A stretch of 64,000 bases of DNA from an uncultured bacterium (GTDB lineage: Bacteria > Planctomycetota > UBA8108 > UBA1146): the NCBI GenBank assembly GCA_913056395.1, contig CAJXMG010000015.1, positions 1 to 64,000 of the forward strand, in the 5' to 3' direction. Position 1 is the first letter of the stretch, and each line of letters opens with the position of its first letter. The notes beneath the pieces are model-generated. The model made no database searches and had not been told where the DNA came from. It saw only the letters and a program-made list of their open reading frames with translations. The position numbers and the translations under genes are program-made. This document shows positions 1-64,000 of the stretch, in pieces.

Positions 1-190
1 GTTCATGGCCTGGAGCATGTCAAGCGCCTCGCCACCACGCACCTCACCAACCACAATTCGGTCAGGGCGCATACGCAAAGAGTTAATAACGAGGTCACGG
101 ATTTCGACGGCGAGACCCTCGAGGAACGCGCCCTCGCCCGCAAATGGCGGGTCAACTTCACGCCGACCACGGTGCTCTTCCCGGCCGCCG
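1..190 (-). CDS. CpaF/TadA-type secretion ATPase, internal fragment (runs off left edge)
   Basis: Reading the minus strand into the left edge gives an open frame containing [19 protein letters not shown] followed by [16 protein letters not shown]. This matches the conserved block after Walker B in CpaF/VirB11-family ATPases of Flp/Tad pili and type II-like secretion. Those enzymes are cytoplasmic hexamers that power pilin or substrate export. Only about 60 codons are present. The N-terminal two thirds, including Walker A, is absent because the frame runs backwards into a piece of sbcC. The join lies in a GC-only stretch near 181-200. Family assignment is strong; whether this fragment truly belongs next to sbcC is doubtful and an assembly chimera is likely. 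Confidence 0.7.
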
Positions 191-195
191 CCGCC

Positions 196-493
196 GGCGC
201 TGTTCCCAGTGGCAACGGAAACGGCCAGCCTGGGATTCAAACAAGACCTCGGCGTAGCATTCACCGGTCTGGCGGGACATGATCTCATTCCCGCTCTTGG
301 TGATCTTCCCAAGGCGTGGCGTGGCCCCATACAGAGCCAGACAGATGGCATCAAGAATCGTCGATTTACCCGCACCGGTCGGACCAGTCAGGGCAAAGAT
401 GCCGTTGGATACATATTCGGGATCAGTGAAGTCTATGACCCATTCACCGTAGAGGGAGTTGAGGTTCTTAAATCGCAGTTCAAGTATCTTCAT
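196..493 (-). pseudogene. sbcC: SbcC exonuclease subunit, N-terminal fragment only
   Basis: From the ATG at 493 the protein starts MKILELRFKNLNSLYGEW and carries a Walker A motif GPTGAGKST at residues about 37-45 and a Q-loop region ([13 protein letters not shown]), as in SbcC/Rad50 ATPases. SbcC pairs with SbcD to open hairpins and process double-strand breaks. Homology is clear to about residue 98 (FRCHWEQ); then the sequence turns into Arg-rich out-of-frame translation of the neighbouring CpaF-like fragment and stops at 158. A normal SbcC is about 1,000 residues, so the coiled coil, zinc hook and second ATPase half are missing. It starts 11 bases after the sbcD stop, the usual operon order. 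Either an assembly chimera or a real truncation. Confidence 0.75.
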
Positions 494-504
494 AATCAGC
501 CTCT

Positions 505-1743
505 CTATTCCGCGTTGACGTCTTCTTCATGGAGAGACTTGATTATTTCGTTGTAGGAGACCGTCAGTTCCTCCCGGTCTTCATCGGGCACCTCAAAGGC
601 ATCCAGACAGCGGGTAAATACATCCCCTGCATCCAGATCATCGAGGGTTTCATCTTCCGCGACCGTACTGATCACCCGGTCAATGACACGCCGGTTTTTG
701 ATCCGCCTGATTTCCATGGCTGAGTCGGCCATAGCTTCGTCGAGCATCTCGCGCAGGTTGCCGATAATGTCGCTGCCGGTGTATTCAATCTCAAGCCATG
801 CAGCGCTATCTTCCTTTTTGAGCTCCTCCAGCTTCGCATGGATATCATCCAGCGATCCGACAATGCGGACCAGCTCCTGAAAACAGGGTACGGGGAGTTC
901 TTGGATATTTGGCGTGGTGCTGTTGAACTCTATGAGCACGACCTTCTTTTCCTGAGTCGCCTCGCCATAACCCATCGGAATAGGCGAACCACAATAGCGG
1001 ATGTGCTCCGCGCTACCGACCGCCTGAGGAACATGCAGATGGCCAAGGGCCAGATAATCAACTGACGAGGGGAACACCTCCTCACCGACATGTGCCAGCG
1101 ATCCCACATAAAGCTCTCGGACACCATCACCGTCAACCGTCTTACCGCCTGCCGTGAAGAGGTGTCCCATAGCAACAATGGGAATACCATCATGCCCGGC
1201 GCTATTGAATTCGGCTCGTTTCTGTTCCGCAATAACACAAACATCCGCGTAATGGTTTTTCAGTCCTTCAACGAGCTTGGCGTTTTTATCGTCAATCGTT
1301 TCTCCCGGTTCGACTGTGCGGATATCCTTATCGCGTAAATAAGGCACAGCACAGACAATTGCCTCCGGCTTATCATCTGCGTGAAGAACAAATATCTCAT
1401 CCTCCAAGGCTTCGGTTATAGAGCCGACCACATATACATTCAGCGCACGAAGCAGCTCCTTCGGGGCATTCAGAAATGACGGAGAATCGTGGTTCCCGGC
1501 AACGACCACAACATGACGGCAACAGGATGCAGCCACACGGCACAGGAAGCGATAGTAGAGCTCCTGCGCCCGGTTGCTGGGCGTGCTGGTATCAAACACA
1601 TCACCGGCAACCAGCAGGGCATCGACCTTTTCATCTTCAATGGTCTGAGCCAGCCAGTCCAGAAACGCAGTGAACTCCTCATAGCGTTTCCGGCCGTAAA
1701 GGGAGCGGCCTAAATGCCAGTCTGATGTGTGGAGGATTTTCAT
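505..1743 (-). CDS. sbcD: Exonuclease SbcCD, subunit D (Mre11-like nuclease)
   Basis: A 412-residue calcineurin-like phosphoesterase with the SbcD signature set: HTSDWHLG (residues 4-11), GDVFD (about 48), AGNHD (about 85), and ALGHLHVPQ near 240. These histidines and aspartates bind the two catalytic manganese ions. The C-terminal SbcD domain follows at about 280-380. Length fits the family (about 400). The ATG at 1743 was chosen because MKILHTSDWH is the canonical N-terminus; the open frame extends further upstream into unrelated sequence. An ATGA overlap couples it to the broken upstream frame, and sbcC follows directly. It would work with SbcC, which is truncated here, so the pair cannot be functional from this locus as written. 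Confidence 0.9.
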   Translation of the reverse strand: MKILHTSDWHLGRSLYGRKRYEEFTAFLDWLAQTIEDEKVDALLVAGDVFDTSTPSNRAQELYYRFLCRVAASCCRHVVVVAGNHDSPSFLNAPKELLRALNVYVVGSITEALEDEIFVLHADDKPEAIVCAVPYLRDKDIRTVEPGETIDDKNAKLVEGLKNHYADVCVIAEQKRAEFNSAGHDGIPIVAMGHLFTAGGKTVDGDGVRELYVGSLAHVGEEVFPSSVDYLALGHLHVPQAVGSAEHIRYCGSPIPMGYGEATQEKKVVLIEFNSTTPNIQELPVPCFQELVRIVGSLDDIHAKLEELKKEDSAAWLEIEYTGSDIIGNLREMLDEAMADSAMEIRRIKNRRVIDRVISTVAEDETLDDLDAGDVFTRCLDAFEVPDEDREELTVSYNEIIKSLHEEDVNAE

Positions 1744-2005
1744 TGAGCCTCCACTATTGCTTGAAGCTCTACAGCGGGTTCCTCTGTTACGCCGATACCT
1801 TGAATTAAGGACGCATATTTTAGGAACAATGTAGTTGAAATCACCAAACGCTTTCTTGTACTTAAATCCAGTACCTGCCTTATTTTCCTTATCACGTAGC
1901 TGTCCCTCCAATTCTGACGACTTATCGCCATGGTCTTTTCGGGCTTTTTTGAAATTCTCCTCAGCACCGAGGAACTCCCCCTCTTCAACCAGTTCTCACC
2001 GTGGG
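1740..2005 (-). pseudogene. Frame-broken remnant upstream of sbcD
   Basis: Two frames look coding in sequence. One, starting just after a stop near 2000, gives a Lys/Glu-rich stretch (EEGEFLGAEENFKKARKDH, then SSELEGQLRDKENKAG). The other gives a plausible C-terminus (LKYASLIQGIGVTEEPAVEL) that stops with an ATGA overlap onto sbcD. A single frameshift near 1830-1860 would join them into one short reading frame. I do not recognise the product. It may be the tail of a third gene in the sbcDC operon, cut on the other side near 2005 where sequence related to the tmRNA locus begins. Whether the break is biological or an assembly error cannot be told here. Confidence 0.3.
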
Positions 2006-2101
2006 TCGCCTGGCTGACCCCCACAGCCATAGGAAATCCCCTGATCATGCTTGCGCACAGGAGAGCCGCTTCCTGACATCACAGGACACGGTGGTTGAAT
2101 A

Positions 2102-2454
2102 TGGTGGAGGCGCCGGGAGTCGAACCCGGGTCCCGAAACGTTTCCCGCCGAGCTTCTACAGGCATAGTCCGTTCTTTAAAACCGAGGTCAGCTCCAACGG
2201 ACAGGATCCGATCCACGGTCGCCAGTTCGATCTCGCCTCAAAGACCACTGGCAGGGTCTTCTTCGGCCAGTCCAGTAAAATGGCCCTCCGTCCGCAGCCC
2301 TGGACATGCTGCGGGGGAAGGGGCGCCAGTATTAGGCAGCCAGTGCGAAGTTGTTGTTCGCAGTCAAAACTTTTGCCGGTGTTTAAGGAGGCCTCCGGAC
2401 AACCTCCACCTGCCACACGACGTTCCATCGTCCGGTCGAAACCGTTTCGCCCCC
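2102..2454 (-). ncRNA. ssrA: Transfer-messenger RNA (tmRNA)
   Basis: The minus-strand 5' end GGGGGCGAAACGGTTTCGAC and the 3' end with a tRNA-like T-arm (GGTTCGACTCC) and encoded CCA are diagnostic of one-piece tmRNA. The internal reading frame (2376 to 2332) encodes the degradation tag AKVLTANNNFALAA followed by TAA, ending in the classic ALAA recognised by ClpXP. The RNA is 353 nt. It rescues ribosomes stalled on broken messages together with SmpB, whose gene lies about 100 bases upstream on the same strand. The pseudoknot region between tag and 3' domain is GC-rich with several complementary arms. Confidence 0.96.
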
Positions 2455-2556
2455 GATAGAATTGCGTTCACTGTCACAACAGCAAACGTGTGATCTCTTA
2501 ATGTATCCTGATTTACGGATTCGGCAAGGAATCCTGACAAGGCAAAGACCCACTCG

Positions 2557-3006
2557 TCAGCGACGGCGACGCATTTCGCGGTCGATCTCCCGCTTGGTTT
2601 CCCTGTCTTTTGTGGCCTTGCGCTTGTCGTGGGCCTTCTTGCCGCGACCGATACCGATCTCGACCTTGACCTTGCCCTTCTCGTTGAAATAGATCTTCAG
2701 GGGGACGATGGTCAGACCCTTTTCCTCCATCTTGACGCGCAACTGATTTGCTTCTCTCTTGTGAACCAGAAGCTTCCGTTTGCGAGTCGGCTCATGATTG
2801 GAGTATCCGCCATGGCTGTATTCCGCGATGCGTACCTTGTGCATGAAAGCCTCGCCCGTCTCAACGCGGACAAACCCATCGACCATTTCACATTGGCCTG
2901 CACGAAGACTCTTGACCTCGGAGCCCTGCAGGACAATTCCTGCCTCCAGAGTGTCAAGGATCTCCAGTTCGAAGCGAGCCCGTCGATTCTGGGCCACCAC
3001 CTTCAT
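2557..3006 (-). CDS. smpB: SsrA-binding protein SmpB
   Basis: A 149-residue protein with the SmpB oligonucleotide-binding barrel: VVAQNRRARFELEILDTLEAG, then LQGSEVKSLRAGQ, and RKRKLLVHKREANQL in the middle. The Arg/Lys-rich C-terminal tail (ending REMRRRR) is the part that enters the empty mRNA channel of a stalled ribosome. SmpB binds the tRNA-like domain of tmRNA and brings it to the A site. The ATG at 3006 is preferred over an upstream TTG at 3057 because an AAGGA lies nine bases before it and the resulting length suits the family. ssrA lies directly downstream on the same strand. Confidence 0.95.
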   Translation of the reverse strand: MKVVAQNRRARFELEILDTLEAGIVLQGSEVKSLRAGQCEMVDGFVRVETGEAFMHKVRIAEYSHGGYSNHEPTRKRKLLVHKREANQLRVKMEEKGLTIVPLKIYFNEKGKVKVEIGIGRGKKAHDKRKATKDRETKREIDREMRRRR

Positions 3007-3100
3007 CTCATCGATTCCTTCCTCGCTGCCAAAATCACCCCTGAATAGAAGGGTCAAGGAAGAGTTTTACCATGAACTGGGCCAACATCGTCGGGGAGTC

Positions 3101-3129
3101 TTGACTTTCCCCGGGGGAAAGGATATTCA
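3101..3129 (+). promoter_or_regulatory. Sigma-70-type promoter for the tRNA-Leu/tRNA-Val pair
   Basis: TTGACT at 3101-3106 and TATTCA at 3124-3129 are separated by exactly 17 bases, and the tRNA-Leu 5' end lies 11 bases further on. The spacer itself is a near palindrome (TTTCCCC/GGGGGAAA). Inferred by motif only. Confidence 0.6.
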
Positions 3130-3140
3130 TGCTTGCTTGT

Positions 3141-3229
3141 GCCGAAGTGGCGGAACTGGCAGACGCGCCAGGTTCAGGTCCTGGTCCGGTTCACACCGGG
3201 TGGAGGTTCGAATCCTCTCTTCGGCACCA
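3141..3229 (+). tRNA. tRNA-Leu (anticodon CAG)
   Basis: Acceptor arms GCCGAAG and CTTCGGC pair perfectly. A long variable arm (class II) is present, the anticodon loop reads TTCAGGT giving CAG, the T-loop is GTTCGAATC, and CCA is encoded at 3227-3229. Confidence 0.95.
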
Positions 3230-3243
3230 ACTTTAAAACTTGG

Positions 3244-3320
3244 GGGCGTTTAGCTCAGCTGGCTAGAGCGCATCGTTCACATCGATGAGGTCACTGGTTC
3301 GAGTCCAGTATCGCCCACCA
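3244..3320 (+). tRNA. tRNA-Val (anticodon CAC)
   Basis: GGGCG at the 5' end pairs with CGCCC; the anticodon stem CATCG/CGATG closes the loop TTCACAT, giving CAC. The T-arm GTTCGAGTC and encoded CCA are present. One acceptor mismatch (T6-T67) is visible. It follows tRNA-Leu by 14 bases, so both are probably one transcript ended by the terminator at 3332. Confidence 0.93.
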
Positions 3321-3331
3321 TCCAGAATTCA

Positions 3332-3373
3332 AAATCCCGCTTCAGCCATTGGCTGAAGCGGGATTTCTTTTTG
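3332..3373 (+). terminator. Rho-independent terminator after the tRNA pair
   Basis: A perfect 16-bp stem (AAATCCCGCTTCAGCC with its complement) around a 3-nt loop is followed by CTTTTT. It lies 12 bases after tRNA-Val. Confidence 0.92.
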
Positions 3374-3390
3374 CATTCACGGCAATGCGA

Positions 3391-3585
3391 TTAACGATCC
3401 TTGCCACGTTCCAGGCTGTCGAGAATGTCATCGTTCATCTCCCCCACTAAAAACAGGCGTACAGCCTGATCTTTGGTGTATCGGGGTTGGGACCGTTTTT
3501 GCTTCTGCAAACGTTTGTCATTCAGCAGGTAGACCACCGGAATGGCAGCACTGACGACGAAAAGAATCCCCAGGGCTATTTCCAT
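3391..3585 (-). CDS. Small single-span membrane protein of unknown function
   Basis: A 64-residue protein with one N-terminal hydrophobic helix (MEIALGILFVVSAAIPVVYLL, split here for length) followed by a basic stretch (NDKRLQKQKRSQPRY) and an acidic tail ending DSLERGKDR. The ATG at 3585 has a good AGGAG five bases upstream; an earlier in-frame start at 3606 would add a non-hydrophobic leader and is less likely. I do not recognise a family. The topology suggests a short inner-membrane anchor with a cytoplasmic tail. It stands alone between the tRNA terminator and a minus-strand terminator. Confidence 0.6.
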   Translation of the reverse strand: MEIALGILFVVSAAIPVVYLLNDKRLQKQKRSQPRYTKDQAVRLFLVGEMNDDILDSLERGKDR

Positions 3586-3687
3586 GTTTCTCCTGCCTGG
3601 AGGCAAAATTATTCTGCCTCTCTGATGCGAACGCTGGTGACGATTCGGGGTATCCCGTCCGGCGAAAAAAATGTCTCATGGCCCTTC

Positions 3688-3744
3688 AAAATAAAAGAGG
3701 CGAGGCCAACGACACCGTTTGGGGTGAATCGCTGGCCCGCCTCT
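3688..3744 (-). terminator. Rho-independent terminator, minus strand
   Basis: On the minus strand AGAGGCG-GGCCAGCGA pairs with TCGTTGGCC-T-CGCCTCT around a 16-nt loop and is followed by TTTATTTT. It would end transcripts of the rhodanese operon or of a short RNA from 3745-3952. Confidence 0.75.
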
Positions 3745-3952
3745 GAGGAGGTGCATTGGCAGCTGAGATAACTCTCTGTTTTTCAGGTGCTCTGGCTTCG
3801 AGAGCCGGCAGTGCGTTTAAGGTGTCGACCCGGGCTCCACTCAAAGGTCTCTTTGCCCTCTGAGCAGGGATGGGAAGCCTCAGGTCGTCCTCCCGGCCTT
3901 TCGATGTGGAAGGCCCATCCTTTAAATCTCTAAAATCGTTCTCACTCCGGCC
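3745..3952 (-). other. Non-coding stretch, possible 3' UTR or small RNA
   Basis: About 210 bases between the rhodanese gene and its terminator hold no convincing reading frame. The minus strand is rich in paired G/C blocks (for example GGCCGGGAGGACGACC and GGAGCCCGGGTCGACACC), so it may fold. I recognise no known RNA family. Confidence 0.3.
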
Positions 3953-4525
3953 TCACCCGCAGTCGGGACATGGGCGGAGTCGATTCCAGGGGAGCCATGA
4001 AATCACCGTGGCCAAGCCACAAGTTCCGCTGGCCCCGGCATGGAAGAGGCCCATGCCTACCAATGTTGTTCCCACCGACCAGATCGGGTTCAACAGCAAC
4101 GAAAGAACACTCAAAGTCAAAATCAGCAGGCCTGCAGTCATTTGAGTCTGACGCATGACGTCAATGGAAGTTCCTGTACGACTGGCCAGACCCCCCATCC
4201 CTTCAGCAATCCAGTTATGAATGCCCCCAGCCAGATGAAAGCCATCGTTTCCGTCAGCCACCCAGCGATTCAGCGCATCGGCGGAACGAATCCCTGTACG
4301 GCACTGGAAGATCGGTTTTTTATCGCCGAGGATTTCAGTGAGAATTTCCGAATCAAAGGTGGAAAGAGGATGGGAGATCGCACCTGCAATCGACTCTGAC
4401 CGATACTCCGCATGCTCACGAACATCGATCAAAACGGCCTCGCCCTGTTCAATCATCGATCGGGTTTCTTCGCAGGTAAGTTCCCCGTTCAAAGCCAGGG
4501 CATGGATTGGGTTATCGATCTTCAA
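3953..4525 (-). CDS. Rhodanese domain fused to DUF2892 membrane segment (YgaP-like)
   Basis: A 190-residue protein. Residues about 15-105 form a rhodanese sulfurtransferase domain with the active-site loop CRTGIRS (Cys about 75), which carries a persulfide. Residues about 120-190 match DUF2892, with two hydrophobic helices and conserved glycines. The architecture resembles E. coli YgaP, an inner-membrane rhodanese. The start is TTG at 4525, overlapping the upstream stop by four bases (TTGA), so it is coupled to the MBL-fold gene. Together they look like a persulfide-handling pair: the upstream enzyme oxidises persulfides and this protein relays sulfane sulfur at the membrane. The role is inferred from domains. 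Confidence 0.88.
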   Translation of the reverse strand: MKIDNPIHALALNGELTCEETRSMIEQGEAVLIDVREHAEYRSESIAGAISHPLSTFDSEILTEILGDKKPIFQCRTGIRSADALNRWVADGNDGFHLAGGIHNWIAEGMGGLASRTGTSIDVMRQTQMTAGLLILTLSVLSLLLNPIWSVGTTLVGMGLFHAGASGTCGLATVISWLPWNRLRPCPDCG

Positions 4526-5949
4526 AGGACTTTTCCTTTCCGCAATCCCTGCATGCCTCCGGACAGGTTAATGACAGACCAGCCCATTGCATTGAGGAAA
4601 CTGGAACTGCGTGCAGACCGATCACCGGTTTCACATATGACATACCACGTGATGTTCTTGTCCAACTCGTGAAGCTGGGACCGCAATCGGGTATGAGAGA
4701 GATTGATGGCTCCCGGAATATGATCTTCTTCAAATTCCGAGGATTTGCGAACATCGAGAATCCCTCGTCCCTCAAACTCCATCCCCTCAAGAAAATCTGA
4801 CGATCGGACTTCTTCGATCGTTCCCCAAGCCCCCAAATAGCTACTGAGTCCAACGATTTCATCTGGGTGAACCCAACCAAGAATCTTGTCAAAACCTATG
4901 CGAATCAGTCGGCGAACCATTTCGTCCACGTCCTCTTCCCTGCAGACCATTAGCAGCCGATCGTCGAGCTCCAGAAAACTTCCCAGAGAAGAATTGAGCC
5001 TGCTGGTCATGGGAATTGACAGGGATCCTGGCAAAAACTGATCCTTGAATAGATCCCAATCGCGGGTATCCACCACGATGGCACCGCTTTCATAAGCGGC
5101 AACAAACTGATCCTCATTCATTCTTTTTGGAGTTCTGATGCTCTCAAGTACCGGAACCCCATCCCTGTTGAGGCGTTTCATTTCTGAAAAATACAGAGGG
5201 GGCTCCGGTTGTCCCGAAAGGATTTTCTGCACGAACTCCTCTTCGCTCGCTGAATGGGAGAGAGCAGAATTGAATCTCATTTCATAACCAATGGTACTTG
5301 TGGGCACTGCGCCCAATGCTTTTCCACACGCACTGCCAGATCCATGACCGGGCCAAACCTGAACAAACTCGGGAAGAAGGTTGATCAAGTGAGCACTCTG
5401 GAAAAGTTCTCGGGCTGAGGGCTCCATCGACCCTGCATGGCCAGCAGCGGTCTCCAACAGATCCGGGCGCCCCAGATCACCCACAAAAAGAAAGTCTCCG
5501 GAAATCAGTGCTATCGGCTGGTCTGCCCCTGCCCCACGATCGGTGACCAGGAAGGACAAGTGCTCAGGGGTATGTCCAGGGGTATGAAGAACCTTGAAGT
5601 CGATATTTCCGATTGAGAAGGTCTCTCCATTTTTGAGCAGTCGGTGCTCGTAGGATCCACCCCCCGAATGCTGATCGAGCCAGCGGGGACTCCATTCCTT
5701 GTCACCTTCATCCGAAAGAAACAGCTCTACACCGGGAAGTTCACCCAATTCCCGGAGTCCCGATAAAAAGTCCGCATGAATGTGGGTTTCCGCAGCGGCC
5801 ACAATCTTGAGCCCCTGCTGCTTCGCCAGGTCGACGTAGCGGTCGATATCGCGCATGGGATCGAAAACGATGGCCTCACCAGTGCGCTGACAGCCAATGA
5901 GATAACTGTATTGAGCCAACTGATCGTCTGTGATCTGCCTGACAAACAT
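4522..5949 (-). CDS. MBL-fold persulfide dioxygenase-like protein with two rhodanese domains
   Basis: A 475-residue protein. The N-terminal half is an ETHE1/BLH-type metallo-beta-lactamase fold with ETHIHADFLSG, HTPGHTPEHLSFL, SGDFLFVGDLGRPDLL and the family hallmark GHGSGSACGKALGAVPTSTIGYE (split across positions about 218-240). The C-terminal half has two rhodanese modules: the first with a degenerate loop (MVCREED), the second with an intact CETGDRS loop. This architecture fits enzymes that oxidise glutathione- or Cys-persulfide to sulfite while rhodanese domains deliver sulfur. ATG 5949 has GGAGG seven bases upstream; earlier ATGs lack one. It lies downstream of a sigma factor on the same strand. 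Confidence 0.88.
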   Translation of the reverse strand: MFVRQITDDQLAQYSYLIGCQRTGEAIVFDPMRDIDRYVDLAKQQGLKIVAAAETHIHADFLSGLRELGELPGVELFLSDEGDKEWSPRWLDQHSGGGSYEHRLLKNGETFSIGNIDFKVLHTPGHTPEHLSFLVTDRGAGADQPIALISGDFLFVGDLGRPDLLETAAGHAGSMEPSARELFQSAHLINLLPEFVQVWPGHGSGSACGKALGAVPTSTIGYEMRFNSALSHSASEEEFVQKILSGQPEPPLYFSEMKRLNRDGVPVLESIRTPKRMNEDQFVAAYESGAIVVDTRDWDLFKDQFLPGSLSIPMTSRLNSSLGSFLELDDRLLMVCREEDVDEMVRRLIRIGFDKILGWVHPDEIVGLSSYLGAWGTIEEVRSSDFLEGMEFEGRGILDVRKSSEFEEDHIPGAINLSHTRLRSQLHELDKNITWYVICETGDRSARSSSFLNAMGWSVINLSGGMQGLRKGKVL

Positions 5950-6047
5950 GGGCGCACCTCCACTCAGGTTCATCATCTGAGAGGCACAAAACGCCGTCAT
6001 CGTTCCCGACTTTTTTGAGTTTTTTTAACTGGTTTGAGCGTTGGGAC

Positions 6048-6848
6048 TTACAGCTCTGAAAGAGCCTTCCGCAAACGCTCATTCAACCCTTCTGGGATGT
6101 GATCCTCCGCCAGGGATTGACAGATATCCTGAGCAAGATCCATGGAAGCAAAGACGGACTGACACCGCTGGCAAATCACCTCAGAACTGAACTCCTCATT
6201 CAGATCCAGAGATCGCTGCTTCGCCTCAAGCAGATCGAGGCATACCTGGATTGGATAGGCAGCAGGTGGCACGTCATCGGGGGTTCTGGGAAGACGGTTG
6301 TCGACCAGTTTCCGCAGTTTGAGTCGTGCCCTGTGGACCCGGGATTTCACCGTCCCCTCTTCCATTCCCATCACTGAAGCGATTTCCGGAACGGTCAATC
6401 CGATGATGTCCTTGAGTACCAGTGGCATACGAAAGTCCTGGGGCATTTCAGCGATGGCCCGCTCCAAATCCTCCCTCGACTCGATATGGATCATTTGGAT
6501 ATCAGCGGGATCCATTTCGGAAGCGGTTTGCGCGATCCGGGGCTCACCAAATGGAAGCAACTCCTCCAGAGACCCGATTTGATCCGGCTCTCCGGCACGC
6601 TTGCGATGCATTTTTTGACAAACCCTGGCCGCGATGGAGTACAGCCAGGTTGAGACCTTTGAACGCCCTTCAAAGGATTCCCAGTTCTGATATGCCAGGA
6701 TAAAAGTCTCTTGAACCAGATCCTCTGCCTCAGTCGCATTTCCACAGAATTTCAAACCGAGAGAGTAGAGTCGCCCCCCTTGCTCCTCCACCAATCGGGG
6801 GAGCGCCGCTTCCGGGTTGGATGGCCATGGATCAGATTCAGAACTCAT
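6048..6848 (-). CDS. ECF-type RNA polymerase sigma factor with Cys-containing C-terminal tail
   Basis: A 266-residue sigma-70 family protein. Region 2 (about 25-95) includes AEDLVQETFILAYQNW and STWLYSIAARVC; region 4 (about 130-185) has the helix-turn-helix LTVPEIASVMGMEEGTVKSRV. The remaining 80 residues are extra compared with a typical ECF factor (about 190) and contain CLDLLEAKQRS...VICQRCQSV, which resembles the CxxC half of an anti-sigma zinc finger but lacks the usual His four residues before the first Cys of the pair. It may sense redox or metal in cis. It lies about 100 bases upstream of the persulfide gene on the same strand, so it could control sulfur genes; that is inference. Confidence 0.85.
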   Translation of the reverse strand: MSSESDPWPSNPEAALPRLVEEQGGRLYSLGLKFCGNATEAEDLVQETFILAYQNWESFEGRSKVSTWLYSIAARVCQKMHRKRAGEPDQIGSLEELLPFGEPRIAQTASEMDPADIQMIHIESREDLERAIAEMPQDFRMPLVLKDIIGLTVPEIASVMGMEEGTVKSRVHRARLKLRKLVDNRLPRTPDDVPPAAYPIQVCLDLLEAKQRSLDLNEEFSSEVICQRCQSVFASMDLAQDICQSLAEDHIPEGLNERLRKALSEL

Positions 6849-6903
6849 AATGGATCCCTATTCCTTCACCATAAAAGAGCAGCAATCATTCTATTTAACC
6901 GAT

Positions 6904-7269
6904 TCAATCCTCAACATGGAAGATCTTGTTATAGACCTTCCATTCCCCATCTACCCTCAACAGAGAGAGTGTGTCAAAGAAGGTCATGCCCAGGTACTCT
7001 TCACTCAGCATGACACAACCTGTTTCACCCGCGTACTCCACTGATTCAATCTCAAGATGCTGCTTCGCACCGCTCTCCTGGGGTGAAGGTTGTTGGGCCG
7101 CGACGAAACCGGCGAATTCCTCCAGAGACATCTGCACCAACTCACCATGAAGGTAACCTGCGATCATCGCCTTCTCATGAAAGACCGACCGAACTTTCTC
7201 TGCGTCCGACTCATAGAGGCTTTCGTAATACCTCTGGACCAACTGCTCGATTTCCCGTTCTTCGCTCAT
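6904..7269 (-). CDS. NTF2-like (SnoaL/lumazine-binding-like) protein
   Basis: A 121-residue protein that fits the small alpha+beta barrel of the NTF2 superfamily: an N-terminal helix pair (EIEQLVQRYYESLYESDAEKV), a loop with the typical FHEKAMIAGY, and a C-terminal strand ending LRVDGEWKVYNKIFH. Such proteins bind small ligands or act as simple isomerases or hydrolases; the substrate cannot be inferred. ATG 7269 is preferred because AAGGAA precedes it at normal spacing; an upstream extension to 7323 adds non-family residues. It lies 55 bases upstream of the sigma factor gene on the same strand and may be cotranscribed with it. Confidence 0.75.
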   Translation of the reverse strand: MSEEREIEQLVQRYYESLYESDAEKVRSVFHEKAMIAGYLHGELVQMSLEEFAGFVAAQQPSPQESGAKQHLEIESVEYAGETGCVMLSEEYLGMTFFDTLSLLRVDGEWKVYNKIFHVED

Positions 7270-7422
7270 CAGGGTTCCTTTCACTGGTTGCAAAACAGAA
7301 TACCCAAAAGCCTGAAAACTCACAGTGCTGATTAAATCAGACTCAAAAACTCTTGTGCGAACTCTGTCTTTCCGCTGGGATTTTTCGACGGAATCCTTAC
7401 GATGGAGTTTCGATCAGGATCA

Positions 7423-7498
7423 GGGCGAATAGCTCAGTTGGTAGAGCGCTTCGTTTACACCGAAGATGCCGGGGGTTCGAGTCCCTCTTCGCCCACCA
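7423..7498 (+). tRNA. tRNA-Val (anticodon TAC)
   Basis: Acceptor GGGCGAA pairs with TTCGCCC; the anticodon stem CTTCG/CGAAG closes the loop TTTACAC giving TAC; T-arm GTTCGAGTC; CCA encoded at 7496-7498. Second valine tRNA of the window. Confidence 0.96.
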
Positions 7499-7524
7499 TT
7501 TTTCTCTCCCGACTCTCCCTGAAA

Positions 7525-8667
7525 TCAACAGCCGTTGTACTGGAGACAATCCAGTGCATCAGCAGTTGAATCGGTTCCACAGTCGGGGAAGGGAGCGGGG
7601 AGCGTCCCGCTGCCGCTGAAGAGGTAGGCAAGGATCGAGACGGCGTCCGCCAGATTGATGGATCCATCGTCATTGCCGTCGACTGCACTCTCGCAGTCGA
7701 CCTGTCCCCCATCAAACAGGTAAATCAGCGCTGAAACCGCATCGCTGATGTTCAGGCTACCGTCGCCATTGACATCGCCCCTGCGAAATCCGCCGGTGGA
7801 TGGGACACAACCGGGGCCGATTCCCGTTCCGGAAAGAGTGTAATTCGAGAAGAAGTTCCACAGCGCCTGCTGCGAAAATGCAGGCCAGACATGATCCCCA
7901 TTTTGAATGCGATAGTGTGCGACCGAATGGCAACCGGGCCCCTCGGTCCATTGGAAGAGGGTGACTCCGCCACCCTGGGAAGTTTCCGTGGGAACTGACT
8001 GGGTCTGATTCACCTCAGCCCAGAAATTGTTCTGAACATTGGTCGCAATCGAATACTGGTTACCGTTGTAGGGAGCATAAAAGTCGTTGGTCCCAAGAAT
8101 GTGAACGATGCCGATGGGTTGGGCGGGTGTACAGGCGGATTGGGTCCATTCCCACATGTTGGCTGCAACGACACCCACTGCCGCAAAATGGTCGCTGAGC
8201 TCACAGGCGTAATCCCACATCAGGCTGCCACCGAGCGAAAACCCGCAGGCAAACATCCGCTGAGGATCCGCAGAATAATCGGCGACCATGGCATCGATCA
8301 TGGCATCCGCAAAACCGACTTCGTCGATCCCGGTGCTGTAAGGCCCCAAATTGTTCCAGCAAAGGCAACCGTTGACGTCGAGGAGCGGCTCGGGATAGAC
8401 CGCAATAAATCGCTCCGAATCCGCCAACGGACGGAAGTCCCCTTCAAACTGCATGAAAACAGCCCCGGTATCTCCTCCTCCACCAAATGCAAAAAGTACG
8501 GGAAGCTGATCGGCCGGATCAAAGTTGACGGGCAGGTAAACCGTATACTCCCGCGTCACGCCATTGACGTCCACGCTTCGGGGAATGAGCTGTTGAGACG
8601 CCGCCTGATCCTGACCCATCAACAGACAAAGAAAAGTCAGCAGACCTTTGATGTAGAATCTCTTCAT
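7525..8667 (-). CDS. Secreted PHB-depolymerase/LpqC-type esterase with C-terminal dockerin-like repeats
   Basis: A 380-residue exported protein. A signal peptide (KGLLTFLCLLMGQDQAAS) precedes an alpha/beta-hydrolase domain with nucleophile elbow GFSLGG, acid region HILGTND and the histidine in NGDHVWP, as in polyhydroxybutyrate depolymerase and feruloyl esterase-like enzymes. An oxyanion-type GGGG segment lies near residue 65. Residues about 290-380 hold two EF-hand-like dockerin repeats (DVNGDGSLNISDAVS and DGNDDGSINLADAVS), each likely binding calcium, and a tail DALDCLQYNGC shared with the protein at 36525. ATG 8667 gives a clean signal peptide and has GAGGG upstream. The substrate, an ester polymer or acylated polysaccharide, is inferred. 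Confidence 0.85.
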   Translation of the reverse strand: MKRFYIKGLLTFLCLLMGQDQAASQQLIPRSVDVNGVTREYTVYLPVNFDPADQLPVLFAFGGGGDTGAVFMQFEGDFRPLADSERFIAVYPEPLLDVNGCLCWNNLGPYSTGIDEVGFADAMIDAMVADYSADPQRMFACGFSLGGSLMWDYACELSDHFAAVGVVAANMWEWTQSACTPAQPIGIVHILGTNDFYAPYNGNQYSIATNVQNNFWAEVNQTQSVPTETSQGGGVTLFQWTEGPGCHSVAHYRIQNGDHVWPAFSQQALWNFFSNYTLSGTGIGPGCVPSTGGFRRGDVNGDGSLNISDAVSALIYLFDGGQVDCESAVDGNDDGSINLADAVSILAYLFSGSGTLPAPFPDCGTDSTADALDCLQYNGC

Positions 8668-8796
8668 GCTTTTTCCCTCATTGTTGTCGTGTCCAGGAAA
8701 CTTTTTATATCTTACAGGCACTCTTTTGAAGAATGACAAGAATGTTCACTACTGACCCAGTCGGCGGTGGGATTGATTTTCCTCTGAAAGTTCCGG

Positions 8797-9882
8797 ATGA
8801 TTTCAGAGCAGAAGAAATCTGTACCTAAAGAAACGGAATTGAAGTTGGCTTCTGTCCTGCTGATCCTGCTGCTCCACCTGCCTGATCCCATTCAGGCACA
8901 GACCCCGACGCCATCGGGAACCGATTCAGGCCCCGCGTCTATTGCTCCGGTGTCGATTCAGCAACTGCCCACAGAGCGAATCCGACTGCGAAGCCTGATC
9001 GCAGAGGGACGATCCATCATCGCCCTGCCTTATCTGGAGGCCTACCTGGTTCAATATCCCGAAAACCCGGCACTGTTGCTCCTCAAGGGAGAAGCCTGTT
9101 TTGCCCTTGAGCGGTATCAGCAAGCAGTGGATTCCTTTTCCCGGGGAGTTGAAAAGGAGCCAAAAAAACTGGGTGAGTTGTTCAACTATGGTCGGGCACT
9201 TCAAAACCTGGGTCAGCATGGGGAAGCAATCAGGGTTTTCCGTGCGATGCAAAGTCGCAAGGAAACGGCTCTCAGGGTTCGGGGCATCTTTGGTGAAGGG
9301 CTTTCCCTTCAATCGCAAAATCAGCTCCAGGAAGCTCGTCATAAATTTGAGGAAGTCCTGAAGATTGACGATCAATTTGATCGGGCCCGCTACCGTTTGG
9401 CACAACTGCTTCTGGGCGAGGATCCACGCCTTGCCCTCGATCTGCTCGATCAAGTGCTGCTCCGAGACCCTCTTCAACATGGCGCAGCATACAACCGTGC
9501 ATTGGCCTTGAGGAACCTGAAGAAACCTGAAGAAGCACGGGCAGCCATGGCCCAGTATCAGAAAATCCTGTCGGGGAGATCAAGGATTGCTTTGCTGAAG
9601 GAGCGCTGGGCTCTGAATCCGCAAGATGGATCCATTCTTCTCGAATTGGGAAGGGTCCACCGTGACCTCTCCGTCTATGGAGAATCACTGCGCTGGTTTG
9701 CCCGTGCAGGGGCGGCGATGCCCAATGCTTCCGAGCCCCCCCTCGAGACGGTCAGCACTCTGCTTCAGGCAGGACGCATGACCGAAGCGGAACAACTGGT
9801 CCAGAGACTGGGGGAAACTGCGATCGCCCAGGAGGCCAAAAAACTCCTCGAAAGTTTCAGGGCGGATTCCCGTAATAAGTGA
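8797..9882 (+). CDS. Exported tetratricopeptide-repeat protein
   Basis: A 361-residue protein with an N-terminal hydrophobic signal (ASVLLILLLHLPDPIQAQ) and at least six TPR-like helix pairs from about residue 60 to the end, for example LLLKGEACFALERYQQAVDSF, then ALQNLGQHGEAIRVFRAM, and AYNRALALRNLKKPEEARAAM. It has no enzymatic motif and is probably a periplasmic scaffold. It stands alone on the plus strand and converges with the DUF2270 gene four bases from its stop. The start at 8797 lacks a strong ribosome-binding site, but it is the first ATG ahead of the signal sequence. Confidence 0.8.
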   Translation: MISEQKKSVPKETELKLASVLLILLLHLPDPIQAQTPTPSGTDSGPASIAPVSIQQLPTERIRLRSLIAEGRSIIALPYLEAYLVQYPENPALLLLKGEACFALERYQQAVDSFSRGVEKEPKKLGELFNYGRALQNLGQHGEAIRVFRAMQSRKETALRVRGIFGEGLSLQSQNQLQEARHKFEEVLKIDDQFDRARYRLAQLLLGEDPRLALDLLDQVLLRDPLQHGAAYNRALALRNLKKPEEARAAMAQYQKILSGRSRIALLKERWALNPQDGSILLELGRVHRDLSVYGESLRWFARAGAAMPNASEPPLETVSTLLQAGRMTEAEQLVQRLGETAIAQEAKKLLESFRADSRNK

Positions 9883-9886
9883 CCGA

Positions 9887-10612
9887 TCAAATCGGCCAGT
9901 GCTGTCGCGAAGGCTCCTTACGACGGATTTCCGTATCCTGTCGGGGCCCTGCGATCACCATTATAGAAAACAGGTAGAGGTAAAAGACGCCCACGAATCC
10001 GAGCACCGCTGCACCGGAGACAGATCCCTGACCAAAGACAGACAAAAAGGAACCGATGTCCAAATCCCCTTCGGGGATGCGATTGAAGCCCAGCAACAAC
10101 CAGGTCCCCAGAACAATCAGAAAGAGCCATATGTAGGTTCGTTGCAATCGGCGACCCAGAGCCTCGATCCGACTCATTTTGTAATGAGGAGCGAGCAAAT
10201 CATTGCAGAGGGTTTCCCGCCAATTGCCTTCGGCAAGATCCTGTCCCTGCAACAGGGCCGGCACCATTAGATGAACTTCAAGCATGCGAACCCTCATGCG
10301 CCAGACATCAAAGTATCGGTACCGGCGCGCCTCAATGTGCAACAGTAGATACAGCAGGACACAACAGAAAGGCAGCAACAGCATCGATGCTTCCGGAGTG
10401 GAATAGGCCAAAGAAATGATGGCCATCGTCGAAACCACCGCCCAATGGGTGGTCGCATCCATTCGCTGACGCCACACATTCGCCCTCGCCAGTTCTCCAC
10501 GATAGAAATGGGCCAGAACCTGTAGATTGGAAGCGGGAAATCTTTGAACCAGGGTGCTTTCACCCGTGGATTCCCCGGAAGAACCGTTTTCCTTTTTGTC
10601 GGACTGATTCAT
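9887..10612 (-). CDS. DUF2270 integral membrane protein
   Basis: A 241-residue protein with the DUF2270 hallmark FYRGELARANVWRQRMDATTHWA at about 37-60 (split for length), four predicted membrane helices (about 60-95 as a pair, about 160-178, about 205-225) and the conserved cytoplasmic loop RRYRYFDVWRMRVRMLE. The function of the family is unknown. ATG 10612 is preceded by AGGGG. It is divergent from the Tricorn-like gene across about 130 bases and convergent with the TPR gene. Confidence 0.85.
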   Translation of the reverse strand: MNQSDKKENGSSGESTGESTLVQRFPASNLQVLAHFYRGELARANVWRQRMDATTHWAVVSTMAIISLAYSTPEASMLLLPFCCVLLYLLLHIEARRYRYFDVWRMRVRMLEVHLMVPALLQGQDLAEGNWRETLCNDLLAPHYKMSRIEALGRRLQRTYIWLFLIVLGTWLLLGFNRIPEGDLDIGSFLSVFGQGSVSGAAVLGFVGVFYLYLFSIMVIAGPRQDTEIRRKEPSRQHWPI

Positions 10613-10742
10613 GTAAGATTCCCCTGCCCCTGTGTCGGTTCTCTAAAGCGTGCCCATTCGCAACCGTAAGGTCAAGTCCGGCCTTGCCCGGAACCCAAAC
10701 TCACCACAGACTAAACCCACGAATCAGCTGAGAGGATCCCCC

Positions 10743-13700
10743 TTGAAGATACTGCGGCCTTCAACATTGCCACTGCTTACCGTGTTGACCACCTGCTGGC
10801 TACTCACCTTCCTGAATCCGACCGAAGCATCTCTCGCCTCGCCGGCCCCCCTCTCTCCCAGCGGGGGCGAACCGATGCGGTGGCCCCTTTTCCCGCAAAT
10901 CTCTCCGAATGGAGATCAGGTCGCTTTTCTGTGGGAAGGTGATCTTTGGCTTGCCCCGACGAAGGGTGGTCAAGCCCGCAGATTGACGGATCACCCGGCG
11001 ATGGATTCTGGCGTCCGCTGGAATCGAAGTGGTACCCAACTGCTCTTCTCTTCACGAAGGGAAGGGAGTGATGATGTCTGGAAGATCTCTGTGGATGGCG
11101 GCCAACCACAAAGGCTGACCTGGTGGAGTGGAACCGATCGGGCCTGCGACTGGTACCCGGATGAAAAGTCTATCCTGATTTCCAGTGATCGTGTGGATAC
11201 CTGGAAGCGCGGTGGCACCCGCCTCTACTCCCTGACTCTCCCAGGAGACGACTCCACCCTTCATGAACCACAGCGCATCACTCTGGCTGCTGCAGCCAAC
11301 GCTCGTCTTTCACCTTCGGGAAAGAAGATCCTGGCAACCCGTTGGGGAACAGGCGTCACGCGCCAGGGCTATGAGGGTTCTATGGCAAGTCAGATCTGGC
11401 TCTACGATTTGACCAGTCAGGAATGGACACAGTTGACCCCGACCTACAAGGACCATCGGTCTCCGGTGTGGATCGACGACGATCATTTCCTCATGGTCAA
11501 AACCATCGACGGTCGTGGTCAATTGGTTGAGCGGGATCTCTCTGGAAACTTTGAAAAGGTCTGGACCAATATCGAATCCGATTCGGTGCGGTCCCCCAGC
11601 ATTTCCCGTGATGGACAACACATCTTTTTCGAGTCCGAGATGAACGCGTGGCACCTGCACAGAAAAACAGGAGCGCTGAAAAAGGTGTCATGGTATGCGC
11701 TTGAAGATCTGCCTGTTCTCGGATTGCAGGATCTCTCCTACAACCGCGCCACCAGTGCCTCCGTCTCCGCTGACGGCAAAATGCTGGCGGTGGGCAGTGA
11801 AGGTGACATTCTGGTGCGCAGGGTCAAAAAGGGCCTCTCCGTCAATCGTGTGACGCACCACCCTGCCAAAGACACGAATCCGGTCTGGCTTCCCCTGGAA
11901 GAGGGACAATCGGTTCAAAATCTGCTCTTCGTCAGTCGTCGGGGCGGAACAGAGAACCTCTACACGTTGAAAAGTACCGAAGAGGGTGAACCCCGATTGG
12001 ATCGCTGCCGCTCCACTGAAGTCACGCCTTTCCCCGGATCTGGCGACCGCCGCAGGTATCCGCAGATCTCTCCCGACGGCAAACTGCTGGCCTTCGTTTT
12101 GGGAGACGGCGACCTCGCCATTCAAAATCTGGATGGCAGTAAATCACGGGTTCTTCACACCGGCTGGTCACCTCCCAGCTTTGAGTGGTCTCCGGACAGT
12201 CGCTGGATCGCCTTTTCGACCCAGGACAACAATTTCAATCGAGACATCTGGCTCGTCCCCGTCGATGGCACCCGTGCCCCCTTCAATTTGACCGCCAACC
12301 CTCGTCCCGACCGCAGTCCCCGCTGGAGTCCAGACGGCAAGAAGCTGGCCTTCATCTCACAAAGGGACGAATCCGGTGGTGACCTTTGGTGGTTGTGGCT
12401 GACGGAAGCGGACGACCAACCCGGAGCCGAGGATCGCGAGCTCGCCAGCGACCCCCTTCCTCCCCAGAAAAAATCGGACGAAGGAAAGAAGGACAAAAAC
12501 GGGTCCAAGGATGAAAAAGAGGACTCCGCCAAGAACACTCCGGAAGTCAAAATCGATCTGAAGGGAATCCGCGATCGCTTCACCCGGGCCTTCAGTTCCG
12601 ATTCCGGAGTGCGTGGGCCCGCCTGGGGATCTAAATCGAAGAAGATCTTTTTTGTTTCCAGCCATGAGTCCTCTTCTGCCGTTTACAGCGTCGACACGAC
12701 TGCCAGATCCTCGGCCAAAAAGGTCACCAGCGGACGGGACCCCTTCGGCCCCTGGATCGCGAAATCGAAGAAATACCTGCGACTGGCTTCCGGGGTTCCC
12801 AATCTCATCAGTGAAAGCGGATCCAGTACCAGCCTGCCGATTTCCAGCAAATTCACCGTCGATCAGCAGGAGCGACAGGGCGCCGTTTTTGATGAGGCCT
12901 GGGCGACGATGCGGGATCGCTTCTATGACATCGATCTCAAAGGACTCGATTGGGACGCCATCGGTGAACTCTACCGTCCTTACGCGGTTCAACGGCGCCA
13001 CCGCAGCGAATTCGAGTGGATCATCAACCGCATGATTGGTGAGTTGAACTCCTCCCATCAGCGATTCTCGGCTGCTGGAAAATGGTCGCGGTCGATCCGT
13101 GCCACGGGAGTTCCCGGCTGGCGCTGGGAAAGGGATTCCGATTCCGGGCGATATCAGGTCGGACAAATCGTTCCGGGAACTCCGGCTGCGGACGAAGCGG
13201 TCGATATAGAACCCGGTGATCTCATCCTGGCCATCGACGGATCGCCTCTGACTCCCGGCAGCAACACCTCCATCCCTCTCAACGGCAAAGTCGGCAAGAG
13301 GGTCGCATTTGAATTGGAACGCGACGGAGAAACCTTCGAAGTGATTCTTCGTCCCATCTCCAACAACGTCCTGCGCAGCAGGCTCTACGATCATTGGCTC
13401 GAGGAATGTCGTCAGCAGGTCCACAGGGAGTCCGCCGGACGACTCGGATACCTCCACATTCGAAGCATGGATCAGACCAGTCTCGATCGTTTTGCAGTAC
13501 AGCTCTACGAAGCGGGCCATGATCGGGAAGGTCTCATCATCGATGTGCGTGAAAATGGTGGCGGCTGGACGACCGATCGCTTGCTCGTCTCCCTGACGCG
13601 GCAACCCCATGCGTTGACCCAACCCCGTGCCGGCGGCCTGGGTTACCCCAATGATCGCCTCGCTGCTCCCTCGTGGACAAAACCGATTGCGGTCCTGTGC

Positions 13701-14024
13701 AATGAAAATTCCTACAGCAATGCCGAAATCTTCTCCCACGCCATCAAAAACCTCAAACGCGGCCCCCTGATCGGCATGCCCACATCGGGAAGTGTGATCA
13801 GCACCGGCAGTTCTACCCTGATCGACGGCAGCAGTATTCGGGTCCCCTTCCGCGGTTGGTACACCATTCCCGGAGGACTCGACATGGATCTCAATGGGGC
13901 GATCCCCGATCTTCTGGTTCCCTCTACCCCGGAAGCGGAGGAAAACCACTGGGATTTCCAGCTGGACATGGCCATCGAGCGGCTTCTGGAGGACCTTCCC
14001 CCAGCACCAAGGGCCACTTTTTAG
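10743..14024 (+). CDS. Tricorn-like protease (beta-propeller, PDZ, S41 peptidase)
   Basis: An exported protein of 1,093 residues. After a signal peptide (LPLLTVLTTCWLLTFL) come two TolB/WD40-like propellers (about 60-330 and 360-560), recognisable by repeated 'SPDG' blades such as FPQISPNGDQVAFLWEGDLW and RSPRWSPDGKKLAFIS. A charged linker (about 575-610) leads to the tricorn C1 region, a PDZ domain (about 790-880, VDIEPGDLILAIDG) and an S41 serine peptidase core with NENSYSNAEIFSHAI and a C-terminal PGGLDMDLNGAIPD. It probably degrades peptides in the periplasm. TTG 10743 has GAGG seven bases upstream and puts the signal peptide at the N-terminus; GTG 10650 would add 31 residues. Confidence 0.88.
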   Translation: MKILRPSTLPLLTVLTTCWLLTFLNPTEASLASPAPLSPSGGEPMRWPLFPQISPNGDQVAFLWEGDLWLAPTKGGQARRLTDHPAMDSGVRWNRSGTQLLFSSRREGSDDVWKISVDGGQPQRLTWWSGTDRACDWYPDEKSILISSDRVDTWKRGGTRLYSLTLPGDDSTLHEPQRITLAAAANARLSPSGKKILATRWGTGVTRQGYEGSMASQIWLYDLTSQEWTQLTPTYKDHRSPVWIDDDHFLMVKTIDGRGQLVERDLSGNFEKVWTNIESDSVRSPSISRDGQHIFFESEMNAWHLHRKTGALKKVSWYALEDLPVLGLQDLSYNRATSASVSADGKMLAVGSEGDILVRRVKKGLSVNRVTHHPAKDTNPVWLPLEEGQSVQNLLFVSRRGGTENLYTLKSTEEGEPRLDRCRSTEVTPFPGSGDRRRYPQISPDGKLLAFVLGDGDLAIQNLDGSKSRVLHTGWSPPSFEWSPDSRWIAFSTQDNNFNRDIWLVPVDGTRAPFNLTANPRPDRSPRWSPDGKKLAFISQRDESGGDLWWLWLTEADDQPGAEDRELASDPLPPQKKSDEGKKDKNGSKDEKEDSAKNTPEVKIDLKGIRDRFTRAFSSDSGVRGPAWGSKSKKIFFVSSHESSSAVYSVDTTARSSAKKVTSGRDPFGPWIAKSKKYLRLASGVPNLISESGSSTSLPISSKFTVDQQERQGAVFDEAWATMRDRFYDIDLKGLDWDAIGELYRPYAVQRRHRSEFEWIINRMIGELNSSHQRFSAAGKWSRSIRATGVPGWRWERDSDSGRYQVGQIVPGTPAADEAVDIEPGDLILAIDGSPLTPGSNTSIPLNGKVGKRVAFELERDGETFEVILRPISNNVLRSRLYDHWLEECRQQVHRESAGRLGYLHIRSMDQTSLDRFAVQLYEAGHDREGLIIDVRENGGGWTTDRLLVSLTRQPHALTQPRAGGLGYPNDRLAAPSWTKPIAVLCNENSYSNAEIFSHAIKNLKRGPLIGMPTSGSVISTGSSTLIDGSSIRVPFRGWYTIPGGLDMDLNGAIPDLLVPSTPEAEENHWDFQLDMAIERLLEDLPPAPRATF

Positions 14025-14046
14025 GCCATTCGCCAAAAAGAGCCGT

Positions 14047-14085
14047 AGACCTCCCCCGGGTTCAGTTGACCCGGCTGGGGGGTCT
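14047..14085 (+). terminator. Hairpin after the Tricorn-like gene
   Basis: AGACCTCCCCCGGGT pairs with ACCCGG-CT-GGGGGGTCT, starting 23 bases after the stop. There is no clear T-run, so it may be a weak terminator, an mRNA-stabilising hairpin, or a leader element for the small basic gene that starts 17 bases later. Confidence 0.45.
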
Positions 14086-14101
14086 GCGGTAATTTCGCAC
14101 C

Positions 14102-14203
14102 ATGTCCAACAGAAATAACCGACGGGTCAAGAAGGCCAACCACGGCAAGCGTCCGGCGAACCACAACCGCCGCCAGAAGCGCACAGCCAAGTTCAAGAAC
14201 TAG
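14102..14203 (+). CDS. 33-residue basic protein, bL37-like ribosomal protein candidate
   Basis: ATG to TAG encodes 33 residues with 15 Lys/Arg and no acidic residue: it starts MSNRNNRRVKK and continues ANHGKRPANHNRRQ. The ANHGKRP-N core matches, from memory, the C-terminal motif of the tiny actinobacterial ribosomal protein bL37. Size, charge and motif all fit a late-binding rRNA-filling ribosomal protein. It is too short for usual ORF callers. It lies between the Tricorn-like gene and fructose-bisphosphate aldolase, on the same strand; no strong ribosome-binding site is visible. Coding status is inferred from composition and motif; the function is a hypothesis. Confidence 0.6.
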   Translation: MSNRNNRRVKKANHGKRPANHNRRQKRTAKFKN

Positions 14204-14375
14204 TTTCCTCCGGAAACCGGTTCCCCTTCCCCGCTGACGAGAATCAGATCTTTCAACCATCCACTCCAGTGGCATGGTCCCACCCCATACTGTAAAAAGA
14301 TCACGTCGCTTCCCGATGGTTGCGACAGAGTTCTCGATCCCGATTCCGGATCAAGCAAGAAATGGGGAGAGCCTA

Positions 14376-15395
14376 ATGGACAAGAACCTGCTGAAAGAAA
14401 CTGCACAAAAGATGGTCGCCCGCGGCAAGGGCATCCTTGCTGCCGATGAGAGCCACCCCACCTGCGGAAAACGCTTTGAAGCCCTCGGCATCGAAAACAC
14501 CTCTGAAAACCGTCGAATCTACCGGCAAATGTTTTTCAACAGCCCCGATGTCGAGAAATATATCTCCGGGGTCATCCTTTTCGATGAAACCCTTCGCCAG
14601 AGCGACGATGCCGGTGTTCCTTTCCCGGAAAATCTGAATGCAAAAGGCATCGTTCCCGGAATCAAGGTGGATACGGGTGCCAAAGACCTGGCCGGATTCC
14701 CGGGAGAGAAGGTCACCGAAGGCCTCGACGGTCTCAGGGATCGACTCGCAGAATACTTTGAGTTGGGTGCCCGCTTTGCAAAGTGGCGCGCCGTGATCAC
14801 CATCGGAGACGGTATTCCCTCCGAGGGATGTTACATGGCCAATGCCCATGCCCTCGCCCGCTATGCCCGATTGTGTCAGGAAGCTTCGATCGTTCCCATC
14901 GTCGAACCGGAAGTGTTGATGGACGGCGACCACGACATCGATGTTTGTGACCGCGTGACCACCAATGCCTTGCATTTGACTTTCCGTCAATTGGAAGAGC
15001 AGGATGTGCTGCTCGAGGGGATCGTTCTTAAACCCTCCATGATCATTCCGGGAACCGGTGCCACAGCAGCAGGCCGTGACGTCGTAGCCTCCAGAACCGT
15101 CGATTGTCTCAAGCGTACCGTTCCAAATGCCGTTCCGGGTATCGCGTTCCTTTCTGGTGGGCAAAGTGATGAAGACGCCACAGGCCATCTGGATGCGATG
15201 AACAAGTTGGGTGGTCACCCATGGAACCTGACTTTCTCCTACGGCAGGGCGCTTCAGGCCACAGCCATGAAGACCTGGGCGGGCAAGGCGGAAAATCTTG
15301 CCGCTGCCTCAGCAGCCTTCATGCAAAGGGCACGGAATAATGCTGCCGCTTCGACGGGAGAGTGGGATCAGACTCTGGAGCAATCCGCTTCCTGA
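14376..15395 (+). CDS. Class I fructose-bisphosphate aldolase
   Basis: A 339-residue glycolytic/gluconeogenic enzyme that cleaves fructose 1,6-bisphosphate to triose phosphates through a Schiff base. Visible signatures are GKGILAADES near the N-terminus, ARFAKWRAV, EPEVL, and VLLEGIVLKPSMIIPG, the last holding the Schiff-base lysine. The C-terminal LSGGQSDEDAT matches the substrate-phosphate loop. Length equals the family norm. ATG 14376 is preceded by GGGGAG at correct spacing; upstream in-frame codons are non-homologous. It is metal-independent, unlike the class II enzyme of many bacteria. It appears monocistronic or follows the small basic gene. Confidence 0.96.
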   Translation: MDKNLLKETAQKMVARGKGILAADESHPTCGKRFEALGIENTSENRRIYRQMFFNSPDVEKYISGVILFDETLRQSDDAGVPFPENLNAKGIVPGIKVDTGAKDLAGFPGEKVTEGLDGLRDRLAEYFELGARFAKWRAVITIGDGIPSEGCYMANAHALARYARLCQEASIVPIVEPEVLMDGDHDIDVCDRVTTNALHLTFRQLEEQDVLLEGIVLKPSMIIPGTGATAAGRDVVASRTVDCLKRTVPNAVPGIAFLSGGQSDEDATGHLDAMNKLGGHPWNLTFSYGRALQATAMKTWAGKAENLAAASAAFMQRARNNAAASTGEWDQTLEQSAS

Positions 15396-15509
15396 ATCAC
15401 CTTGCGGTCAGTATTCGATGCAACCATTTAGCAGATTCGGTGTTATTCTTTTGTGACCCTGACGGCTTCGGTTCTTTTGAGGCCTGAAACGATCCAATGG
15501 AGAGACACC

Positions 15510-17129
15510 ATGAGTCCAATTCCCGGCCTTCTGATCCTCGTTGTCAGCCTTGTCGCTGCTCAACCGGTCATCGATTCTCCTTCGACCGATCAACAGGCAA
15601 CCGTTGATCGAGCCGATTCTCCAAAAGGGATGGGGATCGCCGATGCGAGGCACCTCCTCGATCGAACCTGCTTTGGTGTCCCCCACCAGACGCTGGAGAA
15701 CTACGCTTCCCTGACCCGAGATCAAGCGGTCGATCAACTGATTAGCACCTTGAAAACCGAAGCACAAACCCCCCTCCCCGAATGGACCGGATTATCGTTT
15801 CAGGAGATTCGGGATCTTCGGCTGGAGGACAGGCAAGCATTCGGCAGAACGCAGAGAGGTTGGCAACAGGAAGCCCGATCCTGGTGGGCACAGGAAATCC
15901 TGACGACTTCGTCGCCCCTGACTGAACGCCTGGTATTGATGTGGCATGGGCATTTCACTTCAGAAATGCGGACCGTCAGATCACCGCACGCAATGCTCAC
16001 TCAAAATCAGCTCTTCCGTAAAAATGGAAGCGACAACTTCGCTGATCTCTTGAGAGCTGTTTCCATGGACAACGCCATGGCCCTCTATCTCAACACCCAA
16101 CAAAGCAAAAAGGGCAAACCCAATGAGAACTTTGCCCGGGAACTCTTCGAACTCTTCAGTCTTGGAGAAGGTCATTACACAGAACGGGACGTCAAGGAAG
16201 CGGCCCGTGCCTTTACCGGATATCGAGTCCAGGGTCAGGGTCAGGTTCGCAAAGTCTCCCGTCTCCATGATTCTTCCGTCAAAACCGTTCTGGGTAAAAG
16301 AGGCCGCCTCGATGGGCTGGACGTCGTCAATCTGGTCCTCAAGCACCCCGCTTGTGGTGAGTGGATTGCACGCAGATTCTGGCTCGAATTCGTCTCACCC
16401 ACTCCCGATCAGGAAGTGATCAAAAAGTGGGGCAAGGTGCTGCGCCGATCCGATTGGGATTTGAAAGCATTCCTGTCACACGTCTTCAAATCAGATCAAT
16501 TCTGGTCAGCAGAATATCGGGGAGCGCTGGTCAAAAGCCCGGTCGATCTGGTGATGGGCTCTCTGCGAAGATTGGAAATCAGCGAGATTCCAGGGTTGCA
16601 GCTCAACCGCAATCTTCAAGCGATGGGACAGGTTCTCTTCGACCCACCCAACGTGGCAGGTTGGCCCGGTGGAACCGCATGGATCGATTCGACGTCTTTG
16701 CTGGAGAGACGCAAGTTTCTGCAGGATGCCGTCCCCACAGCCATGATTTTTGCCACTTGGCAAAAGAGCGAAGGCTCTGCCAGCGTCGGCAAACCCGGGA
16801 TGAATCCCGAAAAGACACCCGAGATGGATCCTGAAATGAACCCGGAAATGGAGCCAGAGATGTCTCCCGACATGAAACCGAAAATGAATCCAGCAGGAAA
16901 CAGGACGTCCAAGCGATTGAACCGGCGACAGATTCGCCGTTATCGCCCAGTTGCAGCACAGTCCGTTGAAAAGCTGTACCAGCAATTCATCGACGGTAAA
17001 TCGATGAACGAAGAAGCATGGACCCTTTCGTGGTTGCCTTTTCAACCGGTGACGGATGCCGATCAGAGCGATACCGGTTTTGGGCGCTTGCAGGAACTGA
17101 TTCTCGACCCGACCTATCAGCTGAAATGA
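15510..17129 (+). CDS. DUF1800 family protein
   Basis: A 539-residue exported protein (signal IPGLLILVVSLVAAQPV). The DUF1800 core is clear: LMWHGHFTSE, NENFARELFELFSLGEGHYTE, and NVAGWPGGTAWIDSTSLLERR. The function is unknown; the family almost always sits next to a DUF1501 gene, as here (6 bases apart). An insert near residues 430-460 is a degenerate repeat of Pro-Glu-Met units (DPEMNPEMEPEMSPDM), unusual for the family. ATG 15510 has GGAGAG upstream and gives the signal peptide; the longer frame to 15453 does not. Confidence 0.9.
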   Translation: MSPIPGLLILVVSLVAAQPVIDSPSTDQQATVDRADSPKGMGIADARHLLDRTCFGVPHQTLENYASLTRDQAVDQLISTLKTEAQTPLPEWTGLSFQEIRDLRLEDRQAFGRTQRGWQQEARSWWAQEILTTSSPLTERLVLMWHGHFTSEMRTVRSPHAMLTQNQLFRKNGSDNFADLLRAVSMDNAMALYLNTQQSKKGKPNENFARELFELFSLGEGHYTERDVKEAARAFTGYRVQGQGQVRKVSRLHDSSVKTVLGKRGRLDGLDVVNLVLKHPACGEWIARRFWLEFVSPTPDQEVIKKWGKVLRRSDWDLKAFLSHVFKSDQFWSAEYRGALVKSPVDLVMGSLRRLEISEIPGLQLNRNLQAMGQVLFDPPNVAGWPGGTAWIDSTSLLERRKFLQDAVPTAMIFATWQKSEGSASVGKPGMNPEKTPEMDPEMNPEMEPEMSPDMKPKMNPAGNRTSKRLNRRQIRRYRPVAAQSVEKLYQQFIDGKSMNEEAWTLSWLPFQPVTDADQSDTGFGRLQELILDPTYQLK

Positions 17130-17135
17130 GATCCC

Positions 17136-18347
17136 ATGGAATTTGATCGCAGAACCTTTCTTCATCTCAGCGGAGGAGCATGCCTTCCATGGCTGGTTCC
17201 CGGAGTCGAAGCCTGGGCATTTGATGATCCGCAACAGAAGCAGTTGAAGGTCGCTCCCGAATTGCGCGAGCGGACTCTCATACTCGTAGAGCTTCAGGGA
17301 GGAAATGACGGTTTGAATACCGTGATCCCCCTCCGTGATGAGCGTTATCGGGAATTGAGACCCCGTATCGGTTTGAAAAAGAACCAGATCATCGAGCTGG
17401 ACTCGAAACAGGGAATGCATTCTTCCCTGAAACCGCTGACAGAAGCATGGGAGGCTGAGGAAGCCAACTGGATACTCGGCCTCGGCTACCCGGATCCGAA
17501 TCGATCCCACTTCCGTTCCATCGAAATATGGGAAACCGGTTCCGACAGCGACGAAGAATTGCAGGAAGGGTGGCTGACGAGAATGCTCAAGGCTCAGCCC
17601 GATCCAGATCGAGCCGCCGAAGGAATCATCATCGGTGGAGGTGACGCAGGCCCTCTGTACGGGACCGGCTTGCGAGTGATCAATATGGATGACCCCGAAA
17701 AATTTTCACGCCAGGCTCGTGCAGTTCCGGAAGTGGCTCGCGGAACGGATGCTCGCAAGGCACTGGAGCACCTACTCGATGTTCAGGAAGACATCAAAAA
17801 AGCGGCAGGGATCATCGAAGAGAAGATTCAGGCTTCACCGGATCACGGAGTCCGCTTCCCCGGCACCCGGTTTGGACAACGCTGCAAGATTGCTGCAGAG
17901 ATGGTCACCTCGGGAGTTCCCTGCCCCGTCATCAAGATCTCCATCGGCGGCTTTGACACACATAACAACCAACTCAATCGCCACTCCCGTCTGTTGACAG
18001 AGCTGGCGGATGGATTGGCAGCCCTGCGCAAGGCACTGATCGCCACCGGTAAATGGGATCGCACCCTGATCAGCACCTACTCGGAGTTTGGACGCCGTGC
18101 CAGAGAGAATGGCAGTGAGGGAACCGACCACGGCACCGCTGCCCCACACTTGTTGCTCGGTGGCAATATCAAGGGAGGCTTCTCCGGCAGACAGCCTGAT
18201 CTCGGGAAATTGGTCCGGGACGACCTGATCCACACCACCGACTACCGCCGCCTCTATGCCACCATTGAACAGAAGTGGTTCGGTCTGAAGGGCAGATCTG
18301 AGGTTTCCCGCGGGGCCAAACCTCTCGACGTGATTCGCAAGGGCTGA
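17136..18347 (+). CDS. DUF1501 family protein (sulfatase-like fold), twin-arginine exported
   Basis: A 403-residue protein starting with DRRTFLHLSGG, a twin-arginine type leader. DUF1501 signatures follow: VELQGGNDGLNTVIPL near residue 50, HSSLKPL, IGGFDTHNNQ at about 270, STYSEFGRRARENGSEGTDHG at about 310-330, and the C-terminal TTDYRRLYATI. The fold is related to alkaline phosphatase/sulfatase. It forms a two-gene unit with DUF1800 upstream, a pair very abundant in planctomycetes and some proteobacteria. The exact reaction is not known. Confidence 0.92.
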   Translation: MEFDRRTFLHLSGGACLPWLVPGVEAWAFDDPQQKQLKVAPELRERTLILVELQGGNDGLNTVIPLRDERYRELRPRIGLKKNQIIELDSKQGMHSSLKPLTEAWEAEEANWILGLGYPDPNRSHFRSIEIWETGSDSDEELQEGWLTRMLKAQPDPDRAAEGIIIGGGDAGPLYGTGLRVINMDDPEKFSRQARAVPEVARGTDARKALEHLLDVQEDIKKAAGIIEEKIQASPDHGVRFPGTRFGQRCKIAAEMVTSGVPCPVIKISIGGFDTHNNQLNRHSRLLTELADGLAALRKALIATGKWDRTLISTYSEFGRRARENGSEGTDHGTAAPHLLLGGNIKGGFSGRQPDLGKLVRDDLIHTTDYRRLYATIEQKWFGLKGRSEVSRGAKPLDVIRKG

Positions 18348-18432
18348 TCTGGCCCGAGTGGGATCCGAGACCTGATCAGATCGCTTTAAGAATGACGCTT
18401 TTACGTTATTCTAATAGGCGAAAGGGAGCCTC

Positions 18433-20286
18433 TTGGATCTGAATCTTCTCTTGTTGAGCACGGTGGCCTTCATTCTGGGCCCCGCCACTGCTTCTTTGGG
18501 CCGCAGGTTTCCCTTGTTCCTGCCGGTACTCGATGGCTTTGTCCTGCTCTCGGTGACAGGCCTGATTCTCATGGAAGTGATCCCCCATTCGATGGAGGAA
18601 GTTGGCCTGTGGGCGATTCCACTGGCACTGCTGGGGCTTCTCGTTCCCAGCATGATCGAGAAGCGCTACCACAAAATGGCTCATAGTGCCCATCATTGGG
18701 CAACCTGGTTTGGAGTCGCCGCCATCCTGATTCACTCGACTCTGGACGGCGTGGCACTGTCTCTGGGTAGCGCAGGAACCCAAGCTGAAGGATTGGCTCT
18801 GGCAGTGATCCTTCACCGACTTGTCGAAGGAATGGCCATTTGGTGGATTGTTCGTCCCCATTACGGGATAGCGCCTGCTCTGGCTCTCATAGGATTGGGA
18901 ACACTGATCCACGCCGGTGGATTTATCGGGGGACAGGAAATTCAAACGGCCCTGAAGAATTTTCCTCTGGGCGGATTACTCGCATTCCTCGGCGGATCCC
19001 TGCTCCACGTCCTGATCCATTCCGCTTCTCCAAAAATTGAGGAGTCTGGAAAAACGCCAGCTCTCTCCGCCATCGGAGCCCTCTTGGGGATGCTGTTTTT
19101 GGCAACCCATGTTACCGACAGCGCCCATATCGGATCGGGCCATGATCACGCCCATGGTGGAGTCGCCCAGCTGTTTGAAAACTTCCTGGCATTGGCACAG
19201 GAAAGCGCACCGGCTCTGTTACTTGCCTATACCGTCGCCGGCCTGATTCATGCCCTGCTTCCCAAAACCACCATCGATTGGATGGGAAAAGGCTCACATG
19301 CCCAGCAGTCTGTACGCGGCATGTTGTTTGCCCTGCCATTGCCGATCTGTTCCTGCGGAGTACTCCCCCTCTATCGAAGTCTTGTCGAACGGGGAGTCCC
19401 GACAGCTGCGGCGATCACTCTGCTGATCGCCACCCCCGAGTTGGGAATCGATGCCGTCTTCCTGTCCGTCACCATGATCGACGGCCCCTTTGCCTTGGCC
19501 AGAGTTTTGGCAGCGGCAGCACTGGCCATCTTTGGAGGTCTGCTCGCGGTTCATTATGTGCCCAGGATCAAGGGACACCTTCTCAAGGAACAGCCTTCCG
19601 AGCCGGAAGCCCCGCTTGGAAAACGGATCTTTGCAGGATTGAAAGTGGGCCTCTGTGATCTGGTCGACGGTACCGCTCCATGGATCATTCTCGGACTGTT
19701 TCTGGCTTCCGCCCTGTCTCCCTTGGTTGCGGACGGTTCAGTCCTCGAAAAAATCCCCGAAATGCTGAAGGTTCCGGCCTTTGCCCTGCTCGGCCTGCCG
19801 GTCTACGTCTGCGCCAGTGGTGCTACTCCCCTTGCTGCGGTCTTGATTGCAGGAGGGGCATCTCCCGGTGCAGCACTGGCATTCCTGCTCACAGGCCCAG
19901 CTACCAACGCCACCACCTTCGGGGTACTGGCAGATCTTCATGGCAAAAAAACAGCCATCCTTTTTGCGGTCAGCGTCGGCCTTGGAGCGATCGGTTGCGG
20001 ATATGCAGTCGACGCCGCTCTTCCCTCGGTGGAAGTCGGTGCAGCCGCCCATCTGGGCCATGATCACATGCACGATCATTCCGAATCAGGTTTCGAACTC
20101 ACCCAAATTGCTCTCTATGCCCTTGGTGGGCTCTTCCTGCTCAGTCTTTTCCGTAAAGGGCCCAGGCCATTCATGACCCAGGTCTTCGGAGTTCCAACCA
20201 CCGACAATCAGGAAGAGGACGGCTCGTGCTGTTCTTCCAACGTGGTCGAACCGACTCCTCCGACTCCGCCATCCGGCGGATCATGA
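18433..20286 (+). CDS. Metal permease: ZIP-like N-terminal region fused to DUF318 (SO_0444/ArsP-type) efflux permease
   Basis: A 617-residue multi-span membrane protein. Residues 1-225 hold about seven helices with ZIP-like metal-site patterns (VIPHSMEE, HSTLDGVAL, ILHRLVEGMA). A His-rich loop (HDHAHGG, about 235-245) leads to a DUF318/PF03773 permease with PLPICSCGVLPLYRSL and ATPELGIDAVFLS, then CASGATPLAAVLI and LTGPATNATTF in the second half. The tail has HLGHDHMHDHSE and a CC pair. Related proteins export copper/zinc or arsenicals, so a divalent metal is likely. The start is TTG 18433 behind AAAGGGAG. The two-module fusion is the notable point. Confidence 0.82.
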   Translation: MDLNLLLLSTVAFILGPATASLGRRFPLFLPVLDGFVLLSVTGLILMEVIPHSMEEVGLWAIPLALLGLLVPSMIEKRYHKMAHSAHHWATWFGVAAILIHSTLDGVALSLGSAGTQAEGLALAVILHRLVEGMAIWWIVRPHYGIAPALALIGLGTLIHAGGFIGGQEIQTALKNFPLGGLLAFLGGSLLHVLIHSASPKIEESGKTPALSAIGALLGMLFLATHVTDSAHIGSGHDHAHGGVAQLFENFLALAQESAPALLLAYTVAGLIHALLPKTTIDWMGKGSHAQQSVRGMLFALPLPICSCGVLPLYRSLVERGVPTAAAITLLIATPELGIDAVFLSVTMIDGPFALARVLAAAALAIFGGLLAVHYVPRIKGHLLKEQPSEPEAPLGKRIFAGLKVGLCDLVDGTAPWIILGLFLASALSPLVADGSVLEKIPEMLKVPAFALLGLPVYVCASGATPLAAVLIAGGASPGAALAFLLTGPATNATTFGVLADLHGKKTAILFAVSVGLGAIGCGYAVDAALPSVEVGAAAHLGHDHMHDHSESGFELTQIALYALGGLFLLSLFRKGPRPFMTQVFGVPTTDNQEEDGSCCSSNVVEPTPPTPPSGGS

Positions 20287-20394
20287 TGCTCCTGATCTTG
20301 AGACCCGGTCGGGTCTGGTTGTCCTGAGCACCTTCTGTGGCTAGCATCGGGGAGATCCCTGCGGGGATCCTGAACCCCTGAGGAAGGAAGGCCC

Positions 20395-20823
20395 ATGCCT
20401 TACCCTGAAGAACTGGTTGCGCCCATGCGCAAGGAACTGACCGATCATGGAGTCACCGAACTGAAATCTGCGACTGAGGTAGAGGATTTCCTCGGATCGG
20501 ATGAAACTTCGCTGGTCATCATCAACAGCGTCTGTGGCTGTGCTGCAGGTGGTGCACGACCCGGTGCTGTTCTTTCGATTCAGGCCGAAACGAAACCGGA
20601 TCGCATCGGTACCGTCTTCGCCGGCCAGGATGTGGAAGCGACTCAAAAAGCTCGCGACTTCTGTTCACAGGTCCCCCCCAGCAGCCCATCGATGGCCCTC
20701 TTCAAGGGCTCGGAGCTGGTCTGGTTCCTGCCACGCCACATGATTGAAGGCCGTGACCCGCAGAGCATCGCTTTCGATCTGGTCCAGGCGTACGAAGAGC
20801 ACTGCTCCAGCAAGGCCAACTGA
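20395..20823 (+). CDS. BrxA/BrxB family bacilliredoxin
   Basis: A 142-residue DUF1094 (YphP/YqiW) thioredoxin-like protein with the active-site CGC in NSVCGCAAGGARPG at residues about 43-56 and the conserved PPSSPSMALFKGSELV near 95-110. Bacilliredoxins remove bacillithiol from mixed disulfides; outside Firmicutes they occur in thiol-redox systems of several phyla. The N-terminal YPEELVAPMRKELTDHG is typical. Ribosome-binding site GGAAGG lies seven bases before ATG 20395. A small unknown gene follows in the same frame after the stop. Confidence 0.93.
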   Translation: MPYPEELVAPMRKELTDHGVTELKSATEVEDFLGSDETSLVIINSVCGCAAGGARPGAVLSIQAETKPDRIGTVFAGQDVEATQKARDFCSQVPPSSPSMALFKGSELVWFLPRHMIEGRDPQSIAFDLVQAYEEHCSSKAN

Positions 20824-20847
20824 ACCTTGGGTACGTTTCATGACCAC

Positions 20848-21126
20848 ATGGGCGAACTCCACGGCATTACCGTGGTAGTACGCCAAAAGGATGGAAACAC
20901 CTGGATCGGCCGCTGTCACAGTGAGGATGCCATCGAGGTGATCCTTCACGACGCTGACCAGCACGTGGTCAGTGAAAGCGACGAGAATCCTGTCGATTGG
21001 CTCTCCAGAGCCAGACAGATGGGACACTGGCCCAGAGTTTCGACGATTCGCATTCCCCGAGAAACGGTGAGCGCACTGGTCAGACTTTCTGACGTCAATC
21101 AAAAAGGGGAGTTGCCAGAGTCCTGA
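20848..21126 (+). CDS. Small conserved-looking protein of unknown function
   Basis: About 92 residues from ATG 20848 (a TTG at 20827 would add seven). It begins with short strands (ITVVVRQKDGNTWIGRCH) and then alternating strand/helix text (IEVILHDADQHV; TIRIPRETVSALVRL). There is no signal peptide, membrane helix or known motif. Its spacing after the bacilliredoxin gene (24 bases) suggests one transcript. Its last codons and stop (TGA 21124-21126) lie inside the strong terminator hairpin at 21107-21151, which supports it as the last gene of the unit. Confidence 0.6.
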   Translation: MGELHGITVVVRQKDGNTWIGRCHSEDAIEVILHDADQHVVSESDENPVDWLSRARQMGHWPRVSTIRIPRETVSALVRLSDVNQKGELPES

Positions 21127-21151
21127 CTCTGGCAACTCCCTCTTCTTTTTT
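21107..21151 (+). terminator. Rho-independent terminator overlapping the end of the upstream gene
   Basis: A perfect 16-bp stem GGGAGTTGCCAGAGTC with its complement, 2-nt-spaced apex, is followed by TCTTCTTTTTT. The left arm encodes the last residues of the upstream protein and the stop sits at the apex. Confidence 0.93.
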
Positions 21152-21233
21152 GAATCCTTTTATACTTCCTTATTCAAACTGCCTCGCGCTAAATCAGTCC
21201 CGCTGAATCAGTCTTGCGAATCAGTTCATCGAC

Positions 21234-22337
21234 TCAATCTGTCAATGACGGCGGTGGCGGAGATTCTCCGACCAACAGCCTCGTCATGCGACTCATATCG
21301 AGAAGCATCGGAACCGAAGGATCATCACTGTTGAGAATGACTTCCGGGATCTCCAGATTCTTGACCGCTTCCAGTGCGAGCAGGATTCGGCCCCCGGTGG
21401 TATCGAGAGCCTGATTTCGCAAGTCGTCGCGCAGGGCCTTCGACTTTTCGATGGCCAGATCCCCTTCCGCGATCAGGATGTCCCTCTCTGCATCGCCCTC
21501 TGATCGGGTTTTACGATCATAGAGCTGGGCTTCTGACGAGATCGTGGCGATTTCCACCTCGAATGCCGAGCGCTGCTCCTGAATCCTTTTCTCCCAGTCC
21601 CGCTCCTTGGCAAGAACTGCTGCCGCAATCTGGCGCTTCTGGGTCTGAACCTTCTGATCTTCCTCAGCCTGTTTGGTCAAAGCCTCTTCCAGTTTTGATT
21701 CCTGACGCAAAAGCTGTTTGTTCTGAAGTTTGCTTTCGTAGTCGGGAAGGAACTTGACCGCACGGATCAACAGATCTTCCGGCTCGACATGAAAACTCGC
21801 CAGTTCCGATCGAAGAACGGTGAGGGTTTCCGCTGCTTGTACCGATCGCTTATCCGTCAACTGAAGGTCTTCAGAAGTCAACTTCGCAAGTTCAGTCCGC
21901 AAAACATTGAGAACCTGCGAACGGACCCGCTCCACGTAAGAGAGACGCAATCCCTCTTCCACCAACTTGTAACCGGATCCTTCGATGATTCTGTAGGTCA
22001 GTGAAACATCGATGGTCACGTTGTTATTGTCTTTGGTACGAAGCTCGAGGGGCTGCTGCCAATCCTCGATCCCCCGGGAAGTATTGCGGTTGTCTCGCAG
22101 CTTTTCACCGCTGACGAAATGCAGGAAATGGGTCTGCCGGGGCAACAGGTGCCAACGATGATAACTCGGAATGGCAAGAACCAGCCCGGTGCGAAAATCT
22201 TCCTGCACCACTCCCTTGCCAGGTCCGAAAACCACTTGTTTGACACCGATGGAAGCAGGTGGAATTTTCTGGGTGACGACGGTCAGCAGAAACAAACCAA
22301 CAATCAAAATCGACAGAATTACGGAGAGAAACTTCAT
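21234..22337 (-). CDS. SPFH/band-7 membrane protein (second of pair)
   Basis: A 367-residue protein: one N-terminal membrane helix (LSVILSILIVGLFLLTVV), an SPFH/prohibitin domain at about 30-200 (TIDVSLTYRI, RSQVLNVLRTELAKLTSEDL), and a long charged coiled coil at about 205-300 (EEALTKQAEEDQKVQTQKRQ). It ends in a Pro-rich tail. Such proteins form large ring or cage assemblies on the membrane and guard proteases or microdomains, as HflK/HflC do. ATG 22337 overlaps the upstream SPFH stop by four bases, so the two products are probably made together and form a hetero-oligomer. Confidence 0.88.
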   Translation of the reverse strand: MKFLSVILSILIVGLFLLTVVTQKIPPASIGVKQVVFGPGKGVVQEDFRTGLVLAIPSYHRWHLLPRQTHFLHFVSGEKLRDNRNTSRGIEDWQQPLELRTKDNNNVTIDVSLTYRIIEGSGYKLVEEGLRLSYVERVRSQVLNVLRTELAKLTSEDLQLTDKRSVQAAETLTVLRSELASFHVEPEDLLIRAVKFLPDYESKLQNKQLLRQESKLEEALTKQAEEDQKVQTQKRQIAAAVLAKERDWEKRIQEQRSAFEVEIATISSEAQLYDRKTRSEGDAERDILIAEGDLAIEKSKALRDDLRNQALDTTGGRILLALEAVKNLEIPEVILNSDDPSVPMLLDMSRMTRLLVGESPPPPSLTD

Positions 22338-23563
22338 CGACGGTCTCCCTTCAACTCGGGAATCCCCTGAGACCCTGCGGATTGTCCCGCCGGAGGAAGC
22401 AAATGCTCCACTCGAACCGGTGCGGAATCCCTGCGATACGGCACCACACTGAATTTCACACGCTGGAAGAGCCTGGAAAGTTCTTCTCGAACGAGGACTT
22501 CACCCTGACGCTCCAGTGCGGCGACACGGGCCAGCAAACCTTCTGCTTCCTTGCGAGCACTGTTTTCCAGAGCCCTTGCTTCCTGAGTCTTGCGAGCCTC
22601 TTCTGCCTTGCCTGCGTTGATCTGGGTGATCTTGTAGGCGTCTGCAGACTTCTCGATCTGGACCCGATCCTTTTCCGCATTGATCTTGTCTGCCTCGAGT
22701 TTTCCCAAAGCCTGTTCATATTCGGAGGCCTTGGTTCGCTCAGTTTCCGCGAGTTTGCGCTCCAGCTCATTGATCAGCTTGGCCTGCTCGATGCGCAGTC
22801 GCTCCACCTCCTGGTTGGCGTTTTTCCGATCCTCGATGGCATTTTCCACCTTGACGTCAAAACTGGGTTTGGGGGTGATGATCTGCAGAATCTCAATGCC
22901 GTGGTCCCTGAGATATTCATTCAGGCGATTCTTGGATTGATTCGTGGCGGTGGTGTAGTTGCTCGGGTCGGCAATATCCTCGGAAGAATAGCGACCGAAC
23001 TCATCACGAAGGACCGACCTTGCGAAGGCCCTGACCCAGTTACGCTTGAAGGCCTCACCGGGTCCACTGTCCTGCAATACCTTGGCTGCTTCGGAGGGGA
23101 TCAACTGGTACTGAAGTGAGATTACATTGAATTTGAAAGAGGAACCGTCCGAAGCCCTGACCGACAATTCACGGACATGATTGTAATCAATGTTTCTGGC
23201 ACCCGTCATCTGGAACTCATTCGGCGATTTGTCCATGACATACGCCTCGCTGAGCCAGGGCAGGAAGAAGGTCACTCCCGGAGTGGTGACCACCTCTTCT
23301 TCACCGGTCAGATAGTTGACGATCACCGCAACTTCCGTATCGGAGATGTCGACGATTCCCGCTCTACCGGTGAGAACCAAAAAGAGGAAGACCCCCAAAA
23401 TCAGAGCCAGCAAAAATCCTGGCACCGCCATTGGGTGTAACTGGAAGTCGCCGCCTCCTGAATTTCGTTTGCCACCGCCCCCCCCGGATCTTTTGCCAGG
23501 TTTTTCCGGTGGTGGTGGAGGCCAACTGTCCGGGATGTCATTGCCTGCAGGAACTGACGCCAT
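22334..23563 (-). CDS. SPFH/band-7 membrane protein (first of pair)
   Basis: A 409-residue protein. A Gly/Pro/Lys-rich cytoplasmic N-terminus (PPPPPEKPGKRSGGGGGK) precedes one membrane helix (VPGFLLALILGVFLFLVLTG), an SPFH domain (about 75-270, NVISLQYQLIPSEAAKVLQD) and an extended Glu/Lys/Ala coiled coil (about 250-375). The Pro/Gly start and tandem arrangement resemble HflK followed by HflC, but the coiled coil is much longer. ATG 23563 is preceded by GGGGGAAAG; the frame to 23629 adds Cys-rich residues unlikely to be translated. Confidence 0.86.
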   Translation of the reverse strand: MASVPAGNDIPDSWPPPPPEKPGKRSGGGGGKRNSGGGDFQLHPMAVPGFLLALILGVFLFLVLTGRAGIVDISDTEVAVIVNYLTGEEEVVTTPGVTFFLPWLSEAYVMDKSPNEFQMTGARNIDYNHVRELSVRASDGSSFKFNVISLQYQLIPSEAAKVLQDSGPGEAFKRNWVRAFARSVLRDEFGRYSSEDIADPSNYTTATNQSKNRLNEYLRDHGIEILQIITPKPSFDVKVENAIEDRKNANQEVERLRIEQAKLINELERKLAETERTKASEYEQALGKLEADKINAEKDRVQIEKSADAYKITQINAGKAEEARKTQEARALENSARKEAEGLLARVAALERQGEVLVREELSRLFQRVKFSVVPYRRDSAPVRVEHLLPPAGQSAGSQGIPELKGDRR

Positions 23564-23665
23564 CTTTCCCCCTGTCTGACGGGACTTCTGTTCGCAGCAC
23601 ATCATAGAGGTTGGCGAAAAATCCCACAATGAGAACAGAGGGCCACGGAGGGCTCCACAAACCGA

Positions 23666-24601
23666 TTATCCGAGGATTTCCTCTCCCAGCGCACTGGCAA
23701 GGATGGCAACTCCCACTTCTGCGGTTTTGTTGCCGTGGTCAAGCACGGGATTGACCTCTACCAGTTCCAGAGATCCAACCTTTCCAGTCTCGGCGATCAT
23801 TTCCATCGCCAAGTGAGCCTCCCGGTAGGTGAAGCCCCCCTCCAACGCGGTTCCGGTACCCGGTGCAAATCGGGGATCGATGACATCGATGTCGAAACTC
23901 ACATGAAGGTGATCGCAGTCCGCCAGAGCATGAGAGATCGCTTCCTCCAGCACCACCGGCAAGCCCCTGCGATCGACATCTTCCATCGTGTATGCACGAA
24001 TATTGTTTTCGCGGATATTTCGACGTTCCCCCGGATCCAGATCGCGGAGCCCGACCTGCACGATGCGGTGGGGTTCCAACTTGGTTCCGGCATAACCGAC
24101 TTCGGTTAACTCGCGGGGCCCATTCCCAAGAAGACAGGCAAGGGGCATACCGTGGACATTGCCTGTAGGTGAAGTATCCGGAGTGTTCAGGTCGGCATGG
24201 GCATCCAGCCAGAGCACACCGATTTTTGGAATCGAACCGGGGTTTTGACTGTGGTAGTGACTGGCGACACCGCTGATGGTTCCCACAGCAACGGAGTGAT
24301 CCCCTCCCAGCACCAGCGGCAAGCGACCGCTGTCCAGTGACCCCTTCACGCGATCACTCAATTGACCGCATGTCTGGGAAATCGTCTCAAGGTAACGGGC
24401 CTTGGGATCGCCCGGCTTTTCCAGCTCAGGGATGGGAACCGCAATATCCCCGCCGTCGATCACATTCAGCTCAAGTCGCTCCAATGCCTTGGTCAGTCCA
24501 GCGATTCTCAAGGCTGTCGGGCCCATGGCGACCCCTCTTTGCCCTGCACCGTGATCCAGAGGTACGCCGATCAATTCAACAGGCTGGTCCTTCGACTTCA
24601 T
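23666..24601 (-). CDS. rocF: Arginase
   Basis: A 311-residue ureohydrolase that converts arginine to ornithine and urea using two manganese ions. Metal ligands are visible in GGDHSVA (about 99), WLDAHADLNTP (about 130) and SFDIDVIDP (about 234). The N-terminal GVPLDHGAGQRGVAMGPTA and SPTGNVHGMPLACLLG are specific for arginase rather than agmatinase, and the C-terminal ELVEVNPVLDH is canonical. ATG 24601 overlaps the stop of the upstream selenoprotein candidate (ATGA), so translation of arginase may depend on readthrough of the UGA at 25410. That coupling is inference from spacing. Confidence 0.94.
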   Translation of the reverse strand: MKSKDQPVELIGVPLDHGAGQRGVAMGPTALRIAGLTKALERLELNVIDGGDIAVPIPELEKPGDPKARYLETISQTCGQLSDRVKGSLDSGRLPLVLGGDHSVAVGTISGVASHYHSQNPGSIPKIGVLWLDAHADLNTPDTSPTGNVHGMPLACLLGNGPRELTEVGYAGTKLEPHRIVQVGLRDLDPGERRNIRENNIRAYTMEDVDRRGLPVVLEEAISHALADCDHLHVSFDIDVIDPRFAPGTGTALEGGFTYREAHLAMEMIAETGKVGSLELVEVNPVLDHGNKTAEVGVAILASALGEEILG

Positions 24602-25650
24602 GGCTGACTCACTTCCAGTTCTTCTTTCAGGGCTGCGAGCTTGGAACTCATCAGATTGATCCGGGGTTTGAGATCAGCACGGGATCCATAAGCCCTGCGA
24701 TAGGTCGTCAATGCAGATTCAGCCGCAGCGAGATCCTTTGCGGTGATCGCCCCATCAAAAACCAGCCGCCAGTAATCGGAAAAGATGTTGATTCTGGCAT
24801 CATTGAGACGGGTCCCCGCCCGATACAGTTCGAGCATCTCCCGGGAAGTATCCAGATACAACTTTCCGCGCCCGACCTTGTCCTCGGAATCCAGCGCCCT
24901 GACTTTGCGGACATACTCCTGTAAAAGGCGGTTCACCGGCTGGTAGGCATTCCAGCGCTCAAAACGGGCCAATAACTTTTTATCGACTCCTTCGGTTTTG
25001 GCCGCCTGCTCCAGTTCCTTTGCCGTGGATTTGCGCAGATCCATAATCGATTCCAGCAGCAACAGGCTCGCCTTGGCTGCGGCCTGATCTGCGGAACCTT
25101 CTTCACTGTTTTTGACCCAGGATCTCGCTTTGACCAATTCTGAGGCCACTTCCACCGCACCACGTACCCTGTTTTCTGCGTTCGGTCGGAAAGCTCCCGC
25201 CGTGTCATTGCGCAAGATCACCTGACCGTCCGCATCCATCACCACCGTAGTCGGAAAGGATCGCGCTCCGATCTCTCTCAACAGATCCTGATCAGGCTTG
25301 TCCTGAAGTCGAGCACTGATATTGACGTAGGGCACAAAATCCTTGCCGGCCATTTCCTTCCACCAATCGGACTGGAGAGGACCCCTCTCCAAAGCGGTGC
25401 AAGGCGGTCATGGGGCATAGGATCGGGTGAAGTAGGCCACGATGGGCAAATTGTCCCTGCGTGCTCTTTCCACCGCAGAGTCGAGGGAGCGTTCCCATTT
25501 GACCGCCTTGAGAAAGGTGGACTCCTGCTTTTTTTTCCAGCGGCGCTCCAATTCCTCCGGCGATTGGGCTCCCAGATCACTGGAGATCAGGAAGCTTGCC
25601 GGGAGCAGGGCCAGCAGTGCGATCAATATCCGCAGACGTGAACCGGTCAT
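24598..25650 (-). CDS. Secreted thioredoxin-like selenoprotein candidate (UGA at codon 81, U-P-P-C)
   Basis: One frame runs from ATG 25650 to the TGA at 24600, interrupted only by TGA at 25410-25408, giving 350 residues with Sec at 81. Residues 1-29 are a signal peptide (LRILIALLALLPASFLI). Residues about 50-150 are a thioredoxin fold: DNLPIVAYFTRSYAP, then U-PPC-TALERGPL, where U falls exactly on the first Cys of CxxC, and the cis-proline segment ARSFPTTVVMDADGQV. Residues 160-350 are alpha-helical, with no known motif. Coding continues in frame for 269 codons after the UGA and a SECIS-like hairpin follows it. It is probably a periplasmic thiol oxidoreductase. The alternative is a nonsense mutation or base error (TGC to TGA). 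Confidence 0.75.
25371..25410 (-). promoter_or_regulatory. Bacterial SECIS-like hairpin after the in-frame UGA
   Basis: Starting 15-17 nt after the UGA, TGGAGAG (25391-25385) pairs with CTCTCCA (25379-25373) around the apical loop GGGTC (25384-25380); a T-G wobble extends the stem. The loop begins 23 nt after the UGA and starts with G. Published bacterial SECIS patterns place the apical loop 16-37 nt from the UGA with a G among its first two bases. It would be the SelB binding site. Folding was done by eye. Confidence 0.65.
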
Positions 25651-25740
25651 GTTTCAGGATCCTCTCTTACGTCAAACTTGTGCTATCGATCTTCCTGATC
25701 GGTAGCAGGCGGGCTCAGGTTATCATAACTTGGTCTGCAG

Positions 25741-26283
25741 ATGGGCCTAGATCGCCTTCGGACGGGGGAATGGGTGACAGAGAAGCCGAGAAAACGGAAA
25801 CCGGGATTTACGGTCAGGGCTGCCGTCGAGCGCGACGATGAAATCCTCTTTTTGCGGGCAAAGGACTCCAGCTCATCCGCAGAGGATGGCTGCTGGTATT
25901 TCCTCCCGGGAGGCCATGTCGAACACGGCGAAACCCTCGAATCCGCACTTTGCAGGGAGATCCGTGAAGAGACCGGTCTCGAGATCGAGGGTTTGCAACC
26001 CGCCTTTCTGCGGGAGTTTATCGCGGGCCGACACCAACGCCTTTCTCCCGAGATGCCGCCCGAACTGCATGTGATCGCCCTGATCTACCGCTGCAGGGTT
26101 TCAGCGGGATCCCGAGAAAACTTTGTTCATGGTGTCGATGGGGTCCAGGCAACCGAAGACCTGGAGTGGATTCCCCGCTCAAGGCTACAACACCTCGATA
26201 TTCGCCCCCCCCATCTCAAAGTGGCCCTCGCCTCTCCCCTTGAGGAGGGAACCGGAGTCGACTTTTGGGCAGAGGAAGACTGA
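25741..26283 (+). CDS. NUDIX hydrolase
   Basis: A 180-residue protein with a complete Nudix box at about 60-82: GGHVEHGETLESALCREIR followed by EETGL, whose glutamates bind magnesium. It hydrolyses a nucleoside diphosphate linked to another group; the substrate is not evident. The core strands (FTVRAAVERDDEILFLRAKD and CWYFLPGGH) fit the fold. The N-terminal 20 residues are basic and outside the domain; GTG 25774 is an alternative start. It is divergent from the selenoprotein gene and upstream of the topoisomerase VI operon on the same strand. Confidence 0.88.
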   Translation: MGLDRLRTGEWVTEKPRKRKPGFTVRAAVERDDEILFLRAKDSSSSAEDGCWYFLPGGHVEHGETLESALCREIREETGLEIEGLQPAFLREFIAGRHQRLSPEMPPELHVIALIYRCRVSAGSRENFVHGVDGVQATEDLEWIPRSRLQHLDIRPPHLKVALASPLEEGTGVDFWAEED

Positions 26284-26389
26284 CCTTTTCTCGACAAAGC
26301 GTTACTGGATGCTGTGGAAAGAGCGGCTAGGATTCGTGCACGCCAGAGTTGAAAACCCGCGAACATCGCGGAGTGGATGAGGAGGCGGG

Positions 26390-28228
26390 TTGTCCCCGAC
26401 CAAAAGCGCAAAGAAAAAGAGCGCGAAGAAGAGCACCAAAAAAACGACAAAAAAGGCAGCCAAAAAAGTCGCCAAAAAAAAGGCCACTAAAAAAGCGGCC
26501 AAAAAACGATCTTCCGGTGGCAAGACCGGATCCCGATCTAAACCGGAACAGGCAGATCTTTTCAGTCAAAGCCCCAAGGGCAAAGCCGCCAAGAGCTCCG
26601 CTCCCCGATCCAAAAAGAAGACCCAAAAATCTCGTGCAACCTCTGGAGATGACTCCGCATCTGCCAACAAGGCTGAACAATTGGCGGCCAAGCAAAAAGA
26701 CATCTCCGTCAGTGAGTTCTTTGCCAAGAATCGCCACCTGCTGGGTTTTGACAGCCCGGCCCGAGCTCTCCTGACCACCGTCAGGGAAGCGGTCGACAAC
26801 TCTCTGGATGCCTGCGAGGAAGCGGAATACCTGCCGACGATTGTCGTTGAAGTTACGGCGGCCTCCGAGGAACAACACACCATTCTCGTAAGGGATAATG
26901 GGCCAGGCATCGTTCCTGCGCAGTTGCCCAAGATTTTTGGTCGACTGCTTTATGGATCCAAGTTCCATGCCCGCAAGCAGACCCGGGGACAACAGGGAAT
27001 CGGGATCAGTGCTGCAGGCATGTACGGAAACCTGACCACTGGCAAACCGATGGTGGTCACCAGCAGAACCTCCAAAAGAAAACCCGCTACCCGGGTCACC
27101 CTTGCCATCGACATGGCCAAAAACCAACCGGTGGTCAAAAAAGAGCAGGAAGTCGACGTCGATTGGGCCCATGGAACCGAAATCCATATCGAGTTGGAAG
27201 GGACCTACAAGAAAGGCAAGCACTCTATCGATGCTTTCCTGGAACAGGTCTCCCTCGCCAACCCCCATGTCGAAATCCAATACAAAAACCCTGTGGACAA
27301 AGAGCCCATCATTTGGGAACGGGTGACGAAGAAACTTCCGGAAGCCCCCATGGAAATCCTGCCTCATCCCCACGGAGTGGAACTGGGCATCCTCATGCAA
27401 ATGATGAAGGACACCTCCTCCAGAACCGTCAGCGGGTTCCTGTGCAGCGAGTTTTGTCGAATGACCCCGAATGTGGTGAAAAAGGTCAGTGAGCAAAGCG
27501 AAGAACTGGGCAAGTACATCGATACCGATCGTCACCCACGCAGGCTGAGCAGCGCAGATGTCAAGATTCTTCACAAGTCCATCGAACAGACCAAGATGAT
27601 GGCGCCGCCAACCAACTGCCTCTCCCCCATCGGAGAAGATTTGATGGCGAAAACCCTCCGGCGCAACTTTGACCCGGAATTGGTCCTGACAGTCACCCGT
27701 CAACCTGCCGTCTATCGCGGCAATCCCTTTCAGGTAGAGGCGGGGATCGCTTATGGCGGAGAACTTCCCGGCGACGAGCTCGCCAGCATTTTCCGCTTCG
27801 CCAATCGGGTTCCCCTGCAATACGAACAGGGTGCATGCGCCATCACCCAATCGATCATTTCGACCCCGTGGAAAAACTACGAGGTCCAACAGGCCCGGGG
27901 GGCACTGCCAACCGGTCCACTGGCGATCCTGGTTCACATCGCGAGTGTGTGGGTTCCATTCACCTCGGAAAGCAAGAAAGCGGTCGCCGGATACGACGAG
28001 ATCCTCAAGGAGATGCGCCTCGCCATCATGGAGGCGGGTCGAAAACTGGCGATCCACCTGCGCAAGAAACGTCGACTCGCGGATGCAGAGCGCAAGAAGG
28101 ATTACATCAAAAAGTACATTCCCCAGATCGGCATCGCCCTGCAGGACATCCTGGAGTTGAGCGATAAACAGAGAACCGGAGCAGAATCCAAACTGGCAGA
28201 TGTTCTCGAAAAAAGCCGGAAGATGTAA
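26390..28228 (+). CDS. top6B: DNA topoisomerase VI subunit B with histone H1-like N-terminal tail
   Basis: A 612-residue GHKL ATPase subunit of the type IIB topoisomerase. The ATPase motifs are [10 protein letters not shown] (N box), LVRDNGPGI (G1), and [16 protein letters not shown] (G2/lid). A central H2TH-like region and the transducer follow, with the conserved QYEQGACAI near 490 and the C-terminal [20 protein letters not shown]. Residues 1-90 are a low-complexity Lys/Ala/Ser tail ([19 protein letters not shown]) like histone H1 or bacterial Hc1, absent from archaeal Top6B (about 530 residues). The start is TTG 26390 with GAGGAGG upstream. Top6A follows after 10 bases. The enzyme would relax or decatenate DNA with ATP. 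Confidence 0.93.
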
Positions 28229-28238
28229 GGGAGACTGA

Positions 28239-29390
28239 ATGACAAAGAAAATCACCCGGGCATACATGGACAAAGTCCGCCGGGAAAATGCCAAAAAAGA
28301 CAAGAAGACCATCTCCAGCATCGAAAATGCTGCAGATGACATCTACAAGAAGATCCAGCGCCGGGGCAAACCCTTGATGCGTTTCCCTGTTCGCAGTCTC
28401 AGTAACGTCTCCTACGACAAGCGCAAGGGTTACCTTGAGATCGGCCGCGCCCGCAAGGAGCGCACGCTGACCGTCAACACCGTCAAGGGGTTCGCACAAA
28501 CACTGCGCATGATGGGTCTTTCCCGAGAACTGGTCATCAATAACGATTTTGCTACCAAGCGAGACGTCTATTACCAATCGAAGAATTGGGAAGAAGCCAA
28601 GTTTGACGACCAAACCGAATCGGACACGGTCATGGATGACATCGAGGCGCTCTTCTCGGTGGACGACGTCAGTCGTGAGCAGTTGCGCTTTGTTCCCGAT
28701 GAGCATGGCGGCGCAGTGGCCGGAGACCTGGTAGTCCTCGACCCGGATCTGGAATCCGGCGAGATCGAACGCATTGACTGCACACGCTTCGGCAGTGGTG
28801 CCTATTCCATCCCCACTTCAGTCGAACATTTGAGCTTTGAAACCGGCGCCAAGTTCATCCTCGCAATCGAAACCGGAGGTGTTTTCCAAAGGCTGCAAAG
28901 TCACAAGTTCTGGAAGACCTCCAATTGCATTCTCGTCAACATGGCTGGAGTCCCCACCCGCTCGACCCGCCGTTTCATTCGCCGACTCAGCGAACAGGCC
29001 AAGATTCCGGTTTACGCCTTCGTCGATTGCGACCCTTACGGGATCTCCAATATCTATCGCACCCTGAAGGTCGGATCCGGTAACGCCGCGCACATCAATC
29101 GCTTCTTCTGCGTTCCCAATGCCACCTATCTGGGAGTCACCCCTCAGGACATCATCGACTACGAACTTCCGACCCACCCCTTGAAGGATGTCGATATCAA
29201 GCGTGCCAAGGACGCCCTCAAAAATGACCCCTTCTTCAAGAGCAAGAAGCAGTGGAAATCGGCGATTGAGCAATTGTTGTCGATGGGAGTCCGTGCGGAA
29301 CAACAGGCTTTGGCGATGTGGGGCCTGAACTACGTCATTGAAGAATATTTGCCCCAAAAACTGAAAAATCCGGGTAAATTCCTCCCCTGA
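28239..29390 (+). CDS. top6A: DNA topoisomerase VI subunit A (Spo11-like)
   Basis: A 383-residue DNA-cleaving subunit. The winged-helix catalytic site is FATKRDVYYQSKNW at about 107-120; the second Tyr is the expected nucleophile by comparison with Spo11. The Toprim metal site is FILAIETGG (Glu) and FVDCDPYGI (DxD). Both halves are intact, so this is a potentially active A2B2 enzyme making 5'-overhang double-strand breaks. The N-terminus is Lys-rich. AAGGGAG lies eight bases before ATG 28239. Top6 is typical of archaea and plants and patchy in bacteria, so the operon is a probable old lateral acquisition; composition does not stand out from neighbours by eye. Confidence 0.95.
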   Translation: MTKKITRAYMDKVRRENAKKDKKTISSIENAADDIYKKIQRRGKPLMRFPVRSLSNVSYDKRKGYLEIGRARKERTLTVNTVKGFAQTLRMMGLSRELVINNDFATKRDVYYQSKNWEEAKFDDQTESDTVMDDIEALFSVDDVSREQLRFVPDEHGGAVAGDLVVLDPDLESGEIERIDCTRFGSGAYSIPTSVEHLSFETGAKFILAIETGGVFQRLQSHKFWKTSNCILVNMAGVPTRSTRRFIRRLSEQAKIPVYAFVDCDPYGISNIYRTLKVGSGNAAHINRFFCVPNATYLGVTPQDIIDYELPTHPLKDVDIKRAKDALKNDPFFKSKKQWKSAIEQLLSMGVRAEQQALAMWGLNYVIEEYLPQKLKNPGKFLP

Positions 29391-29440
29391 GAGCACGGTC
29401 GGCGTTTTGCCGCAGTTGCGTGAGGGAAGAGAGTTTGCTG

Positions 29441-30763
29441 ATGCGTCTTCAGGCATTTTTCCTTGGGGCACTTCTGTTGCTTTGCCCAATGGCCATCTCG
29501 GCACAGCCTCAGGAATCCGGCTCTGACCCGGCCCCTTTGGTGGTGACCGAAACAGGATTTGAGTGGCTTCAGGATCGAATCCCCGATGGGATGAGATCAA
29601 CCATCCTGTTTATGGAACAGTGGCAATGGTTGCTTCTGGCAGTGATTGCCGTTGCCGCCTGGCTGATTCAAAAAATCAGTTCGCATATCGGTGGTTCCAT
29701 TCTGAATTCCATCCTCGCAAGAGTCGGTCAGTCTGAAAAGACGACCGCCGTGATTACATCGGTGGGTAAATCTCTGGGATGGTTTGCATCAGCACTGACC
29801 GTAAACCTGTTGGCACCGGCACTCCAATTTTCACAACTGGGTGTTTCAATTATGGACGTGGTCGTGCGTGCGCTCGCAACCATCGGAGGGCTGCTTTTGG
29901 CCTATCGCCTGGTTGATCTTCTCGGTGCTCGCATGGAAGAGGCAGCCAGTCTCTCCGAAAGCAAACTGGACGACCAGCTGGCTCCCATGATTCGCAAAAG
30001 TCTGAAGTTTCTCGTCACCATTGGAGCAGTGATCTACCTGATCCAGAGTACGGGAGAAGACGTGATGCCCCTTGTCACCGGTCTCGGTGTACTCGGTATC
30101 GGTGTCAGTCTTGCTGCCAAGGACACCTTCGCCAATCTGTTTGGATCCATCACGGTTTTCACCGATCGCCCCTTCCAACTCGGCGATTGGGTCAAGGTCG
30201 GTGGAATTCAGGGAGTGGTAGAGGAGATCGGTTTCCGTTGCACCCGGATTCGGACTTTTGAAAGCTCTCTGGTCAGCGTCCCCAACTCGGAACTGGTCAA
30301 CGGCGTGATCGACAATATGGGTCAGCGTAACTATCGCAGATTCAAAACCATGGTTGGTCTCCGCTACGAAACCCCCGCAGACAAGATCGAAGCGTTTTGT
30401 GAAGGGGTCAAAGCGATCGCCGCTGCCCAAGAGAAGATTGAAACAGAGACGGTCAGAGCTGCTCTCGTCGATTTCGGGGCGTCCAGCCTGGATGTCCTCG
30501 TCAACGTTCGCCTGATCGTTGCGGATTACACCGAAGAACTTCAGATCAAACAGCGCTTCCTTCTCGAAGTGATTCGCCTTGCCGAAGAATTGGAAGTTGG
30601 GTTCGCTTTCCCATCAACCAGCCTTTACGTCGAGTCCACTCCAGAGCACCCCTTCCCGGAAGAAAAAGTTCCATCCGGAGATCAGCTCCGACAACAGGTG
30701 GAAAAGTTTGGTCCTGGAGGAGAACTTTCGAGAACTTCCGGAAGTGGAAATTTCCCTACCTGA
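29441..30763 (+). CDS. MscS-family mechanosensitive channel
   Basis: A 440-residue protein: signal peptide (LQAFFLGALLLLCPMAISAQ), four to five membrane helices (about 55-205), and an MscS core with GLGVLGIGVSLAAKDTFANLFG (TM3b, split) leading into FTDRPFQLGDWVKVGGIQG, the beta-domain signature. The C-terminal domain includes VPNSELVNGVIDNM. Such channels open under membrane tension and release solutes on hypo-osmotic shock. ATG 29441 gives a clean signal peptide. It ends 13 bases from the convergent hydrolase gene. Confidence 0.9.
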   Translation: MRLQAFFLGALLLLCPMAISAQPQESGSDPAPLVVTETGFEWLQDRIPDGMRSTILFMEQWQWLLLAVIAVAAWLIQKISSHIGGSILNSILARVGQSEKTTAVITSVGKSLGWFASALTVNLLAPALQFSQLGVSIMDVVVRALATIGGLLLAYRLVDLLGARMEEAASLSESKLDDQLAPMIRKSLKFLVTIGAVIYLIQSTGEDVMPLVTGLGVLGIGVSLAAKDTFANLFGSITVFTDRPFQLGDWVKVGGIQGVVEEIGFRCTRIRTFESSLVSVPNSELVNGVIDNMGQRNYRRFKTMVGLRYETPADKIEAFCEGVKAIAAAQEKIETETVRAALVDFGASSLDVLVNVRLIVADYTEELQIKQRFLLEVIRLAEELEVGFAFPSTSLYVESTPEHPFPEEKVPSGDQLRQQVEKFGPGGELSRTSGSGNFPT

Positions 30764-30776
30764 GGAAAATGAAGGT

Positions 30777-31607
30777 CTAGATCAGCCTTTTCAAAAGGGA
30801 CTGCAAAAGCAGTTTTGGCTGATCCACGTGCAACCAGTGACCGGCGTTTGGCAAGACTTCCAGTGTATGCCGGAGCCGATCACTGTCGCATACAGATCTC
30901 ATCCGGGATCGGGTCGACTCTCCCACCACTTTCGATCGCTCCCCCACGATGAAGTCGATTCTCTCAACACCTTCATGGGAGAGACATGGCCATGCGTCAA
31001 ACTCGTGATGGCTCATCAGGAGATTTTCAATACGGTCCAGATCGAGTGGCAGGTGCAGGGTTTCGCCTTCCCTGCGAAGGTTTTTACCGACCCAACCGGC
31101 TATCTCCGGTCGAAAACCGAATCTTCCCATGTACTCGACGAACTCTCCCCGGCTTGCAAACTTCGAGGGTGCTTCCCGAAGTGCATCCATCAACGTGAGA
31201 ACCTGAAACTCCGATCTGGATTTCCCGGACATCAACAAGGGCCCTGGATCCGCATCCAGAACAAATGCCTGTCGAATTGACGACTGGCGAAGGGCGAGCA
31301 GGATGCCAATCTTGGACCCAAATGAATGCCCCACCACCGCATGGATCTCACCTTCAAATGCTTCCATCATCGCTTCAAGATCGGTGATACAGGCCTCCAG
31401 GTGATCTGGCGGACTTCCTGATTCGGACCGCCCATGCAGCCTGTGATCAGGAACCAGCACCCCCAGATCAGGCCTGGCTTCGGCCAAATCCCGGGCAAAT
31501 CCCGCCCAGTTGCCCCCGGCACCCAGAATTCCATGCAACAAAAGGACCCACCTGCGCGGGCTCGCTCCTTGGGCCACTCTCGTCATGAAGTGCAATTTCG
31601 CTGTCAT
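30777..31607 (-). CDS. Alpha/beta-hydrolase
   Basis: A 276-residue protein close to the YbfF/esterase group: LLLHGILGAGGNW (oxyanion region), VPDHRLHGRSES, nucleophile elbow VVGHSFGSKIG, and the C-terminal histidine LPNAGHWLHVDQP. There is no signal peptide, so it is cytoplasmic. The substrate is unknown; relatives hydrolyse short-chain or acyl-CoA esters. ATG 31607 has AGGAG seven bases upstream; the longer frame to 31694 translates a short DNA repeat and is rejected. Confidence 0.85.
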   Translation of the reverse strand: MTAKLHFMTRVAQGASPRRWVLLLHGILGAGGNWAGFARDLAEARPDLGVLVPDHRLHGRSESGSPPDHLEACITDLEAMMEAFEGEIHAVVGHSFGSKIGILLALRQSSIRQAFVLDADPGPLLMSGKSRSEFQVLTLMDALREAPSKFASRGEFVEYMGRFGFRPEIAGWVGKNLRREGETLHLPLDLDRIENLLMSHHEFDAWPCLSHEGVERIDFIVGERSKVVGESTRSRMRSVCDSDRLRHTLEVLPNAGHWLHVDQPKLLLQSLLKRLI

Positions 31608-31651
31608 GGGAAACTCCTGAAATGATCCTCGGCTCTCGCCCAGCCGGTCGG

Positions 31652-31676
31652 GGTATTCCGGTATTCTAGTATTCTG
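31652..31676. repeat. Three short direct copies of GTATTC
   Basis: GGTATTCC-GGTATTCT-AGTATTCT, spaced 9 bases apart, lies upstream of the hydrolase gene. It may be an operator or chance. Confidence 0.3.
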
Positions 31677-31757
31677 GATCCGATTCACTGTCACCCAAAT
31701 CCAAATTTAGAACTTGCCGGAATTCTCATTCGGTACCGCAGGAGTTATACTTTCTGC

Positions 31758-34586
31758 ATGGGCAACAAAGATTATAACTCCGATCAAAATAGCCGAAAGT
31801 CACGGAGTTCCCGACCGGACCCCGTTCACCCCGGCCTGCGCCCCTGGCTGGCCGCGGTCTTTGGTCTGTTCGCCCTGTTGGGAATCAACTCTTTCTACTT
31901 GTTGGCGGTCACCGTCGCTGAAAAGGTTCTCAAAAGTCAGTTTCAGGATTCCTTTTACCAATGGATGTTCCTCGTCCATCTGGTTCTGGGTGTACTGATC
32001 ATTTTGCCTTTTGTGGTTTTTGGCTTCTGGCACCTGAAACGATCTTGGTCTCACCCCAACAGACGGGCTGTCAAAGCGGGTATGGGCCTTTTCATAGCCA
32101 GCTTGCTACTCCTGATTTCCGGGGTGTTACTGACCCGGATTGAGGGGATTCTCGAGATCCGGTCCCCCGCCTGGAGAACCATCTTCTATGCCACTCATGT
32201 TGCCACACCGCTGGTTACGATTTGGCTCTTTGTTCTCCACAGGCTTGCAGGAGTGCCGATCCGCTGGGCAGTCAGTTATCGCTGGAGCTTCGCCGGACTC
32301 TTGTTCGTTCTCCTGATGCTCGTCTGGCATCAGTACTCGGTCCCACCCGGAATGACACCTACAGATGGAGACCAGTATTTTGAGCCTTCCCTTGCCCGAA
32401 CCAGTGACGGCAAGTTCATCGAAGCCCACAGGCTGATGCGGGATGACACTTGTCGAGAGTGCCACCCTGACGTTCATTCCCGTTGGTCCGAATCTGCACA
32501 CCGATTCAGTTCATTCAACAACCCGGCCTACTTGGCGAGCGTCAAAAACACCCGTGATTTCCTCCTGGAGAGGGATGGCGACGTCCATGCCTCCCGATTC
32601 TGTGCCGGCTGCCATGACCCTGTTCCATTCTTCAGTGGCGCATTTGACGATCCCGACTTTGACATGGACAACCACCCCACAGCTCATGCCGCCATCACAT
32701 GCACCGTTTGTCATGCCATTGAGTCAGTCCCGGGTCCCAGAGGAAATGGCGAATATGTGATTGGACAGCCTGAGCTGTATCCGTTTGCCATGAGCGAGGA
32801 CCCGCTTCTCAAGTGGGTCAATCGTCAGCTGATCAAGGCCAAGCCTGCGTTCCACAAAAAGACTTACCTCAAGCCTTTGCATGAGCAGGCAGAGTTCTGC
32901 GGTTCATGCCACAAGGTTCATATCCCGGAAGAGTTGAACCATTACAAGTGGCTCCGAGGCCAGAACCACTACGATTCATGGCTCCTCAGCGGAGTCAGTG
33001 GGCACGGTGTCGCTTCCTTCTATTACCCCGCCCAAGCTGAAAACGATTGCAATGGCTGTCACATGCCGGCGATGCCCAGTACCGATTTTGGTGCAAAAGA
33101 CATCACCGGTACGGGAATCCTTTCTGTGCATGACCACCTGTTCCCGGGAGCGAATACGGCGATGCGAGCCATGGTCGGAACCAGTGAATCTTCTTTGGAA
33201 GTGCATCGAAAATTCCTCGAAGGCTCCATCGATGTAGATATCTTCGGTATCCGTCGTGGAGACGACGTGGATGCTCCTCTGGAGGCCCCGATTCACCCGA
33301 GGGTTCCTGCAATCGAGCCTGGCGAGACCATTCTTGTCCAAACAGTCCTGCGGACGATGGGAATGGGACACCATTTCACCGAGGGGACTGCCGATTCCAA
33401 TCAAACGTGGGTCTCGATGGAAGTCTTTTTGGACGGTGAACCGATCGCTTCCAGCGGACTGCTCGATGAAAAAGGAGTTCTGGACCCCTGGTCTCACATG
33501 ATGAACGCCCTTGTTCTTGACCGGGAAGGGAATCGGATCCACGAGCGCAATGTCGAAGACATTTTTATTGCGCTCTACAACCATCAGATTCCTCCGGGTG
33601 CGGCTGATTCTCTCCACTATCGCCTCGACGTTCCGAATGCACCGGGATCAAAGCTGACAGTACGAGCCAAAGCCCTCTACAGAAAATTCGACACTCACTT
33701 CCTGAGCCTGTTCATGGATGGCGAGCGAAATGATCTTCCTGTGGTGACATTGGGTGAGGACGAAGTGACCTTTGTCATCGGTGGCCCCGAAATCGAAGTC
33801 GATATCGAGGAGAGCAAGCCCACCTGGATGCGCTGGAATGATTACGGAATCGGCATGCTCCGCAAGGGAGCCAAAGGTGCCGTTCGAGGAGAATTGGTGA
33901 CTGCCATCTCTGCCTTCGAAGAAGTGACGCGCCTTGGGCGACCTGACGGCGCCATGAACAAGGCAAGAGCGCTGATCAAGGCGGGAAGATTGGATGAAGC
34001 GGCACTGTCTCTGGACAAAGCAGCTCAACACGATCCTCCTCCCCCGCCCTGGAGCCTCGATTGGTTTGGCAGCCTTGTGAACCGGGAGAACGGTTACTAC
34101 GACGCCGCCTTAACCACCCTTCTGCGCCTCTATGAAACCCGCTATCCCGGTGCTGCCGAGAGAGGCTTTGATTTTTCCAGAGACGTGCGTCTGCTCAACG
34201 AACTGGGAACCGTCTGCTTTGCCATCGCCCGTCAAAGAGAAGAACGCAAATCGGAAAATCTCCAGATCGCCCTCAACTGGTTCGACAAGGTCTTGGACGA
34301 AGATCCGGAAAACACCAGCGCACATTGGAATCTGGCCCAGATCCACGACCTGCTGGCTCTCGAACAAAACCAGAGCGCAGATTCCCCTTCAAATCCTGTC
34401 GACCATGCTACCAAGGCCAATTTCCACAGAAGCGAACACTCTCGGTACAAGGTCGACGACAATGCCCGGGATGTGGCCGTTTCCGCCCATCGAGCCAACA
34501 ATCCTCCCGCAAATGCCTCAGCCGAAGCGATTGTGATTTACCCTCTTCAGCCGATAGAATCCGGTGAAGAAGAGGGCAAGAAGTAA
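31758..34586 (+). CDS. Membrane-anchored pentahaem cytochrome c with TPR tail
   Basis: A 942-residue protein. Residues about 30-200 contain four membrane helices. Five CxxCH haem sites follow: CRECH, CAGCH, CTVCH, CGSCH and CNGCH, between about residues 230 and 435, with nearby His residues as distal ligands, as in the cytochrome c554/multihaem fold. Residues 470-680 are a beta-rich domain; 690-900 hold TPR-like repeats. It probably moves electrons between a quinone pool and a periplasmic partner. ATG 31758 is the first start. It overlaps the UnbV gene by one base (TAATG), so the two are made together and likely interact. Confidence 0.85.
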   Translation: MGNKDYNSDQNSRKSRSSRPDPVHPGLRPWLAAVFGLFALLGINSFYLLAVTVAEKVLKSQFQDSFYQWMFLVHLVLGVLIILPFVVFGFWHLKRSWSHPNRRAVKAGMGLFIASLLLLISGVLLTRIEGILEIRSPAWRTIFYATHVATPLVTIWLFVLHRLAGVPIRWAVSYRWSFAGLLFVLLMLVWHQYSVPPGMTPTDGDQYFEPSLARTSDGKFIEAHRLMRDDTCRECHPDVHSRWSESAHRFSSFNNPAYLASVKNTRDFLLERDGDVHASRFCAGCHDPVPFFSGAFDDPDFDMDNHPTAHAAITCTVCHAIESVPGPRGNGEYVIGQPELYPFAMSEDPLLKWVNRQLIKAKPAFHKKTYLKPLHEQAEFCGSCHKVHIPEELNHYKWLRGQNHYDSWLLSGVSGHGVASFYYPAQAENDCNGCHMPAMPSTDFGAKDITGTGILSVHDHLFPGANTAMRAMVGTSESSLEVHRKFLEGSIDVDIFGIRRGDDVDAPLEAPIHPRVPAIEPGETILVQTVLRTMGMGHHFTEGTADSNQTWVSMEVFLDGEPIASSGLLDEKGVLDPWSHMMNALVLDREGNRIHERNVEDIFIALYNHQIPPGAADSLHYRLDVPNAPGSKLTVRAKALYRKFDTHFLSLFMDGERNDLPVVTLGEDEVTFVIGGPEIEVDIEESKPTWMRWNDYGIGMLRKGAKGAVRGELVTAISAFEEVTRLGRPDGAMNKARALIKAGRLDEAALSLDKAAQHDPPPPPWSLDWFGSLVNRENGYYDAALTTLLRLYETRYPGAAERGFDFSRDVRLLNELGTVCFAIARQREERKSENLQIALNWFDKVLDEDPENTSAHWNLAQIHDLLALEQNQSADSPSNPVDHATKANFHRSEHSRYKVDDNARDVAVSAHRANNPPANASAEAIVIYPLQPIESGEEEGKK

Positions 34587-36400
34587 TGACCGATCCTTCC
34601 GACATTCCAGACTCTCCTGATCCCGAAAATCAGGACGATGAAGTCATTGGGCATGCATTCCAAAAAAGTGTTCGAATCCTTGGAGTTCTCGCTCTTCTCG
34701 CAGCCGGTTTGTGGTTTGTATCCAACTATGAGCCTTCCGCAGAACCGGTCGAATCTGGACCTGAAGTACCGATTCGCCCCAGAGGTCAGGATGGAACAGC
34801 CAGTACTCCCCCTCTCCCTTTCAAAGACATCACTCGCAGTGCAGGCATCGATTTCACCCACGACGATGGGGCCCGAGGTAAAAAGTTGCTCCCCGAAACG
34901 ATGGGGAGCGGCTGCGCATTTGTCGACGTCGACTCCGATGGAGACAGTGATATCCTTCTCGCCAGTGGCCGCCCGTGGAAATGGACCAGCGAAAAACCTG
35001 CGAATTCCACACTTCGATTGTGGCTGAACGACGGTAGCGGCCAATTTCTCGAAGCCACAAAGGAGTGGCAACTCGAGATCGACGCTTATTGCACAGGATT
35101 GGCCGTGGGTGACGTCGACGGTGACGGAGATCAGGATGTTTTCGTCGCTGCGGTGGGTTCGGACCTGCTCCTGATGAATCAGGGGGATCACTTCATTGTA
35201 GCGGATCAAGCTGGAGTTTCCGGCGGGCCCGACGCCTGGTCGAGCAGCGCAGGCTTCTTCGATGCGGATGCTGATGGAGATCTGGATCTTTTTGTTTGTC
35301 AGTATGTTCAATGGTCTCCAGAGAAAGACCTCGAAGTCGATTACCGACTCACCGGAGTTGGCAGGGCCTATGGCCCCCCCACCAACTTTGAGGGAAGTCC
35401 ATGTCGTCTTCACCTCAACGATGGATCCGGAAGATTCAATGATTTCAGCGTCGAGGCAGGGCTGCAGACACCGGATCTCTCCAAGGCGACCAAAGCTCTC
35501 GCCATGTTGACAACGGACTTCGACCGCGATGGCGACATCGATGTCATCGTCGCCAATGACACCACACGTAACTTTGTGTTCAGAAACGACGGGGAAGCCC
35601 GATTCGAAGAAGTCGGAGTCGAATGTGGATTGGCATATGACGCCAATGGATCTGCAACAGGAGCGATGGGACTGGACCTTTGCGATTACCGTAATGATGG
35701 CGGACTGGGAATTGCCGTTGCCAACTTTTCGGCAGAGATGACAGGCCTCTATCGCTCAATGCCCGCTTCAGAGCTTTTTATCGACGAATCGGTGAACGAG
35801 GGGATTGGTCCCCCCAGTCGAAAGGCACTTTCCTTTGGACTTCTCTTCTTTGATGTCGATCTGGATGGTCGCCAAGATCTGATTCAGGCCAACGGACATC
35901 TCGAGGAAGAGATTGCCACAGTTCAACCGGGCCAAGAGTACCGACAGCAGGCACAACTTTTCTGGAATCGTGGTCCCGGTGCTGGTTGCTATGTGGAGGT
36001 TGCCGGGGACAAGACCGGAGATCTGTCGATTCCGGCCATTGGCCGAGGCCTCGCCAGTGCAGATATCGACGGGGATGGAGATCTGGACCTTCTATTGACC
36101 CAGGTGGGTGAACCAGTACGCCTGCTCCGAAACGATCAGGGGACAGGACACCAATGGATTCGCATCCGCACTGAAGGAATCTCGCCCGGCAGTTGGATTG
36201 AGTGTCGTCAGGGAGAATCAGTGCAGAGACAGATGGTCGGAACCACTCGTTCTTACTTGAGCCAATGTGAACCAGTGGCCACCTTTGGACTCGGAAAATC
36301 CACTCAAATCCCGGTTATCACTATTCTTGAACAGGGAAAATCTCCCTACACGTTTGAACCCAAAGGTTTAAATCGAACGGTTTCTATACCCGCCAAGTAA
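34586..36400 (+). CDS. CRTAC1/UnbV-type FG-GAP repeat protein
   Basis: A 604-residue membrane-anchored protein: one helix at about 30-50, then FG-GAP/VCBS repeats with calcium-binding loops (DVDSDGDSDILLA, DVDGDGDQDVFVA, DADADGDLDLFVC, DFDRDGDIDVIVA, DIDGDGDLDLLLT) forming a seven-blade propeller, and a C-terminal ASPIC/UnbV domain (WIRIRTEGISPGSWIECR ... TFGLGK). Exact function unknown; the family is abundant in planctomycetes and marine bacteria, often next to TPR or cytochrome genes as here. Start overlaps the cytochrome stop (TAATG). Confidence 0.9.
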   Translation: MTDPSDIPDSPDPENQDDEVIGHAFQKSVRILGVLALLAAGLWFVSNYEPSAEPVESGPEVPIRPRGQDGTASTPPLPFKDITRSAGIDFTHDDGARGKKLLPETMGSGCAFVDVDSDGDSDILLASGRPWKWTSEKPANSTLRLWLNDGSGQFLEATKEWQLEIDAYCTGLAVGDVDGDGDQDVFVAAVGSDLLLMNQGDHFIVADQAGVSGGPDAWSSSAGFFDADADGDLDLFVCQYVQWSPEKDLEVDYRLTGVGRAYGPPTNFEGSPCRLHLNDGSGRFNDFSVEAGLQTPDLSKATKALAMLTTDFDRDGDIDVIVANDTTRNFVFRNDGEARFEEVGVECGLAYDANGSATGAMGLDLCDYRNDGGLGIAVANFSAEMTGLYRSMPASELFIDESVNEGIGPPSRKALSFGLLFFDVDLDGRQDLIQANGHLEEEIATVQPGQEYRQQAQLFWNRGPGAGCYVEVAGDKTGDLSIPAIGRGLASADIDGDGDLDLLLTQVGEPVRLLRNDQGTGHQWIRIRTEGISPGSWIECRQGESVQRQMVGTTRSYLSQCEPVATFGLGKSTQIPVITILEQGKSPYTFEPKGLNRTVSIPAK

Positions 36401-36524
36401 CCCCCAGTTGACAATCCTGTATCTGATATCTCTCGCGATCCTGGTTCGAAGCCAAATTCCAATTGTGTGCTATAAATGTAGCAGGAACTCCTATCTTTAA
36501 ACTTCGTTTCTTGGGGGATGCAGG

Positions 36525-37346
36525 ATGATTTTCCGATCGATCTCTTTAGCTCTGATAACGGTTTTACTTTTCACAGCCGATCTCAACGCTCAAGTAGGCA
36601 GCCTGGAAGTGATTGGTGGTGAAGGGTACAACGAATCAACGATTACGGCTCAACTTCTTCTTACCACTGACCTTCCCACACATGGATTCAGCTTTGGTAT
36701 TTCCCATGATCCAGCAATCGTTTCTGTCAACTCAAGTACAGCGATCCAACTTGGACCTGTCATGCAGGCATTGAACGGAAATTCAGGGCCCGATTTCCTA
36801 GATGTAAATGTCGAACCTACTGGGGGTTCCGGTATTATTGTTGCCTGTATTACAGATTACTTCACCCCTTTTGACCTTCTTCCTGCAATGACCTCTGAGC
36901 CACTGATTCTGATTGATTACACGATTAATCAGAATGCTCCAGTGGGTAGTGTCTCACCGTTGACATTGACTTCAACCTTGGGAAATCCGCCAGTGGCAAC
37001 CGTTTTGGTTCTTGAGTTAACAGAAGTGGTTCCGACATTATCTGCTGGCTCCATTCTTGTAACGGAACCTCACTTTATTCGCGGCGATCTGAATCAAAAT
37101 GGAAGTCTGAGCCTTCTTGACGGGGTCCTTCTCTTGTACCGAGTCTCAGGGATTGAGCCGCCAGGATCCTGTTTGGATGCTGACGATATCAATGACGATG
37201 GAATCTTGACAATTGGTGACGCGGTCTTCCTATTTCAATACATGTTTGCTGGTGGGACACCGATTCCTGGATCTGATGGGACGTGCAGTCCGGACTTAAC
37301 TCCCGCAGACTCTCTTGATTGTGTTCAATTTCAGTTTTGTGAATGA
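36525..37346 (+). CDS. Secreted cohesin-like/dockerin-like protein
   Basis: A 273-residue exported protein (signal SLALITVLLFTADLNAQ). The domain at about 24-185 is all-beta and resembles the cohesin/cadherin-like fold (HGFSFGISHDPAIVSV; EPLILIDYTINQNAPVG). Two dockerin-like EF-hands follow (GDLNQNGSLSLLDGVLL and DDINDDGILTIGDAVFL), then the tail ADSLDCVQFQFCE shared with the esterase at 7525. Base composition looks more AT-rich than its neighbours. A role in cell-surface or extracellular assembly is likely; the partner is unknown. Confidence 0.8.
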   Translation: MIFRSISLALITVLLFTADLNAQVGSLEVIGGEGYNESTITAQLLLTTDLPTHGFSFGISHDPAIVSVNSSTAIQLGPVMQALNGNSGPDFLDVNVEPTGGSGIIVACITDYFTPFDLLPAMTSEPLILIDYTINQNAPVGSVSPLTLTSTLGNPPVATVLVLELTEVVPTLSAGSILVTEPHFIRGDLNQNGSLSLLDGVLLLYRVSGIEPPGSCLDADDINDDGILTIGDAVFLFQYMFAGGTPIPGSDGTCSPDLTPADSLDCVQFQFCE

Positions 37347-37437
37347 CCTACCAGATCACACCAAAAACCTTTCATAATCCGAACTGCTTCTTCTATGATT
37401 TGTTCAATGTCAAAGGGTATTCGGCCCTCTGATCCAG

Positions 37438-37956
37438 TTGAATTTCGTATCAGAGTCAGGGGTGGATAGATTGAGCAATAAAGTACCAAGGTATCAATCT
37501 GAGGGCCCTCTTCCAGTCATCCCCTATTGGCCAGGTATAAATCAAAAAGACCCCAGTTTTCATATCCTGCCACGGCAGTCCCCCAGACCGTGGAGTGAAG
37601 ATCAAAGCTATCTCCACGGAGTCGACCTTTTCAATCACGGTTGTTACTGGGAGGCCCATGAAGCCTGGGAGGACCTGTGGCTACCCCTCGAAAATGAAGA
37701 CCCCCTGCGAATCTTTACCCAGGGGCTGATCCAGGCAAGTGCTGCACTGTTGAAGATTCGCCTTCAACAACCCCGTCCCGCCAACTCAATTTGGGGCAGA
37801 GGAAAATCCCGACTTCTCATGATTGACTCCCAGCAGGAGGAGTCTTTTTATCGAGGAATTCACATACAGAATTTTTGCCACGAGATTGACCAGATCATTG
37901 GAAGCGAGAACCCCCATTTTCCCTCACCCCTGATCCAACTTCAGGAAATGGAATAA
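37438..37956 (+). CDS. DUF309 family protein
   Basis: 172 residues from TTG 37438, with the DUF309 core YLHGVDLFNHGCYWEAHEAWEDLW at about 59-82 (split for length) containing the paired E-AHE-WE residues that suggest a metal site in a helical bundle, followed by TQGLIQASAALLKI. Function unknown. The first 50 residues are not part of the domain, so a later start (TTG 37471) is possible. The stop overlaps the next ATG (TAATG), starting a coupled four-gene run. Confidence 0.82.
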   Translation: MNFVSESGVDRLSNKVPRYQSEGPLPVIPYWPGINQKDPSFHILPRQSPRPWSEDQSYLHGVDLFNHGCYWEAHEAWEDLWLPLENEDPLRIFTQGLIQASAALLKIRLQQPRPANSIWGRGKSRLLMIDSQQEESFYRGIHIQNFCHEIDQIIGSENPHFPSPLIQLQEME

Positions 37957-38660
37957 TGCTGCCAAAAATCCTTCATCAAACAGATCAAGCGGTTTACGCA
38001 AGCAAGCCTTCGGGGATGTTCGTTCACCCTACCGATGAGCAGCGGGGCAGTGGTGAGACTCTGTTGACATGGATTCGCGATCGAGTTGGTCAATTCGTAT
38101 ACCCCGTCCATCGGATCGACCGGGCGTCTTCAGGGATCGTGTGCATGGGAATGAGCTCCGAGTCCGCAGCTAGATTGCAATCCCTGATTCAGGATCCTCA
38201 AGCCATCAAGAGTTACCTCGTACTGGCCAGAGGCGACACAGATCCGAAATTTGAATGTGATCTGCCCCTCTCGAGAAAGAAGAAAGAAGCCCCAGTCCCT
38301 GCCTTGACCCGATTTCGCAAGATCATGGAAAAAAATGGTTTCAGTCTCCTCGAAGCCAGAATTGAAACCGGGAGAAGGCATCAGATCCGCAGGCACCTCG
38401 CACGCCTCGGTCATCAAGTGGTCGGAGACAGTACCTACGGCAAAGGCCGTATCAATGACAGTTTGCGGAGAGACCACGGTCTTCCAAGACTTTTCCTTCA
38501 CGCCTATCTCCTCGACCACCCCGGAGAATCCCCTTCCATTTCCAGCCATCGACAGATCGACCCTCTCCCTGCAGACCTCCTCGTCTTCCTGAGACTGCTC
38601 TTCGACGACCCCAACCTGTTTCCGGGTGGTTTTTTGGAAGAGGATGTCGAAACGTGCTGA
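37956..38660 (+). CDS. RluA-family pseudouridine synthase
   Basis: A 234-residue RNA-modifying enzyme. The catalytic aspartate sits in VHRIDRASSGIVCMG at about 49-63; KSYLVLARG and ETGRRHQIRRHLARLGH are the remaining family motifs, and VGDSTYG follows. It lacks an S4 domain, like TruC/RluA. Its target uridine (tRNA or rRNA) cannot be told. ATG 37956 overlaps the DUF309 stop; the next gene overlaps it by seven bases. Confidence 0.92.
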   Translation: MLPKILHQTDQAVYASKPSGMFVHPTDEQRGSGETLLTWIRDRVGQFVYPVHRIDRASSGIVCMGMSSESAARLQSLIQDPQAIKSYLVLARGDTDPKFECDLPLSRKKKEAPVPALTRFRKIMEKNGFSLLEARIETGRRHQIRRHLARLGHQVVGDSTYGKGRINDSLRRDHGLPRLFLHAYLLDHPGESPSISSHRQIDPLPADLLVFLRLLFDDPNLFPGGFLEEDVETC

Positions 38661-40210
38661 AACGTGACCACTCTCTGCTCTATTGGGTCTGGGGGGTTCC
38701 TCTCGCGGTTTTGCTTCTCCGTTGCCTATTTCAAGGTTTCCTCTATCCCTGGGAGTTGAGTGGAGATGAAGCCCAGTATTGGGATTGGTCGCGACACCCT
38801 TCCCTTTCCTATTACACCAAAGGCCCGGGGGTCACCTGGTTAATCACAGTGACCACCTCTCTCTTTGGTGATGGAATTTTCGGAATTCGCCTGGGCAGCT
38901 TTCTCTGTCATGCAATTGCAGGGGTCGCCGTCGGTAGTATCGCCTGCAGGCTGTCGGACCATCACCCTCCCACCGTTTTGACCACAGTGATCGGTTATCA
39001 ACTGCTCCTCGGATACCAGATCGGTGGATCCCTGATTACAGTGGACATGATGATGGTTGCAGGCTGGTCCATCGCGACTCTCGGCGCACTTCAAATTCTT
39101 GAAAAAGCGGAAGAGGGAACTTCGGTTCGTATTCCATTTTGGATCATGGGCCTGGGTCTCGGTTTTGCATTTCTCGCCAAATATACCGCTCTGTTGGGAG
39201 CGTTGGGTTTGGGAGTTGCACTCTGGCTGCAACGTTCAAGATTGACAGGGGCCAACGGACTCCGACCTGGAATCTCTGGAGCCTGTGGCTTTCTTCTCTT
39301 GGGAATGCTTCCAGTCATCCTTTGGAATGCCCAGCGTGGTTGGCCAACGGTTGAGCACCTGTTGGGACACCTTCATGTTCCCGGTGGTGACAGTGGAACC
39401 ACCTCATGGCTCGAGTATGACCCCACCTGGACCCTGAAGTATCTGGCACAGGTTCTCAGTCTCGCTGGCCCCCTGCTGGGCTGGATCATGTTGAGAAGCT
39501 TTTTTCTTCGCAATCCAGTCACTCCGCAGCAATCAGGAATCATCTCAGTTTTACGCTGGAGTGCCCTGCCTTTGCTGGTTTTTTACCTGCTCGTTTCCAT
39601 CAAGGGACCCACTGAGGGGAACTGGACTGTCGGAGCCTACGCCCCCCTGCTTCCCCTCGGTGCATTCTGGCTCCAGCACGAATGTTCTGAACTACAGAAG
39701 CGAATCTGGTGCATCCTGGTCGGAATACGAGGACTGTTGACGGGAATACTGTTGCTGACCTTGATCTCCAGTGCCCCCACTCTCAACTCCTGGCTCAATT
39801 CGGCAGGCCTGAATGGACTGCCAATCCACAGGGTGTCAGGCCATCAGCAGTTTGCAGACCAGTTACACGAAATATTGCAGGCTGAGGATCTCCCTACCGC
39901 TCCCGTCGTGTGCAACTACTACGACAAGACTGCACTGCTGGCCTACTATCTCCCTCTTCGACCCGAAGTCTACTGCGCTTCTGTCGCACTCGGATCCCGA
40001 CCTTCAGCGTATGATGATTTCAAGACCACCCGGTTTCCTTCTTCCCGTTTTTCCGGTAAGCAGGTGATCCTGGTCGGAGCAGAACTCGTGTCCTGGAAGG
40101 TGGCCCTGCAACCGACAGAGATTCGGTCATTGGGTACACTGATTCAAAGAAATCGACCCCGGGAAATCTTTGTGGCAAAGTTGGGCACTTTAGAAGGAAA
40201 TCGGCCATGA
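38654..40210 (+). CDS. GT39-type (ArnT/PMT-like) membrane glycosyltransferase
   Basis: A 518-residue protein with about 11 membrane helices. The first periplasmic loop carries SGDEAQYWDWSRHPSLSYY, the Asp/Glu motif of lipid-linked glycosyltransferases, and FLAKYTALLGALGLGVALW is typical of the PMT_2/ArnT group. It would transfer a sugar from a polyprenyl-phosphate donor to lipid, protein or glycan outside the membrane. GTG 38654 overlaps rluA. The PAP2 phosphatase that follows (ATGA overlap) could recycle polyprenyl pyrophosphate or trim lipid phosphates, giving a functional pair. Confidence 0.86.
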   Translation: MLKRDHSLLYWVWGVPLAVLLLRCLFQGFLYPWELSGDEAQYWDWSRHPSLSYYTKGPGVTWLITVTTSLFGDGIFGIRLGSFLCHAIAGVAVGSIACRLSDHHPPTVLTTVIGYQLLLGYQIGGSLITVDMMMVAGWSIATLGALQILEKAEEGTSVRIPFWIMGLGLGFAFLAKYTALLGALGLGVALWLQRSRLTGANGLRPGISGACGFLLLGMLPVILWNAQRGWPTVEHLLGHLHVPGGDSGTTSWLEYDPTWTLKYLAQVLSLAGPLLGWIMLRSFFLRNPVTPQQSGIISVLRWSALPLLVFYLLVSIKGPTEGNWTVGAYAPLLPLGAFWLQHECSELQKRIWCILVGIRGLLTGILLLTLISSAPTLNSWLNSAGLNGLPIHRVSGHQQFADQLHEILQAEDLPTAPVVCNYYDKTALLAYYLPLRPEVYCASVALGSRPSAYDDFKTTRFPSSRFSGKQVILVGAELVSWKVALQPTEIRSLGTLIQRNRPREIFVAKLGTLEGNRP

Positions 40211-40815
40211 ACTCACTGGAACCGGTCCCCCCAATTCCACGCTGGTCCTTCCTGACAGTGTTGGTCATGATCGCCATGCTGACCCCCTTCGACAGTGGAA
40301 TCATCTCGGCAATTCCTGAAAATTCGGGTCAACAAAGAGGGGACCTCATGTCCCTCCTCAGGATCCTCGGCTATCTGCCGACATGGGTGGGAGTCTCCCT
40401 GATCCTGCTGGTCGCTCAATCGAACGCTGGCAGGCCAAGACTGCCTTCTCATATCAGGAGCCTCTTATTAACCCCAATGATCTCAGGAGCCCTCTCAGAG
40501 GCCTTAAAACCGATCTTCAGAAGGCCTGATCCTGTCTCAGGAGTGACCGACACATGGCAAAGGGTCCCATTTGGCCCTGAATGGTGGGACGGCACCGATT
40601 TCTGCTTTCCCAGCGGCCATAGCGCTGTGGCATTTGGTGCTGCCATCGCCATCAGCAGACATTGGCCTACAACGACCCCATGGATCTTTCTGGCGGCGAC
40701 AGGTTGTGCTGCGACTCGAATTCTCGAACACGGACACTACCCCACTGACGTACTCGCAAGTTTGCTGATCGCACTTTGGGTGAGTCAGAAGCTAGAAACT
40801 GTCAATCGTGACTAA
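40207..40815 (+). CDS. PAP2-family phosphatase
   Basis: A 202-residue membrane protein with five to six helices and the three phosphatase motifs: KPIFRRPDP (shortened KxxxxRP), CFPSGHSAV (PSGH), and TRILEHGHYPTDVL (RX5HX3D, the last His being nucleophile partner). It dephosphorylates lipid phosphates or undecaprenyl pyrophosphate on the outer face. ATG 40207 overlaps the upstream stop by four bases. Confidence 0.9.
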   Translation: MNSLEPVPPIPRWSFLTVLVMIAMLTPFDSGIISAIPENSGQQRGDLMSLLRILGYLPTWVGVSLILLVAQSNAGRPRLPSHIRSLLLTPMISGALSEALKPIFRRPDPVSGVTDTWQRVPFGPEWWDGTDFCFPSGHSAVAFGAAIAISRHWPTTTPWIFLAATGCAATRILEHGHYPTDVLASLLIALWVSQKLETVNRD

Positions 40816-40885
40816 ACTTGCCTCCATCGCAGGTTTTGCTCACTGAAGACTGCCAAACAGGTCCTTTGGAGCATAGGTATTCCAT

Positions 40886-40919
40886 ACCTTAATAACTCAA
40901 GTACTTATTATCTAAAGGT
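40886..40919. promoter_or_regulatory. Interrupted inverted repeat upstream of the ArsR gene
   Basis: ACCTT-AATAA (40886-40895) is mirrored by TTATT...AAGGT (40905-40919), with AAGTACTT palindromic in the centre. It ends about 17 bases before the ATG, where an autoregulatory operator would be expected. Confidence 0.45.
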
Positions 40920-40935
40920 GGGTATATTTTTCCTT

Positions 40936-41280
40936 ATGGAAGAGTACAGAAATCAAACACTACCGTTCGATCCTGTATTGGTCAGTGATTTGTTGCGCAC
41001 CATGGCCCATCCCATGCGCCTGCGAATGCTTCAGTTGTTGATGCTGAATCGTTACAACGTGGGTGAACTCGCCAAGGTCTGCAAGATTCAAAATCACATG
41101 GCTTCCGAACACCTTCGATTGATGCAAAGGTCTGGATTACTCTCCAGTCAACGGGAAGGTCGCAAGATCTACTACACCGTGACGAACTCGGGAGTAATTG
41201 AACTGCTCCGCTGCATTTCAGGTTACGGAATCAAGGCCGAGACAAATTTCGAACACCGAACCATTTCAGGGCACGAATAA
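40936..41280 (+). CDS. ArsR-family transcriptional regulator
   Basis: A 114-residue winged helix-turn-helix protein from ATG 40936 (GTG 40918 would add six residues). The DNA-binding region is RTMAHPMRLRMLQLLMLNRYNVGELA followed by the recognition helix NHMASEHLRLMQRSGLL (both split) and the wing REGRKIYYTV. No ArsR metal motif (ELCVCDL) is present: the equivalent VGELAKVCK has one Cys. It may sense redox or another ligand. It is convergent with the exporter operon and may or may not control it. Confidence 0.88.
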   Translation: MEEYRNQTLPFDPVLVSDLLRTMAHPMRLRMLQLLMLNRYNVGELAKVCKIQNHMASEHLRLMQRSGLLSSQREGRKIYYTVTNSGVIELLRCISGYGIKAETNFEHRTISGHE

Positions 41281-41304
41281 CTCTCAGCTTTTTCATCAGC
41301 CCGG

Positions 41305-42591
41305 TCACTGATGTCGAAGTGCTGAGATGGGATCAAGAGCAGCCGCTCTTCTGGCCGGATAAATTCCTGACGTAATTCCGACAGCGACGGAAATCGTCAA
41401 TGCGACCAGTATGCTGATTGGGGTTATCACCGCAGTCCAACCCGTGAAAATCACGAGGATCTGGACCAGTCCAAACCCCAGGAAGATTCCCAATACTCCG
41501 CCAAGGATGGAGATCGTCGTCGTTTCAGTCAGAAACTGGGCGATGATATGCCTCTTTTGTGCACCCAATGCCCTGCGAACCCCGATCTCCCGGGTACGTT
41601 CAGTGACGGTCGCCAGCATGATGTTTGCGATTCCGATCCCTCCTACCAGGAGGGATATGGACGCGATAGCCACCAGTGCGATATTGAAGACCTGCTGGGT
41701 TTTTCGTCGTTGGGCCAACACCTCCAGCGGAACGATCATTTCGTAATCTTTTTCCGGATGATTTCGGGAGAGAAGATTTTCAATCGTTCGAGAGGTCAAG
41801 ATCACCTGATCAAGGTCTTCAACCTCAACCACGATCTGGTTCAATTCCACGTCGGTGGCTTCCCAGCTACCTGCGCTTCCTGAAAAGGATCTCGTTCCCT
41901 GTCGCTTGAGTACCGTCTGATAGGGAACATAGATTTCCGAGCTGCGGGCGTCGGCGACCAGGGCCTTTTGTGCATAGCCCTGAAAACGGTCTTCCGAAAG
42001 GACACCGACGATGGTGAATTTTTGATCCTCGATCGTCAGCACATAACCGATGGGGTCTTCATAAATCCCCAGTTCCTGAAGCAAACCTGATCGGACCACA
42101 CAAACGCGGGCCAAGTCTTCCTCATCCTGAGGACTCAAGGCCCTTCCACTCGCGATCTCCAATCCGAACACTTCAAAGTAGTCCGGCTCAACAGCAAACA
42201 GGGTACTTTCGATCCAGCGGCTTCCATTCCAGGCTTTCTTTTTACTGAGATGAACTGGCAGTACACGCTCGATTCCCGGAATCGTCTCAACGATCTGACG
42301 GTGATCCTTGAATTTCAGACCGTAATAGTTGATCCACCCCCTGCGACCACCGCTGCTGTTATTGTTCTCTGGCTGCTCCGGCTCCACAGAGTTGATGATG
42401 ATGTTCTGGATTCCCAGACGACCGATTTCCTGCAGCAACTCTTTCTCGGCACCAGCCCCCAGAGCTAACATGGCAATGACCGATCCGACTCCGAACACGA
42501 CCCCCAACATCGTCAGCACTGTTCTCATGGGGTAGCCCAGAAGGCTCTGCAATCCCATACGCAGAAGTTCCTTTTTCTTCCGCGAAATCAT
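41305..42591 (-). CDS. MacB-like ABC transporter permease
   Basis: A 428-residue permease: N-terminal helix (VLTMLGVVFGVGSVIAMLALG), a large periplasmic MacB_PCD domain (about 50-285), and an FtsX domain with three helices (about 300-420) including IANIMLATVTERTREIGVRRALGA, the type VII exporter coupling helix, split here. The ATP-binding subunit is separate (upstream gene, ATGA overlap), unlike E. coli MacB where both are fused. With the adaptor and TolC genes upstream it forms a full tripartite exporter of peptides, lipids or macrolides. Confidence 0.92.
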   Translation of the reverse strand: MISRKKKELLRMGLQSLLGYPMRTVLTMLGVVFGVGSVIAMLALGAGAEKELLQEIGRLGIQNIIINSVEPEQPENNNSSGGRRGWINYYGLKFKDHRQIVETIPGIERVLPVHLSKKKAWNGSRWIESTLFAVEPDYFEVFGLEIASGRALSPQDEEDLARVCVVRSGLLQELGIYEDPIGYVLTIEDQKFTIVGVLSEDRFQGYAQKALVADARSSEIYVPYQTVLKRQGTRSFSGSAGSWEATDVELNQIVVEVEDLDQVILTSRTIENLLSRNHPEKDYEMIVPLEVLAQRRKTQQVFNIALVAIASISLLVGGIGIANIMLATVTERTREIGVRRALGAQKRHIIAQFLTETTTISILGGVLGIFLGFGLVQILVIFTGWTAVITPISILVALTISVAVGITSGIYPARRAAALDPISALRHQ

Positions 42592-43271
42592 GAGGCCTCC
42601 TCGATCACCAGTCCGTCGTGGATGCGTACCTGTCTCTGGGCTCGTAGAGCCACTTCCTGATCGTGGGTGATCATAATGATGGTTCTTCCCTCAGCATGAA
42701 GGGAATCCATCAACTCGAGAACTTCCTGACCTGTTTTGGAATCCAGATTTCCAGTCGGCTCATCAGCCAGAAGGATCAGGGGATCGTTGACCAGAGACCG
42801 GGCGATCGCCACTCGCTGACATTCCCCACCAGACAATTGGGATGGACGATGGGAAAGTCTGTGGGACAGCCCCACTGAATCGAGGATCGAGCGACAATGC
42901 TCTTCCTTTTCCCTGATGGAAGAATCCCCATACAAGAGTGGAACCTGAACATTTTCGAGAACGGTTAACTGCGGAATCAGCTGAAAACTCTGAAAGATGA
43001 AACCGATATCTTCATTTCGGATTCTTGAAAGCTCGTCGTCTGACTGCTGAGAAACATCGTTTCCACCCAGGAAGTAAGACCCCTCAGTAGGAACATCCAG
43101 GCACCCCAACAGATTCAGAAGGGTAGACTTGCCCGACCCTGAGGTTCCCATGATAGAAACGAACTCGCCTTGCGTGACATCAAGGCGAATCCCCTTGAGA
43201 ACATGCAGTCGCGGCTCAACTTCACCGTAGTATTTGTGAATTCCCTCAAGGGAAATGATCGGTTGAGACAA
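42588..43271 (-). CDS. MacB/LolD-type ABC transporter ATPase
   Basis: A 227-residue ATPase with Walker A GTSGSGKSTLLNLLG, Q-loop FQSFQLIPQLTVLENV, signature LSGGECQRVAIARS, Walker B LILLADEPTGNLD and the switch His in ITHDQEV. The LNLLGCLDVPTEG and ADEPTGNLDSKTG text places it in the LolD/MacB group. Start is TTG 43271, the only candidate before the first strand, one base after the adaptor stop. Partner of the permease at 41305. Confidence 0.95.
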   Translation of the reverse strand: MSQPIISLEGIHKYYGEVEPRLHVLKGIRLDVTQGEFVSIMGTSGSGKSTLLNLLGCLDVPTEGSYFLGGNDVSQQSDDELSRIRNEDIGFIFQSFQLIPQLTVLENVQVPLLYGDSSIREKEEHCRSILDSVGLSHRLSHRPSQLSGGECQRVAIARSLVNDPLILLADEPTGNLDSKTGQEVLELMDSLHAEGRTIIMITHDQEVALRAQRQVRIHDGLVIEEAS

Positions 43272-43272
43272 C

Positions 43273-44775
43273 TCAGGATTTACTTCCAGGAAGAATCATT
43301 GCTGCTGTCCCCATGGGCGGTTTCTCTTCTGTGGAAGACTCTGTCTGATCAGGTTTATAAAGCAGGACCTTTTCACCCTCAGACAATCCGTCTGTAATTT
43401 CGAGATAGCTCTCATTTGAACGCCCCACCTGAACGCTCCGTTTCTCCGGTTTTCCAGTGGTCATGACATAGCAGTGGAAGGACCCCGATTCGGCGTAGAC
43501 GGCCTGTATCGGTACGTGCAAAACATTTTCCAAGTTGCCGGTATTGATCACCACTTCCGCAGAAGTCCCAGGTTTCAGAGAGAGATCACTTCCTCTTAAC
43601 TGAATCTCCACCGAAAACCTGCGAACGCGATCCCCCCAGCGTCGGTCACCGGCATTGGCGACAGAATCTATTTTGGTGACTTCTCCATTGTAGATTCGGG
43701 TCTTGTTGACGTCGGAGCGAATCTCCGCCGCCATGCCCACCTTGACCTTGTCGATGTCGGCTTCATGGATCTTGATCAAAACTGCCATCTCACTGGGATC
43801 TGGAATGGTCAAAAGCACATGGTTGAAGTAGGTGTCTCCGCCAACACGTACTTCGTCGCGATCCCAGGGTCTGTCTGGATTGCCGTAGAAAACGATTCCG
43901 CTGGCCGTCGAATAAACCGACATTTTTGTGAGATTGTCTTTTTCGCGATCCAGTTCCTCCTGCGATTCCCCTACCCGACGCTCATATTGACTGACTTTCA
44001 GATCGATATTGGCGAGGGATTTTTCCGCAGCTCTGGTTTCCATTTCAAGGGCTCGCGCCGCCTGAGAAACGCTCGACTCTTTCTGCTTGATAGATAGAGG
44101 CTTTTCGTAGGAATCGTAAAGAGATTTATTTTGCTTGGCGGTCACCAGAGCTTCTCGACGCTCCTTCAGTTTGATTCTTTCCTGCTCAAACTGGTCGGAA
44201 GTCACAAAACCCTTCTCCAGCATCGTCGGCATATCTTTCCAGAGTCCCTCTGATCGATCCAGCTCCGACTGAGCCCTCTCAATGGCCAGATTCAACTCCC
44301 TTTCCCTGCGGGGAATATCGCCTTGTTTCAGTTTTTCCAACTCAACCTGTGCCACTTCCAGCCCCAGTTGCGCTTTCTCCAAATTGGTCTTGTTGCGATC
44401 CTCCTGGATCTTCCGATCGTTGCGGGCTGAAAACAGGGACGTTTCCTCGGCAATCAACTCGTTTTCCAGTTGGTCGATCCGTTTTTGGACCTCCGTTTTC
44501 TCCAGTTCGACGATGAGGTCGCCCTCCTTGACCTGAGAGCCTTCGTCCACCATCCATTCGATACGACGCCTCCCCCGAACTTCTGAACGGATACGGGTCG
44601 CATTGCGTGTGGTGAGAGTCCCTCTCTCAGTCAGCGTAATGGGAAGATCACCCCGATTGACGATGAACACTCCTCCACCGCTATTCTTTGCGGTTTCGCC
44701 GCCAAAAAAGACGAAGAAAATTCCTGCGAGAATAATCAAGCCGACGATCAGGCGGATCTGTTCTTTCGATTTCAT
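43273..44775 (-). CDS. Periplasmic adaptor (HlyD/MacA-like) of the tripartite exporter
   Basis: A 500-residue membrane-fusion protein: N-terminal anchor helix (IRLIVGLIILAGIFFVFFG), a lipoyl half-motif (RRIEWMVDEGSQVKEGDLIV), a long coiled coil at about 95-290 (QKRIDQLENELIAEETSLF), and a beta-barrel with PGTSAEVVINTGNLENVLHVP. It bridges the MacB-like pump and the TolC-like channel. The coiled coil is longer than in E. coli MacA (371 residues overall). ATG 44775 overlaps the tolC stop. Confidence 0.9.
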   Translation of the reverse strand: MKSKEQIRLIVGLIILAGIFFVFFGGETAKNSGGGVFIVNRGDLPITLTERGTLTTRNATRIRSEVRGRRRIEWMVDEGSQVKEGDLIVELEKTEVQKRIDQLENELIAEETSLFSARNDRKIQEDRNKTNLEKAQLGLEVAQVELEKLKQGDIPRRERELNLAIERAQSELDRSEGLWKDMPTMLEKGFVTSDQFEQERIKLKERREALVTAKQNKSLYDSYEKPLSIKQKESSVSQAARALEMETRAAEKSLANIDLKVSQYERRVGESQEELDREKDNLTKMSVYSTASGIVFYGNPDRPWDRDEVRVGGDTYFNHVLLTIPDPSEMAVLIKIHEADIDKVKVGMAAEIRSDVNKTRIYNGEVTKIDSVANAGDRRWGDRVRRFSVEIQLRGSDLSLKPGTSAEVVINTGNLENVLHVPIQAVYAESGSFHCYVMTTGKPEKRSVQVGRSNESYLEITDGLSEGEKVLLYKPDQTESSTEEKPPMGTAAMILPGSKS

Positions 44776-46340
44776 GAAACGATCATCCCTTCCTCCGAGA
44801 CGAAGAGCAGTCCCAACAATCGATAGATTTCAAGAATCTGGATTTCATGGGAGACGATTCGGTCCAATTGGGCATTCTTGGCTTCTGTCAGAGCGGTTTG
44901 TGCTTCAACAACATCCCGGTTCGTCACCGTACCGCGGGTCTGATCGATTTCTGCTTTTTCGACAGTCAGCGAAAGAGACTCGATGGTGCGGGAACCGATT
45001 TCCAATTGAAATTTGAGTTGGTCCAACTGACGCAGGGCCGACTGCACTTCCAGACGAACCTGCTGTTCCTTGAGATCGAGCCCCCTGATTTCTCTATCGA
45101 GAGCGACCTCTGCGTTTCGGAACGCGTTTCTGCGCCCCAATCGATCCAGCGGAATCTCCAGGTTCAGTCCCGCTGAGTAAGACTCACTGTCACCCCAGTT
45201 CAGACCAGAAAAGGAATCGGAGATCTCTGAGGAGGATCCATAACTGAGGCTCAGGTTCAGGTCCGGCAACAATCCGTTTCGGGCGATGTCGAGATCGACC
45301 CTGACGTCTTCCAGCTGATCCCTTGCAGTCAAAAGGTCCAACCGATTGTTCATCGCTGCAGCCAATGCCGCTTCCAGTGAGATGGAAAACTCGGAGAGCT
45401 CCGGAAAATCACCGATCAACTCAATATCGCTGTCGATCGAAATTCCCAAGTCGATTTTGAAGTTGTCGAGGGCAGTCTGATACTGTTCGACGGCATTGGA
45501 TTGACTGTTTTTGGCCACAAGCAATGCCTGTTCCGCTCGAAAGACATCCAGACTGCTTCCTGTACCGATTCGAAAAAGCGCCTTCGCCTGGTCGTAGGCG
45601 AACTGTTGGCCACGAACATTTTCCTCAGCATTCGCCAACTGAATCTTCTGGCTCAACAGGTTGTAAAACTTTTGCGTGATCTGAATTGCGAAATTCTGGC
45701 GATACTCTTCAAAGTTTCTCGCAGCATAAAGGAGATTACGTTCGGCACCGGTCAAAGCGTCATACGGAATATCCTTCCCCGCCCCCCTTAGCAGAGGCTG
45801 GGTAATACTCGCACTGAAGTTTCCAGAATAATCTCGAACCGCAGAGGTTCCATCGTCTACGCGGTCGCTCCCTGCAGAAACGCTGAGACGACCACCTGTA
45901 AAGAGGTACTGCTGACCATTAAGAGACAAGCCGGCAACCTTGGAAAGTTCGTCTTCACCTGACGAACCGGAAACATTGTAAGAAACACTTCCGGAAAAAA
46001 CGGGCCTGAGAAAATCTCTGCGGGTCACCCCCAATGAAAGCGCGGACTGGAAAAGGGATTCCCTTTGACTGAGATAACCGCGATTGAGACGGGTTCCCAA
46101 TCTCAATGCCGATTCAAGAGTGATCTGCTCTACGATCACCGGAGGTTTTTCGGAATCATCGACCGCAGATTGGCTGAAGGGGTCGATGAGATCTTCACTG
46201 CGAAAACGCTCAACCTCAGCGATCACTTCAGAACGAATCGCATCACCCTGGTCTTGGGCCAAACGGTGATCCCGGCTGGCACATCCGCTGAGGGTGACCA
46301 AAAGGGCCATGGCGATTAGTGATCGGGTTACATGCGACAT
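44772..46340 (-). CDS. TolC-family outer-membrane efflux lipoprotein
   Basis: A 522-residue outer-membrane channel subunit. The N-terminus MSHVTRSLIAMALLVTLSGC has a lipobox (LSGC, Cys20), so it is probably lipid-anchored. Two TolC repeats follow, each with helical hairpins (GAERNLLYAARNFEEYRQNF; ALRQLDQLKFQLEIG) and strands (GLNLEIPLDRLGRRNAFRNAE, split). First gene of the operon tolC - adaptor - ATPase - permease. The exported substrate is not indicated. Confidence 0.9.
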   Translation of the reverse strand: MSHVTRSLIAMALLVTLSGCASRDHRLAQDQGDAIRSEVIAEVERFRSEDLIDPFSQSAVDDSEKPPVIVEQITLESALRLGTRLNRGYLSQRESLFQSALSLGVTRRDFLRPVFSGSVSYNVSGSSGEDELSKVAGLSLNGQQYLFTGGRLSVSAGSDRVDDGTSAVRDYSGNFSASITQPLLRGAGKDIPYDALTGAERNLLYAARNFEEYRQNFAIQITQKFYNLLSQKIQLANAEENVRGQQFAYDQAKALFRIGTGSSLDVFRAEQALLVAKNSQSNAVEQYQTALDNFKIDLGISIDSDIELIGDFPELSEFSISLEAALAAAMNNRLDLLTARDQLEDVRVDLDIARNGLLPDLNLSLSYGSSSEISDSFSGLNWGDSESYSAGLNLEIPLDRLGRRNAFRNAEVALDREIRGLDLKEQQVRLEVQSALRQLDQLKFQLEIGSRTIESLSLTVEKAEIDQTRGTVTNRDVVEAQTALTEAKNAQLDRIVSHEIQILEIYRLLGLLFVSEEGMIVS

Positions 46341-46410
46341 CAGTTCCTGACCAGAAGTTGTTTTTCAAACCTTGAGGTTCACTTTACCCGATAGGGATTA
46401 TTCAACAATC

Positions 46411-46431
46411 GTGACACCGGGTCAGACCCCA
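46411..46431. repeat. Dispersed repeat copy 1 (GTCAGACCCC type)
   Basis: GTGACACCGGGTCAGACCCCA resembles the copy at 54984-55003 (GTGATCCGGAGTCAGACCCCA). Both are intergenic. Similar palindrome-like GGGGTCTGAC elements are known near REP-associated transposases. Confidence 0.4.
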
Positions 46432-46511
46432 ATAGCGCAGTCGGTTTGGAAACTTCGTCATGGTCAGACTGGAAGGATCCTGAAGAGGCTTCAAAAGATC
46501 CAGAAATGGAA

Positions 46512-46541
46512 ATCGCCCCTCTCCTTGCGGAAAGGGGCGAT
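46512..46541 (-). terminator. Hairpin terminator after tRNA-Asn
   Basis: ATCGCCCCT pairs with AGGGGCGAT around a 12-nt loop, three bases past the tRNA 3' end on the minus strand, followed by a T-rich TTTCCATTTC. Confidence 0.65.
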
Positions 46542-46543
46542 CA

Positions 46544-46619
46544 TGGCTCCCCGGGTTGGACTCGAACCAACAACCAAGTGATTAACAGTCACCTACTCTG
46601 CCAATTGAGCTACCGGGGA
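46544..46619 (-). tRNA. tRNA-Asn (anticodon GTT)
   Basis: Acceptor TCCCCGG pairs with CCGGGGA, discriminator G, encoded CCA. Anticodon loop CTGTTAA gives GTT. T-arm GTTCGAGTCC intact. Confidence 0.96.
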
Positions 46620-46798
46620 AGTGCTGTGTGTGAAGAAACTTATCCCTCAGGAAGAGAAGTGTCAATCGTTGCTGGCCAATGGGACCCACAAGCGGAAAAA
46701 ATGACCTGCACTTCCCCCTGTCGGAGTCCGGATCAGGCCGCCCTGAAATATTGACTTTAATCAATATTCTGCGATCCTTCAACCCGAGAGGAGGGGGA

Positions 46799-47854
46799 AT
46801 GACAGACCCGAGCACACACAGAATGGTGACCACTGGTAAAGGCACTCTAGGACCCACGGAGGTAGAGCGGCTCAAAAAACGCTTTCCGGAGTTTATCGGT
46901 CAGTCAGAGTCGTTATTGCGAGTTCTTCAGCAAATAGAGCAGTATGCGGCCTCTGATGCTCCTGTCCTGATTCAAGGTGAGAGCGGCACCGGAAAAGAAC
47001 TGGTAGCCCGGGCCTTGCACAGGCTGGGCCCCCGGCGACATGGCCCCATCGTTGCCGAAAATTGTGCTGCACTGGCTCCAGCCATGCTCGAAGGAGAACT
47101 TTTTGGACACAACCGCGGAGCCTTCACCGGTGCTCATGCGGAGAGAGCAGGGTTGATCGAATCCGCTCATGGAGGGGTTCTCTTTCTCGACGAAATCACC
47201 GAAACGGGTCTCGATCTCCAATCGAAACTGTTACGGGTACTTCAGGAAAAAGAGATTCGTCGTATTGGCAGCAGCCAACCCCGCAAGGTCGATTTTCGGC
47301 TAATCTGCGCCAGCCACCGAAACCTGGAAAGCACAGTAGAGGCGGGGCTCTTTCGAGAAGACCTGAGGTATCGCATCGATGTTCTCAGAATCCAGCTGCC
47401 TTCCTTGCGCCACAGGCGGCAAGACATCCCGCAACTTTGCAGAACCTTCCTCGGTCGGTATTGCCAAAGAATTGGCAGGAGGATCCCCACCATTTCAGCG
47501 GATGCCATGACCGTTTTGATCAGCTCCCGCTGGCAGGGAAACATCCGCGAACTGCAAAACGAAATGGAAAGACTCGCCAATCAGATGGGACCGAGAATCC
47601 ATGCAGACCAACTCTCAGAATCCCTTCAACAGGAGGGGATCCCCCACCCGATGGCGCTCAAGTTGCGTGCTGAAGTGGGGACCGATCTGCAAAAACTGGA
47701 AAAAATCGTCCTCGGCGGGGTCGTCAAGGACGTCCTCAGGGAGACCTCAGGCAACAAGGCTGAGGCCGCTCGATTACTGGGGATTCCCAAGACAACCCTT
47801 TATCGCCGACTCGACCGATACGGGGTTCGGAGGCAGCACGGCCAGCAACACTAA
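46799..47854 (+). CDS. Sigma-54-dependent transcriptional activator without receiver domain
   Basis: A 351-residue AAA+ bacterial enhancer-binding protein. Residues about 25-260 are the sigma-54 interaction domain with Walker A GESGTGKE, the sigma-contacting GAFTGA loop, and GGVLFLDEI (Walker B). A Fis-type helix-turn-helix ends the protein (GNKAEAARLLGIPKTTLYRRL). There is only a 24-residue N-terminus in place of a receiver, so activity may be controlled by another protein or by expression. ATG 46799 follows AGGAGGGGGA. Its targets are not visible here; pilus or export genes are common targets. Confidence 0.92.
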   Translation: MTDPSTHRMVTTGKGTLGPTEVERLKKRFPEFIGQSESLLRVLQQIEQYAASDAPVLIQGESGTGKELVARALHRLGPRRHGPIVAENCAALAPAMLEGELFGHNRGAFTGAHAERAGLIESAHGGVLFLDEITETGLDLQSKLLRVLQEKEIRRIGSSQPRKVDFRLICASHRNLESTVEAGLFREDLRYRIDVLRIQLPSLRHRRQDIPQLCRTFLGRYCQRIGRRIPTISADAMTVLISSRWQGNIRELQNEMERLANQMGPRIHADQLSESLQQEGIPHPMALKLRAEVGTDLQKLEKIVLGGVVKDVLRETSGNKAEAARLLGIPKTTLYRRLDRYGVRRQHGQQH

Positions 47855-48426
47855 CTGTTGATTTGGTGAACCTGAGCGATGTAGGGCAGATTCCGGTAGT
47901 AACCTTGCCAATCAAGCCCATAGCCGACGACAAAGTTGTTGGGTATCTCGAATCCGCAGTAATCGATGTGGCTCAACTTCACATTGTTCGCCGGCTTGTG
48001 CAGCAGGGTGCAAATGCTGATCGAGGCAGGGTTTCTCGATTCCAGATTGGATTGCAGGTATTTAAGGGTCAATCCCGTATCGACAATGTCTTCCACCAGC
48101 AAGACGTGACGGTTTGATATCGATTGTTGAAGATCCAGATCGAGCTTCACCTCACCACTGGTTACTACGGAATCGCCATAGGAGGATGCCCGAAGAAAAT
48201 CGACGGTGAAGGGAAAGTCCAGCTGCCTCACCAGGTCCGCCACAAAAACAAAGGCTCCCTTGAGAACGCAGACGATGACAGGATCCTTGTCTCCCAGTTG
48301 TTCACGAATCTCGACACTCAGATCACTGATTCGCTGGCGGATTTCCTGCTCCTCGTGAAGGATTTCCAGTCGGTGCCCGGGCAAGGGTGGATCCGGTTGC
48401 AATCGCATATGGCCCATTTGGTTCAT
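47851..48426 (-). CDS. hpt: Hypoxanthine phosphoribosyltransferase
   Basis: A 191-residue purine salvage enzyme that makes IMP or GMP from hypoxanthine or guanine and PRPP. The PRPP loop is HVLLVEDIVDTGLTL at about 108-122; VCVLKGAFVFVADLVRQL and the C-terminal FVVGYGLDWQGYYRNLPYIA are family signatures. It converges with the sigma-54 activator, overlapping its stop by four bases. Grouped with upp and cdd on the same strand, but 56 bases separate it from upp. Confidence 0.95.
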   Translation of the reverse strand: MNQMGHMRLQPDPPLPGHRLEILHEEQEIRQRISDLSVEIREQLGDKDPVIVCVLKGAFVFVADLVRQLDFPFTVDFLRASSYGDSVVTSGEVKLDLDLQQSISNRHVLLVEDIVDTGLTLKYLQSNLESRNPASISICTLLHKPANNVKLSHIDYCGFEIPNNFVVGYGLDWQGYYRNLPYIAQVHQINS

Positions 48427-48482
48427 CCTCTTTCTCTTCCCCTCTTGTCGATCAAATCTGTTTGGATCTCAAATCCAGAAGT

Positions 48483-49292
48483 TCAAATCCATGAATTATT
48501 GATGATTTCGCCGACGCCCCCGGCTCCCGGAACGATGTAATCAATCTCATTCAATCCACTTTCGCGGGAATCTTCTCCAGGGCGCATGGAGAGCACCTCC
48601 TCCGGGCTTTCCCCACGATCGAGTCGCAAAGCCCAAATTTTCACTCCCGGTTGCTCAGCCTTCATATTGCGAATGAACTCAGGAGTGACGATCAAATGGG
48701 CGGTCATGATGGAGGCGGGAGTGCCTCCCACTTCGGACCGATAGTGCTGGATCACCTTCGACAGGGAAGACCCTGTTGCACCCATGGGGTCCGGAAAAAT
48801 CAAATGGGCCCCATCCACATCTCCACCGATCTTGCTGCCGTGAAGTGCGGCTCCGGTGACTGCACCGGTTTCATCGGTGGTTCTTTCCATGATCACATGA
48901 TCCTGGCGTACATTTGCAGGATCGATCACTTGATGAAGCACATTTTGACAGAGGTGGGAGGGGATCGTACCCGCACGGGCGACGTTGACTGTCACGGCTC
49001 TCGACTCGGGGTCGACGATCTGTCCATGAAAGACGCCCTTGGGCGTCGACTGGATCATGTTCGTTTCACATTCGATCAAACGTCTGGGAAACTCGTGCCC
49101 GATCATTCTCTGGAGGAGCCCCCGGTAAAGAGTTTCCAGAATTTCGTTGAATCGGGGCTGGCGAGTTTCCGGCTTCCCCAACTCCGCCAGCATTCCCAGC
49201 GTAAACGGTTCAGCGAGAATATGAACATCCTCACCATAGGCGTGATCGAGACCATTCTTTTCCTGGCCCAGATTATTGTAGCTCTTCTCCAT
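48483..49292 (-). CDS. upp: Uracil phosphoribosyltransferase
   Basis: A 269-residue enzyme that makes UMP from uracil and PRPP. PRPP-binding loop FPDPMGATGSSLSKVIQHY near 165-185, VNVARAGTIPS, and the uracil-binding C-terminus IDYIVPGAGGVGEIIN are diagnostic. It is about 60 residues longer than E. coli Upp (208), mainly N-terminal. ATG 49292 overlaps the cdd stop (TGATG), so cytidine deaminase and this enzyme form a pyrimidine salvage pair. Confidence 0.93.
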   Translation of the reverse strand: MEKSYNNLGQEKNGLDHAYGEDVHILAEPFTLGMLAELGKPETRQPRFNEILETLYRGLLQRMIGHEFPRRLIECETNMIQSTPKGVFHGQIVDPESRAVTVNVARAGTIPSHLCQNVLHQVIDPANVRQDHVIMERTTDETGAVTGAALHGSKIGGDVDGAHLIFPDPMGATGSSLSKVIQHYRSEVGGTPASIMTAHLIVTPEFIRNMKAEQPGVKIWALRLDRGESPEEVLSMRPGEDSRESGLNEIDYIVPGAGGVGEIINNSWI

Positions 49293-49756
49293 CAATCTGT
49301 TCCTCCACTGGTATCCAAATCCGCTGGACCGAATGCATGAGGCAACAACTCTTCCAGAAGAGTCATCGTGATTCCATCCCCTTCGCCGGTAAAGACCTGA
49401 AGTTTGCGGGAATCGGGCAAATCAGACAAGACTTGTCGACATGCTCCACACGGCATCGCCGTCACCACTTCACCACGAGAGTTTCTCGCCACGACAACGA
49501 TCGCTTCGGGAACTCCTGGAGAACCGGCAGAGGCCCAGTGCATTACGGCTGAACGTTCAGCACACAGGGTCAATCCATAGCTGGAATTTTCGACGTTGCA
49601 GCCGGGAAAGATATTGCCGTCGCTGAGCAGGGCAGCACCCACTCGAAACCCGGAAAAGGTCGCCCTCGAACAGCCCAATTGGGCGATGGCAACCTCGTAG
49701 AGATCTTCCAATGGTAACGAAAGCCCGGTTGTAGCGGATCCGGAATCAGAGTTCAT
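49292..49756 (-). CDS. cdd: Cytidine deaminase
   Basis: A 154-residue zinc enzyme converting cytidine to uridine. Zinc site and catalytic Glu are in LTLCAERSAV; the second pair is MPCGACRQVL; FRVGAALLSDG and CNVENSSYG bind the substrate. Three cysteine ligands indicate the tetrameric class. ATG 49756 follows GAGGG; coupled to upp. Confidence 0.95.
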   Translation of the reverse strand: MNSDSGSATTGLSLPLEDLYEVAIAQLGCSRATFSGFRVGAALLSDGNIFPGCNVENSSYGLTLCAERSAVMHWASAGSPGVPEAIVVVARNSRGEVVTAMPCGACRQVLSDLPDSRKLQVFTGEGDGITMTLLEELLPHAFGPADLDTSGGTD

Positions 49757-49830
49757 CGCACCCTCCCTCATCCTGTCGCGGGAGATCATACCCGAGACGG
49801 GAGCCCATGTCCCGGAGAGCGATCAAGGAA

Positions 49831-51612
49831 TCAGAAACTGACCTCAAGCAATCCGGAACAGGATGGATTTTCCACCCAATGGGTGACAGCAGTGGGAAAT
49901 GCGACCCGATCGCCCCGCAGAACCTGATGCAGGTTTACCGTGGTCTGATCCCCTTCACCGGCGAGAAGCAGTTCTGACAGAGCTCCCCGTGCGTGTGCCA
50001 GAGGTACTTTTCGACTGTAAAGGGAGAGACAAGAGACGGTCGTCACGATCTCCGGCTGAATCGGGTCTTCCTCCAGCAAACCCCAAAGGTCTGCGAGAAC
50101 CGATTCAATCGGTCGATCAAGATAAATCGAGTCCTCCCACTGCAGAGCCAAAAGTCCGGGCTCGAGCGTGAGGGCTTCATGAAACAGGGAACCAGCGAGC
50201 TGCCAGTTTTCGAGGCGAAGGTGAACCAGCGCTTCGAGAAAACGAACCAGACCAATATCAGGCTGCTCCTGATTTGCCCGGTTTAGATACGTCAAAGTTT
50301 TCTCGACATCTCCCAATTGGTAAGCACTCCAGGCATCGCATATCGCAGTCCGAAGAAACTCGTCTTCCCGAACCACTTCAATAATTTCTTCCTGAGTTTC
50401 GACAAAGATAATGGAACCATGACTCCTTGAAGAGCGATAAGGCGAGGAATGAAGCGTCGAGGACCAAAAGACCCCATGGGAATGCCCATGCCAGTATCCA
50501 TGATGCCACCAGAAAATGTGATGCGAACTGCTGTAAGCCCACGGCAACCACCAGCCATGACACCAATTCAGGGGGTGACTCAGATACCAGGGAGAGCAGT
50601 ATCCATGGTGCCAACCGTGAAAACCGTAATCAGCATAGAGGTGAACCCCCAGTGCCAAATGAAATCCATGCAAGTATTGCGGGTGGCAGGACCAGGGCAG
50701 GGAAGTGTGCCCATAGACCGTATTGCTGATCGCCGTTCCACTGGGGGAAACAGGTGCGTGAACCGTACCCGTGGGGGTATGAATCACTCCGGATGGGGCC
50801 AACCTGACTCCGGGATTCCTGGTGAGGGCACGACCACGGGAGGGAACTGAAGTAGAGACTCCGGAAGCGGATGTCCTCCCCCACCTCTGGATCATATCGG
50901 AGGTTGGCGCCAGATCGGTACGTGGACTCCCTGCCTCATTCAGTGAAGGAACCTTCCGGTCTCTCATGGCAGGCAAGGGTGTCACCGGCAAAGCTCTCGG
51001 AACCGGAGTAACGGTTCGCCTGCCCTGACGAAGTCGGGTGCGGACACCGGTCGAAGACTGCCCTGATCCGGGTACAGTCAATTCAGGCTGTGGCCGCGGT
51101 CGAAGGTCGCTCTTCGACCCGGGTTTGAAATTCGATATCGGATTGACGGTAGAGACTCCAGCGGCAGAGGAAGCTGCTGATCCACTCGTGGAAGGTTCCC
51201 AACGGGGTTCCGGATTTCTCGAGGGAGGAGTGACACGCGGAGAAGTCACGCGAGGAGGAGTGGCTCTGGGAGTGGCTCTGGGAGTGGCTCTGGGGGTGAC
51301 TCTGGGAGTGACCCGCGGTTGGAGTTGAACTCCGCTTCCCGAAGGTGGTCGCACCTGCGGTCGGGTTTGCGGTCGGGTTTGCGGTCGAACTTGTGGCCGC
51401 ACCTGTGGTCGCACTTGTGGTCGAGCGGAAGGGCGGGTCTGAGGACGAGTCTGCGGACGAGGTGAGGGTCTCACCTGCGGCCGAGATGAAGGAGAGACGG
51501 ATGTACCGGTTCCCCTGGACTGGGCCTCCGCAACCCCTGTCACCCATCCGCTTGCCAAAACCACACCTGCAAATAGCAGAATGAAACAGCGTTGGGTCAG
51601 CCTCCGGTTCAT
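49831..51612 (-). CDS. Exported Pro/Arg-repeat protein with His/Trp-rich centre and TPR-like C-terminus
   Basis: A 593-residue protein of unknown function. Signal peptide (CFILLFAGVVLASGWVTGVAEA). Residues about 40-140 are tandem RPQ(V/T)RP and RATP/RVTP repeats (RPQVRPQVRPQVRPQTRP). The middle (about 300-385) is extremely rich in His, Trp, Tyr and Gly (HGWHHGYCSPWYLSHPLNW; FWWHHGYWHGHSHGVFW), suggesting metal or haem binding or surface adhesion. The end (about 400-510) has TPR-like helices (AYQLGDVEKTLTYLNRANQ). The N-terminal part is a typical disordered, basic linker that could touch cell wall or polysaccharide. Function is open. Confidence 0.75.
   Translation of the reverse strand: MNRRLTQRCFILLFAGVVLASGWVTGVAEAQSRGTGTSVSPSSRPQVRPSPRPQTRPQTRPSARPQVRPQVRPQVRPQTRPQTRPQVRPPSGSGVQLQPRVTPRVTPRATPRATPRATPPRVTSPRVTPPSRNPEPRWEPSTSGSAASSAAGVSTVNPISNFKPGSKSDLRPRPQPELTVPGSGQSSTGVRTRLRQGRRTVTPVPRALPVTPLPAMRDRKVPSLNEAGSPRTDLAPTSDMIQRWGRTSASGVSTSVPSRGRALTRNPGVRLAPSGVIHTPTGTVHAPVSPSGTAISNTVYGHTSLPWSCHPQYLHGFHLALGVHLYADYGFHGWHHGYCSPWYLSHPLNWCHGWWLPWAYSSSHHIFWWHHGYWHGHSHGVFWSSTLHSSPYRSSRSHGSIIFVETQEEIIEVVREDEFLRTAICDAWSAYQLGDVEKTLTYLNRANQEQPDIGLVRFLEALVHLRLENWQLAGSLFHEALTLEPGLLALQWEDSIYLDRPIESVLADLWGLLEEDPIQPEIVTTVSCLSLYSRKVPLAHARGALSELLLAGEGDQTTVNLHQVLRGDRVAFPTAVTHWVENPSCSGLLEVSF
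51257..51316 (-). repeat. 12-bp tandem repeat inside the Pro/Arg-repeat gene
   Basis: Four to five copies of GGAGTGGCTCTG-type units (plus-strand reading), the last two diverged, encoding PRATPRATPRVTP. Expected to vary in copy number. Confidence 0.85.
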
Positions 51613-51768
51613 CGCTTGCCTTTCCCGAAAACGGCATCAGGGACCGTTTGCGTTTTTAATATTATATCTCTTCTCAACATTGAGCGGGAGGGACTGCCCT
51701 CCGTCTGAACAGCGATGACGGACCACCCAGAGGCTTATTCAGAGAAAAATCTGTCTTTGGAAGAGGAT

Positions 51769-52149
51769 TCAGGAGGATTTGTCAAACAACAGCACCACAG
51801 AGGCTGCCATGGCGATTCCGATGAGATCAGCCCAGAAGTCATCCCAGGAAAGAGATCGTCCGGGAATCAGCACCTGAACCCCTTCGTGAATCAAGGCGAA
51901 CAGGATCAGAAGCAGGATTGTCCCGGGTAACCAGTCCCTGACGGGAACGCCCGCTTTTCTCCTCGGTCGAAAACCGAAAAGCAACAACATGAAGCCGAGC
52001 GCATGCAAGACCTTGTCACGTCCTTCCTGTTGAAACGCTTCGGGAATCGCCTCCCTCACCATTGAACCGGGTAACCAGCCGGCCAGAAGAGCGAGCCCGA
52101 TCAACAGCCATGGAAACCAGCGGGCGAGCAGGGCCCCATTCAATGGCAA
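51769..52149 (-). CDS. VanZ-like membrane protein
   Basis: A 126-residue protein with three to four helices and the VanZ pattern RDKVLHALGFMLLLFGF, then ALIHEGVQVLIPGRSLSWDDFWADLIG. Function of most family members is unknown. Start is TTG 52149, overlapping pyrB by 10 bases; a TTG two codons on is possible. Confidence 0.8.
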   Translation of the reverse strand: MPLNGALLARWFPWLLIGLALLAGWLPGSMVREAIPEAFQQEGRDKVLHALGFMLLLFGFRPRRKAGVPVRDWLPGTILLLILFALIHEGVQVLIPGRSLSWDDFWADLIGIAMAASVVLLFDKSS

Positions 52150-53087
52150 CCCTCGTGCCCGGAGTGCCGCTGATTTCCAAGGGCCCGTTCCAGAAGGGCC
52201 ATCCGAACCGGAACTCCTGCAGCAACCTGTTGCAAAATTCTCGACTGGGAACCGTCCGCCACTGCATCAGAAATTTCCACACCACGATTCATCGGTCCTG
52301 GATGCAAGACGCACATATCAGGTTTTGATCTGGTGAGCCGATCTTTATTCAACTGGAATCGATCCACATACTCCTGAACTGAGAGAGCCATTCCTCCCTC
52401 AATCCTTTCGTGCTGAATCCTCAACACCTGGATCGCATCCAACTCCGAAAGACGGGAATCCAAGTCATGACAGGTTTCCACTCCCGGAAGCCAACCCTCT
52501 TCGGAGACGAACTCCTCAGGGCCGAAGAGAATCACCCGAGCTCCAAGAGCAGTAAACGCCACCATGTCACTCCGTGCGACACGACTGTGGGCGACATCCC
52601 CGAGAATGCCAATACACCGACCTTCGAGGCTCCCCCACTCGTCGAGCAACACTCGACTGTCGAGCAGAGCCTGACTGGGGTGGGCCCGGGTTCCACCACC
52701 GGCATTGAGGACACCAGCCTGACAACGATCGGCGAGATTGCGAATCACTGCGTCGTCCCGGTCACGAACGACCAGCGCACCCGCCCCCAGCGCTTCGAGA
52801 ACCTGTGCTGTATCGAGAAGAGTCTCACCTTTTTTCAGACTCGACGTCTCAGCCGGCAATTCCACAAAGGGCACGCCCAATCTTTGACAAGCCACCTGAA
52901 AGGAGAGAGAGGTCCGTGTACTCGGTTCGGAAAAGAGGAGAGCGACGGACTTTTCGGAATTACCCAGATGGGCGGCAGGCGACTCCCGCAACTCGGCGGC
53001 TCTTTCAAGAATCGCTGCAATTTCTCCAGGCTGCAGGTCTGCAAGCTCTACCAGGTTCCAGCCGCTGGCGTCGGTCAATGATGACAT
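52140..53087 (-). CDS. pyrB: Aspartate carbamoyltransferase catalytic subunit
   Basis: A 315-residue enzyme for the second pyrimidine step (carbamoyl phosphate + aspartate). Carbamoyl-phosphate motif SEPSTRTSLSFQVAC, HPSQALLDSRVLLDE, and HPGPMNRGVEIS are complete. No pyrI is adjacent, so it is probably a class B or C enzyme (the C-terminal dihydroorotase is not visible). ATG 53087 overlaps the MnmE-like gene by 13 bases. Confidence 0.95.
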   Translation of the reverse strand: MSSLTDASGWNLVELADLQPGEIAAILERAAELRESPAAHLGNSEKSVALLFSEPSTRTSLSFQVACQRLGVPFVELPAETSSLKKGETLLDTAQVLEALGAGALVVRDRDDAVIRNLADRCQAGVLNAGGGTRAHPSQALLDSRVLLDEWGSLEGRCIGILGDVAHSRVARSDMVAFTALGARVILFGPEEFVSEEGWLPGVETCHDLDSRLSELDAIQVLRIQHERIEGGMALSVQEYVDRFQLNKDRLTRSKPDMCVLHPGPMNRGVEISDAVADGSQSRILQQVAAGVPVRMALLERALGNQRHSGHEGCH

Positions 53088-54190
53088 TCGCCTGCTCCTT
53101 CCAAATATCCTGAAATCAGGTCTGCTGCACCCGATTCACGAATGAGACAACTTCGCAGTTGCTCCAGAAAGATGACATGCTCTGCATTGAAGGGACAGGG
53201 CTGATTGGGATCGAATTTCCTCCCACCGTGCAAAAGATCCAGAATCGCAGTTTCCAATTGCGGGATTCCTTCCCCCGTCACCGCGGATACCCGGATGGAA
53301 TTGATTGTCATGACAGGTTGATCAGTCTCCCATTCGTCACACCGACTGTGAACGGTGATGGAACCAGCCGAAGAATTATTCCCCACCGCTTCCTTTCCAG
53401 GTAACACCAGCTCCAGGACCAGATCCGCCCGGGAGATTTCTTCGCCCAGTCTTCTCAGACCTTCAGATTCGACGGGGTCATCCGTCTCTCGGGTACCCGC
53501 TCCATCGATCAGAATCACGGGCCAGCCCAGGATCTGTGTGTAAGCCCGGACCAGATCCCGGGTCGTCCCCTCAATAGGAGTCACAATGGAGCGATCCTCT
53601 CCAATCAAACGATTGAAAAGAGTACTTTTGCCAGCATTGGTCACTCCGGTAAGCACCACCGTCGGAGGATCGATCATCTGCAGGCCTATCGATGCGTCGA
53701 CAAGCAACTCCTCTACCCGGTCCAACGAGGGTAGCTCCTGCTGCCATTGCGCCACCTCTCCGGCAAAACCGGAACCGGAAGATTGGACCAGGAGAAAAGC
53801 ACAAACATCTTCACTCGCCGCGTTCGGAAGCTCGCTCAGTGCCTGGTGACGAATCCTGTTTACTGAATCTTGAGTTCCCGTACCAAAGATGGTGGTCTTT
53901 TCAGAGCATGAACGGGCCCCCAGCGCCACGCACCGATCGAGAACACGATCCAGGATTAATCTGTTCCCATGAGTCGTCAGCAAAAAAGCCTCTTCAGAAG
54001 AGGTCCAACGCAGACAAACCACGTCATCGATGACTTCGCCGTGTTCATCGAGAAGATCCGCATGCCAGCAATCCTGGAGAGAAGTTCGCGACAACAGCTG
54101 CTCCAGCAACTCCCAGGAACCCTGTCCGTTAAGGAAAACGCCATGAAGGGCCGCAGCCCCGAATCCTGTCACGGCTTCGACGCTGACCAT
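53075..54190 (-). CDS. MnmE/TrmE-like GTPase lacking the C-terminal CxGK motif
   Basis: A 371-residue protein that lines up with MnmE: an N-terminal tetrahydrofolate-like domain (about 1-110), helices, and a G domain with GVTNAGKSTLFNRLIGEDR (G1), TPIEGTTRD (G2), LIDGAGTRETDD (G3) and SRCDEWE (where NKxD is expected). MnmE normally ends in C(I/L/V)GK, the Cys needed for wobble-uridine modification; this one ends SGYLEGAGECHH, and it is about 80 residues short. It may be a divergent paralogue with another task. ATG 54190 overlaps the coaX stop. Confidence 0.82.
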   Translation of the reverse strand: MVSVEAVTGFGAAALHGVFLNGQGSWELLEQLLSRTSLQDCWHADLLDEHGEVIDDVVCLRWTSSEEAFLLTTHGNRLILDRVLDRCVALGARSCSEKTTIFGTGTQDSVNRIRHQALSELPNAASEDVCAFLLVQSSGSGFAGEVAQWQQELPSLDRVEELLVDASIGLQMIDPPTVVLTGVTNAGKSTLFNRLIGEDRSIVTPIEGTTRDLVRAYTQILGWPVILIDGAGTRETDDPVESEGLRRLGEEISRADLVLELVLPGKEAVGNNSSAGSITVHSRCDEWETDQPVMTINSIRVSAVTGEGIPQLETAILDLLHGGRKFDPNQPCPFNAEHVIFLEQLRSCLIRESGAADLISGYLEGAGECHH

Positions 54191-54957
54191 CAATCCGCCC
54201 TCTGTTCTGAGTCCACTCTCTCGAGAGCAAGTTCCAGACCATCGAGAACCAGACCAGGAATCACAAGAGCCGCAGGAAAATCAGCTTGAAGGCGGTGTGC
54301 ATCCCCACCGGTCAGAACCGTGGCGATCTCGAGATCCGTGTCGGTCTGCAGGCCCGCTTGAACCCGTGAGTGGAGATCGACGATTCCGGCGTGAAAATAC
54401 GCTTCAAACCCCCCGCAGAGAGCATGAGACGTTTCCCGAGCCCAAGGCATCGAATCAACCTCCGTACCTCCACAGGGGAGTTCAGGAGCTGCGGCCGAGA
54501 GCGACGATCTCAAGGCCTCCCAACCGGGAGCTATCCAACCTCCAAGAAGAATCCCCTCCGGTGAGACCGCATCCACGGTCACTGCTGTCCCGGCATCGAT
54601 GATGACCGCAGGGGTACGCCCATGAAGACCTCCCCAAGCCAGCGCAGCCAGGGCTCTGTCTGCTCCAGTTTTTTCAGGGTAATCCGTCTCAACGGAGACC
54701 CCTTCAGCAGATCCATTTTCGATCCAGAGGATGGGAAGTGCTGTGAGTTTATGGAGGACTTTTTCCAGAGCAGTACGGTGCCCCGGTCGCAAACAGGATA
54801 TCGCGACTCGAAGTGGCTCCCCGGACTCACCAGACCATTCACTGATACAGGTCTGCATGGTCTCTAGAGTGGCGTGATCCTCACACAACTCTTCACCCCT
54901 GCGCCTCATGCGCCAGTGGATACGGGTGTTTCCGACATCGATGACCAAAGTGTCCAC
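54190..54957 (-). CDS. coaX: Type III pantothenate kinase
   Basis: A 255-residue ASKHA-fold kinase for the first step of coenzyme A synthesis. IDVGNTRIHW (phosphate 1), GADRALAALAWGG and IDAGTAVTVDAV (phosphate 2), and LLGGWIAPGW are the family motifs; GGDAHRLQ is near the C-terminus. GTG 54957 follows AGGAGG. First gene of the overlapping run coaX - GTPase - pyrB - vanZ. Confidence 0.93.
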   Translation of the reverse strand: MDTLVIDVGNTRIHWRMRRRGEELCEDHATLETMQTCISEWSGESGEPLRVAISCLRPGHRTALEKVLHKLTALPILWIENGSAEGVSVETDYPEKTGADRALAALAWGGLHGRTPAVIIDAGTAVTVDAVSPEGILLGGWIAPGWEALRSSLSAAAPELPCGGTEVDSMPWARETSHALCGGFEAYFHAGIVDLHSRVQAGLQTDTDLEIATVLTGGDAHRLQADFPAALVIPGLVLDGLELALERVDSEQRAD

Positions 54958-54982
54958 GGTTGCCTCCTGTCAGGAAGGATAC

Positions 54983-55003
54983 CGTGATCCGGAGTCAGAC
55001 CCC
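54983..55003. repeat. Dispersed repeat copy 2 (GTCAGACCCC type)
   Basis: GTGATCCGGAGTCAGACCCCA lies between coaX and pilT, matching the copy at 46411. Confidence 0.4.
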
Positions 55004-55014
55004 AGCCATCGTGG

Positions 55015-56112
55015 CTAGTAATCGAAGTCGAAATCTCCCATGGCATTCCCCTTCACGACCCCTCTCAGCTCAAGCTGGAGTTCTTCGGGGAAATCTGAAA
55101 AGGCGAGTGCGTCCTCCAGGGTGATTCGGTCCGCACGATAAAGGTCTCGCAGCGACTGATTGAAGGTTTGGGAACCGAAGTGTTCCCCATCCCTTACTGC
55201 GCTGTGCAGTTCATGGGTTTTTCCCTCGCGAAGCATTTCCCGAATCGTCGGGCTGTTGATCATCATCTCCAAAGCAGGAATCCGCCCCTGTCCATCGAGT
55301 GACGGAACCAATCGCTGACAAACCACTCCGGAAAGAACCAAAGACAACTGGAGACGAATCAGATCATGCTGGTGTGGAGGGAAGAAGTGGATGATTCTCT
55401 CCACCGTTTGAACCGCATTGACCGTATGCAGTGTGGAAAGAACTAAATGCCCTGTTTCTGCGGCAGCGATCGCAGCTTCCATCGTTTCACGGTCGCGCAT
55501 TTCACCAATCAGGATAACGTCAGGACTCTGACGCAGGGAGTGTCGAAGTGCGGTCGGGAATGAATCGGTATCGATCCCCACTTCCCGTTGATCGATGATG
55601 GATTTGCGATCACGGAAGGTAAATTCGATGGGATCCTCGATCGTCACGATGTGACGATTGACCGTTTCATTGATGTGGTGAACCATGGATGCAAGGGTTG
55701 TCGATTTACCGGATCCCGTGTTTCCCGTGACAAGCACAAGTCCACGCTTCTGCATCGCCAAACGGGTCAGGGTCTCTTCAGGCAAACCCAACTCATCAAA
55801 CCCCGATACATTTTGCGAAACATGACGGAAAACAAATCCCAACTGTCCCCGCTGGTGGAAAATGTTAACCCTGAAACGACCGATCCCGGGCAGATCATAG
55901 GAAGTATCCACGTCCAACTTTTGTGGCAATGCCTCGGGGCGTGAATCCTGGATGATCTCCAGAAACTCCTGGGATTTACGCGGGGAGATCTCTTCGCAAT
56001 CGAGAAACTTGACAGCGCCATCAACCCTCAATGAAGGCGGGCAGCCAACCTTGATAAAGAGGTCAGAAGCGTTCTCGGTCACCATACGGCGCAACAGTTC
56101 GTGAAATTCCAT
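55015..56112 (-). CDS. pilT: PilT-like pilus retraction ATPase
   Basis: A 365-residue secretion ATPase. N-terminal RRMVTENASDLFIKVGCPP is the PilT PAS-like domain; Walker A is GNTGSGKSTTLASMV, the Asp box VTIEDPIEF, Walker B LIGEMRDRETM and the His box AETGHLVLSTLHT. It powers retraction of type IV pili. ATG 56112 has GGGAGAG upstream. Other pilus genes are at 59.6-64 kb, about 3.5 kb upstream. Confidence 0.93.
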   Translation of the reverse strand: MEFHELLRRMVTENASDLFIKVGCPPSLRVDGAVKFLDCEEISPRKSQEFLEIIQDSRPEALPQKLDVDTSYDLPGIGRFRVNIFHQRGQLGFVFRHVSQNVSGFDELGLPEETLTRLAMQKRGLVLVTGNTGSGKSTTLASMVHHINETVNRHIVTIEDPIEFTFRDRKSIIDQREVGIDTDSFPTALRHSLRQSPDVILIGEMRDRETMEAAIAAAETGHLVLSTLHTVNAVQTVERIIHFFPPHQHDLIRLQLSLVLSGVVCQRLVPSLDGQGRIPALEMMINSPTIREMLREGKTHELHSAVRDGEHFGSQTFNQSLRDLYRADRITLEDALAFSDFPEELQLELRGVVKGNAMGDFDFDY

Positions 56113-56209
56113 CGTCTCTCCCTGGATCAAGGGGGTCCCCGTGGGGACATGAAGGTCCATAGAAGAATACGATGAAGGCCTCAGGATCGTCGAAAACGGG
56201 TCTCAGGGG

Positions 56210-57217
56210 CTATTCAGAAGGATTCAGCAGCCTCCAGAGCTGCTCGAGAACGTTCCGGATTCCGTCTCCTGTCACCCCTGAAATCACCATGACCGGTTCG
56301 TTCAAACGCTCCTGAAGTTCGATCCGGATCTTTTCCACTTCTTCGGCTGGCAACAGGTCCGACTTGTTGATCACTGTGATCGTCGGCCTTTCCGCCAACT
56401 CTGTGGAGTGGGCCCCCACCTCACCACGAATCACCTGATGATCGTGAATGAGTTCGTCGATTTCCCGGTCGTGGGGATCCAGAAGATGCAGCATGACCCG
56501 GGTGCGTTCCAGATGCTTGAGGAACCCGATCCCCAACCCGACACCATCGGCAGCGCCTTCGATCAATCCCGGAACGTCGGCCAATACAATTCGACGAAAG
56601 GTATCCAACTCAGCGATTCCCAACTGGGGACTGAGAGTGGTGAATGGATAATCTGCAATCTTTGGGTGTGCACTGGAGACGCGGGAGAGAAAGGTACTCT
56701 TGCCTGCATTCGGCAAACCGAGGAGACCTACATCCGCGATCAGTTTCAGTTCCAGATGAACCCGGCGCTCCTCCCCCTCTTCACCCGGGGTGAATTCCCG
56801 AGGGCTCTGATGGGTGGAAGTCGCAAAGCCGGTATTTCCACGGCCACCTTCCCCCCCCTTGGCGATGACGAATTCCTGCTCCGACTCAGCAAGGTCCACG
56901 ATCATGTGGCCTTCCTCGTCATAAACCATCGTCCCCACCGGAACGGGGATGCGCAGATCTGCGCCCATTCGGCCTGTCTGGTTTTTACTGGAGCCGGGAC
57001 GTCCCTTTTCAGCTTTATGAACGGGGCGTCCGGTGAAATCGAGGAGAGTCTGGACATGGGGATCAGCAAAGAGAATTACATGCCCGCCACGGCCGCCGTC
57101 ACCTCCATCAGGGCCCCCGCGGGGAACGTATTTTTCCCGACGAAATGAGCAACAGCCATCCCCGCCCTTGCCGGCGTAGACGTTGATCCAGGCTTCGTCA
57201 ACGAAGCGGATGCTCAA
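56210..57217 (-). CDS. obg: Ribosome-assembly GTPase Obg/CgtA
   Basis: A 335-residue protein: the glycine-rich Obg fold (GGDGCCSFRREKYVPRGGPDGG, about 18-40, split), then the G domain with LPNAGKSTFLS (G1), DVPGLIEGA (G3) and NKSDLLP (G4). It assists 50S assembly and stress control. Starts with TTG 57217 and MSIRFVDEAW. Follows rplU and rpmA in the widely conserved order. Confidence 0.96.
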   Translation of the reverse strand: MSIRFVDEAWINVYAGKGGDGCCSFRREKYVPRGGPDGGDGGRGGHVILFADPHVQTLLDFTGRPVHKAEKGRPGSSKNQTGRMGADLRIPVPVGTMVYDEEGHMIVDLAESEQEFVIAKGGEGGRGNTGFATSTHQSPREFTPGEEGEERRVHLELKLIADVGLLGLPNAGKSTFLSRVSSAHPKIADYPFTTLSPQLGIAELDTFRRIVLADVPGLIEGAADGVGLGIGFLKHLERTRVMLHLLDPHDREIDELIHDHQVIRGEVGAHSTELAERPTITVINKSDLLPAEEVEKIRIELQERLNEPVMVISGVTGDGIRNVLEQLWRLLNPSE

Positions 57218-57241
57218 GGGCGGTCCTGACGTACTCGGTGA

Positions 57242-57490
57242 TCAGGATGCGACGGGATCGATGTGAACGCGACGACGGGTTCCAAAGCGAACTTTTCCGT
57301 CGACGAGGGCGAACAGGGTGTAATCCTTGCCCATGCCCACATTGTGACCCGGGTGGAACTTGGTTCCACACTGACGCACCAGAATGTTGCCGGCGATCAC
57401 ACTCTCGCCGCCAAACTTTTTGACTCCACGGTGTTGGGCATTTGAGTCGCGCCCGTTACGTGAGGCGCCCTGACCCTTCTTATGTGCCAT
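57242..57490 (-). CDS. rpmA: 50S ribosomal protein L27
   Basis: 82 residues. [19 protein letters not shown] and [20 protein letters not shown] are the universal L27 text. The N-terminus, which reaches the peptidyl-transferase centre, starts directly at Ala-His-Lys-Lys with no cleavable extension as in Firmicutes. Confidence 0.97.
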
Positions 57491-57552
57491 GTCTCTGCTC
57501 CTGTTTCGGTTTTCAAAGTGAGTGAGGCGTCGCCGTCACCCACTGAAAATCT

Positions 57553-57867
57553 CTAGCTGGCGATCTTGCCGATGCGAACCTTGATGTACTTTTGGCGATG
57601 GCCCTTGCGGCTGTGAGAATTCTTGCGACGACGGAAACGGTGGAAGATGACCTTCGGTCCCTTGACCTCACCGATCACTTCCGCTTCGACGGATGCGCCA
57701 TCCACCAAAGGGGTTCCACAGACGAAATCTCCACTGCCAGGCTCGATGGCCAACACTTCAGAAAACTGGAGAGTGCTGCCCGCCTCTGCTTCACGATAAT
57801 CGAGGAAAAGGGTCTCCCCTTCCTCTACACGATATTGACGACCACCGTCGCGAAAGATCGCGTGCAT
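57553..57867 (-). CDS. rplU: 50S ribosomal protein L21
   Basis: 104 residues. FRDGGRQYRVEEGETLFLDY and the C-terminal FHRFRRRKNSHSRKGHRQKYIKVRIG identify L21. First gene of rplU-rpmA-obg; its 130-base leader has palindromes. Confidence 0.96.
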   Translation of the reverse strand: MHAIFRDGGRQYRVEEGETLFLDYREAEAGSTLQFSEVLAIEPGSGDFVCGTPLVDGASVEAEVIGEVKGPKVIFHRFRRRKNSHSRKGHRQKYIKVRIGKIAS

Positions 57868-57920
57868 GGTTCCTCTTTCTTCTCAACGACTCACATGGGA
57901 GTCGATTTCATCAATTTATT

Positions 57921-57955
57921 GAATCGCCGATTCCCCGAACATTCCCGGGAATGTT
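57921..57955 (-). promoter_or_regulatory. Palindromes in the rplU leader
   Basis: GAATCG-C-CGATTC (57921-57933) and the perfect 18-bp palindrome AACATTCCCGGGAATGTT (57938-57955) lie between the RNase E/G stop and rplU. They may be a regulator site or a leader structure for ribosomal-protein control. Confidence 0.45.
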
Positions 57956-57998
57956 TCAGCGACACCCCTCTGGACCACATGCGGATCAGGGGCGATCC

Positions 57999-59495
57999 CT
58001 AACGATACCGGATGGCCCAGCATTCTGGCGACCAATCTTTGCCAGATTCCAGGATGATTCTTGCCCCGGTCTGCTGTTCCAAATCCCCAATTTCTTCGGC
58101 CCTGCCCTCCTTGAGAAGGTCGAAAATCCCCTCTCCGACCGTGACAACAGCCTCCTGAGTGCCTTTTTCGGCCAATCCACGGGTTAATTCCCGCATCAGG
58201 CCCGGGGCCAGACGGTGCTCCTCCCTCACCGAACCACGTCCGTTACAGGTGGGACAGGAGGTCCGTCCCAGTCGATTTTTGGACGGGCCCAGCTTCTGGC
58301 GAGTGAGTTCAAGCAGACCAAAGCGGGAGAGCGGCGCGTACCAGATCTTTGCCCGATCTTCGCGGGTGCACTCCCGAAACGCCTCTTCCAGCCTGATTTT
58401 GTGATCAGCCTCCAACATGTCGATGAAATCACAGACGATCACACCACCCAGATCCCGCAGGCGAATCTGCCGGGCCACTTCTTCAGCGGCCTCGAGATTC
58501 GTTTGCAGCGCGGTGTTCTCCAGATCGGAAGCGGTCAGGTCTGTCCCGGAGTTAACGTCGATGGCGACCAGCGCCTCCGTCTCCTCGATGACCAGCGCCC
58601 CCCCAGAGGGCAACTTCACATTGCGGTCGTAGATGCTGTCGATCTGGTTCTCGAGTCCACGGTGACGAAAGAGGGCTGTCTTTCCACGGTAGACCTCCAT
58701 CTTCAGATCGCCCGTGTGTGGCCAGCGTTGGCGATCCGCCAACAATTGCTTCCCCTTCTCTTCGTCATCGACGATCACTTCGGAAACTGAAGAGTTCCAA
58801 AGATCTCGGGATACCTTCCTCAGCAGATCAACTTCACTGCGAAGTTTTGAAGGTGCCGAAGATTCCTCGGCCTTCTGAGCTAGTTGTTGCCATTCTGTAG
58901 AGAGGCCTTCCACCTCTTTGACCAGCTCCTCCTCCTCAATTCCCGAACCGGCAGTGCGAATGATGACACCCGCCCCGGGAATGGCTGGAAGCTTTTCAGC
59001 AATCTCCCTGAGCGCCTCACGATTTTCAGCATCGATCTTTCGAGAGACTCCAGGGCGGGCAACTCCACTGAGAAGAACCAGAGACCGCCCTGGAAGTGAA
59101 ACAAAAGTGCTGACACTCGGCCCCTTTTGACCGATGGCATCCTTTGAGACCTGTACCACCAACTCCTGGCCACTGCGCAGGCAGTCCTGGATCAGACCCT
59201 CACCCCGCTTGCGAGGAAAAGGATCGTTGAATGTGCGCAGGGATACCGACTCACCCAAGTCGTAAGCGGGATGTAGATCGGCAAAATGCAAAAAAGCTGT
59301 TCGATTTTCACCGATATCGATGAAAGCAGCCTGAATCGCCGGTTCCACATTGACGACCCGCCCCAGATAGATATTCCCAACGAGTGTCCCCCCCGCTCGC
59401 TGATACTCACGGTGGTACTCCCACAGTCGCCCCGAGTCATCGACCAGGCCAACACGGGTTTCAGAGTCGACCTTTGTTTGAACCAGCAGTCGCAT
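57999..59495 (-). CDS. rng: Ribonuclease E/G family protein
   Basis: A 498-residue endoribonuclease. S1 domain at about 35-120 (GNIYLGRVVNVEPAIQAAFIDIG, split), catalytic region with VAIDVNSGTDLTASD and GGVIVCDFIDML (magnesium aspartates), and the zinc-link CPTCNGRG. It lacks the long disordered tail of RNase E, so it resembles RNase G. It processes rRNA and decays mRNA. ATG 59495 gives MRLLVQTKVDSETRVG, the usual start. It may be read together with rplU. Confidence 0.92.
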   Translation of the reverse strand: MRLLVQTKVDSETRVGLVDDSGRLWEYHREYQRAGGTLVGNIYLGRVVNVEPAIQAAFIDIGENRTAFLHFADLHPAYDLGESVSLRTFNDPFPRKRGEGLIQDCLRSGQELVVQVSKDAIGQKGPSVSTFVSLPGRSLVLLSGVARPGVSRKIDAENREALREIAEKLPAIPGAGVIIRTAGSGIEEEELVKEVEGLSTEWQQLAQKAEESSAPSKLRSEVDLLRKVSRDLWNSSVSEVIVDDEEKGKQLLADRQRWPHTGDLKMEVYRGKTALFRHRGLENQIDSIYDRNVKLPSGGALVIEETEALVAIDVNSGTDLTASDLENTALQTNLEAAEEVARQIRLRDLGGVIVCDFIDMLEADHKIRLEEAFRECTREDRAKIWYAPLSRFGLLELTRQKLGPSKNRLGRTSCPTCNGRGSVREEHRLAPGLMRELTRGLAEKGTQEAVVTVGEGIFDLLKEGRAEEIGDLEQQTGARIILESGKDWSPECWAIRYR

Positions 59496-59603
59496 GGAGA
59501 AAAACGCTCCAGAAATGAGGAGATCAAAATCGAAAGGCTGCAATGGAGCCGCATTCTCCAAGATAGCCTCCCAGTCCCAAAGGTCCAGAGAACAGGAAGA
59601 TCA

Positions 59604-59641
59604 ATAAAAAAAGGCTTCCACGGATTTACCGTGGAAGCCTT
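59604..59641 (-). terminator. Rho-independent terminator after pilQ
   Basis: On the minus strand AAGGCTTCCACGG pairs with CCGTGGAAGCCTT around five bases and is followed by TTTTTTATTG. It closes the pilus operon. Confidence 0.93.
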
Positions 59642-59664
59642 CAAAGCAACTTTTTCTGTCAGAT

Positions 59665-61557
59665 TTAGCGACCTTCTTCAGAAGTCTCTGCAGGGATCAC
59701 CTCGACGGCACCCACTGCTTCGCCTTCCTCTTCCGTTTCTCCAGTCGTGGTCGGCTCACCGTACTTCTCTTTGAAGTAGTCCCAGCGCTCTGCCTCGCGC
59801 AGGGCGTTCTGGTAAATCTCTTCGCTGACCTCACTGCTCTTGATGATGCGCGGAGTCACGAGGATCAGGAGGTGGTTCACGTCCGCCTGACGACGACGCC
59901 ACTTGAACACCTCCCCCAGGTAAGGAATGTCGGAAAGAAGCGGAATCGCCGATTCGATCTCGACGCGACGCTCGGTGTGCAAGCCACCGATCACTGCTGT
60001 CTGTCCATCACGGACACGCAGGTAAGTGACCACGGTCTGGCTGCTCTCTCTCGGGAGATCGATGAAAGCGCTGGTTCCACTGCCGGGATCACTGAAGCGG
60101 AAACGATCGAATCCAGGAATGTCCGAAGTGTTACCCACCAAGGTTGAGACCTTCGGAATCACATTCATGTAAATCATATCGGTTCCGGGGATCACGTGCG
60201 GAGACACATAAAGAGTGAATCCCACATTGACCGGCGAACGGGAGTTCTCGTCGATGGAGACGGTCACGTTTCCATTCTGGTCCTGCTGCACATTCTGCAC
60301 CGCAAACGGCACTTCCTCACCGACGAAAATCGTCGAAGGGTAGTTGTCGAGAGTGGTCAGGAATGGCTGCTGGACGATCTTCGAGTTTTCGTCGTCCTTG
60401 ACCATCGAGATGAGCAGCTGGGTCTGGGTAAAGTCGAGAACACCGAGAGCCTGATAAGGAACACCAATACTCTGCATGTTTCCGATGTCAAAGGGCCAGG
60501 TGCCTCCGTTGGAGACCACGGAACCGTTGTAGACCGGCACACCGGTGGTGGCATCCGGAATCACTCCCAGACCGGAGAGATCTGCGAAGTTGGATGAGGG
60601 CGAGGCTCCACGAGCGCTGAGACGAAATCCGTCGCGGCCCGGGGTATTCGGGTCATCCAGTTTGAGCCCTGCTTCCAAAATGTCGTCGTTGGCGGTCGAA
60701 ATGAACTTCACTTCCACCTGAACCAGAGCAGGTTCCACATCGATTTCAGCAATGATCTCAGCGATCTCGTCGAGACGGGGTGCAATGTCCTTAACGATGA
60801 TGGAGTTGGTTTTGACGTCAAAATCCATCTCTCCTCCGGGAGACAATGCGCGGCGCAATGCTCTCAGGAGAGTGAACTCCTCTTCCGAATCGGTGGTATT
60901 GGTCCCCAAGCTTCCGGCCTGCTTCTCGATATCCGAGATGATGGCCACGTACTGCTCCGGAGGACGAATGTAGCGCAACTGGTAAATCCGAGTTTCCTGC
61001 TGCTGAGTCAGTTTCTCGGGAGAAACGATACGCAAAATCTCGCTGACTCCCTCACGCTCGCTGACAACCACATATCCTGCGGTCTTGACGATGGTGTTGA
61101 GGGCCTCACGCCAGGGCACGTCTCTCAGAGTCAAGCTGACTTTCCCCTGAACATCTTCCGAAATGACGATGTTGGCACCGGACTGTTTTGCAAGCAGCTC
61201 AAGGACCACAGCCAATTCGGCATCCTGGAACTCAATGTTAATTGAAGGAGGCTGGGTGAAACGGATCAGGCGATCACTGACTTCCAAGATCACACAGTTT
61301 GTTTCACGGGCAAGAATGTCGAGAGCCTCACGCCAGTCGATGGTTTCAAGAGTCAGAGTGACGCTCTCATCCACCTGAGGATCGACGACGATGTTGACCT
61401 TGACCTGGTCTCCGATCTGGCTCAACACCTCACGAAGATCCTTGTCTCGTACATCGATAGTTACGAGGTCAACTCCACCGTTAGCCTGCATAGCGGCGGT
61501 AAAGTCCGTTGCAAAAAGGGCAACGCAAAGTGTCGCCACCAAAATCAGTATTCTCAT
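59665..61557 (-). CDS. pilQ: PilQ-type type IV pilus secretin
   Basis: A 630-residue outer-membrane channel. Signal peptide (ILILVATLCVALFATDF), two to three STN/secretin N-domains, each with a VTLTLETIDWREALDIL-like strand-helix (repeated as VSLTLRDVPWREALNTI), an N1-type domain, and the secretin core with VPFAVQNVQ, RVRDGQTAVIGGL and VPLLSDIPYLGEVFKWRR-like text near the end. ATG 61557 has GGAGG nine bases upstream (TTG 61563 also in frame). Last gene of the pil operon. Confidence 0.92.
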   Translation of the reverse strand: MRILILVATLCVALFATDFTAAMQANGGVDLVTIDVRDKDLREVLSQIGDQVKVNIVVDPQVDESVTLTLETIDWREALDILARETNCVILEVSDRLIRFTQPPSINIEFQDAELAVVLELLAKQSGANIVISEDVQGKVSLTLRDVPWREALNTIVKTAGYVVVSEREGVSEILRIVSPEKLTQQQETRIYQLRYIRPPEQYVAIISDIEKQAGSLGTNTTDSEEEFTLLRALRRALSPGGEMDFDVKTNSIIVKDIAPRLDEIAEIIAEIDVEPALVQVEVKFISTANDDILEAGLKLDDPNTPGRDGFRLSARGASPSSNFADLSGLGVIPDATTGVPVYNGSVVSNGGTWPFDIGNMQSIGVPYQALGVLDFTQTQLLISMVKDDENSKIVQQPFLTTLDNYPSTIFVGEEVPFAVQNVQQDQNGNVTVSIDENSRSPVNVGFTLYVSPHVIPGTDMIYMNVIPKVSTLVGNTSDIPGFDRFRFSDPGSGTSAFIDLPRESSQTVVTYLRVRDGQTAVIGGLHTERRVEIESAIPLLSDIPYLGEVFKWRRRQADVNHLLILVTPRIIKSSEVSEEIYQNALREAERWDYFKEKYGEPTTTGETEEEGEAVGAVEVIPAETSEEGR

Positions 61558-61705
61558 CTTCAAATTCCTCCCGAAAGGGACAGGATCACGACTTTCCCGA
61601 CTCGGTGTCAGGACTTCCTGATTTATCTATCGGTCAAAAATGCGCCCCACCTGAGGGCCAGACCGGTCTTTTTTCAGCAAAATCTCGGGTTTATCGGACC
61701 CGATA

Positions 61706-63184
61706 TCAAAATCTCCCAAATCGACGCTCGATCATCTCGCCCTCGAAGAGGAAAACGAGACGGTCCCTGTGAACCTCCTGAAGAATCGCTCCCTGGATCT
61801 CCCCACCAAGAGCCACCCATTCACCATCAACGATGGCGTGAGATCCGTCTGTAGAGATCGCAACTCCATCGATCTCAATCGATCGGGAAAGGAACGTTCT
61901 CACGATATCACTGCGGTCTCGGAGTTGGGCTGCGGCCATACTGACAAGAGTCGAAGTAGTCATGTAGGCTTCACCAGAATCCGCAATATCCTGAGAAAAA
62001 CGTTGAATTTCAGAATGCAAACGGTTCACAGTATCAAAATCATGTTCTGCGAAAGCGCGTTTCATACGATCCAATCGTGAACGGCTCTCCTCATAGAGAT
62101 GACGAACTCGAATTTCGGTTACACCATCCTCAAAATCCTGAAGGCGATCACCAATAGACTTCAATTCAGCCGCTAATTCTGGCTGATCAAAGCGCTTGGA
62201 TTCCTCAGTGATTTCCATGATTTTTTTGTAAGCCTCAGCAGCAGCATCGTGCTCGTCGTTCCTTACCGAGTACTCAATCTGAGAAATGGCTTCACGAGCT
62301 TCATTCAACAGGTTTCTTTGTTCTTCGATATCGAAGTAACTGAATTCCCGCTCAGTCTCGATAGCAACCGCCCCTTTCCAAGGAGCAGTGAATGGATCTC
62401 TGTAAGATCCCTCATTGAGAATGTAACGCTCTAGCTTCAGCGCTGAACGAACAAACCGTGTATCAGAAGTAAACGATTCAAGGACCGGAAATTGACCAAC
62501 AGCTCTTGCAATGTTCATCCCGCGTGAAGCGGCCTCATCGAGGAAGTGATAAACATCTGCTTCATTACCTGAAGCAGCGGAAGTCTCTGCAAGAAGCAAA
62601 TAAGCAATTGCCTCCTGGCCACCGGAATCTATGTATTCTTGATATTTTGCGCTGGCCTCTTCGAGATGTCCTCGGTCTGCTTCAGTGGAATGCAGGCGAC
62701 GATGAACCAATCCCAGTGTCAGGTGATAATCTGCATTATAAGGACGCAGATCGACCAACTCAGAAAGCCCTTCAAAGGCCCTCTTCCATTGACCACGACG
62801 AAGATGCTCTTCACAAGCCTTACTCAATTCAGAAATACGATGATCCTCCTCTACTTTTGAGGTGATCGACGCTTCTTCATCTTGAAATCCGGTCGCAGGC
62901 AGTACTTCAGTATTAGGCCTCTGCAACTCAGTAAGTTCAGCGTTATCCTCTGAAACTTCATTCTCCGGTGAAACGGAGAAAACGTTATCAGCAGTAACCA
63001 TTGTTTCTAGCACAGGCAACGAATCTAAACCCTCAAGGGAGTTATTTTCAGCTGCAACAGTCATTTTATTGGCAGAATCCACGACGGAATCTGAACCAAT
63101 AAAACTACTCACCAGGTATAGGACTGCGACTGAACAAAAGCCGACTACCAGAGTCCATTTCTTTTCTTGGATTAGCTCTTTCAT
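61706..63184 (-). CDS. PilP-position pilus-assembly protein with TPR-like middle
   Basis: A 492-residue inner-membrane protein: one N-terminal helix (TLVVGFCSVAVLYLVSSFIG), an acidic linker, TPR-like helices at about 110-220 (ACEEHLRRGQWKRAFEGLSEL), a charged coiled coil at 270-400, and a C-terminal beta domain (IDGVAISTDGSHAIVDGEW; VHRDRLVFLFEGEMIERR) like the periplasmic domain of PilP or GspB that contacts the secretin. It replaces the usual small PilP (about 170 residues) between pilO and pilQ. ATG 63184 overlaps the pilO stop (TGATG). Function inferred from position and C-terminus. Confidence 0.65.
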   Translation of the reverse strand: MKELIQEKKWTLVVGFCSVAVLYLVSSFIGSDSVVDSANKMTVAAENNSLEGLDSLPVLETMVTADNVFSVSPENEVSEDNAELTELQRPNTEVLPATGFQDEEASITSKVEEDHRISELSKACEEHLRRGQWKRAFEGLSELVDLRPYNADYHLTLGLVHRRLHSTEADRGHLEEASAKYQEYIDSGGQEAIAYLLLAETSAASGNEADVYHFLDEAASRGMNIARAVGQFPVLESFTSDTRFVRSALKLERYILNEGSYRDPFTAPWKGAVAIETEREFSYFDIEEQRNLLNEAREAISQIEYSVRNDEHDAAAEAYKKIMEITEESKRFDQPELAAELKSIGDRLQDFEDGVTEIRVRHLYEESRSRLDRMKRAFAEHDFDTVNRLHSEIQRFSQDIADSGEAYMTTSTLVSMAAAQLRDRSDIVRTFLSRSIEIDGVAISTDGSHAIVDGEWVALGGEIQGAILQEVHRDRLVFLFEGEMIERRFGRF

Positions 63185-63819
63185 CACTGCAACTCCTTGG
63201 CATTCACCGATTTCTCTTCGTAAACGTACGTTGAGATTTCAATGGTGAAACTTTTCTCAGGTTTGGAAGCCGCAGAGAGATCGTCACTGCGATCGATTGG
63301 AAACAAATCAAACGAATCAATGCGTAAGAATCGGGTGTGGTTCTCCACTAGATTTACAAATCTATGAAAGTGGTTGAAATCCCCCTGCATTTCGAACCGG
63401 TATTTGTGGCGCTGAAATTGTTGAGAAGAGCTCGTTTGAGCGGTAGCTGACCGGCCTCGCTTCTGATTCGTTACAGGCTCTACTGCCACAGGCTCTGCAC
63501 CTGTAATCACCAAGCCGCTTTCTTTGCAAAGTTGGGTGATCGTGTCTACGAATGCATCTCTAAGTACTTCATCTTCGCGAGGTAAGATTTCAGTGTATTC
63601 CGCAACGATTCCCTCAAGCTCCTGTAATTCGTTAACGAGGCCAGGGATCCTGTCTTTCTTGAGCAACGCAGAAGCTTCTCTGGATTCAAGTTCTTCAAGT
63701 TTTTCGCGAATTTCACTGTTCTTACTACTGAGATTCCATCCAACAACGACTTCTATACAAAAGAAGACGCCACACACAACTGCTAAAATTATCAGTTGCT
63801 TCTTTTCGTCCATGTTCAT
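63184..63819 (-). CDS. pilO: PilO-like type IV pilus inner-membrane protein
   Basis: A 211-residue protein: short cytoplasmic start, one helix (LIILAVVCGVFFCIEVVVGW), a coiled coil (NSEIREKLEELESREASALL) and a ferredoxin-like periplasmic domain (FEMQGDFNHFHRFVNLVENH). PilO aligns the pilus machine across the periplasm with PilN. ATG 63819 overlaps the upstream stop (TGATG). Confidence 0.85.
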   Translation of the reverse strand: MNMDEKKQLIILAVVCGVFFCIEVVVGWNLSSKNSEIREKLEELESREASALLKKDRIPGLVNELQELEGIVAEYTEILPREDEVLRDAFVDTITQLCKESGLVITGAEPVAVEPVTNQKRGRSATAQTSSSQQFQRHKYRFEMQGDFNHFHRFVNLVENHTRFLRIDSFDLFPIDRSDDLSAASKPEKSFTIEISTYVYEEKSVNAKELQ

Positions 63820-64000
63820 CACTGCCCCACATTCTGGCCGGAGTTTACAACCGGAGGATCATGGAGAGGTTTGAGATTGATGCCGATGGAACTACGAAAA
63901 TGCTCCGGAGCACTTTCTGTTTTTTCGACTTTCTCCCATGAGAGCGGTTTGAAACTTTGAAAATCACCGAAGAAAGAATCAGGAAATGCGCTTACATCAA
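63819..64000 (-). CDS. Partial gene upstream of pilO (PilN or PilM position)
   Basis: Open to the right edge; the last 60 codons read FPDSFFGDFQSFKPLSWEKV ... HFRSSIGINLKPLHD ... VNSGQNVGQ and stop at TGA 63821-63819. No family motif is visible in this tail; operon order suggests PilN. Proline- and serine-rich. Confidence 0.5.
   Translation of the reverse strand, partial: DVSAFPDSFFGDFQSFKPLSWEKVEKTESAPEHFRSSIGINLKPLHDPPVVNSGQNVGQ

Follow-up and report, generated by a model that had tools for sequence, protein, structure and literature searches.

A phylum-wide, apparently undescribed family of thioredoxin-fold selenoproteins with a helical C-terminal domain in Planctomycetota

INTRODUCTION

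In the 64,000-nucleotide stretch of planctomycete DNA analyzed here (the window), one reverse-strand reading frame contains a single internal TGA codon at the first position of a thioredoxin CxxC-type motif, and its end overlaps the start of an arginase gene. Does this TGA terminate translation, or is it read as selenocysteine (Sec, U) in an intact protein, and what would such a protein do? The original prediction, made from the window alone, held that the frame encodes an unannotated Sec-containing thioredoxin coupled to arginase. We examined this prediction by comparing the locus with its own genome (2.77 Mb, 95% complete), with related genomes and with protein family and structure databases.

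RESULTS

An internal TGA codon at the thioredoxin redox motif

The features of the locus are as follows.

24598-25650, reverse strand: gene of the Sec-thioredoxin (350 residues and a stop codon), with the internal TGA decoded as Sec; the frame is open under TGA = U and homologues match its full length
25567-25650, reverse strand: signal-peptide-like N-terminus, residues 1-28; a hydrophobic stretch with a putative cleavage site
25201-25518, reverse strand: thioredoxin-fold domain, residues about 45-150; Thioredoxin_7 E = 1e-5, profile match to DsbH (2ju5) E = 5e-8
25408-25410, reverse strand: TGA codon for Sec81; TGA in 128 of 139 aligned rows
25399-25410, reverse strand: U-P-P-C redox motif, residues 81-84; U81 and C84 conserved
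25374-25390, reverse strand: bacterial SECIS-type hairpin GGAGAGG-GGU-CCUCUCC; two-sided changes, and a hairpin of matching geometry in this genome's dsbD
25252-25254, reverse strand: cis-proline P133 of the thioredoxin fold, 99% conserved
24610-25188, reverse strand: C-terminal all-helical domain, residues about 155-347; family-wide, nine helices in an AF2 model (pLDDT 82.6)
24598-24601, reverse strand: ATGA, in which the stop codon of the Sec-thioredoxin gene overlaps the start codon of arginase; read in the sequence, and present also in L019-L022 and L025-L027
23666-24601, reverse strand: arginase gene, the downstream neighbour; TIGR01229 305.9 bits (cut-off 227.6)

The context of residue 81 reads YFTRSYAPUPPC, and the coordinates and frame of the single TGA were exactly as predicted. 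Under translation table 11 the frame broke into open reading frames of 80 and 264 amino acids, the second starting at TTG, which reproduced the split expected of gene callers. The same TGA was present in five separately deposited metagenome-assembled (MAG) contigs, two of them only 70% identical; these independent assemblies all read TGA at 25410-25408, where TGC or TGT would have spoken for a sequencing error, and such an error was accordingly ruled out. In each genome found within the genus and the taxonomic family, the top match contained one TGA. Purifying selection was comparable on both sides of the codon, with pN/pS values of 0.27 upstream and 0.27 downstream in the comparison with L052, and dN/dS values of about 0.1 upstream and 0.04-0.05 downstream in comparisons with 97% identical relatives. 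Thus, the coding quality continues past the TGA, as does the thioredoxin fold, whose predicted cis-proline is P133.

These observations bear directly on the reading in which translation truly stops at the TGA, or the codon arose by nonsense mutation or sequencing error, and the locus is a pseudogene or two small genes of 80 and 264 amino acids. The two table 11 frames, with a TTG start available for the second, favour this reading. However, the second piece would have neither the signal nor the N-terminal half of the thioredoxin fold, selection acts on both sides of the TGA, and the codon recurs in separate assemblies and, as described below, across the phylum; we therefore regard a true stop as extremely improbable.

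Distribution of the family and the Sec/Cys column

Matches were found in 31 genomes among 59 relatives, and nearly all strong matches contained exactly one TGA. We then built a family profile from 44 members and searched it against 392 Planctomycetota genomes. At E ≤ 1e-15, 84 of the 392 genomes matched, three of them marginally, which left 81 clear family-carrying genomes, many with several paralogues. This survey covered Planctomycetota, and a scan of named genomes that used a single protein did not extend beyond close relatives. The Sec reading of the original prediction was supported, but the protein is not the isolated oddity that was first described: it belongs to a phylum-wide family with several copies in many genomes. 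Viral or plasmid carriage of the family was also searched for, with zero matches.

Among the 139 aligned rows that reach residue 81, 128 contained U (TGA), 7 contained C and 4 were degenerate (W, Y, S and L). Both U and Cys thus occur at this column, with Cys rare. Three of the C rows were intact natural-Cys family members (L070, HCAPC; L160, PCPPC; L178, VCGFC), one had Cys at the column and lacked the second Cys (L069, ACPVS), and three (L045, L079 and L086) were ordinary thioredoxins. On a midpoint-rooted tree, which does not itself prove the direction of change, the non-U rows appeared as scattered tips, a pattern that fits repeated loss of Sec. The conserved residues included W52, Y73, F74, R76, S77, U81, C84, E88, P133 and G142.

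The same genome encodes another Sec-thioredoxin paralogue with about 37% identity (contig 13, 48598-49569, reverse strand; L055/L090), about 15 kb from selB. Tandem copies were observed in L119, L120, L133, L157, L155 and L072; there are three in a row in L133, and the adjacent copy in L155 lacks the Sec/Cys pair (DYAAC).

A SECIS-type hairpin downstream of the UGA

In bacteria, SelB binds an mRNA hairpin and brings Sec-tRNA(Sec) to the UGA, at which Sec is then inserted. In the window gene, the UGA is followed by 17 nt and then by GGAGAGG-GGU-CCUCUCC, with the loop starting 25 nt after the UGA; the hairpin thus lies just 3′ of the UGA and a G opens its apical loop, as expected of a bacterial SECIS element. 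Two stem registers were found among the family members, and the covariation values were 0.343 (41 sequences) and 0.524 (30 sequences), one for each register, compared with at most 0.144 and 0.175 in slid-partner controls; 0 of 500 shuffles reached the observed values. Because registers were assigned by each sequence's own pairing, and a few poor fits were omitted, the share of paired positions is inflated; the hairpin is better supported by the two-sided changes, which preserve the pairs in both registers.

Synonymous recoding that kept the protein weakened the hairpin, with a mean z of −1.64 over 128 genes, compared with −0.1 to −0.6 at control positions. Two natural-Cys members displayed no hairpin signal (L070, z = −0.1; L160, z = +1.1), and the third retained it (L178, z = −1.9). 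The hairpin of the window gene taken singly was borderline (P = 0.047 under the synonymous null; z = −0.96 in another test, where the control L160, misplaced relative to its active site, was left out). Similar hairpins, at nearly equal distances from the UGA, were found in two Sec genes of the same genome that are unrelated to the Sec-thioredoxin. In dsbD the element reads GGAAAAU-GGU-AUUUUCC and its loop is spaced from the UGA exactly as in the window gene; in selD the loop is GGUCG and lies two nt more distant.

The Sec insertion machinery

A genome search for selA, selB, selC (tRNA-Sec) and selD, suggested with the original prediction, found all four. The tRNA-Sec scored 67.1 bits and has the anticodon TCA (UCA in RNA); selA and selD adjoin it on contig 5, selB lies on contig 13, and selD itself contains an active-site Sec codon (ASCAGUAAK). 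SelB was found in 77 of the 81 clear family-carrying genomes, compared with 157 of the 311 others (Fisher's exact test, P = 1.5e-15, uncorrected for kinship). A SelB match was not found in four family genomes (G015, G167, G228 and G312), the first of which has SelA, and a SelA match was not found in three (G007, G012 and G048), each of which has SelB. These missing matches are likely gaps in incomplete genomes.

Could the UGA instead specify an amino acid other than Sec, such as Trp or Gly after a code change, or through near-cognate read-through? The open frame agrees with such decoding, and we found nothing further in its favour. On the other side, TGA serves as an ordinary stop more often than any other codon in the window, terminating 31 of 49 long open reading frames, and a genome-wide reassignment is therefore ruled out. 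Moreover, tRNA-Sec, SelA, SelB and SelD are all encoded, a Sec-type hairpin follows the UGA, and the intact non-U members contain Cys. Decoding as an amino acid other than Sec is thus scarcely credible, and the support for Sec at this position is strong.

Protein architecture and the nearest known systems

The nearest relatives of the thioredoxin domain were Thioredoxin_7 and DsbH (PF13899, NF043050 and PDB 2ju5), the latter an exported type of disulfide reductase. The window protein scored 26.0 bits against PF13899 (gathering cut-off 27; the best relative reached E = 9.3e-11) and 24.4 bits against the DsbH model NF043050, below its curated cut-off of 190; among the 44 members, 36 matched PF13899 and 34 matched NF043050. 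Unlike DsbH, the window protein contains Sec instead of Cys and an extra helical domain of about 190 residues. Its best NCBIfam match was VPGUxxT type 2 (NF041383, E = 1.7e-7), likewise a thioredoxin-like selenoprotein with a C-terminal extension; however, the score of 31.2 bits was far below the cut-off of 275, the match was restricted to the first 125 profile positions, and the motif is APUPPC (U-P-P-C) rather than VPGUxxT. None of the 44 members matched GOS_C (NF045500), HUIPC (NF047660), SaoT (NF040730) or DsbG-like (NF041057) models at E ≤ 0.01. The scan otherwise returned weak matches to VPGUxxT, TsoB and Trx7/PDZ models, together with generic thioredoxin models. No model in NCBIfam (June 2026) or Pfam reached its cut-off for the window protein, and a PDB search with the protein returned distant thioredoxins only.

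A hydrophobic signal-like stretch was present at the corresponding place in 113 of 124 members in a simple hydropathy test, and a lipobox in almost none; export of the Sec-thioredoxin is therefore likely.

The predicted helical C-terminal extension of about 190 residues proved to be common to the whole family, as full-length profile matches indicated. Folded alone, this domain was modeled with the nine helices listed above; it matched no Pfam family and no PDB fold at E ≤ 0.6, and weak annexin matches of its profile look like generic helical similarity. A full-length structure model made from six close sequences gave CnoX/YbbN (PDB 3qdn) as the top Foldseek match (TM-score 0.24–0.26), but this model was poor (pLDDT 58), so that we do not build on this match; the helical domain alone had no significant match. 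CnoX/YbbN shares with the window protein a thioredoxin domain followed by helices; it was not matched in the profile search of the PDB, and the window protein, unlike CnoX/YbbN, looks exported.

A second selenoprotein, DsbD, and the likely function

The genome encodes a single DsbD_TM protein, itself a Sec protein, with the gamma thioredoxin motif NFTGHTUQNC.

Contig 16 of the same genome (L189, 3597-700), reverse strand: Sec-DsbD, TGA at residue 835 of the translated frame

Direct reading of 16 loci, this copy among them, showed the TGA of dsbD, and one-TGA matches occurred across Planctomycetota. A Sec-containing thiol:disulfide interchange protein is listed in PMC13188914 and PMC2398784. 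Like the window protein, Sec-containing DsbD has a UxxC thioredoxin domain and belongs to an exported redox relay; it differs in being a membrane protein with an eight-helix core, which the window protein lacks. Among the relatives, DsbD was matched in 22 of 24 family-carrying genomes compared with 9 of 36 others (P = 2.5e-7, a comparison confounded by kinship), and within each of these groups one match lacked the Sec position or TGA.

The whole of the evidence is best explained by an exported thioredoxin-fold selenoprotein that would act as a disulfide reductase with DsbD as donor, a reading that we consider highly probable. SelB on the hairpin would bring Sec-tRNA(Sec) to the UGA of the Sec-thioredoxin, and the N-terminal signal would carry the protein over the inner membrane. 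There, Sec81 may attack substrate disulfides and Cys84 would resolve the selenenylsulfide; electrons would be supplied from the cytoplasm by DsbD, here a UxxC selenoprotein. The helical C-terminal domain might bind a substrate or partner. A selenol-to-selenol relay from DsbD to the Sec-thioredoxin is possible, because the single DsbD of this genome is also a Sec protein and DsbD co-occurs with the family.

The main competing function is that of a thiol peroxidase or another detoxifying envelope enzyme. Some thioredoxin-fold selenoproteins are peroxidases, and the neighbours of the gene are not conserved outside close kin, both of which leave room for such a role. Against it, UxxC together with the cis-proline, and DsbH as the nearest solved relative, point to thiol-disulfide exchange, as does the co-occurrence with DsbD, subject to the kinship noted above. 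We regard a mainly peroxidatic or detoxifying role as a serious but rather doubtful alternative. Most likely, the protein is an exported selenothiol disulfide reductase that receives electrons from DsbD, with function, substrate, electron donor and location all inferred from these comparisons.

The arginase overlap and the gene neighbourhood

The predicted 4-base overlap was confirmed as ATGA, and the downstream frame encodes a true arginase. Where the orthologue loci of the taxonomic family extend that far, arginase was the adjacent gene, as it was in L066, a single locus of the same order; the loci listed above share the exact overlap, and L030 and L031 had a short gap. Across the family loci, no neighbours were found to recur outside close relatives. 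The coupling originally proposed is therefore real as an overlap; however, outside this taxonomic family it was seen in a single relative, from the same order, and it does not define the function.

That the Sec-thioredoxin directly serves arginase, for instance as a redox regulator, with the two genes as operon partners, gains from the retention of the overlap in several genera and from the adjacent arginase in L066. However, the thioredoxin looks exported and arginase has no reason to be, and in most family members arginase is not a neighbour, nor does any other neighbour recur. We consider such a partnership quite improbable, and a role of arginase as functional partner of the whole family was not supported. 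As the overlap is lineage-specific, a functional link between the two proteins is unproven; the overlap may indicate that the two genes are translationally coupled in this lineage, not that their products share a pathway.

Other genes were observed nearby. Two genes after arginase (21234-23629, reverse strand) look SPFH/HflK-HflC-like by eye and are conserved in close relatives; neither matched an NCBIfam model at E ≤ 1e-8. A BrxA/BrxB-family bacilliredoxin (TIGR04191), a family of cytosolic low-molecular-weight-thiol enzymes, is encoded at 20395-20823 (forward strand). DNA topoisomerase VI is unusual in bacteria; its subunit B is encoded at 26390-28228 (forward strand; NF003218, 651 bits), followed by a frame resembling subunit A at 28239-29390 (forward strand).

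DISCUSSION

Our results indicate a real and apparently undescribed selenoprotein family, which is distinguished by its fused helical domain, rare Cys forms and phylum-wide spread. Marine UxxC thioredoxin-like selenoproteins have been described as the GOS Trx-like 1 and Trx-like 3 clusters of the Global Ocean Sampling study (PMC2398784), and earlier, unlabelled sightings of the family among the GOS Trx-like clusters are possible. A new family within the known kind of thioredoxin-fold UxxC selenoproteins is a reasonable claim. A 2026 inventory of prokaryotic selenoproteins (PMC13188914) does not mention Planctomycetota; of the UxxC thioredoxin-like families that it lists, those represented in NCBIfam gave no match to any of the 44 members at E ≤ 0.01 beyond the weak ones to VPGUxxT, TsoB and Trx7/PDZ. 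A paper on planctomycete selenoproteins includes a supplementary candidate list (S9; PMC4807772).

Roughly one in five of the Planctomycetota genomes sampled carries the family, often with multiple copies, and any annotation that reads UGA only as a stop splits its genes in two. In the most far-reaching combination, phylum-wide, Sec-dominated selenothioredoxins with their own helical domain would be reduced selenol-to-selenol by Sec-DsbD, and in this lineage the translation of arginase would be tied through the ATGA to Sec insertion; taken as a whole, we consider this unlikely. If it were true, arginase output would be selenium-dependent: should the coupling depend on termination followed by re-initiation, arginase would fall whenever Sec insertion failed. 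More broadly, the Sec-thioredoxin and Sec-DsbD together suggest a selenium-run redox system in the envelope of many Planctomycetota.
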